Positions 1-20,766 of a stretch of DNA of 20,766 nucleotides are shown here, one piece after another; the stretch's first letter is position 1, and each line of letters opens with the position of its first letter. The notes under the pieces were generated by a model. That model was not told the DNA's origin and did no database searches. It worked only from the letters and a program-made list of their open reading frames with translations. Location: positions 1 to 20,766 of the IMG/VR virus record IMGVR_UViG_3300030103_001877, one strand, 5' to 3'. Origin of the DNA: a virus. The translations under genes and the position numbers were made by a program.

Positions 1-2345
1 CTGCAGAAAATAATACTGCATATGGTTTTTCAGCTTTAGATGCTATTACGACTGGTGACCATAATATAGCAATAGGTAAAGAATCTTTATCTGCTAACAC
101 TACTGGGGCTAGTAATATTTCAATAGGTGTTCAAGCTAATTTTGGTGCTGACACAGAAAGTAACAACCTATCAATTGGTCAGGCTGCTCTTGGTAGTAGC
201 GTAGCTGGTGGAGAATTTAACGTAGCAATCGGTAATTTAAGTTTAGATGCTTTGACGTCTGGTGATGAAAACACCGCAGTTGGATATGGAGCATTATCAG
301 CTTTACAAGCAGGTTCAGATAGTACAGCTATTGGTGCAAATGCTTTAGCTGTAGCAGTTAATGCTGATTTTAATACAGCGGTGGGTAAAGATGCTGGAAA
401 AGCAATTACTTCGGGTGGCAACAACACTATTATGGGCTACATTGCTGGTGCTGATATGACTGATGACACAAACAATGTTGTTATTGGTTACAGAGCAGGT
501 AATGCTTTAACAGATTCACATAATGTTATTATTGGAGCAGATGCTGCTAGAGTTGGAACGACACACACAGGTAATGTGATTATAGGAAAAACTGCGGCAG
601 GTAACGGAGCATTTACTGGAAATAACAATGTTATTATTGGTAAGGAAGCTGGTACAGAAGTAACTTCTGCTGATGCTAATGTTATTATTGGAGAAGATGC
701 TGGAGGGGCACAAACAACAGCAGACAATAATGTTTTAATTGGTCAAGGTGCTGGTGAAGGTCTTACAACTGGTGGTGATAATATATTTATAGGTACTAGT
801 GCTGGTGATGGCCATGATGCTGAAACAAACAACTTAGGTATTGGTAAAGCGTCACTTGGTGCAGCAATTAATGGTGGTGAATTTAATGTAGCTGTTGGAA
901 ATCAAACACTAGATGCTTTGACTTCTGGTGATGGCAATACTGCCATTGGCTATCAAGCTGGTACTGCAGTCACAACTGGTATTGCTAACGTATTTACAGG
1001 CAAAGAAGCTGGATTTGGAGTTACTACAGGTGGTTATAACATAGGTGTTGGTATGCAAACTCTTAATCAAGCTGATACAGAAGAAAACAATTTAGCCATT
1101 GGTTATGTTGCTCTTTCTGGTGCAGTTAATGGTGGTGAATTTAATGTAGCCATTGGTAACTATTCACTAGATGCTTTAACTTCTGCTGATAACTGTACAG
1201 CAGTTGGTTATCAAGCTGGAACTGCAATCACTACTGGCGGTCAAAATACTTTTATTGGTCATAAAGCTGGAGATGCCGCTACTACTCCAAACAATGTTAT
1301 AGCTATTGGTGACAATGCTTTTGGCGGTGGTGCTAATGCAGGCTGTAATTACAATATGGCAATAGGTAATGAGTCTATGAGCAATGCAAATATAGACTCT
1401 TCTGGCGGAGGTAATAGTGGTTTAAACAATACTTGTGTAGGTCACTTTACTGCACACGATATTACATCTGGATACTGGAACAGTATAGTAGGGTATCAAG
1501 CTGGAGCAAATATTACTACTGGTTATCAAAATATATTTATGGGCTTGAACGCTGGAGTACTTTGTACTACTTCTCACGATTCTATATTTATAGGCACACA
1601 AGCTGGAGATGGCCACGATACAGAAAATAGCAACTTGGGTATAGGTTCTCAAGCTCTTGGTGGAGCAGTAGCAGGCGGTGAATTTAACGTAGCTATAGGT
1701 AATTTTACTTTAGATGCTTTAACTGCTGGCGATGCTTGTGTTGCTGTTGGTTATAACGCATTAACATCTGTTATTGATGGTGGCAGTTTAGTAGGAATTG
1801 GTCATAATGCTGGAAGTAATATTACCACAGGAGGAAACAGTATATTTATTGGAGATGCTACACAGGCATCTGGTGCTACTGTAAGCAACGAAGTTGTAAT
1901 TGGATATGCATCAACAGGTAAAGGAGCTAATACAGGGTTCATTAATGCAAATGGTGGAAATGTTTTTCAAGGTAATAACACTACAACTTGGGCACAAACA
2001 TCTGATGAACGAGTTAAGAAAAATATTAAAGATTATGATAAAGGTCTTAATGAAATTAATCAATTAAAAGTTAGAACATTTAACTATAGAAGGTTAAGTG
2101 AAATGCCATTAGGTAAAAATGATATTCCTTTAGAAAATAATGAAATGCCTGAAAGTAATCAAGTAGGTTTAATTGCTCAAGAAACAATAGATATATTTCC
2201 AAATACTATTATTGAAAATCCTGATAATGGTAGACTAAGTTTACAGTCTGATGAAATTAATTGGGCATTAATAAAAGCCGTACAAGAGTTGTCGGTTCAA
2301 GTAACAACTCTACAACAAGAACTAAAAACCATAAAAGGAGAATAA
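1..2345 (+). CDS. Tail fibre/spike, YadA-head-like repeats plus C-terminal S74 chaperone (5' end missing)
   Basis: The reading frame (frame 3) is open from the left edge, so the gene begins outside the window; the ATG at 252 is only an internal Met. About 660 visible residues are short repeats of the type NTAIGYQAG / NVIIGxxAG, the pattern of left-handed beta-roll heads such as YadA and trimeric autotransporters. The last ~115 residues, from SDERVKKNI (nt 2001), match the Peptidase_S74 intramolecular chaperone of endosialidase-type fibres. That domain trimerises the fibre and then cuts itself off at the Ser of the SDxRxK motif. The C-terminal tail (VQELSVQVTTLQQELKTI) looks like a short coiled coil. 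This is presumably the host-binding fibre, acting at the cell surface. S74 call strong; receptor unknown. Confidence 0.9.
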   Translation, partial: AENNTAYGFSALDAITTGDHNIAIGKESLSANTTGASNISIGVQANFGADTESNNLSIGQAALGSSVAGGEFNVAIGNLSLDALTSGDENTAVGYGALSALQAGSDSTAIGANALAVAVNADFNTAVGKDAGKAITSGGNNTIMGYIAGADMTDDTNNVVIGYRAGNALTDSHNVIIGADAARVGTTHTGNVIIGKTAAGNGAFTGNNNVIIGKEAGTEVTSADANVIIGEDAGGAQTTADNNVLIGQGAGEGLTTGGDNIFIGTSAGDGHDAETNNLGIGKASLGAAINGGEFNVAVGNQTLDALTSGDGNTAIGYQAGTAVTTGIANVFTGKEAGFGVTTGGYNIGVGMQTLNQADTEENNLAIGYVALSGAVNGGEFNVAIGNYSLDALTSADNCTAVGYQAGTAITTGGQNTFIGHKAGDAATTPNNVIAIGDNAFGGGANAGCNYNMAIGNESMSNANIDSSGGGNSGLNNTCVGHFTAHDITSGYWNSIVGYQAGANITTGYQNIFMGLNAGVLCTTSHDSIFIGTQAGDGHDTENSNLGIGSQALGGAVAGGEFNVAIGNFTLDALTAGDACVAVGYNALTSVIDGGSLVGIGHNAGSNITTGGNSIFIGDATQASGATVSNEVVIGYASTGKGANTGFINANGGNVFQGNNTTTWAQTSDERVKKNIKDYDKGLNEINQLKVRTFNYRRLSEMPLGKNDIPLENNEMPESNQVGLIAQETIDIFPNTIIENPDNGRLSLQSDEINWALIKAVQELSVQVTTLQQELKTIKGE
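162..1755 (+). repeat. Four diverged copies of a ~45-residue module in the tail fibre
   Basis: Modules starting near 162, 828, 1086 and 1629 all read NNLxIGxxAL...GGEFNVAIGN.(S/T)LDALT(S/A)xD...AVGY. The DNA is also alike, for example the string GGTGGTGAATTTAATGTAGC near 871 and 1131. Copies 2 and 4 are preceded by the same IFIGTxAGDGHD stretch. The spacing is uneven (666, 258 and 543 bases), always a multiple of three. This is consistent with growth of the fibre by in-frame duplication. Confidence 0.75.
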
Positions 2346-2346
2346 T

Positions 2347-2643
2347 ATGGCAATAACTAAAACATGGGTATCAGCTAAACCTAAAGTCAATGCTGATGGG
2401 AATGTAACAGAATGGTCAGTTGAGTATAAATATACTGAAGATGATTTTTCTCATACATTTAGTAAATCTGAAAAGATAGATGTACCATCAAAAGTACCAG
2501 GTGATTATACAAAAGCTGAACTGTTGACACTTATGGATGAGGCACATTGGGATGATATGTTTAATAAAAAACATAATGTTCACAAGAACCCACCAGCAGT
2601 AGATACAGTTGACAACAGTTTTGATGTCAGCACTCTAAGTTAA
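2347..2643 (+). CDS. Conserved-looking phage protein of unknown function
   Basis: 98 residues. It starts directly after the fibre gene, behind a good ribosome site (AAAGGAG), so it is co-transcribed with the fibre. The N-terminal half (TKTWVSAKPKV...WSVEYKYTED) looks like a small beta domain and the C-terminal half is acidic and polar. There is no signal peptide, membrane segment or catalytic motif. I do not recognise the family. Its position suggests a fibre-associated or assembly role, but that is inference from neighbourhood only. Confidence 0.7.
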   Translation: MAITKTWVSAKPKVNADGNVTEWSVEYKYTEDDFSHTFSKSEKIDVPSKVPGDYTKAELLTLMDEAHWDDMFNKKHNVHKNPPAVDTVDNSFDVSTLS

Positions 2644-2647
2644 TACA

Positions 2648-2851
2648 ATGTCTGAGCAAGATAATAAGTTGGCAATCACGGAGATCCGTGGTGAGTTAAA
2701 GTTGATAAATCAAAAAATAGATACATTAACTAACAATCATATTTGGCATCTCAATAGAGACATTGGAGTATTAACTAAAATACTGATTTCTGTTTCTACT
2801 ATCTTGTTTTCAGGCCTTGTAACACTATTGATTAAGACTTTCTTTATGTAG
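2648..2851 (+). CDS. XhlA-like membrane protein, possible holin component
   Basis: 67 residues: a charged, heptad-like N-terminal part (ITEIRGELKLINQKIDTLTNNH) followed by one C-terminal membrane helix (about residues 42-64, ILISVSTILFSGLVTLLI). This is the layout of haemolysin XhlA/phage holin-associated proteins. It lies at the head of a lysis cassette with an endolysin and a second holin candidate. The ribosome site is weak. The stop codon is directly followed by the next gene's ATG. Family assignment is by layout and context, not by a diagnostic motif. Confidence 0.65.
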   Translation: MSEQDNKLAITEIRGELKLINQKIDTLTNNHIWHLNRDIGVLTKILISVSTILFSGLVTLLIKTFFM

Positions 2852-3169
2852 ATGGCTTTAAGCAATACCCGCGGCTTGGTGGCGGAAGCTCTGGCTTTAG
2901 CTCACCTTGCAAACGATCCTAACATCCTATGCTTTACAGCTGCGGGTGGATTAGGTCCCATAGATATTATCACGCTAAATAAGACAAATGGTGAGAGAAG
3001 ATACTTTGATGTGAAGTATGCATCAAAAAGAAAAAACCATAAACCAACACACAACCCAAACATTAATCGTTGCTTGTCAAAAGCACAACTGGAGCTGCCA
3101 TTGCTGGTAGAAATATTATATGTCGATACAGATAACAACAAAATTACAATTCAACGAGCATCAAGCTAG
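2852..3169 (+). CDS. PD-(D/E)XK nuclease-like protein
   Basis: 105 residues. The order Glu12 (GLVAEALALAHL), Asp38 (GLGPIDIITL), Asp53-x-Lys55 (YFDVKYAS) and Gln78 (LSKAQLELP) fits the core of PD-(D/E)XK nucleases of the Holliday-junction resolvase/restriction-endonuclease-like group. It would cut DNA with bound metal ions. It begins at the base after the previous stop, and its last 50 bases overlap the endolysin in another frame. A nuclease inside a lysis cassette is unusual; a late role in host DNA breakdown or packaging would fit. The fold call is good, the substrate is unknown. Confidence 0.75.
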   Translation: MALSNTRGLVAEALALAHLANDPNILCFTAAGGLGPIDIITLNKTNGERRYFDVKYASKRKNHKPTHNPNINRCLSKAQLELPLLVEILYVDTDNNKITIQRASS

Positions 3170-3506
3170 ATACCCAAACTTTAGTTACGAAGAACTTGCG
3201 TGTCAGCATTGTGGCTCAATGGATTTACCACTTGAATTTCTCACGGAGCTTCAAACATTAAGAGAGGCTGTAGATATGCCACTAACTATAACATCAGGTT
3301 ATAGGTGTAGTGAACATCCCATTGAGGCACGAAAGTCCACTCCTGGTCAGCATAATAAAGGAGCCGTTGATATAGCAGCACAAGGTTCGTCTGCTGTACA
3401 CATTTTAAAAGTTGCCCTTGATCACGGGTGGACAGGAATTGGAATTAATGTTCCATCGTTTATACACCTGGATAGACGTGAAGAACCTACGATTTGGAAA
3501 TATTAA
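3120..3506 (+). CDS. Endolysin, M15-family peptidase (Peptidase_M15_3 type)
   Basis: 128 residues. The motif ITSGYRC followed by QHNKGAVDI gives the HxxGxAxD zinc signature (His78, Asp84), and FIHLD near the C-terminus supplies the third ligand (His116). Family members are zinc D,D- or L,D-peptidases that cut peptide cross-links in peptidoglycan. The length is usual for single-domain M15_3 phage endolysins. There is no signal peptide, so it would need a holin for release. An N-terminal FSYEELACQHCG pattern is common in this family. The ATG at 3120 is used because no closer Met exists before residue 34; it overlaps the nuclease gene by 50 bases. Confidence 0.88.
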   Translation: MSIQITTKLQFNEHQARYPNFSYEELACQHCGSMDLPLEFLTELQTLREAVDMPLTITSGYRCSEHPIEARKSTPGQHNKGAVDIAAQGSSAVHILKVALDHGWTGIGINVPSFIHLDRREEPTIWKY

Positions 3507-3640
3507 TGCAGTGTCGGAACTGTGAACACGATTGCCATTGTGGAAACAATGGACAATGTAAAGTGTGTGCGTGCAGCATGTGTGAGCATAACGCATTAGA
3601 TGAATTTTGGAAACGATTAGACGAAGATGAAAAGAACTAA
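3506..3640 (+). CDS. Cysteine-rich micro-protein
   Basis: 44 residues starting at an ATG that shares one base with the endolysin stop (TAATG). Eight of the first 26 residues are Cys (positions 3, 6, 10, 12, 18, 21, 23, 26), with His at 8, 11 and 28. The tail is acidic and Trp-containing. The ligand density would suit one or two zinc sites or disulfides. It overlaps the next gene by 14 bases, so the three genes are translationally coupled. No family recognised. Confidence 0.65.
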   Translation: MQCRNCEHDCHCGNNGQCKVCACSMCEHNALDEFWKRLDEDEKN

Positions 3641-3746
3641 GAACTATACAGCTCATGTGCCAGGGCCTCCAAAACGGACAAGCATTGGCAAGAGCAAACT
3701 ATCAAGACCAAAGAACAAACATACAAGAAGAAGATTAGGATTATGA
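3627..3746 (+). CDS. Small, strongly basic protein
   Basis: 39 residues (MKRTKNYTAHVPGPPKRTSI...), about a third Lys or Arg, ending in an RRRLGL tail. It starts inside the preceding micro-gene and overlaps the next gene by ATGA, so it is embedded in a translationally coupled run. The KRTSIGKSKLSRPKNKHTRR-type stretch resembles short peptides I associate with marine podoviruses near lysis genes. It probably binds nucleic acid or acidic surfaces, which is a guess from charge alone. Confidence 0.65.
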   Translation: MKRTKNYTAHVPGPPKRTSIGKSKLSRPKNKHTRRRLGL

Positions 3747-4150
3747 ACCCTTTATTATTGATAAAACCATTGATGGGTTTGGCTGGTGGATTGATGAGCA
3801 ATCCTATTGCAAAAATTGTAACTGAGAAAACAGTTGGTGCAATACAACACAAGCTGCAAAAAGATAAAATTATAAAAGCAAAAGAAATACAAGCTGCCAA
3901 AGAAATAGATATTGCAAAGATTGGTGTGCAGCTAGAGCAAGTAAGACAAACACAAAATAGTTGGAAAGATGAGTGGATTACTGTCGTGTTTACATTAATT
4001 TTTGTTGCTCACTTTGTTGGCCCATTGCAACCGTTTATGGATCGTGGATGGCAGATACTAGCCAATGCCAATGATTATTACTGGATCATAATATTAACAA
4101 TAGTAGGTGGAGCATTTGGAGTAACAACTCTAAACAAAATGAGAAAATGA
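3743..4150 (+). CDS. Holin, related in layout to GTA/3TM phage holins
   Basis: 135 residues. A Gly-rich hydrophobic N-terminus (LLLIKPLMGLAGGLMSNPI) is followed by a long charged helix (about 35-78, KAKEIQAAKEIDIAKIGVQ). Two C-terminal membrane helices follow (about 81-102, WITVVFTLIFVAHFVGPLQP, and 113-130, YYWIIILTIVGGAFGVTTL). This order matches holins of the three-transmembrane gene-transfer-agent type, which open the inner membrane to release endolysin. It sits three genes after the endolysin, in the same transcription unit, and overlaps both neighbours by four bases. The function is well supported by layout and context. Confidence 0.75.
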   Translation: MNPLLLIKPLMGLAGGLMSNPIAKIVTEKTVGAIQHKLQKDKIIKAKEIQAAKEIDIAKIGVQLEQVRQTQNSWKDEWITVVFTLIFVAHFVGPLQPFMDRGWQILANANDYYWIIILTIVGGAFGVTTLNKMRK

Positions 4151-4377
4151 TTTGGATCCTAACAGTAATGATGTGGTACGAAGGTGATCAAACTAGAAAC
4201 ACCTACTTACAAGATATAGAATTTATATCTGACGATGCATGCAAACAATATTTGTTTGATAACAAAGTCATGCTTGTTGATAGCTTACTTAAAAAATTTA
4301 GACACCTAGATGGAATGCAAATGAAATCATTTGAGCATTTTTGTGAAGGCAAGTTTGTTGAATTGGATGAGGTATGA
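4147..4377 (+). CDS. Small protein with hydrophobic N-terminus and a Cys pair
   Basis: 76 residues. A short hydrophobic start (MIWILTVMMW) is followed by a polar body with Cys at about positions 32 and 66. It resembles the gene at 4729-4947 in layout: short hydrophobic N-terminus, one Cys near the middle, one later. The N-terminal segment is too short for a classical signal peptide and could be a membrane-surface anchor. ATGA overlaps with both neighbours place it in the lysis operon. A spanin-like role is possible but there is no lipobox. No family recognised. Confidence 0.65.
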   Translation: MIWILTVMMWYEGDQTRNTYLQDIEFISDDACKQYLFDNKVMLVDSLLKKFRHLDGMQMKSFEHFCEGKFVELDEV

Positions 4378-4736
4378 AAGTAAGTGAAAACACCTCCATC
4401 TCAATGCCAGCTCGTAATCTTATCTCTATTATTGGTGCTGTTGTTATTGGTGCTTGGTTCGGGTTTGGTGTCATTGAACGACTTAATATTATAGAAACAG
4501 AACTACAACTGATGCAAGCTGACTTACTGAAAGCAGCTGAACAAAAACCAATCGACCAAGAACAATATATGTTATTGGAATTTATCTCCAAAGAACATGA
4601 CAAACTTAAAACAGATGTAGAAGGTAAACTTCCAATGATTGATAAAGTAGATATGCACACACAGTTTTTAGAAGAACGTGTTATTGATTTGGAAACCATA
4701 ACAGACAAGTTAAGAAACAACGGTACACATGATTGA
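4374..4736 (+). CDS. Membrane-anchored coiled-coil protein of the lysis cassette
   Basis: 120 residues. One membrane segment near the N-terminus (about 15-35, NLISIIGAVVIGAWFGFGVI) is followed by a long charged, heptad-like region (ERLNIIETELQLMQADLLKA ... QFLEERVIDLETITDKL). This topology, with a short cytoplasmic start and a periplasmic coiled coil, is that of an inner-membrane spanin or another envelope-spanning lysis protein. The holin and endolysin lie just upstream. There is no direct sequence proof of spanin function. It overlaps the genes on both sides. Confidence 0.68.
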   Translation: MKVSENTSISMPARNLISIIGAVVIGAWFGFGVIERLNIIETELQLMQADLLKAAEQKPIDQEQYMLLEFISKEHDKLKTDVEGKLPMIDKVDMHTQFLEERVIDLETITDKLRNNGTHD

Positions 4737-4947
4737 AGTGGTGTTTGCAATATTAATGATAAGCAATGGGAAGATTATAGAGTATGTGCCTACTAGCGGT
4801 ATGGCTGACTGCCTGGAACAGAAACGCATTGTTACTCGACAAATTGGTGAGGATCAAGATGGCATCTCAATGCAATGCAAACAAGTCACAGCAGAAATTG
4901 AGATCGACATGGGTGACAGAAAAAGGATTAAAAAAATTATAGAGTAA
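4729..4947 (+). CDS. Small protein with hydrophobic N-terminus and a Cys pair
   Basis: 72 residues. A hydrophobic start (MIEVVFAILMI) is followed by a mixed-charge body with Cys at 28 and 50, and a basic end (DRKRIKKIIE). It shares its layout, but little sequence, with the product of 4147-4377; the two flank the coiled-coil membrane gene. It overlaps the upstream gene by 8 bases and shares one base with the next start (TAATG). No family recognised. Confidence 0.65.
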   Translation: MIEVVFAILMISNGKIIEYVPTSGMADCLEQKRIVTRQIGEDQDGISMQCKQVTAEIEIDMGDRKRIKKIIE

Positions 4948-5126
4948 TGGCCTACAAAAAGTTTGCTAACGTAAAGCTCGGAGAGTGTGAGCATTGCGGT
5001 ACAGATATATACCGGAACGATTCGTTTGTTATCAAAGAACTAATGTTTCCTAAAATTCATAAACAGTATTTATGTCACAATCCAAGAAATGATTCGTCTT
5101 GCTTTACTGAATACGAACAAGACTAA
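4947..5126 (+). CDS. Small four-cysteine zinc-finger-like protein
   Basis: 59 residues starting at an ATG that shares one base with the preceding TAA. Two Cys close together (C14EHC17) and two more (C43, C52) could hold one zinc ion, although the second pair is spaced more widely than in a classical ribbon. It is the last gene of the left-hand rightward operon before the attachment region. No known family recognised. It is supported by exact coupling to the upstream gene and by the motif. Confidence 0.6.
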   Translation: MAYKKFANVKLGECEHCGTDIYRNDSFVIKELMFPKIHKQYLCHNPRNDSSCFTEYEQD

Positions 5127-5163
5127 GTGCGTTTAAGGATAAAAATTAAAAAAATAAAAAAAC

Positions 5164-5187
5164 AAATCCCTACCAAAATCCCTACCA
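5164..5187 (+). repeat. Tandem 12-base direct repeat, probable integrase arm site
   Basis: AAATCCCTACCA occurs twice with no gap (5164-5175, 5176-5187). Related CCTACC strings lie on the other side of the core, at 5341-5348 (ACCTACCC) and 5382-5397 (ACCCCTACCCCTACTT). Short repeated arm sites on both flanks of a core are typical for tyrosine integrases. Assignment to this integrase is inference from position. Confidence 0.65.
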
Positions 5188-5220
5188 CTTAAAATAAATA
5201 ATTGATTTTATTATTAAAAA

Positions 5221-5250
5221 TGGCGGGAGTGACGGGACTCGAACTTTCAT
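5221..5250 (-). other. attP core: 3' end of a tRNA gene
   Basis: The complement strand reads T-loop (TTCGAGT), T-stem 3' strand (CCCGT), acceptor 3' strand (CACTCCC), discriminator G and CCA. The expected T-stem 5' strand (ACGGG) is absent: the bases before the loop are GAAAG. Identity to a tRNA therefore starts at about the T-loop and runs to CCA, some 24 bases. No other tRNA half is present, so this is not a functional tRNA. Such a fragment is the core used by phages that insert in a tRNA gene and rebuild its 3' end. Confidence 0.8.
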
Positions 5251-5395
5251 AAAAAATAAATAGTAACATAAAAAAACTAGGAAAACTCACATATATCATT
5301 TGTGTCACATCATATCTTACCTAGTAAAAAATCCCACAAAACCTACCCTTTTTGTAAATAAAAATTTGCAATCCATACCATACCCCTACCCCTAC

Positions 5396-5423
5396 TTGAC
5401 ATATATCCTTTATGGATTAAGAT
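5396..5423 (+). promoter_or_regulatory. Promoter candidate for the integrase operon
   Basis: A perfect -35 (TTGACA, 5396-5401) lies 16 bases before TAAGAT (5418-5423), a 4/6 match to the -10 consensus. A small inverted repeat (ATCC/GGAT, 5405-5417) fills the spacer. Predicted start is near 5430, about 43 bases ahead of the first gene's ATG. Confidence 0.5.
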
Positions 5424-5433
5424 TTGTAACTGT

Positions 5434-5452
5434 AACAAATAAGCTACAATTG
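5434..5452 (+). repeat. Copy A of a shared 19-base motif (AACAWATAAGCTACAATTG)
   Basis: This string recurs once, at 9970-9988 in the same orientation, with a single mismatch (A/T at position 5). Here it lies just downstream of the predicted transcription start and 20 bases before the ATG at 5473. That position would suit a repressor's operator. Confidence 0.7.
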
Positions 5453-5472
5453 ATTCATACAAAGGAGGTAGC

Positions 5473-5685
5473 ATGAACGATAATCTTAAAGAGATTATGA
5501 TTGATAACTTTAACAAAGGTTTGCACAAGGGCATGATGTTAAATCACCCTCTTGGGTTTGCAACTGTTGAAGAAAAAAACAATTATTATCAGAAGGCTTT
5601 ATCACTAAGCAACGATGATAAAATAAAAGCTATTAGGCAGTTCAATACTAATGGCTACAACATCAAAAAAATACGCAGCATATAA
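5473..5685 (+). CDS. Small protein of unknown function upstream of integrase
   Basis: 70 residues, mixed charge, probably helical (NDNLKEIMIDNFNKGLHKGM...), with a strong ribosome site (AAAGGAGG). It is the first gene after attP and is co-transcribed with the integrase. By position a recombination directionality factor (excisionase) is possible, but I cannot see a clear helix-turn-helix or winged helix. No family recognised. Confidence 0.65.
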   Translation: MNDNLKEIMIDNFNKGLHKGMMLNHPLGFATVEEKNNYYQKALSLSNDDKIKAIRQFNTNGYNIKKIRSI

Positions 5686-5792
5686 TGGAAGCATTATTAC
5701 ATTTTGTAATTCTACCACTCATAGCAGTGGTAGGTTACATGTTGGTTGTTGCTTATATTCAATATTTTAAAAAAATATTTGGGGAGTTATAA
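5685..5792 (+). CDS. 35-residue single-pass membrane protein
   Basis: The ATG overlaps the preceding TAA by one base and the TAA ends directly before the integrase ATG, so the three genes are coupled. Most of the protein is one membrane helix (about residues 4-27, LLHFVILPLIAVVGYMLVVA), followed by a basic end (YFKKIFGEL). No function recognised. Confidence 0.6.
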   Translation: MEALLHFVILPLIAVVGYMLVVAYIQYFKKIFGEL

Positions 5793-6983
5793 ATGATTGG
5801 AGTACAAGGCCCACTAAAAAACGGCAAGGTTTATAGAGTTGTTACATCTAACGGTTCAAAAGATTTTAATATTAATAAGTATGGTAAACGAGTTGCCAGA
5901 AAATTAGCACAAGACTATGCTGATGAATGGAATGATGCTGTCAAAACTGACACAACTTATTTAATAAATGCTGATTATACAGTCAATGAGATTATAGATA
6001 AGTTTATAATAGAGTTTGAAAAGTTAGTTGATTTGCCAAAACCTAAACGTGTAAAGGCATCATTGTCTGGTTACAGAAATCTATTAAAACGAGTGTCAGA
6101 CACAGAGTATGGCAACAAACATTACACTGTTGTTATGCATCATTGCTTGCAAATAGAAAAAGAATTGTCAAAAACATGGTCAACTGATGCCGTACATAAG
6201 ACAATGAAAGCATTAAAATATGCGTACACTACATGCAAAAAGTCTAAGATAATACAAGACAATCCAATGTCAGACTACATATATGATAGTGGTGCAACCA
6301 ATACTGATACAGATGAAGATGTTATTGAGGTTATAATACCTACAATAAATGAGTTTAATTCTATATTAAAAGTTGCTAGTCCTAAGTGGAGATTGTTTTA
6401 TAAGTTAGCTGCTACTACAGGTATGAGAGTATCTGAGCTGCGTGGTCTTACATTTAGTAATATAAATTTTATTGATAACTTTATATTGGTACGACAACAA
6501 GCAGATCAATCTAATAAATTAACAACCAGGTTGAAAACAAAACGTGCCAATAGAGACATACCATTGCACGAAGATCTTAAAAATGAGTTATTAAATTTAA
6601 GATCACAGATGGATGTTGTGCCAACCATAGGACATAACAGCCAGGTTAAAGGTGTCAAAACAGATTTGATATTTCCAAGTGCTGCTAATACACCTCACTC
6701 AAGACAACACATTTGGAATAAATTTGATAAATATAAGAAGGCAGCTGGTGTAAATTTTAAAGGATCTATTCATTGTTTAAGACACTACTATGCATCTAGT
6801 CTTATTGACCTTGCTAAGTTCCAAGGCAAAGAAGTCAGCACAATAGAAATATCTACAGTGCTTGGTCATGCATCATATACATTTACTGAAACTGTATATG
6901 GTCATTTGATTTACCCACTAAAAGATAGACAGAAACTTGTGCGTGACATATCAAGTGCAAGTAATTTTGCTTTTAGTTATTAA
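5793..6983 (+). CDS. int: Tyrosine site-specific integrase
   Basis: 396 residues. An N-terminal DNA-binding part includes a SAM-like core-binding domain (about 60-165). The C-terminal catalytic domain carries the tyrosine-recombinase residues: Arg212 (TTGMRVSELRGL), a Lys in the KTKRANRDIPL hairpin, His327-x-x-Arg330 (IHCLRHYYAS), His359 (VLGHASY) and nucleophile Tyr369 (TVYGHL). It would join attP to a host tRNA gene by a covalent 3'-phosphotyrosine intermediate. A tRNA-type attP lies just upstream of its operon. The last four bases overlap the convergent zinc-ribbon gene. All catalytic residues are present, so it should be active. Confidence 0.95.
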   Translation: MIGVQGPLKNGKVYRVVTSNGSKDFNINKYGKRVARKLAQDYADEWNDAVKTDTTYLINADYTVNEIIDKFIIEFEKLVDLPKPKRVKASLSGYRNLLKRVSDTEYGNKHYTVVMHHCLQIEKELSKTWSTDAVHKTMKALKYAYTTCKKSKIIQDNPMSDYIYDSGATNTDTDEDVIEVIIPTINEFNSILKVASPKWRLFYKLAATTGMRVSELRGLTFSNINFIDNFILVRQQADQSNKLTTRLKTKRANRDIPLHEDLKNELLNLRSQMDVVPTIGHNSQVKGVKTDLIFPSAANTPHSRQHIWNKFDKYKKAAGVNFKGSIHCLRHYYASSLIDLAKFQGKEVSTIEISTVLGHASYTFTETVYGHLIYPLKDRQKLVRDISSASNFAFSY

Positions 6984-7195
6984 GCTACTTTTACTACAAT
7001 TTGGGGGGGTCTTACGGGTAGGCTCCTCTTAAATCTTTCCATATTTGAGCTTCTCTGTGCGTTTTTTTTCGTGCAAGTCACACAAAAAATGCGTTCCATG
7101 CCATTTTCATCGTATTCCCACACAAAAGACTTATGTTGAACCACAGCATCAAATAGCCTGTTGCAGCAGTCACACCTCAATTGATTATCTCTCAC
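6980..7195 (-). CDS. Small zinc-ribbon protein
   Basis: 71 residues with C8-x-C10-C11 near the start and CxxC later (FCVTCTKK), enough for one zinc ribbon, followed by a basic tail (RFKRSLPVRPPQIVVKVA). It is the last gene of the leftward recombination operon, overlaps its upstream neighbour by ATGA, and meets the integrase gene tail to tail with a 4-base overlap. It probably binds nucleic acid or protein; no family recognised. Confidence 0.68.
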   Translation of the reverse strand: MRDNQLRCDCCNRLFDAVVQHKSFVWEYDENGMERIFCVTCTKKNAQRSSNMERFKRSLPVRPPQIVVKVA

Positions 7196-7560
7196 GACTG
7201 CTTAATCTTGTATGGATCTGTATTGAGCTTTGGTGTTTTTTCTGGTTGGTTGCCACATAAAATATCAACTACATTTTTTTCAACATAGTTTGTCACTGCA
7301 CCACAATAACTATCTTTAGTTAAGGTATCTGCAATTTCTTTCATAGGGCAGCCGTATTGCAATAGCAATGAAACGAGCTTACCTGATGCTGTAAGTTCAC
7401 GACCAAGTTCTGTTTCTTCTTTTTTTAATTTAATCCAGGAGCCAATTATTTTTAATCCAGCTTCTGTTTCTTGATAATCCAACAGACTTATCACACGTCT
7501 GTCATTTATGTTCAGCCTGGTGGCTACGGACTTCATTCTGTTTGGTACTTTTATTCTCAT
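7192..7560 (-). CDS. TSCPD-domain-like phage protein
   Basis: 122 residues. The run IKVPNRMKSVATRL at the start and the pattern LGRELTASGKLVSLLLQYGCP followed by MKEIADTLTKD resemble stand-alone TSCPD-type proteins of alphaproteobacterial phages and prophages. The TSCPD domain is otherwise known from B12-dependent ribonucleotide reductases. No reductase core is present, so any role in nucleotide metabolism is unproven. ATGA overlaps on both sides place it in the leftward operon. Confidence 0.65.
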   Translation of the reverse strand: MRIKVPNRMKSVATRLNINDRRVISLLDYQETEAGLKIIGSWIKLKKEETELGRELTASGKLVSLLLQYGCPMKEIADTLTKDSYCGAVTNYVEKNVVDILCGNQPEKTPKLNTDPYKIKQS

Positions 7561-7757
7561 ACTAATTTAATTGATCTAGCTTTTGCCGGTATGTATGAAA
7601 TCTCATTGCGTTCTGACAATCGTTTGATCATCATGTGTGCTGTGCTTTTTGATTTCCATTGCATGTGATTAGATATTTCTTGAAAGCTCGGACTGTACCC
7701 ATGGTCATTCCAAAACTCTTTTATAAAATCTAAAGTTCTTTTTTGTGTACTGGTCAT
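7557..7757 (-). CDS. LexA-like DNA-binding domain without a protease domain
   Basis: 66 residues that match the N-terminal winged helix of LexA along the whole length. TQKRTLDFIKEFWNDHGYSP is the first helix and turn, FQEISNHMQW is the second helix, KSKSTAHMMIKRLSERN is the recognition helix, and EISYIPAKARSIKLV is the wing ending. LexA family proteins are normally about 200 residues, with a C-terminal S24 self-cleavage domain; here the protein stops after the DNA-binding part. It therefore cannot be inactivated by RecA-stimulated self-cleavage. It may compete with host LexA or act as a phage regulator. Embedded in the recombination operon by 4-base overlaps. Confidence 0.8.
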   Translation of the reverse strand: MTSTQKRTLDFIKEFWNDHGYSPSFQEISNHMQWKSKSTAHMMIKRLSERNEISYIPAKARSIKLV

Positions 7758-8044
7758 TTTATTGGTTTTACCTTTTCATTCTTTTCTGTATCTTCAAGTT
7801 TTTGAAGTATCTCACCCATGAGTGAGTAATTAATAATGTCCAACCAGTTATCTTTTAAATAAGTATGATCTGATCTGCTGATCTTTTCTAAAATAATAAG
7901 TTTACACAATGTGCTGCCAACGACTTTGATGCCAAGGAGAGCAGAATACAGCAAAGCAGTTTTCCTAAATCTTGGTACAAAATCTCCATATTGCTTGTGC
8001 CTTTGCATAAATATTTTTTCTGCCTCTTTTAATATATCTGTCAT
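7754..8044 (-). CDS. DUF6378-like (MazG-like helical) protein
   Basis: 96 residues. The opening ILKEAEKIFMQRHKQYGDF followed by an all-helical stretch (LLYSALLGIKVVGSTLCKLI...) and a DNWLDIINYSLMG motif matches phage DUF6378 proteins. These have the helical bundle seen in MazG-like nucleotide pyrophosphohydrolases. Whether it is an enzyme is not known, and the full acidic metal-binding set of MazG is not obvious. A 53-base leader with two competing hairpins precedes the start (8045-8080). ATGA overlap with the LexA-like gene downstream. Confidence 0.7.
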   Translation of the reverse strand: MTDILKEAEKIFMQRHKQYGDFVPRFRKTALLYSALLGIKVVGSTLCKLIILEKISRSDHTYLKDNWLDIINYSLMGEILQKLEDTEKNEKVKPIK

Positions 8045-8080
8045 TGCCTAAACTTGGCCTAGGCACAAGGATGTACCTAG
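8045..8080 (-). promoter_or_regulatory. Leader with two mutually exclusive hairpins ahead of the DUF6378-like gene
   Basis: In the leftward mRNA, CTAGGTACA (8080-8072) pairs with TGTGCCTAG (8067-8059) around a 4-base loop, a 9-bp stem with one G-U pair. The TGCCTA part of that 3' arm (8065-8060) can instead pair with TAGGCA (8050-8045), which ends directly at the start codon and holds the only AGG-like ribosome site. The stems cannot form together, so stem choice could expose or hide the start. Confidence 0.5.
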
Positions 8081-8097
8081 ACTCGTGTTCCTTTATG

Positions 8098-8346
8098 TTA
8101 GAATTGGTTGTCGAATGGTGTGTCATTGTTATCATTTGATTTATAACCATCTGACTTTGGTGTGTGCTTTTGCACTGATACAGATAAATGCATGTTGCCT
8201 TTACTATCTTCTTGTTTCCATGCAGAAGCTCTATAGTTTTTATCACCATTGACCGTTGCTGGCCCAGTATAAGCTGGCGGATTTTGTTTAAATTTACTTG
8301 CGTCAGCTGGGTACAACTTGACTGTTGCAATGCGTTCATTGTCCAT
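8098..8346 (-). CDS. Single-stranded DNA-binding-like protein with acidic SSB-type tip
   Basis: 82 residues. A beta-rich body (ATVKLYPADASKFKQNPPAY ... NYRASAWKQEDSKGNMHLSV) resembles DUF736/small OB-like phage proteins. It ends in a flexible acidic, Asn-rich tail with DTPFDNQF, much like the D-x-P-F tip by which SSB recruits partner proteins. It is encoded directly after the annealing protein and exonuclease with an 11-base overlap, a common place for a phage SSB. The activity is inferred from the tail and the neighbours. Confidence 0.6.
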   Translation of the reverse strand: MDNERIATVKLYPADASKFKQNPPAYTGPATVNGDKNYRASAWKQEDSKGNMHLSVSVQKHTPKSDGYKSNDNNDTPFDNQF

Positions 8347-8953
8347 TGGATTTTATTCCTTCCGTTAGTGTTTTTTCTCTTAAATCATATTGCTCAAATA
8401 TTCTCATATACATTGCCTCGTCATTTTTTTTCAATGATGTAATCCAGGCATTGTAAGGTTGTTTTCTTACAATCGATTCAAGTTTGGTTAATTGTGAAGC
8501 ATCCTCAAACAATTTGTAAAGTTCAGCTTCTTTTTCTTTATCAGTGTTACCTGATAAATCTTGTGGCAAATCTTCATTTGCGTATATGTAATGGCCTAGT
8601 CCAAACATAGCCATGCACTTTGTTAGACATCTCATTTTAGAATTAGCAATCTGTACTGATGATGGATTTACAATAGCTGCATTTTTGTAATCAAAAATTG
8701 CCAACCACATAGATTTAGTTTTGCCTTCTATGGTTATGGAACAATGCACAGATCCTGTACCATTTTTATAGTACAGCACATCAGATCCATCAAATTCTCT
8801 AAATTCATATGTAGCATCAGGATAATGCTCCATTAGTATTCCGTATGCCCATGCCCAGGACAAATATTTTAAATCGTTTTTACCTTTTATATGTTTGTTG
8901 CAGTTCACTTTAGACAAAGTAGCCCAAACACTGTTGTCTTTTTTCTTAGTCAT
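8336..8953 (-). CDS. Single-strand annealing protein, DUF1071/Sak3 type
   Basis: 205 residues from the preferred ATG at 8953, which follows AGGAGG at 8967-8972. An ATG at 9001 would add 16 residues but lies inside the exonuclease gene and lacks a ribosome site. The segments NDLKYLSWAWAYGILMEHYP, the SVHCSITIEGKTKSMWLAI strand pair, and NSKMRCLTKCMAMFGLGHYI are hallmarks of DUF1071, a Rad52-like phage recombinase family. It would anneal complementary strands exposed by the neighbouring exonuclease. The genes on both sides (exonuclease, SSB-like) support this strongly. Confidence 0.82.
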   Translation of the reverse strand: MTKKKDNSVWATLSKVNCNKHIKGKNDLKYLSWAWAYGILMEHYPDATYEFREFDGSDVLYYKNGTGSVHCSITIEGKTKSMWLAIFDYKNAAIVNPSSVQIANSKMRCLTKCMAMFGLGHYIYANEDLPQDLSGNTDKEKEAELYKLFEDASQLTKLESIVRKQPYNAWITSLKKNDEAMYMRIFEQYDLREKTLTEGIKSNGQ

Positions 8954-8972
8954 AAGATTTGTTGATCCTCCT

Positions 8973-9935
8973 TTAATTTTCCAATGCTTTGTTAAAATCA
9001 ATTTTTGCTTGTTCTACAAATTCATCACCAATGTTCCAATAAAACGGATGATCCCACTGTGGATCTGTCATAGACAATAATTTATTAACGTCACCTTCTG
9101 ACTGTTTTAATAAATTTTCTCTTTGTTTGGCTTTGCTTTTGTAAAACTTTAAATGATCAAGCATTGCAGCTTCTGTCAGTGTGTCACAATTACTTGGATC
9201 AAATATTGTGTATTCTTTTTCATTTGCATAAACTAGAAATGGTCTTTTTTTATTACACATTGCATAATAACCAGAAACCTGACGTGCATGGTCTAGCTTA
9301 GGCTCTTTTATAGATTGTGTGCTAAACCCATAAGTGCCATCTTTTTTTAATTTGCCTCGTCTTGGTGGTAAAATTTTTATTTCTACAACCATAGTTTCAT
9401 TTTCTAAATCAGTACGACCCAACACATCAATGTCAGTGCCAAGATTTACATAACGATTAGCTTCTGACTCAATTGGCCCCTTCATTGCTAAACTTTTTAT
9501 AGCTTTGTATAAATTGTATGCTATTCGATTTGCTATTTTTTTATGATATTCATGTTGAGCTTCTTCTTTTTCATCAAACATAGGTTTGTATTTATTAAGC
9601 TCAGCTTGCACATACAGTAAAAATTGTCTAAATGATAATTTATCAATATCAATATATTGTGAATTGTTAGTCCATAAACGATCAGCAAATACTAAAGCTA
9701 CACCACCTCCAACTGCTACACCTAGTCTTGGTTTAGCTTCAAACTTAAATTGCCTTCTTATATCTTGATCAACTTTAAAATATTTCCATGCCCAATGCCC
9801 ATCTGATGAAATATTTAATTGGCTCCAACTATGATGATCAAAATTAAAAGCTGTGTAATGTACCGAATCACCTTGCTGTACAAGTTTGTCAAAATCTGAT
9901 TGATTCTTTGGTAATTGTTGGCTTTTCAGTTGCAT
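8973..9935 (-). CDS. RecB/Cas4-like PD-(D/E)XK exonuclease
   Basis: 320 residues. The active-site pattern is present: Asp168/Asp170 (LGTDIDVLGR), Glu185-x-Lys187 (MVVEIKIL), and a motif-IV Gln with Tyr (HARQVSGYYAM, Gln219). Upstream, QHEYHKKIANRIAYN gives the usual helix. This is the PD-(D/E)XK core of RecB-like and lambda-exonuclease-like enzymes, which resect double-strand ends to single strands. It is the first gene of the leftward operon, followed by the annealing protein and SSB-like protein, i.e. a Red-type recombination set. About 130 N-terminal residues are extra and unassigned. Confidence 0.82.
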   Translation of the reverse strand: MQLKSQQLPKNQSDFDKLVQQGDSVHYTAFNFDHHSWSQLNISSDGHWAWKYFKVDQDIRRQFKFEAKPRLGVAVGGGVALVFADRLWTNNSQYIDIDKLSFRQFLLYVQAELNKYKPMFDEKEEAQHEYHKKIANRIAYNLYKAIKSLAMKGPIESEANRYVNLGTDIDVLGRTDLENETMVVEIKILPPRRGKLKKDGTYGFSTQSIKEPKLDHARQVSGYYAMCNKKRPFLVYANEKEYTIFDPSNCDTLTEAAMLDHLKFYKSKAKQRENLLKQSEGDVNKLLSMTDPQWDHPFYWNIGDEFVEQAKIDFNKALEN

Positions 9936-9964
9936 TAAATTTCCTACTTTGTTTGTTAAACAAG

Positions 9965-9993
9965 ACTAGAACATATAAGCTACAATTGGACAA
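9965..9993 (-). promoter_or_regulatory. Promoter candidate for the recombination operon
   Basis: On the complement strand TTGTCC (9993-9988) and TCTAGT (9970-9965) are 17 bases apart; each is a 4/6 match to consensus. The shared 19-base motif fills the space between them. An incomplete LexA-type box (AAAC-N7-GAAC, 9958-9972) covers the -10. The first gene starts at 9935. Confidence 0.4.
9970..9988 (+). repeat. Copy B of the shared 19-base motif (AACAWATAAGCTACAATTG)
   Basis: It matches 5434-5452 at 18 of 19 positions, same orientation on the + strand. It is 35 bases upstream of the exonuclease start and between that operon's predicted -35 and -10. The two copies are direct repeats around the 4.5-kb integrase-recombination block. 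Confidence 0.7.
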
Positions 9994-10050
9994 TGTTTTT
10001 AGTAATTAAAAAGGTAGTTTTTTTTACTATTAGATTTTAATCATACATAT

Positions 10051-10071
10051 TGCTGTTAGAAAACGACAGCA
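10051..10071 (-). terminator. Hairpin after the repressor gene, weak terminator candidate
   Basis: TGCTGT (10051-10056) and ACAGCA (10066-10071) form a 6-bp stem with a 9-base loop, about 25 bases past the repressor stop. No clean run of U follows in the leftward direction, so termination would be inefficient or the hairpin has another use. Confidence 0.35.
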
Positions 10072-10094
10072 TGCACTATGATTCGAAAATGTAA

Positions 10095-10700
10095 TTATTT
10101 TTTATTTGGTGTCAGTAAGGCTTTAGCCATCTGAACGTGAATTATCTTATTAACTTTATATGTATGCCAAGTGTGTGTCTCAGCATTGTATATAGAAATC
10201 ATTTGACCATTTGGGTCATCATAACCATTATATTCACCTATTACTTGTAAACCGTCTTTAAAAGTAAACAGTGCAAATCCTTCATCTAAAATTTTTGGAT
10301 TAAATTGATGTGTGCGTTTTTCAAACACATAAACATACTGGTTCCACTGTCCATACTTATGATCAATAATGTAAAAAAGTGAGTTATTGTGCCATTCTTT
10401 AGGTGCTACAATAAATATATTTTCCTTACATTTTTCTACTATTAAATTACTAATCTTGCCATCTACTTGTTTGTAACGATCAGATGGTTTCTCATAAAAA
10501 TCTCTCCAATCCAGGTCATACAATTCTGCAATGGCTTTTGCTTTGTGTACTGACAAATCACGATGTCCATTAACTACCTTGCTAAATGCTTCACGACTAA
10601 AGCCAAGTTTCTGACACAATTCAGTCTGATTTATTTTGTTACGAAACAAAACATCCTTAACTGACATGTTACCTGTAAATGGGTTGCTTATCTTAGCCAT
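10095..10700 (-). CDS. CI-like repressor with N-terminal XRE helix-turn-helix
   Basis: 201 residues. Residues about 23-62 (INQTELCQKLGFSREAFSKV and the following NGHRDLSVHKAKAIAELYD) form an XRE-type helix-turn-helix. The C-terminal ~90 residues (EGFALFTFKDGLQVIGEYNG ... WHTYKVNKIIHVQ) are beta-rich and recall the outline of the S24 peptidase fold of CI/LexA, but I see no Ser-Met nucleophile motif and no matching Lys. It may dimerise without self-cleavage. It is divergent from a Cro-like gene, the normal lysogeny-switch arrangement, and has a strong promoter. It would keep lytic genes off in lysogens. Confidence 0.82.
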   Translation of the reverse strand: MAKISNPFTGNMSVKDVLFRNKINQTELCQKLGFSREAFSKVVNGHRDLSVHKAKAIAELYDLDWRDFYEKPSDRYKQVDGKISNLIVEKCKENIFIVAPKEWHNNSLFYIIDHKYGQWNQYVYVFEKRTHQFNPKILDEGFALFTFKDGLQVIGEYNGYDDPNGQMISIYNAETHTWHTYKVNKIIHVQMAKALLTPNKK

Positions 10701-10718
10701 ATTAATCCTAAGTGGTTA

Positions 10719-10746
10719 AATATAAATGTTCTATCTAGGTTGTCAA
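10719..10746 (-). promoter_or_regulatory. Strong promoter for the repressor gene
   Basis: On the complement strand TTGACA (10746-10741, perfect) is 16 bases from TATATT (10724-10719, 5/6). The predicted start near 10712 gives a leader of about 12 bases before the ATG at 10700. A near match to the alphaproteobacterial LexA box (GTTC-N7-GTTG on +, 10728-10742) occupies the spacer. TGTTC also occurs twice, 22 bases apart (10727, 10749), and GACGT is repeated in tandem at 10758-10767; these are possible operators. Confidence 0.65.
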
Positions 10747-10794
10747 TCTGTTCGTTTGACGTGACGTAAAAACTACTATCAATTTGAATCTATT

Positions 10795-11013
10795 ATGCAA
10801 TTGAAGGAATATAGACAGCTGACAAAGCTAAGTTATCAGGGTTTAGCTGATTTATTGGGGCTAAAACATGCCAATGAAGCAATGCGTTATTGCAAAGGGA
10901 TTCGTTTTCCAAGACCAGATGTTTTAATTCAAATTGAAGATCGAACTAACAAAGCTGTCACGGCTAATGATTTTATAAACGTGTATCGAGAAGCCAATGG
11001 CAAAGAAATTTAA
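10795..11013 (+). CDS. Cro-like helix-turn-helix protein
   Basis: 72 residues: LKEYRQLTKLSYQGLADLLG followed by NEAMRYCKGIRFPRPDVLIQ is a compact XRE/Cro-type helix-turn-helix. It is first in the rightward early operon and divergent from the repressor. By position it would oppose the repressor and favour lytic growth. The ATG at 10795 is only 94 bases from the repressor start. It overlaps the next gene by 17 bases. Confidence 0.75.
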   Translation: MQLKEYRQLTKLSYQGLADLLGLKHANEAMRYCKGIRFPRPDVLIQIEDRTNKAVTANDFINVYREANGKEI

Positions 11014-11281
11014 TCTTGCACAATACAAATTAGTCAGGATCAACTGGCTTGATGCTATGGACAGTGACACTGGATGGCATGATCTCAAGAAAATGAAACA
11101 GTCAAAGGCAGAGCCTGTGCAATCTGTAGGCTGGATCATTAATGAAACAGACAAATGGTACACCATGTCAGCTGACTTTTGTTCAGATGGCACAACTGGC
11201 CGTGCCATAACTATTCCTAAAGATTGGTGTCAAAAAATAACAGTATTAACGAATGAGGCAATTGATGGATCCGCAAGATGA
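10997..11281 (+). CDS. Conserved phage early protein of unknown function
   Basis: 94 residues. The outline KLVRINWLDAMDSDTGWHDL, then VQSVGWIINETDKWY, then TTGRAITIPKDWCQKI is one I associate with small early proteins in many tailed phages, with a beta-rich core and an IPK/R-W motif. The role is unknown. The second gene of the early operon; overlaps the next start by ATGA. Confidence 0.68.
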   Translation: MAKKFNLAQYKLVRINWLDAMDSDTGWHDLKKMKQSKAEPVQSVGWIINETDKWYTMSADFCSDGTTGRAITIPKDWCQKITVLTNEAIDGSAR

Positions 11282-11553
11282 GTATGGCTGGTGATATAAA
11301 ATATTTGCATAACCAAGGAACGTGCAAGCATTGTGGTATAGCATTGTATAGCCACAAAAATGAGAGACGTTATGTGTGCGGTCATTGTGAAATCAAACAC
11401 GACAACACAGGTCGATTTGCTCGTAAAGTTCAGGACTATGTAGTCAAAGCCAAGCCTATCAGTGAGAAACGGAAGCTGCATTTACTTGAAACACAAGTAG
11501 ATGATTTAAAACGTGAAGTTGCGTATTGGAAGGACAAAGCCAATGCTCGTTGA
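11278..11553 (+). CDS. Zinc-ribbon plus coiled-coil protein
   Basis: 91 residues. CKHC (residues 16-19) and CGHC (34-37) form a classic four-Cys zinc ribbon. The C-terminal third (KRKLHLLETQVDDLKREVAY) is a predicted coiled coil, suggesting dimerisation. Likely a nucleic-acid- or protein-binding early factor. Overlaps the preceding gene by ATGA and the next by 11 bases. Confidence 0.68.
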   Translation: MSMAGDIKYLHNQGTCKHCGIALYSHKNERRYVCGHCEIKHDNTGRFARKVQDYVVKAKPISEKRKLHLLETQVDDLKREVAYWKDKANAR

Positions 11554-12031
11554 TTTAACCTGGCATGAATATGAAATGGCTGGTCACGTTGGCTTTCGTA
11601 GGAAGGTTGAGTCGTTACGATTAGGACACAAAGATCGTTATGGCAGCGTATGGACACCACGCAATGATGTTGGCACGTCTGTTATATCTTCCGTTGCTGA
11701 GCTTGCCGTAGGCAAATGCTTAAATATATATTGGGATGGTGCTATCAATACATTTAGCAGACCTGATCTTGGTAATTTAGAGATTAAGTCACAAGACCAT
11801 CACACCATTGACAACTACAAAGAGGCTAATTTTTTAGTCATTAAACCAGACTCTCCCCCAGAGCTGATCCACATCCTTGTGCTTACGCATTCCCATTTGA
11901 GGTACGAGGTTGTGGGTTGGGTGTTTGCTAAAGAAGGTAAATTAAAACAGTTTGAACGACAAAATCATAACAGGCCAATGTTTTATGGAGTGCCTGTTGA
12001 ACACTTAAACGACATTAAGGAGCTGCCATGA
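11543..12031 (+). CDS. PD-(D/E)XK nuclease-like early protein
   Basis: 162 residues from the ATG at 11543, which sits at the end of the upstream gene. An ATG at 11513 would give a longer overlap and a non-conserved-looking extension. The motif order Glu53 (SVAELAVGKCL), Asp75-xxxx-Glu80-x-Lys82 (PDLGNLEIKSQ) is a textbook PD-(D/E)XK signature. The protein may be a phage endonuclease or a repair enzyme; the substrate is unknown. Its stop overlaps the next start (ATGA). It is the third member of this fold in the window, each in a different operon. Confidence 0.75.
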   Translation: MLVDLTWHEYEMAGHVGFRRKVESLRLGHKDRYGSVWTPRNDVGTSVISSVAELAVGKCLNIYWDGAINTFSRPDLGNLEIKSQDHHTIDNYKEANFLVIKPDSPPELIHILVLTHSHLRYEVVGWVFAKEGKLKQFERQNHNRPMFYGVPVEHLNDIKELP

Positions 12032-12207
12032 ACATACATTTTTTTTATTGCGTCACCATTGGGATTGTTATCCTTGCTGGTATTGTTTGGGGATGTGCGT
12101 ATTTGGCATATCTGCACAGCACCTTAGATACGATGTGGTCAGAAATATCAATTGCCAGGTATCAGTTAGAATTAATCTGCATAGAAGTAGGTTGTGTGTT
12201 TGAGTAG
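12028..12207 (+). CDS. 59-residue single-pass membrane protein
   Basis: Starts at an ATGA overlap with the previous gene and ends 14 bases into the initiator gene. Residues about 8-29 (CVTIGIVILAGIVWGCAYLA) make one membrane helix, followed by a short amphipathic helix with two more Cys. The function is unknown. An early-expressed inner-membrane protein could be a superinfection-exclusion or host-takeover factor, but nothing in the sequence shows this. Confidence 0.6.
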   Translation: MNIHFFYCVTIGIVILAGIVWGCAYLAYLHSTLDTMWSEISIARYQLELICIEVGCVFE

Positions 12208-12781
12208 CCTGGACAAATTCATCAAAGAAGATCTGAGTAGTAATGCAAAGATTGTGTACCTGTATTTGGAACGCTTCTATGTCAAATACGGCAAGTGCTA
12301 TCCGAGACACTCAACCATTGCAAAGGATCTAAACTTCTCTCGTAGGACTATCATACGCTGTTTAAATGAGCTTAGAGATAAGAAGTTCATAGTGTCAAAG
12401 AGGCTGCAATCATCATGTGCATACAGGCCCAACTATCTCATTACGTCAGATGTGCCAGGAAGTGTATATATTAACAAACCTAGTATATCTAAACTATCTA
12501 AGATATCTAAGATAGATATATCTAGACATAGTGACAGACAGGGAGATGCTGTTAAAGATATATTAAGGGGGGTAAGTAAACAATCTAATCTACTCTACAA
12601 GTCAGCTGTAAAAGAAAGCTCCAAAAAGAATCGTATTCCGAAAAAACAAAGAGACAAGCTCACAACATTTTTAAACAACTTATCATCTGATAAAAAAGCT
12701 CAGTTTTGGCGTGAGGTGATGGATGAAACACACGAGAGGAGAGATGATTGGCTAAAACAATTTCCGCAGCTGGGATCGTAG
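12194..12781 (+). CDS. Replication initiator-like winged-helix protein
   Basis: 195 residues using the GTG at 12194; a TTG at 12200 is an alternative. Residues about 15-80 (LSSNAKIVYLYLERFYVKYG ... HSTIAKDLNFSRRTIIRCLN) form a HTH_36-type winged helix, found in the N-terminus of phage O-like and plasmid replication initiators. A flexible, basic middle (SISKLSKISKIDIS) and a short helical C-terminus follow. The gene contains iteron-like repeats at 12486-12525, as in lambda-type O genes, where the origin lies inside the initiator gene. There is no helicase domain, so a host helicase would be recruited. Confidence 0.72.
   Translation: MCLSSLDKFIKEDLSSNAKIVYLYLERFYVKYGKCYPRHSTIAKDLNFSRRTIIRCLNELRDKKFIVSKRLQSSCAYRPNYLITSDVPGSVYINKPSISKLSKISKIDISRHSDRQGDAVKDILRGVSKQSNLLYKSAVKESSKKNRIPKKQRDKLTTFLNNLSSDKKAQFWREVMDETHERRDDWLKQFPQLGS
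12486..12525 (+). other. Iteron-like repeats, candidate replication origin
   Basis: TATCTAA occurs at 12486, 12495 and 12504 with an exact 9-base period, and TATCTAG at 12519. An inverted TAGATA lies between. AT-rich DNA surrounds it and an AGATATATTAA string ends in a G-run near 12565-12571. The repeats lie in the middle of the initiator gene. Confidence 0.5.
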
Positions 12782-13161
12782 ATTTATTTGCAGAAGCTAT
12801 AGAAACTGACAAAAAACTACCATCTGCGTATCGTAAAGGTGCAAGTGCTATGCAGTTTGACATTGTGCATGACGCATCAGATCATGCTGCATGGAAGAAA
12901 CGAGAGCCTAAAATTGTTGCATCAGCTAAACAAATTGCACGATATGAGTTTGTTTTATTCAATATCAATCCGTTGCTTACCCCAATGGATAGAAAACTGA
13001 TGTGGTCGAGAGCAATGAAAGTACCTTACACACATCTTGCTAAAAAATTAAAGATGCATCGACACACTGTAAAAGAAAAATATTTAGAGACTGTTATCTT
13101 CATAAAATATTTAATTGCATACGATAAAAAACTACTAGACATGATCGACAAAATCACATAA
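12748..13161 (+). CDS. DUF6362-type helix-turn-helix protein
   Basis: 137 residues from a TTG start that has a good ribosome site (GAGGAGA) and overlaps the initiator by 34 bases. The outline IVDLFAEAIETDKKLPSAYR, then FDIVHDASDHAAWKK, then LTPMDRKLMWSRAMKVPYTH and LAKKLKMHRHTVKEKY matches DUF6362, common in alphaproteobacterial phages, where the C-terminal part is a sigma-like helix-turn-helix. It may be a late-gene regulator, being the last gene before the head module. The family is clear, the role is inferred. Confidence 0.75.
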   Translation: MAKTISAAGIVDLFAEAIETDKKLPSAYRKGASAMQFDIVHDASDHAAWKKREPKIVASAKQIARYEFVLFNINPLLTPMDRKLMWSRAMKVPYTHLAKKLKMHRHTVKEKYLETVIFIKYLIAYDKKLLDMIDKIT

Positions 13162-13171
13162 AGATTTAATT

Positions 13172-13198
13172 ATCATTAGGTATATTTTGCGTAATGAT
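13172..13198 (+). promoter_or_regulatory. Inverted repeat between early and head modules
   Basis: ATCATTA (13172-13178) and TAATGAT (13192-13198) are perfect 7-base arms around 13 bases, followed by a T-rich stretch. It could be a weak terminator of the early operon or an operator for the head module that starts at 13227. Confidence 0.4.
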
Positions 13199-13226
13199 TT
13201 TCCTTCTTTGTAAATGACAAGCCATT

Positions 13227-13472
13227 ATGGTAGGTAGACCTTCCAAGAAACAGATCTGCGGTGCTTATGCACGTTCAACTGGACTCCCCTGTCAAGCTAA
13301 GGCTTTAGAAAATGGAAGATGTCGTATGCATGGTGGCTTGTCTAAGGGAGCTACGACAGCACAAGGTAAATACAAATCAATATTGAATCTTAAAAATGTT
13401 AAAAGAGAAACTATCGAGCATTATCGAAAGATTGCAGAGCGGAGATCCACTGTCGAAGATCTGCAAGGATAA
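13227..13472 (+). CDS. HGGxSTG-type small protein
   Basis: 81 residues. CGAYARSTGLPCQAKALENG followed by RCRMHGGLSKGATTAQG matches the HGGxSTG family: three Cys and a His that could hold a metal, then a basic tail. These proteins are frequent next to terminase genes in tailed phages; their function is not known. It overlaps the terminase small subunit by 77 bases in another frame, an unusually long overlap for this window. Confidence 0.75.
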   Translation: MVGRPSKKQICGAYARSTGLPCQAKALENGRCRMHGGLSKGATTAQGKYKSILNLKNVKRETIEHYRKIAERRSTVEDLQG

Positions 13473-13776
13473 GGACATGCCAGCTGTCACCACTGTTTAC
13501 AGTTGGATGAGGGATGATGAAGAAATTAAAAAACAAGTAATGGATGCACGACAACTTGGAGCTTGGTCATTGATTGATCAAATGAATGAACAGTTGATGT
13601 CAGATAATATTAAGCCACAAGATGTTCAACTATTGCGTGAACGCATGCATCAATCCAGGTGGCTTGCGTCAAAGTTATTGGTCGGTACATTTGGTGATAA
13701 GATCCAGGCTGACGTTAAGTCTGATAGTAAGCTAACTATTGCTTGGAGTGCTGAGCCAGTAGCAGAAGTTAAGTAA
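13396..13776 (+). CDS. terS: Terminase small subunit
   Basis: 126 residues. The N-terminal helix-turn-helix (IIERLQSGDPLSKICKDKDM then PAVTTVYSWMRDDEEIKKQV) is the DNA-recognition domain of Sf6-type small subunits. The helical centre (ARQLGAWSLIDQMNEQL) and the late RERMHQSRWLASKLLVGTFG motif complete the family pattern. It recognises the packaging site and feeds DNA to the large subunit. It starts inside the HGGxSTG gene; the next Met is 29 residues in, after the DNA-binding helices, so 13396 is the best start. Confidence 0.85.
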   Translation: MLKEKLSSIIERLQSGDPLSKICKDKDMPAVTTVYSWMRDDEEIKKQVMDARQLGAWSLIDQMNEQLMSDNIKPQDVQLLRERMHQSRWLASKLLVGTFGDKIQADVKSDSKLTIAWSAEPVAEVK

Positions 13777-13796
13777 GATCTCCCATATAATAAACG

Positions 13797-13996
13797 TGGA
13801 TGCACACTTCTCACGCACACGTCATGGGGTTCGATACATTAGAACTATTCTAATGTAGGAATGGTGCAGCTGATCCATACCATATGCCTTACTTTTTAAA
13901 ATTATTTGGTGCGTAGTCTAGCATAATGACAGGACTCTTGGCTTTGTATCGGCAGAAACCCTAGGCTTTTTGTCCGCTAAAGCCGACTCTTTTTTT
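13797..13996 (+). ncRNA. Candidate structured small RNA between terminase genes
   Basis: The 288-base gap has no credible gene. A perfect -10 hexamer (TATAAT, 13786-13791) is present, although no good -35 lies upstream. A 10-bp perfect stem with a 3-base loop follows (arms 13835-13844 TACATTAGAA and 13848-13857 TTCTAATGTA), and a hairpin with a 7-U run ends at 13996. Promoter-like start, strong stem and terminator together suggest a roughly 200-base transcript. An alternative is a long leader of the large-terminase mRNA, or a packaging site. Confidence 0.4.
13964..13996 (+). terminator. Rho-independent terminator candidate
   Basis: GGCTTT (13964-13969) pairs with AAAGCC (13979-13984) around a 9-base loop; seven T follow at 13990-13996 after five bases. 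A second, competing stem (TGTCCG 13971-13976 with CGGACA 14000-14005) would enclose the T-run, so readthrough could be conditional. Confidence 0.5.
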
Positions 13997-14040
13997 GACC
14001 GGACATGCCCCCCACACCCCGAAACCGGCGGTGCGGTTAG
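13997..14040 (+). other. GC-rich patch with C-run and small inverted repeat, packaging-site candidate
   Basis: This stretch is much richer in G+C than the surrounding AT-rich DNA. It has a run of six C, then CCCC, and AACCG/CGGTT arms around GCGGTG. It sits directly before the small gene preceding the large terminase. GC-rich patches near terminase genes can be cos or pac sites, but none of this proves it. Confidence 0.3.
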
Positions 14041-14064
14041 TAGTATATATATGATAGGAAATTA

Positions 14065-14259
14065 ATGGATCCACCCATGGATGAAGATCTTAAAGATTTA
14101 ATTGCAATGGTGTTTTATGACGATGGCACAAAGAGTGTGTTTATAAACATCACAGGCTTTCGTAATTCTATACACGGTAGAGATGTGTCCGAGCATATAT
14201 GCAATCAATTAAATATAGACCTGATGGATCTATACGGTGATCAGCCAACATTACACTAA
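14065..14259 (+). CDS. Small acidic protein of unknown function
   Basis: 64 residues, acidic (DPPMDEDLKDLIAMVFYDDG). The ribosome site AGGAAA lies before the ATG at 14065; an inner Met at 14077 is possible. Its stop shares one base with the large-terminase start. No family recognised; position suggests a packaging accessory. Confidence 0.65.
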   Translation: MDPPMDEDLKDLIAMVFYDDGTKSVFINITGFRNSIHGRDVSEHICNQLNIDLMDLYGDQPTLH

Positions 14260-15539
14260 TGCAAATAACAATTCCGTACAGCCCACGAGAGCTGCAACAA
14301 GAAATACATACAGAGTTAAGCAAACACAGATGGGCGGTACTCTCAATTCATCGGCGTGCCGGAAAATCCGTTTTATGTATTAACGAATTAATTAAACGAG
14401 CTTTAACTAACGATATGTGGAACCCCAGGTACGCATACATCGGCCCGACATACAAACAAACAAAAGCAATTATATTTGACTATTTAAAATTTTATGCCGG
14501 TGTCATACCTGGAACCAAATTTAACGAACAAGAACTAAGCTGCACGTTTCCAAACGGTGCTAAGATTGTATTGCTTGGTTCTGAAAACCCAGACAGTTTA
14601 AGGGGTAGTTACTTTGATGGTATCATCTGTGATGAGTACGCACAAATTAATCCACGGCTGTTTCCTGAAGTCATTAGACCAGCTCTATCAGATAGAAAAG
14701 GTTTTTGTTACTTCGTTGGCACACCCCAAGGAATGTCAAATGATTTCTATGCTAAGTACCAACACGGACTAAAAGATAAAACGTGGTACACAAAAATAGC
14801 AAAAGCATCTGAAACAAACATTGTTGATGAAGATGAATTAGAAGCAGCTCTTGAGCTGATGGGTAAGAATAAATACAGACAAGAGTTTGAATGTGATTGG
14901 GTAGCAGCATTAGAAGGTGCTATTTACGGTGACGTTATAGAAAAGATAGAAGATCGAAAACAAGTTGGCCGTGTACCTTATGATCCGACCTACCAGGTCA
15001 GCACAGCATGGGATATTGGCATATCAGATAAAACAGTCATTATATTTTTTCAACAAGTAGGCAAAGCCATACACCTTATTGACTACTATGAAAGCAGTAA
15101 CGAAGGACTGCCCCACTATATTAATTTAATAAATAGCAAAGATTACGTTTACAACAACCATTACGGCCCACACGATTTAGAACAACGTGAGTTTACAAAC
15201 GGTAAATCAAGACGTGAGATTGCATACGAGCTGGGCTTACGATTTAAAATTGTACCTAAGCTCAGCATAGAAGATGGAATACACTATACACAACTGTTGC
15301 TTAACCGTTGTTGGATAGATGTCGACAATTGTAAGAAACTGATAGATGCCTTAAGGAACTATCACCGCAAGTACAATGACACCTTGCAAACCTTTAATTC
15401 TAAACCTGTGCATGATTGGTCAAGTCATGCCTGTGACAGCATGAGAGTTCTAGCTGTAGGCTTAGAAGAATTACGAGATGACAATCAGATTAAACAACAA
15501 ACAGCTGACAACAGCTACAACCCATTAGGAATACAATGA
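14259..15539 (+). CDS. terL: Terminase large subunit (ATPase and nuclease)
   Basis: 426 residues. ATPase half: Walker A variant IHRRAGKS (30-37), Walker B IICDEYA (Asp125, Glu126), coupling motif YFVGTPQG (151-158). RNase-H-like nuclease half: Asp252 (TAWDIGISDK), Asp306 (YGPHDLEQ) and Asp393 (SHACDSMRVLA) as metal ligands. This is the motor that drives DNA into the head through the portal and cuts it. Its length is typical. It starts one base into the preceding stop and its stop overlaps the next ATG (ATGA). All key residues are intact. Confidence 0.95.
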   Translation: MQITIPYSPRELQQEIHTELSKHRWAVLSIHRRAGKSVLCINELIKRALTNDMWNPRYAYIGPTYKQTKAIIFDYLKFYAGVIPGTKFNEQELSCTFPNGAKIVLLGSENPDSLRGSYFDGIICDEYAQINPRLFPEVIRPALSDRKGFCYFVGTPQGMSNDFYAKYQHGLKDKTWYTKIAKASETNIVDEDELEAALELMGKNKYRQEFECDWVAALEGAIYGDVIEKIEDRKQVGRVPYDPTYQVSTAWDIGISDKTVIIFFQQVGKAIHLIDYYESSNEGLPHYINLINSKDYVYNNHYGPHDLEQREFTNGKSRREIAYELGLRFKIVPKLSIEDGIHYTQLLLNRCWIDVDNCKKLIDALRNYHRKYNDTLQTFNSKPVHDWSSHACDSMRVLAVGLEELRDDNQIKQQTADNSYNPLGIQ

Positions 15540-15733
15540 GTATATTTAAAGCACCAAAAATGCCACCTCCACCAAAACCTAGAGTTATGCTGACACCATC
15601 GGGATCGATGGCAAAAGAAGATCCAAAGGTACAGGAAAAAAGAAGGCGTGGCAAAAAAGCAACCATACTGACATCAAACAGTGGATTGCAAAACAAAGAC
15701 GATGATTCATACAAACCATCACTACTAGGATAA
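15536..15733 (+). CDS. Small basic virion-region protein with KPSLLG tail
   Basis: 65 residues: a Pro-rich start (KAPKMPPPPKPRVM), a basic centre (KRRRGKKATILTSNSGL) and the tail YKPSLLG. The ILTS..GL plus C-terminal LLG pattern is one I associate with small proteins near portal genes in podoviruses. It resembles the product of 16585-16788 (SSLIETTSMGLGG ... YKPTLLS), so the two may be distant paralogues. Role unknown; probably a virion or assembly factor. Confidence 0.7.
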   Translation: MSIFKAPKMPPPPKPRVMLTPSGSMAKEDPKVQEKRRRGKKATILTSNSGLQNKDDDSYKPSLLG

Positions 15734-15743
15734 GGACAACACT

Positions 15744-15914
15744 ATGGCTACAAAACCAGGGCTTTACGCCAACATTCATGCAAAACGCAGAAGAATCAAA
15801 GGGGGTTCAGGTGAGAAAATGAGAAAACCTGGATCACCAGGATCACCAACTGCTGCTAATTTTAAACGAGCTGCAAAGACAGCAAAGAAACCAAAGAAAA
15901 CATTAATGGGTTAA
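15744..15914 (+). CDS. Small basic virion-region protein (GLYANIHAKR type)
   Basis: 56 residues with an AAGGA ribosome site. The sequence KPGLYANIHAKRRRIKGGSG followed by EKMRKPGSPGSPTAANFKRA is a pattern common to small phage proteins in the terminase-portal region. More than a third of the protein is Lys, Arg or Gly, suggesting an extended, DNA- or surface-binding peptide. It ends in KKTLMG, close to the tails of three neighbours. Function unknown. Confidence 0.7.
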   Translation: MATKPGLYANIHAKRRRIKGGSGEKMRKPGSPGSPTAANFKRAAKTAKKPKKTLMG

Positions 15915-15918
15915 TTTT

Positions 15919-16050
15919 ATGAAACAAATAAAACCAAAAACAAAATTAAAAGGCAAACAAAAAAAAATTGATGCAAATAATAATAACAAAATAGATGCAC
16001 AAGATTTTGCATTACTAAGAAAAAAACCTAAAAAAACTTTATTATCATAA
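15919..16050 (+). CDS. 43-residue basic protein with an EF-hand-type loop
   Basis: Basic N-terminus (MKQIKPKTKLKGKQKK), then DANNNNKIDAQDF, then ALLRKKPKKTLLS. The 12-residue loop has Asp1, Asn3, Asn5, Ile8, Asp9 and Asp12, the ligand and hydrophobic positions of an EF-hand calcium loop, followed by Phe and a short helix. Position 6 is Asn rather than the usual Gly. One loop with one helix recalls dockerin half-repeats. Five bases after the preceding gene; weak ribosome site. Calcium binding is predicted only from the motif. Confidence 0.65.
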   Translation: MKQIKPKTKLKGKQKKIDANNNNKIDAQDFALLRKKPKKTLLS

Positions 16051-16060
16051 GGAGAAAGCC

Positions 16061-16156
16061 ATGCCATACGGATCAGGAACATACGGCTCAACTAAAGGTA
16101 GACCACCAGTAAAAAAAACAAAAAAGAAAAAAACCAAAAAACCATACGGTAAATAA
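16061..16156 (+). CDS. 31-residue Lys-rich peptide (MPYGSGTYGS type)
   Basis: A good ribosome site (GGAG) precedes the ATG. MPYGSGTYGSTKGRPP is followed by a run of Lys and Thr, and it ends KKPYGK. Short peptides of the MPxGxGTYGSxxGRP type occur in several phages near portal genes as I remember them. It could be an extended virion peptide or a DNA-binding tail. No assigned function. Confidence 0.65.
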   Translation: MPYGSGTYGSTKGRPPVKKTKKKKTKKPYGK

Positions 16157-16158
16157 AA

Positions 16159-16314
16159 ATGGTTAAAGAGCTAACTAAAAGACAAGCTAAAACTCTAAAA
16201 AAGCATTCTGTACATCACACAAAAAAACACATGTCATTGATGGAAAAGAAAATGCTAGAAGGCAAAACATTTACAGCTGCACATAAAATAGCACAAAAAA
16301 AAGTAGGAGCATAA
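16159..16314 (+). CDS. 51-residue basic helical protein
   Basis: Two predicted helices rich in Lys and His (LTKRQAKTLKKHSVHHTKKH and MEKKMLEGKTFTAAHKIAQK). LTKRQxxTLKKHS...HMxxM...GKxFTxAHKxAxKKVG is a repeated pattern of small phage proteins in this genome position as I know it. Starts two bases after the preceding stop, without a clear ribosome site, so translation is probably coupled. Function unknown. Confidence 0.68.
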   Translation: MVKELTKRQAKTLKKHSVHHTKKHMSLMEKKMLEGKTFTAAHKIAQKKVGA

Positions 16315-16315
16315 T

Positions 16316-16570
16316 GTGGCTCTTAAAAAACATCAAAGTCCTTCTGGTGGATTAAACGCAGCTGGTAGAAAACATTTTGGAGTTAAAGCTCCAGTAAGCA
16401 AAGGAACTAATCCAAGACGTGTTTCATTTGCAGCACGATTTGCTGGAATGAAGGGGCCTATGAAAAAGCCAGATGGCAGTCCTACACGAAAAGCATTGGC
16501 ATTAAAAAAATGGGGTTTCGGTAGTGTTGCTGCTGCACGAAACTTTGCAAACAGAAATAAAAAATCATAA
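16316..16570 (+). CDS. DUF6321-like basic virion-region protein
   Basis: 84 residues from a GTG start that follows the previous stop by one base. The motif SPSGGLNAAGRKHFGVKAPV, then RRVSFAARFAGMKGPMKKPD, then GSPTRKALALKKWGF matches the DUF6321 outline. The protein is strongly basic. A role in the virion or DNA packaging is suggested by position. No enzymatic motif. Confidence 0.72.
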   Translation: MALKKHQSPSGGLNAAGRKHFGVKAPVSKGTNPRRVSFAARFAGMKGPMKKPDGSPTRKALALKKWGFGSVAAARNFANRNKKS

Positions 16571-16584
16571 TTAAGGAGAACACT

Positions 16585-16788
16585 ATGAGTGGAATAATAG
16601 GAGGTCGTAAACCAGCACCAGTTAAAATGACACCAACTGAAGTGCAAACGACTAAAACTCAAGACATAGCACAAGATGTCCAAGCTGCTAAGAAAAAGAA
16701 AAAGCCAGGACAATCTTCATTGATTGAAACAACATCAATGGGTCTTGGTGGTGACGCACCAACATACAAGCCAACACTGTTAAGCTAA
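16585..16788 (+). CDS. Small basic virion-region protein with KPTLLS tail
   Basis: 67 residues with a good ribosome site (AAGGAG). A Lys-rich centre (AAKKKKKPGQSSLIE) and the tail YKPTLLS resemble the product of 15536-15733, so the two bracket the micro-gene cluster. It ends just before the portal ATG. A portal- or head-associated role is plausible; not shown. Confidence 0.68.
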   Translation: MSGIIGGRKPAPVKMTPTEVQTTKTQDIAQDVQAAKKKKKPGQSSLIETTSMGLGGDAPTYKPTLLS

Positions 16789-16789
16789 T

Positions 16790-18385
16790 ATGAAAAACAA
16801 AAACGCAGAAATGCTAGTGAACCGTTTTGCTACACTTAGAACAAATCGGTCAACATGGGAAAGTCATTGGCAAGAAATAGCTGATTACATGCTACCTCGT
16901 AAAGCTGACATCACTACACAACGTACTCGTGGTGATAAGAGATCGGAAGTTATATTTGATGGAACCGCCATCCACGCATTAGAGCTATTAAGTTCAAGTT
17001 TACATGGCATGCTGACTAACGCAGCTTCACCTTGGTTTACACTTGCATTTAAAAATCCATTGTTATCTGAAAACGATGAAGCTCAAGAATGGTTAGACTC
17101 CGTAACGCAAGATATGTACGTTGCATTTAACAGATCCAACTTTCAACAAGAAATACAGGAACTGTATCAAGATCTAATCTCTTTTGGCACATCTGCCATG
17201 TTTGTTTCCCCTGATGAAAAAAACTTAGTTCGTTTTAATACAAGACACATTAAAGAAATATTTATTGCTGAGAATGAAAAAGGACAAGTTGATACTGTCT
17301 TTAGACATTTTACATTAAGTGCAAGAGCTGCTGTTAATTTATTTGGTGAAGAAAACGTAGGTGCTGGCATTTTAAATAAATTTAAAAAAGATGTTGATGC
17401 AGATGTAAGCATATTGCACGCAGTCATGCCACGAGACACATACAACGAAAAGAAAAAAGATACACAGAACATGCCATTTAAGTCATGTTATGTAGATCCT
17501 GATGATGTTCACATGATAAGTGAAAGTGGTTTCAATGAGTTTCCATACGTTGTGCCACGTTATTTAAAAGCTAGTTATGAAATTTATGGAAGATCACCTT
17601 CTATGAATGCACTGCCTGACGTAAAGATGTTAAACAAAATGTCTGAGGTAACAATCAAAGCTGCACAGAAACAAATAGATCCTCCCCTTATGGTTCCTGA
17701 TGACGGTTTTATGTTACCAGTCAGGACAGTGCCAGGTGGTTTAAACTTCTACCGTTCAGGTTCAAGAGATCGTATAGAGCCATTACAGATTGGAGCAAAC
17801 AATCCTGTAACTGTTAACATGATCCAGGACAGACAACTTGCAATACAAAAAACATTTTATGTAGATCAGTTGCTAACATCACAAGGTGGCAACATGACAG
17901 CAACAGAAGTGTTGCAACGTAATGAAGAAAAAATGAGATTGCTAGGCCCAGTGTTAGGTCGATTGCAATCAGAACTATTACAGCCGTTGATTGAACGGGT
18001 GTACAATATCTTAGAACGACAAAACATATTCAGACCAGCACCTGAAATATTAGCAGAACAAAATGTTGAGATTGAATATGTAAGTCCACTAGCCAAAGCA
18101 CAAAAATCAAGTGATCTTAATTCCGTTATGCGTGGAATTGAAATCTTTGGAGCTATGTCACAATTTGCTCCAGTGCTTGATTATTTGGACTCTGACGGTT
18201 TGGCTAAGTATGTGCAAAATGTTCTAGGACTACCAGCTAAGATTATGAAATCTGATGCTGAAGTACAACAAGTCAGACAAGAACGGCAACAAGCCGAACA
18301 ACAAGCAGCGGAACAACAAGAGTTGATGCAACAAGCACAAGCAGCTGGTGCAGCAGCTCCGATGGTCAAAGCTGTCAACAACTAA
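16790..18385 (+). CDS. Portal (head-to-tail connector) protein
   Basis: 531 residues, the normal length for the podovirus head-tail connector family (PF12236-type). Signature stretches are NRSTWESHWQEIADYMLPRK near the start, IFDGTAIHALELLSSSLHGM, LISFGTSAMFVSPDE, and QTCPFK-like loops, then MTATEVLQRNEEKMRLLGPV in the second half. The C-terminal ~40 residues are Gln/Ala-rich (VRQERQQAEQQAAEQQELMQ). Twelve copies form the DNA entry channel that binds terminase and later the tail. The small genes before it and the scaffold and capsid after it give the usual head module order. Confidence 0.93.
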   Translation: MKNKNAEMLVNRFATLRTNRSTWESHWQEIADYMLPRKADITTQRTRGDKRSEVIFDGTAIHALELLSSSLHGMLTNAASPWFTLAFKNPLLSENDEAQEWLDSVTQDMYVAFNRSNFQQEIQELYQDLISFGTSAMFVSPDEKNLVRFNTRHIKEIFIAENEKGQVDTVFRHFTLSARAAVNLFGEENVGAGILNKFKKDVDADVSILHAVMPRDTYNEKKKDTQNMPFKSCYVDPDDVHMISESGFNEFPYVVPRYLKASYEIYGRSPSMNALPDVKMLNKMSEVTIKAAQKQIDPPLMVPDDGFMLPVRTVPGGLNFYRSGSRDRIEPLQIGANNPVTVNMIQDRQLAIQKTFYVDQLLTSQGGNMTATEVLQRNEEKMRLLGPVLGRLQSELLQPLIERVYNILERQNIFRPAPEILAEQNVEIEYVSPLAKAQKSSDLNSVMRGIEIFGAMSQFAPVLDYLDSDGLAKYVQNVLGLPAKIMKSDAEVQQVRQERQQAEQQAAEQQELMQQAQAAGAAAPMVKAVNN

Positions 18386-18397
18386 AGGAGAAATAAT

Positions 18398-18646
18398 ATG
18401 GCTGATGAGCAACAAAATCAGAACTTAGAACAAGAACAAAATGAAGAAAAATTAAAAGAGTTAGTTAAATCATACAAGCTAACTTTTGAAAGTGAAGAAG
18501 GGGCAAAAGTCTTAGAAGATTTACAAAGACGATGCCACTTGTTTAGCACAACCAATGTAAAGAATGATTCACATGAGTCAGCTTTTATGGAAGGTCAACG
18601 TGCCGTCATTTTGTTTATTATTAACATTTTAAATAGGAAAATTTAA
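18398..18646 (+). CDS. Bbp19-like phage protein
   Basis: 82 residues. LVKSYKLTFESEEGAKVLED, then LQRRCHLFSTTNVKNDSHES, then AFMEGQRAVILFIINIL follows the Bbp19 pattern (a conserved CH...F.EG.R.V.L motif). The N-terminus is Gln/Glu-rich. The family is common after portal genes in podoviruses; function unknown. Good ribosome site (AAAGGAG). Its stop shares one base with the next start. Confidence 0.78.
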   Translation: MADEQQNQNLEQEQNEEKLKELVKSYKLTFESEEGAKVLEDLQRRCHLFSTTNVKNDSHESAFMEGQRAVILFIINILNRKI

Positions 18647-18753
18647 TGGAAGAATTAAAGCAATACTTTTTACTATGGTGGAACGCAGATAAAAAAATAA
18701 AAATTATCTCAGCTGCTATCGTATTAATTTTAATTTATTTAATCATAACATAA
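18646..18753 (+). CDS. 35-residue single-pass membrane protein
   Basis: Starts at a TAATG overlap. A short N-terminal region (MEELKQYFLLWWNADKKIKI) precedes one membrane helix (about 19-34, KIISAAIVLILIYLII). It sits between the Bbp19-like gene and the scaffold. Function unknown; a membrane peptide in the head operon is unexpected. Confidence 0.6.
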   Translation: MEELKQYFLLWWNADKKIKIISAAIVLILIYLIIT

Positions 18754-18763
18754 GGAGACAACT

Positions 18764-19591
18764 ATGTCAGAAGATCAGGTAACGGCTGTCGAAGAACAAA
18801 GCCAACCGTCTGAGTCAACTGCAACAGAAGCTCCAGTAGCAGAAGCTAGCTGGAGAGACAGTTTACCAGAGGAACTAAAAACAAATGCATCACTAGAAAA
18901 ATTTAGTGACGTATCAACATTAGCAAAAAGCTACATTAATGCTGAGTCAATGATTGGCAAAGACAAGATGGTAGTGCCAGGAGCTAATACAACTGAAGAA
19001 GAATGGAGTGACATCTACGATAAATTAGGTAGGCCGTCAGATCCAAATGGTTATGAACTAAAAGCAGAACTTGCTGAAGGTGAACAAATTGATGAACAAT
19101 TGATGAGTAGTTTTAAAGAAACAGCTCACAAGCATGGATTGTCACCAGCACAAGCACAAGGACTGCTTGATTATTATAATAGCATATCAAGTCAATCGAT
19201 GGTTGATATGGAAAACAATGCTATACTAGCACAAGAAGATAGCTCAAGAACATTGCGTGAAGAATGGGGCCGAAGTTACGAAGAAAATCTTAACAAGGCA
19301 TCCAATGTTGCAAAACAATTCTTAGGTGAAGATATATTTAGCGTACAACTTGCAGATGGATCTTTACTTGGTGACAACGCATCATTGATCCGTGGTTTGA
19401 ATAAAATTGCAACTGTCGTATCAGAAGATACTTTAGTTGGTGATAAAGATTCAGCTGCGTCAAATGCTGGTATGCAACAACAAATAAACGATTTAACTGC
19501 ACCTAATAGTCCGTACTGGAACAAGATGGATCCTCAACACGAGGCAACGGTGCAAAAAGTTTTAGCATTGAGAGAAATAGTCTCAGGCTAA
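18764..19591 (+). CDS. Capsid scaffolding/assembly protein
   Basis: 275 residues, acidic, with an N-terminal disordered part (VEEQSQPSESTATEAPVAEA). The outline WRDSLPEELKTNASLEKFSD, YINAESMIGKDKMVVPG, WSDIYDKLGRPSDPNGYEL and a helical second half (HGLSPAQAQGLLDYYNSISS) matches the phage capsid assembly/scaffold proteins that precede the major capsid gene. It would shape the procapsid and leave before packaging. Ribosome site AAGGAG. Confidence 0.85.
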   Translation: MSEDQVTAVEEQSQPSESTATEAPVAEASWRDSLPEELKTNASLEKFSDVSTLAKSYINAESMIGKDKMVVPGANTTEEEWSDIYDKLGRPSDPNGYELKAELAEGEQIDEQLMSSFKETAHKHGLSPAQAQGLLDYYNSISSQSMVDMENNAILAQEDSSRTLREEWGRSYEENLNKASNVAKQFLGEDIFSVQLADGSLLGDNASLIRGLNKIATVVSEDTLVGDKDSAASNAGMQQQINDLTAPNSPYWNKMDPQHEATVQKVLALREIVSG

Positions 19592-19730
19592 CCACTATTT
19601 AGAACAACTGGTTTACCAGCTCTAAAAGACAATAGGACAGACTATCACCTACCAGGTGTTAAATGTAAGACAACCCTACGGGATAATTGGCTGACAATAA
19701 AACTTAAACTTAACAACAAGGAGACATTTT
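19592..19730 (+). promoter_or_regulatory. Capsid-gene leader with three small inverted repeats
   Basis: 139 bases without a gene, ahead of the most highly expressed phage gene. Short stems: CTGGT/ACCAG (19608-19619), CACCT/AGGTG (19646-19658) and CCC/GGG around TAC shortly after. An AAGGAG ribosome site sits before the ATG. This could stabilise the message or host a promoter; none is clear. Confidence 0.4.
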
Positions 19731-20603
19731 ATGTCAACACAAATAACCACAGCCTTCGTAGAACAGTATAGTTCTAACGTGGCTATGTTAGCTCAACAAA
19801 TGGGAAGCCGTTTGAGAGCTGCTGTGGATGTTGAAACTGTGACGGGCAAAAATTCGTTCTACGATCAGGTCGGAATTACTGCGGCCCAACAAAGAACGTC
19901 AAGACATGCAGATACGCCACAAATTGACACTCCGCACTCAAGACGTAGATTAAGTTTGTCCGATTACGAATGGGCCGATTTAATTGACGATCAAGACAAA
20001 GTAAGAATGCTAATTGATCCAACTTCTTCTTATGCAAAAGCTGCTGCTGCTGCAATGGGAAGATCAATGGATGATGTTATCATTTCTGCTTTACAAGGAT
20101 CAGCACAAGCTGGTGTTGCTGGTGCAACTTCTGTTGCATTACCAACTGCTAGTAAGTTTTCAACAGCATCTCAAACTGATGGACTAACAATTGCAAAAAT
20201 GATTGCAGCTAAAAAGTTCTTCGATTTGAATGATGTAGATCCTTCAATCCCTAGATACATTGTATGTGGGGCAACTCAGATTGCAGACCTACTTGGCACA
20301 ACTCAAGTCACAAGTTCAGATTTTGCAACTGTAAAAGCTCTAGCGGCTGGTGATGTAGATTCCTTTATGGGTTTCAAATTCATTATGTCTAATAGACTTA
20401 ACTTTGACGCAACAAATACGGATGACCGTCTAATATTTGCATTTACACAAGATGCTATCAAACTTGGAGTTGGCAAAGACATCACTGCTAAAATTGATGT
20501 TCGACCTGACAAAAGTTATGCAACTCAAGTGTATACATGCATGAGTATTGGTGCGGTAAGAATGGAAGAAAATAAAGTATTCCAAATTCCGTGTGATGAA
20601 TAA
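19731..20603 (+). CDS. Major capsid protein
   Basis: 290 residues. It begins TTAFVEQYSSNVAMLAQQMG, with YEWADLIDDQDKVRMLIDPT as a typical capsid loop and QDAIKLGVGKDITAKIDVRP near the end. This is the Phage_capsid_2-like HK97-fold type seen in podoviruses. Hundreds of copies make the head shell. The scaffold gene directly upstream and an AAGGAG ribosome site support high expression. Confidence 0.85.
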   Translation: MSTQITTAFVEQYSSNVAMLAQQMGSRLRAAVDVETVTGKNSFYDQVGITAAQQRTSRHADTPQIDTPHSRRRLSLSDYEWADLIDDQDKVRMLIDPTSSYAKAAAAAMGRSMDDVIISALQGSAQAGVAGATSVALPTASKFSTASQTDGLTIAKMIAAKKFFDLNDVDPSIPRYIVCGATQIADLLGTTQVTSSDFATVKALAAGDVDSFMGFKFIMSNRLNFDATNTDDRLIFAFTQDAIKLGVGKDITAKIDVRPDKSYATQVYTCMSIGAVRMEENKVFQIPCDE

Positions 20604-20621
20604 TAGATAGGAGATAAAATT

Positions 20622-20766
20622 ATGGGTACTAAAAACTCAGACTTAGTAGCTAATTACGAAGCTGCTCCTCAGGTTGCTAATGATGCTGCCCTTCTACACG
20701 GAGTTGTTCGTGTAGCACAAGGCACTATAGCACTTGCTGCTGGTGACAGTAATGACGATGATATCG
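20622..20766 (+). CDS. Virion protein downstream of capsid gene (3' end missing)
   Basis: At least 48 residues (MGTKNSDLVANYEAAPQVAN ... LLHGVVRVAQGTIALAAGDS), running off the right edge, with a GGAG ribosome site. The start resembles short proteins found after podovirus capsid genes, often decoration or head-completion factors. Too little is visible to say more. Confidence 0.65.
   Translation, partial: MGTKNSDLVANYEAAPQVANDAALLHGVVRVAQGTIALAAGDSNDDDI

Follow-up and report, generated by a model that had tools for sequence, protein, structure and literature searches.

A recurrent EF-hand/dockerin-type module in a 43-residue basic protein encoded among phage head genes

We analysed a stretch of viral DNA of 20,766 nucleotides (IMG/VR record IMGVR_UViG_3300030103_001877, hereafter the window) and observed that the gene at 15919-16050 encodes a basic micro-protein of 43 residues carrying one EF-hand/dockerin-type loop. 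The conservation of this loop, its modularity and its head-gene neighbours in several lineages are established at the level of sequence, and the loop probably binds calcium. Most likely, the protein is a basic peptide associated with the head or portal which folds upon taking up calcium, an assignment that we make tentatively and rate a little below an even chance.

RESULTS

The micro-protein gene and its surroundings

The micro-protein gene lies within a run of seven small ORFs that extends from the terminase gene to the portal gene. The features of this region are as follows.

14259-15539, + strand: terminase large subunit (Pfam PF03237, phrog_2)
15536-15733, + strand: small protein ending in PSLLG (phrog_831 match)
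15744-15914, + strand: small basic protein ending in TLMG (phrog_16028 match)
15919-16050, + strand: gene of the basic micro-protein, 43 aa, with ATG start, TAA stop and one EF/dockerin-type loop
15946-15966, + strand: pre-loop element LKGKQKK, conserved, which precedes loop-less peptides too
15970-16005, + strand: 12-residue loop D-A-N-N-N-N-K-I-D-A-Q-D, from D18 to D29 and followed by F30
15997-16020, + strand: exit helix, residues 27-34, the sole helix of the AlphaFold2 model
16036-16047, + strand: C-terminal tail TLLS, one instance of the common [ST]L[LM][GS] tail
16061-16156, + strand: Lys-rich ORF of 31 aa beginning with MPYG, which ends in TLMG in some relatives
16159-16314, + strand: KHSVHHTKKHM protein of 51 aa (phrog_31838 match; in P-SCSP2 a homolog adjoins the EF gene)
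16316-16570, + strand: DUF6321 protein (PF19846, 60.1 bits)
16585-16788, + strand: small protein immediately before the portal, ending in PTLLS (weak phrog_831 match)
16790-18385, + strand: portal / head-tail connector (PF12236, 506 bits; phrog_332)
18764-19591, + strand: capsid assembly (scaffold) type protein (phrog_3742, of unknown function; phrog_458, labelled protease; sub-threshold PF05396)
19731-20603, + strand: major capsid protein (PF19821, 309 bits; phrog_3437)

The product of 15919-16050, MKQIKPKTKLKGKQKKIDANNNNKIDAQDFALLRKKPKKTLLS, contains 14 Lys/Arg against 3 Asp/Glu residues. Its segment DANNNNKIDAQDF matches the EF-hand loop pattern of the PROSITE PS00018 type. The earlier note had read an EF-hand-type loop into a 43-residue phage protein of the head module. 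We confirmed both the ORF and the pattern match, which is the only one among the 136 ORFs of at least 35 aa in the window, and the gene does sit between terminase and portal. Residue-shuffled ORFs gave an expectation of 0.0335 pattern matches per window; when the 43-mer alone was shuffled 200,000 times, a match arose 7 times. The loop carries Asn, not Asp or Gly, at positions 5 and 6, and is in this respect a variant of the canonical loop. Read in register, the reverse strand of 15919-16050 is full of stops. A 62-aa antisense ORF with a TTG start (15903-16091, − strand) overlaps the micro-protein gene in another frame.

Elsewhere in the window, the ORFs at 5793-6983, 7557-7757 and 10095-10700 resemble by eye a tyrosine integrase, a LexA-type N-terminal domain and an HTH repressor, respectively, which suggests that the phage may be temperate. 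The region 252-2345 encodes a long repetitive fibre-like protein, whose SDERVKKNI end looks by eye like an intramolecular-chaperone domain.

Conservation of the ligand positions and extent of the module family

A portal search of IMG/VR was used to collect relatives, and the best 80 of 350 confirmed loci were kept. An ortholog with the loop was detected by pattern in at least 22 of these best 80 of 350 loci; many of the 80 end short upstream, so that 22 is a lower bound. A loop-masked HMM recovered the same orthologs in the portal set, namely 12 distinct proteins, all above 50 bits and with the loop intact, and nothing loop-less above ~10 bits in that set, where the next match stood at ~10 bits. 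The invariant positions in a 13-sequence alignment include G12, Q14, K15, K16, D18, N20, N22, D26, D29, L33 and R34. We obtained a pooled pairwise dN/dS of ~0.23 (14 sequences, 27 codons), which indicates purifying selection. By portal, the nearest isolates are Pelagibacter phages, with an identity of up to ~64%, and the head regions of three of these isolates (L001-L003) contain no ORF with the loop pattern.

An alignment-based search of viral contigs confirmed 430 of 560 candidate stretches, and 80 loci were kept. The module is thus widespread in phage contigs, and the description of such a micro-protein as unusual, given in the earlier note, is not supported. The module has the consensus LKGxQKK[IL], followed by DxN-x-[DN]-[GN]-[KR]-I-xxx-D and F..[LM]. 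We read the ORF as this phage module of ~25 residues in stand-alone form, made up of a basic pre-loop element, a single loop and a short exit helix.

An anchor-only scan was performed with LKG[NK]QKK, the element preceding the loop, so that the loop itself was unselected. This gave 120 anchors in 119 loci among the matches listed. A full in-frame EF loop followed 82 of the 120 anchors among the matches listed (51 distinct); the others among these matches led into 2 ligand-less loops (L173, L235), 8 LPxxLxxxI peptides and 28 stretches of unrelated sequence. Sequences of this set were termed family-like when a hydrophobic residue stands before and after the loop, a filter that leaves out the L173 and L235 relatives, which are one residue longer. 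We observed D at position 1, N/D at 3, N/D at 5 and D at 12 in 51 of the 52 distinct family-like sequences, the single exception being an LP-type peptide, and positions 2, 4, 10 and 11 vary. The alignment with relatives, proposed previously as a check, thus bears out that the calcium-ligand positions are kept. The 93 distinct modules from all loci gave the same ligand picture, with G most often at position 6 (50 of 93), as in canonical loops. This tally admitted only loops with D at 1 and D/E at 12, and a good many loci came from patterns requiring N at 3 or 5; for this reason, the ligand claim rests on the anchor-only set.

By tblastn against the phage collection, the 43-mer had no match even at E 10, probably owing to low-complexity filtering of its Asn/Lys runs, and other family-like queries did match. 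Bacterial and archaeal genomes yielded 44 pattern stretches, none of which was confirmed, at a sensitivity that is low for so short a query; there is thus no evidence of cellular copies. An unannotated member is encoded in cyanophage P-SCSP1u, and HTVC023P encodes a member as well. Searches of open-licence papers returned none that deals with this module, with DUF6321 or with the C-terminal tail described below.

Two further groups were seen in these collections. A second recurrent peptide, LKGxQKKLPxxLxxxI, has the same pre-loop element and no EF loop (L174, L202, L216, L219, L242, L249, L271 and L276, the last with one extra G). A separate group of EF modules has a C-terminus like G[YF]GAART...LQDE...PGK.LDYYKD[IV]M (L183, L187, L193, L238, L256 and L086).

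Similarity of the loop to EF-hands and dockerins

Against Pfam Dockerin_1 (PF00404), the 43-mer scored 20.5 bits (E 5e-4), below the cut-off of 22.9, and against EF-hand_1 (PF00036) it scored 15.3 bits, below the cut-off of 25.4. Dockerin_1 was matched at E ≤ 0.01 by 14 of 14 diverse members. At least one relative, that in L134, exceeds the Dockerin_1 cut-off (25.2 versus 22.9 bits), and a tandem copy in L104 reached 34.6 bits over positions 3-54 of the 57 of this profile. In the PDB, the top sequence matches (E 7e-4) fall on the second repeat of 2vn5 and of 2vn6, whose chains bear the name endoglucanase A and which we take to be dockerins; next came chains named type I dockerin, e.g. 5nrm. 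The window protein has one loop and not the two loop-helix repeats of a dockerin; tandem copies occur only in some fused relatives, and a second loop of the FPDLxxDGKVT type was seen once, in L225. The window protein was not filed as a dockerin because its score lies below the Pfam cut-off and it has a single repeat. The module appears closest to half a type I dockerin, and it would work, if at all, like half a dockerin.

AlphaFold2 produced a weak model of the 43-mer (mean pLDDT 68.7, pTM 0.24), consisting of the loop and one helix (27-34) with no entering helix, for which Foldseek returned no match in the PDB. The model of the tandem copy (pLDDT 52.5) was too weak for interpretation.

A cassette of small genes near head genes

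The micro-protein is part of a cassette found repeatedly in regions of head genes and made up of small proteins, most of them rich in Lys. When six cassette proteins were compared, DUF6321 was the most constant neighbour of the stand-alone EF genes. For 29 of 46 distinct stand-alone proteins (up to 105 aa), the same strand carries a DUF6321 gene no more than 1.5 kb away; these 29 comprise 14 of 14 in the lineage of the window and 15 of 32 others.

A head gene (terminase, portal, scaffold, capsid or prohead, from a reference set of 21 proteins) is present in the locus of 43 of the 93 distinct modules; in the loci of the other 50 no head gene of this set was found, over flanks of at most a few kb per side, which may reflect the small set or the often short contigs. 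The module is encoded between the terminase and a phrog_332 portal in loci of the window type, L134 and L145; directly after a phrog_38 terminase in L129, L144, L147 and L247 (a protein of L144 without PHROG match was left out as portal); after capsid genes in L223 and L229; and 5′ of the terminase, on contigs with a T4-type protease and portal, in L197 and L203. In the Prochlorococcus phage P-SCSP2 (L087), the EF, KHSKHHSKKHM and DUF6321 genes follow the order of the window, but they lie between scaffold and capsid. In the P-SCSP1 phages, the gene is away from the head genes and DUF6321 is not nearby, and L158 is an exception in which the identified neighbour is a tail sheath gene. The association of the module with head genes is supported.

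The gene is accessory, being present in 21 and absent from 18 of the 39 full terminase-portal intervals. In L249, an LP-type loop-less LKGxQKKLP peptide is encoded just upstream of homologs of the 15744 and DUF6321 proteins, and KITRGD forms occupy the same slot in L056 and L053. The loop is therefore replaceable, as the ligand-less L173 and L235 relatives, the LP-type peptide and the KITRGD forms exist. The accessory nature of the gene and the ligand-less relatives and slots (L173, L235, L249, L056) indicate that calcium is hardly indispensable to these phages. The part in virion stability or entry that the earlier note gave to seawater calcium is conjectural.

A C-terminal tail shared by unrelated small proteins

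We observed that the tail [ST]L[LM][GS] is present in 101 of 153 distinct proteins encoded between terminase and portal (39 full intervals, window included) and in 0 of 121 control ORFs downstream of the portal, with interval ORFs taken from 25 aa and control ORFs from 35 aa. It is spread over 8 credible families of otherwise unrelated small proteins. Clustering into families used sequences trimmed by 8 residues at the C-terminus and covered proteins longer than 30 aa. A ninth tail family (3 proteins with the end VVSLLS), still within the 101, looks like an out-of-frame ORF. A Fisher value for the tail overstates independence because the members are related; the point is the spread over unrelated families. 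In the EF family, 13 of 13 distinct proteins bear the tail, in 21 of the 39 loci, and the largest tail family (51 proteins) has a longer common C-terminal stretch, of 33 columns between two subsets. The tail-bearing proteins of the window are those at 15536-15733, 15744-15914, 15919-16050 and 16585-16788; others occur in L024, L046, L056 and further loci.

Three of four long portal-adjacent cassette proteins of other loci weakly match the T7 gp7.3 family phrog_1320 (E values of 0.0017, 0.01 and 0.022 for L024, L046 and L014), and the one in L056 has no phrog_1320 match. The portal-adjacent group shares the N-terminus of gp7.3 (hhalign 95.1%, over 19 basic, low-complexity columns). L024:4595-4996, L046:4659-4997 and L014:1706-2119 look like diverged gp7.3 proteins. 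In T7, the C-terminal loop of gp7.3 docks on the nozzle and its two Lys contact the DNA end (PMC11784390, excerpt). This parallel suggests that the shared tail may be a docking peptide. Profile similarity of the micro-protein itself was found neither to T7 gp7.3 (0.2%) nor to the phrog_831-type neighbours (2.3%). We hypothesize that the micro-protein docks by its tail.

Fused copies and prohead proteases

Fused modules lie in long phage proteins; in two cases the long protein is a Peptidase_S77 prohead protease that bears the module at its C-terminal end (L225:1857-2900, − strand, 82.3 bits; L258:7384-9174, + strand, 80.4 bits). The L225 protease has a second EF-like loop, DLSGDGKVTRKD. Of 50 distinct fused modules, 37 have a motif [LIVM]xE among the 6 residues that precede them, against a background of 11%; 14 of the 64 distinct fused modules, having fewer than 14 upstream residues, were excluded from this count, and with similar flanks collapsed it becomes 21 of 31. 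The motif was present in 17 of 17 cases in loci with T4-type head genes versus 20 of 33 in the remaining loci, where the L156-type terminase was counted as T4-type, as it sits with T4-type protease and portal matches in L197, L203, L232 and L252. T4 and giant-phage prohead proteases cleave after Glu within a short motif (PMC10052503 and PMC9026906, both in excerpt).

Most fused copies cannot be called T4-like. Among 12 records in which fused or stand-alone copies occur, and which may be fragments, the HTVC008M protease matched in 2 and its terminase in 3; the 114,873-base record of L159, which has a fused copy, contains no match to either. In L107, the long protein with the fused module matched nothing in the phage collection.

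A further two cassette proteins likewise occur as pieces of longer phage proteins. The products of 15744 and 16316 align to different positions of phrog_11180 and of phrog_28131, and L167 and L194 each have a single ORF that joins homologs of the two; in Synechococcus phage ACG-2014f, DUF6321 forms the end of a protein of 849 aa encoded between gp16 and gp17. Some long basic proteins look like strings of modules (EF loop, PSAYA stretch, DUF6321) that elsewhere are separate small genes (L289:1667-4216, of ACG-2014f, between gp16 and gp17; L107:3713-5443; L194:387-1112).

DISCUSSION

Proposed role and alternative explanations

As a head- or portal-associated peptide that folds on calcium, the micro-protein would be packed in the head or portal region with its lysines on the packaged DNA, like small internal head proteins. 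In phages with T4-type heads, the peptide would be cut from a longer precursor at the preceding [LIVM]xE sites. In the cytoplasm, where calcium is sub-micromolar, the loop would stay empty; it would fill at the millimolar calcium encountered after lysis, and this filling may fold the loop and helix and fix the peptide in place. In the lineage of the window, the KKTLL[GS] tail, common to the neighbouring small proteins, may dock at one portal/tail site. A calcium-gated virion peptide, which would dock by KKTLL[GS] at the portal-tail site of the gp7.3-like neighbours, lock on the DNA end when its loop takes up calcium outside the cell and let go in the low-calcium cytoplasm, appears to us quite unlikely. 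If it were true, the cassette would be a set of exchangeable plug peptides with one common docking tail, and in larger phages the prohead protease would process related modules that are made as precursors.

A peptide that resides in the head need not require calcium in vivo: the micro-protein could be a basic head peptide that binds nucleic acid, its EF-type loop serving only as a rigid turn and a cap for the helix. This explanation, which we consider somewhat unlikely, agrees with the strongly basic composition (14 K/R versus 3 D/E in 43 aa), with the absence of the gene from 18 of 39 intervals and with the LKGxQKK element standing before 8 LP-type and 2 ligand-less sequences in the 120 anchors among the matches listed. 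It is opposed by the ligands kept at positions 1, 3, 5 and 12 in 51 of 52 family-like anchor-set sequences while 2, 4, 10 and 11 vary. A protein acting in the infected cell, e.g. a terminase or prohead assembly factor that does not stay in the virion, would explain why the gene adjoins that of the large terminase in L129, L144, L147 and L247 and why no recognised head gene is near 50 of the 93 distinct modules. However, cytoplasmic calcium is low, which makes a calcium loop odd there, and the fusion to the prohead protease together with the protease-like sites before fused copies points to the prohead interior; we regard a purely intracellular role as unlikely.

The profile and structure-database matches bring in a true dockerin, which would pair with a cohesin and tether phage parts as in cellulosomes. 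The top PDB matches (2vn5, 2vn6, 5nrm) and the tandem copy, which covers nearly the whole of Dockerin_1, would fit, but the window protein has one loop instead of two, and we hold this to be very improbable. That the loop is a chance motif in an AT-rich, Asn/Lys-rich ORF is scarcely credible. The window has a GC content of 37% and there is an Asn run in the loop, whereas only 0.03 matches are expected per window, dN/dS is ~0.23 and the module occurs in loci of 27-45% GC. Shuffling, the loop-masked HMM and the anchor-only scan all argue against chance, and it was rejected.

Certain phages depend on calcium or disintegrate in EDTA, and it can be unknown which virion protein is responsible. For such calcium dependence, a short EF/dockerin-type module that recurs in phage head cassettes offers a concrete candidate, and the tail common to unrelated small proteins suggests one docking site. 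P-SCSP1u, which encodes a member, has the public cryo-EM maps EMD-35174 and EMD-35175, so that the question can be tested directly; the main text of its structure paper does not contain the words calcium, divalent or small protein, which is uninformative either way. In TP-84, a screen of the putative structural proteins for an EF-hand signature found none (PMC5889276, excerpt).

Comparison with known systems

The positions of the window loop fit the PS00018-type pattern of EF-hands, and the window protein differs from these in scoring below the Pfam cut-off, in being unpaired and in having no entering helix in the weak model. The phage lysin LysGH15 likewise has an EF-hand-like calcium site in a phage protein; it is a lysin and not a head-cassette micro-protein (PMC4022735, excerpt).

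In T4, IPI-IPIII and the processed core peptides are small prohead-core proteins that the protease cuts after Glu (PMC9026906, excerpt). Like these peptides, fused EF modules often follow a [LIVM]xE site, and two are on the protease itself. In contrast to this, the window phage has a separate gene. The Glu-site feature does not apply to this stand-alone form; processing of the fused forms is putative. To T7 gp7.3, the micro-protein bears a resemblance only via the short KK[ST]L tail.

Among phage proteins, the product of VvAW1 gene 40 has been described as dockerin-like (PMC3558961, excerpt). From type I dockerins the window protein differs in its single repeat, its phage context and its basic flanks, and it has in common with them the loop spacing, Asp at position 12, a helix directly after the loop, and the profile and PDB matches.
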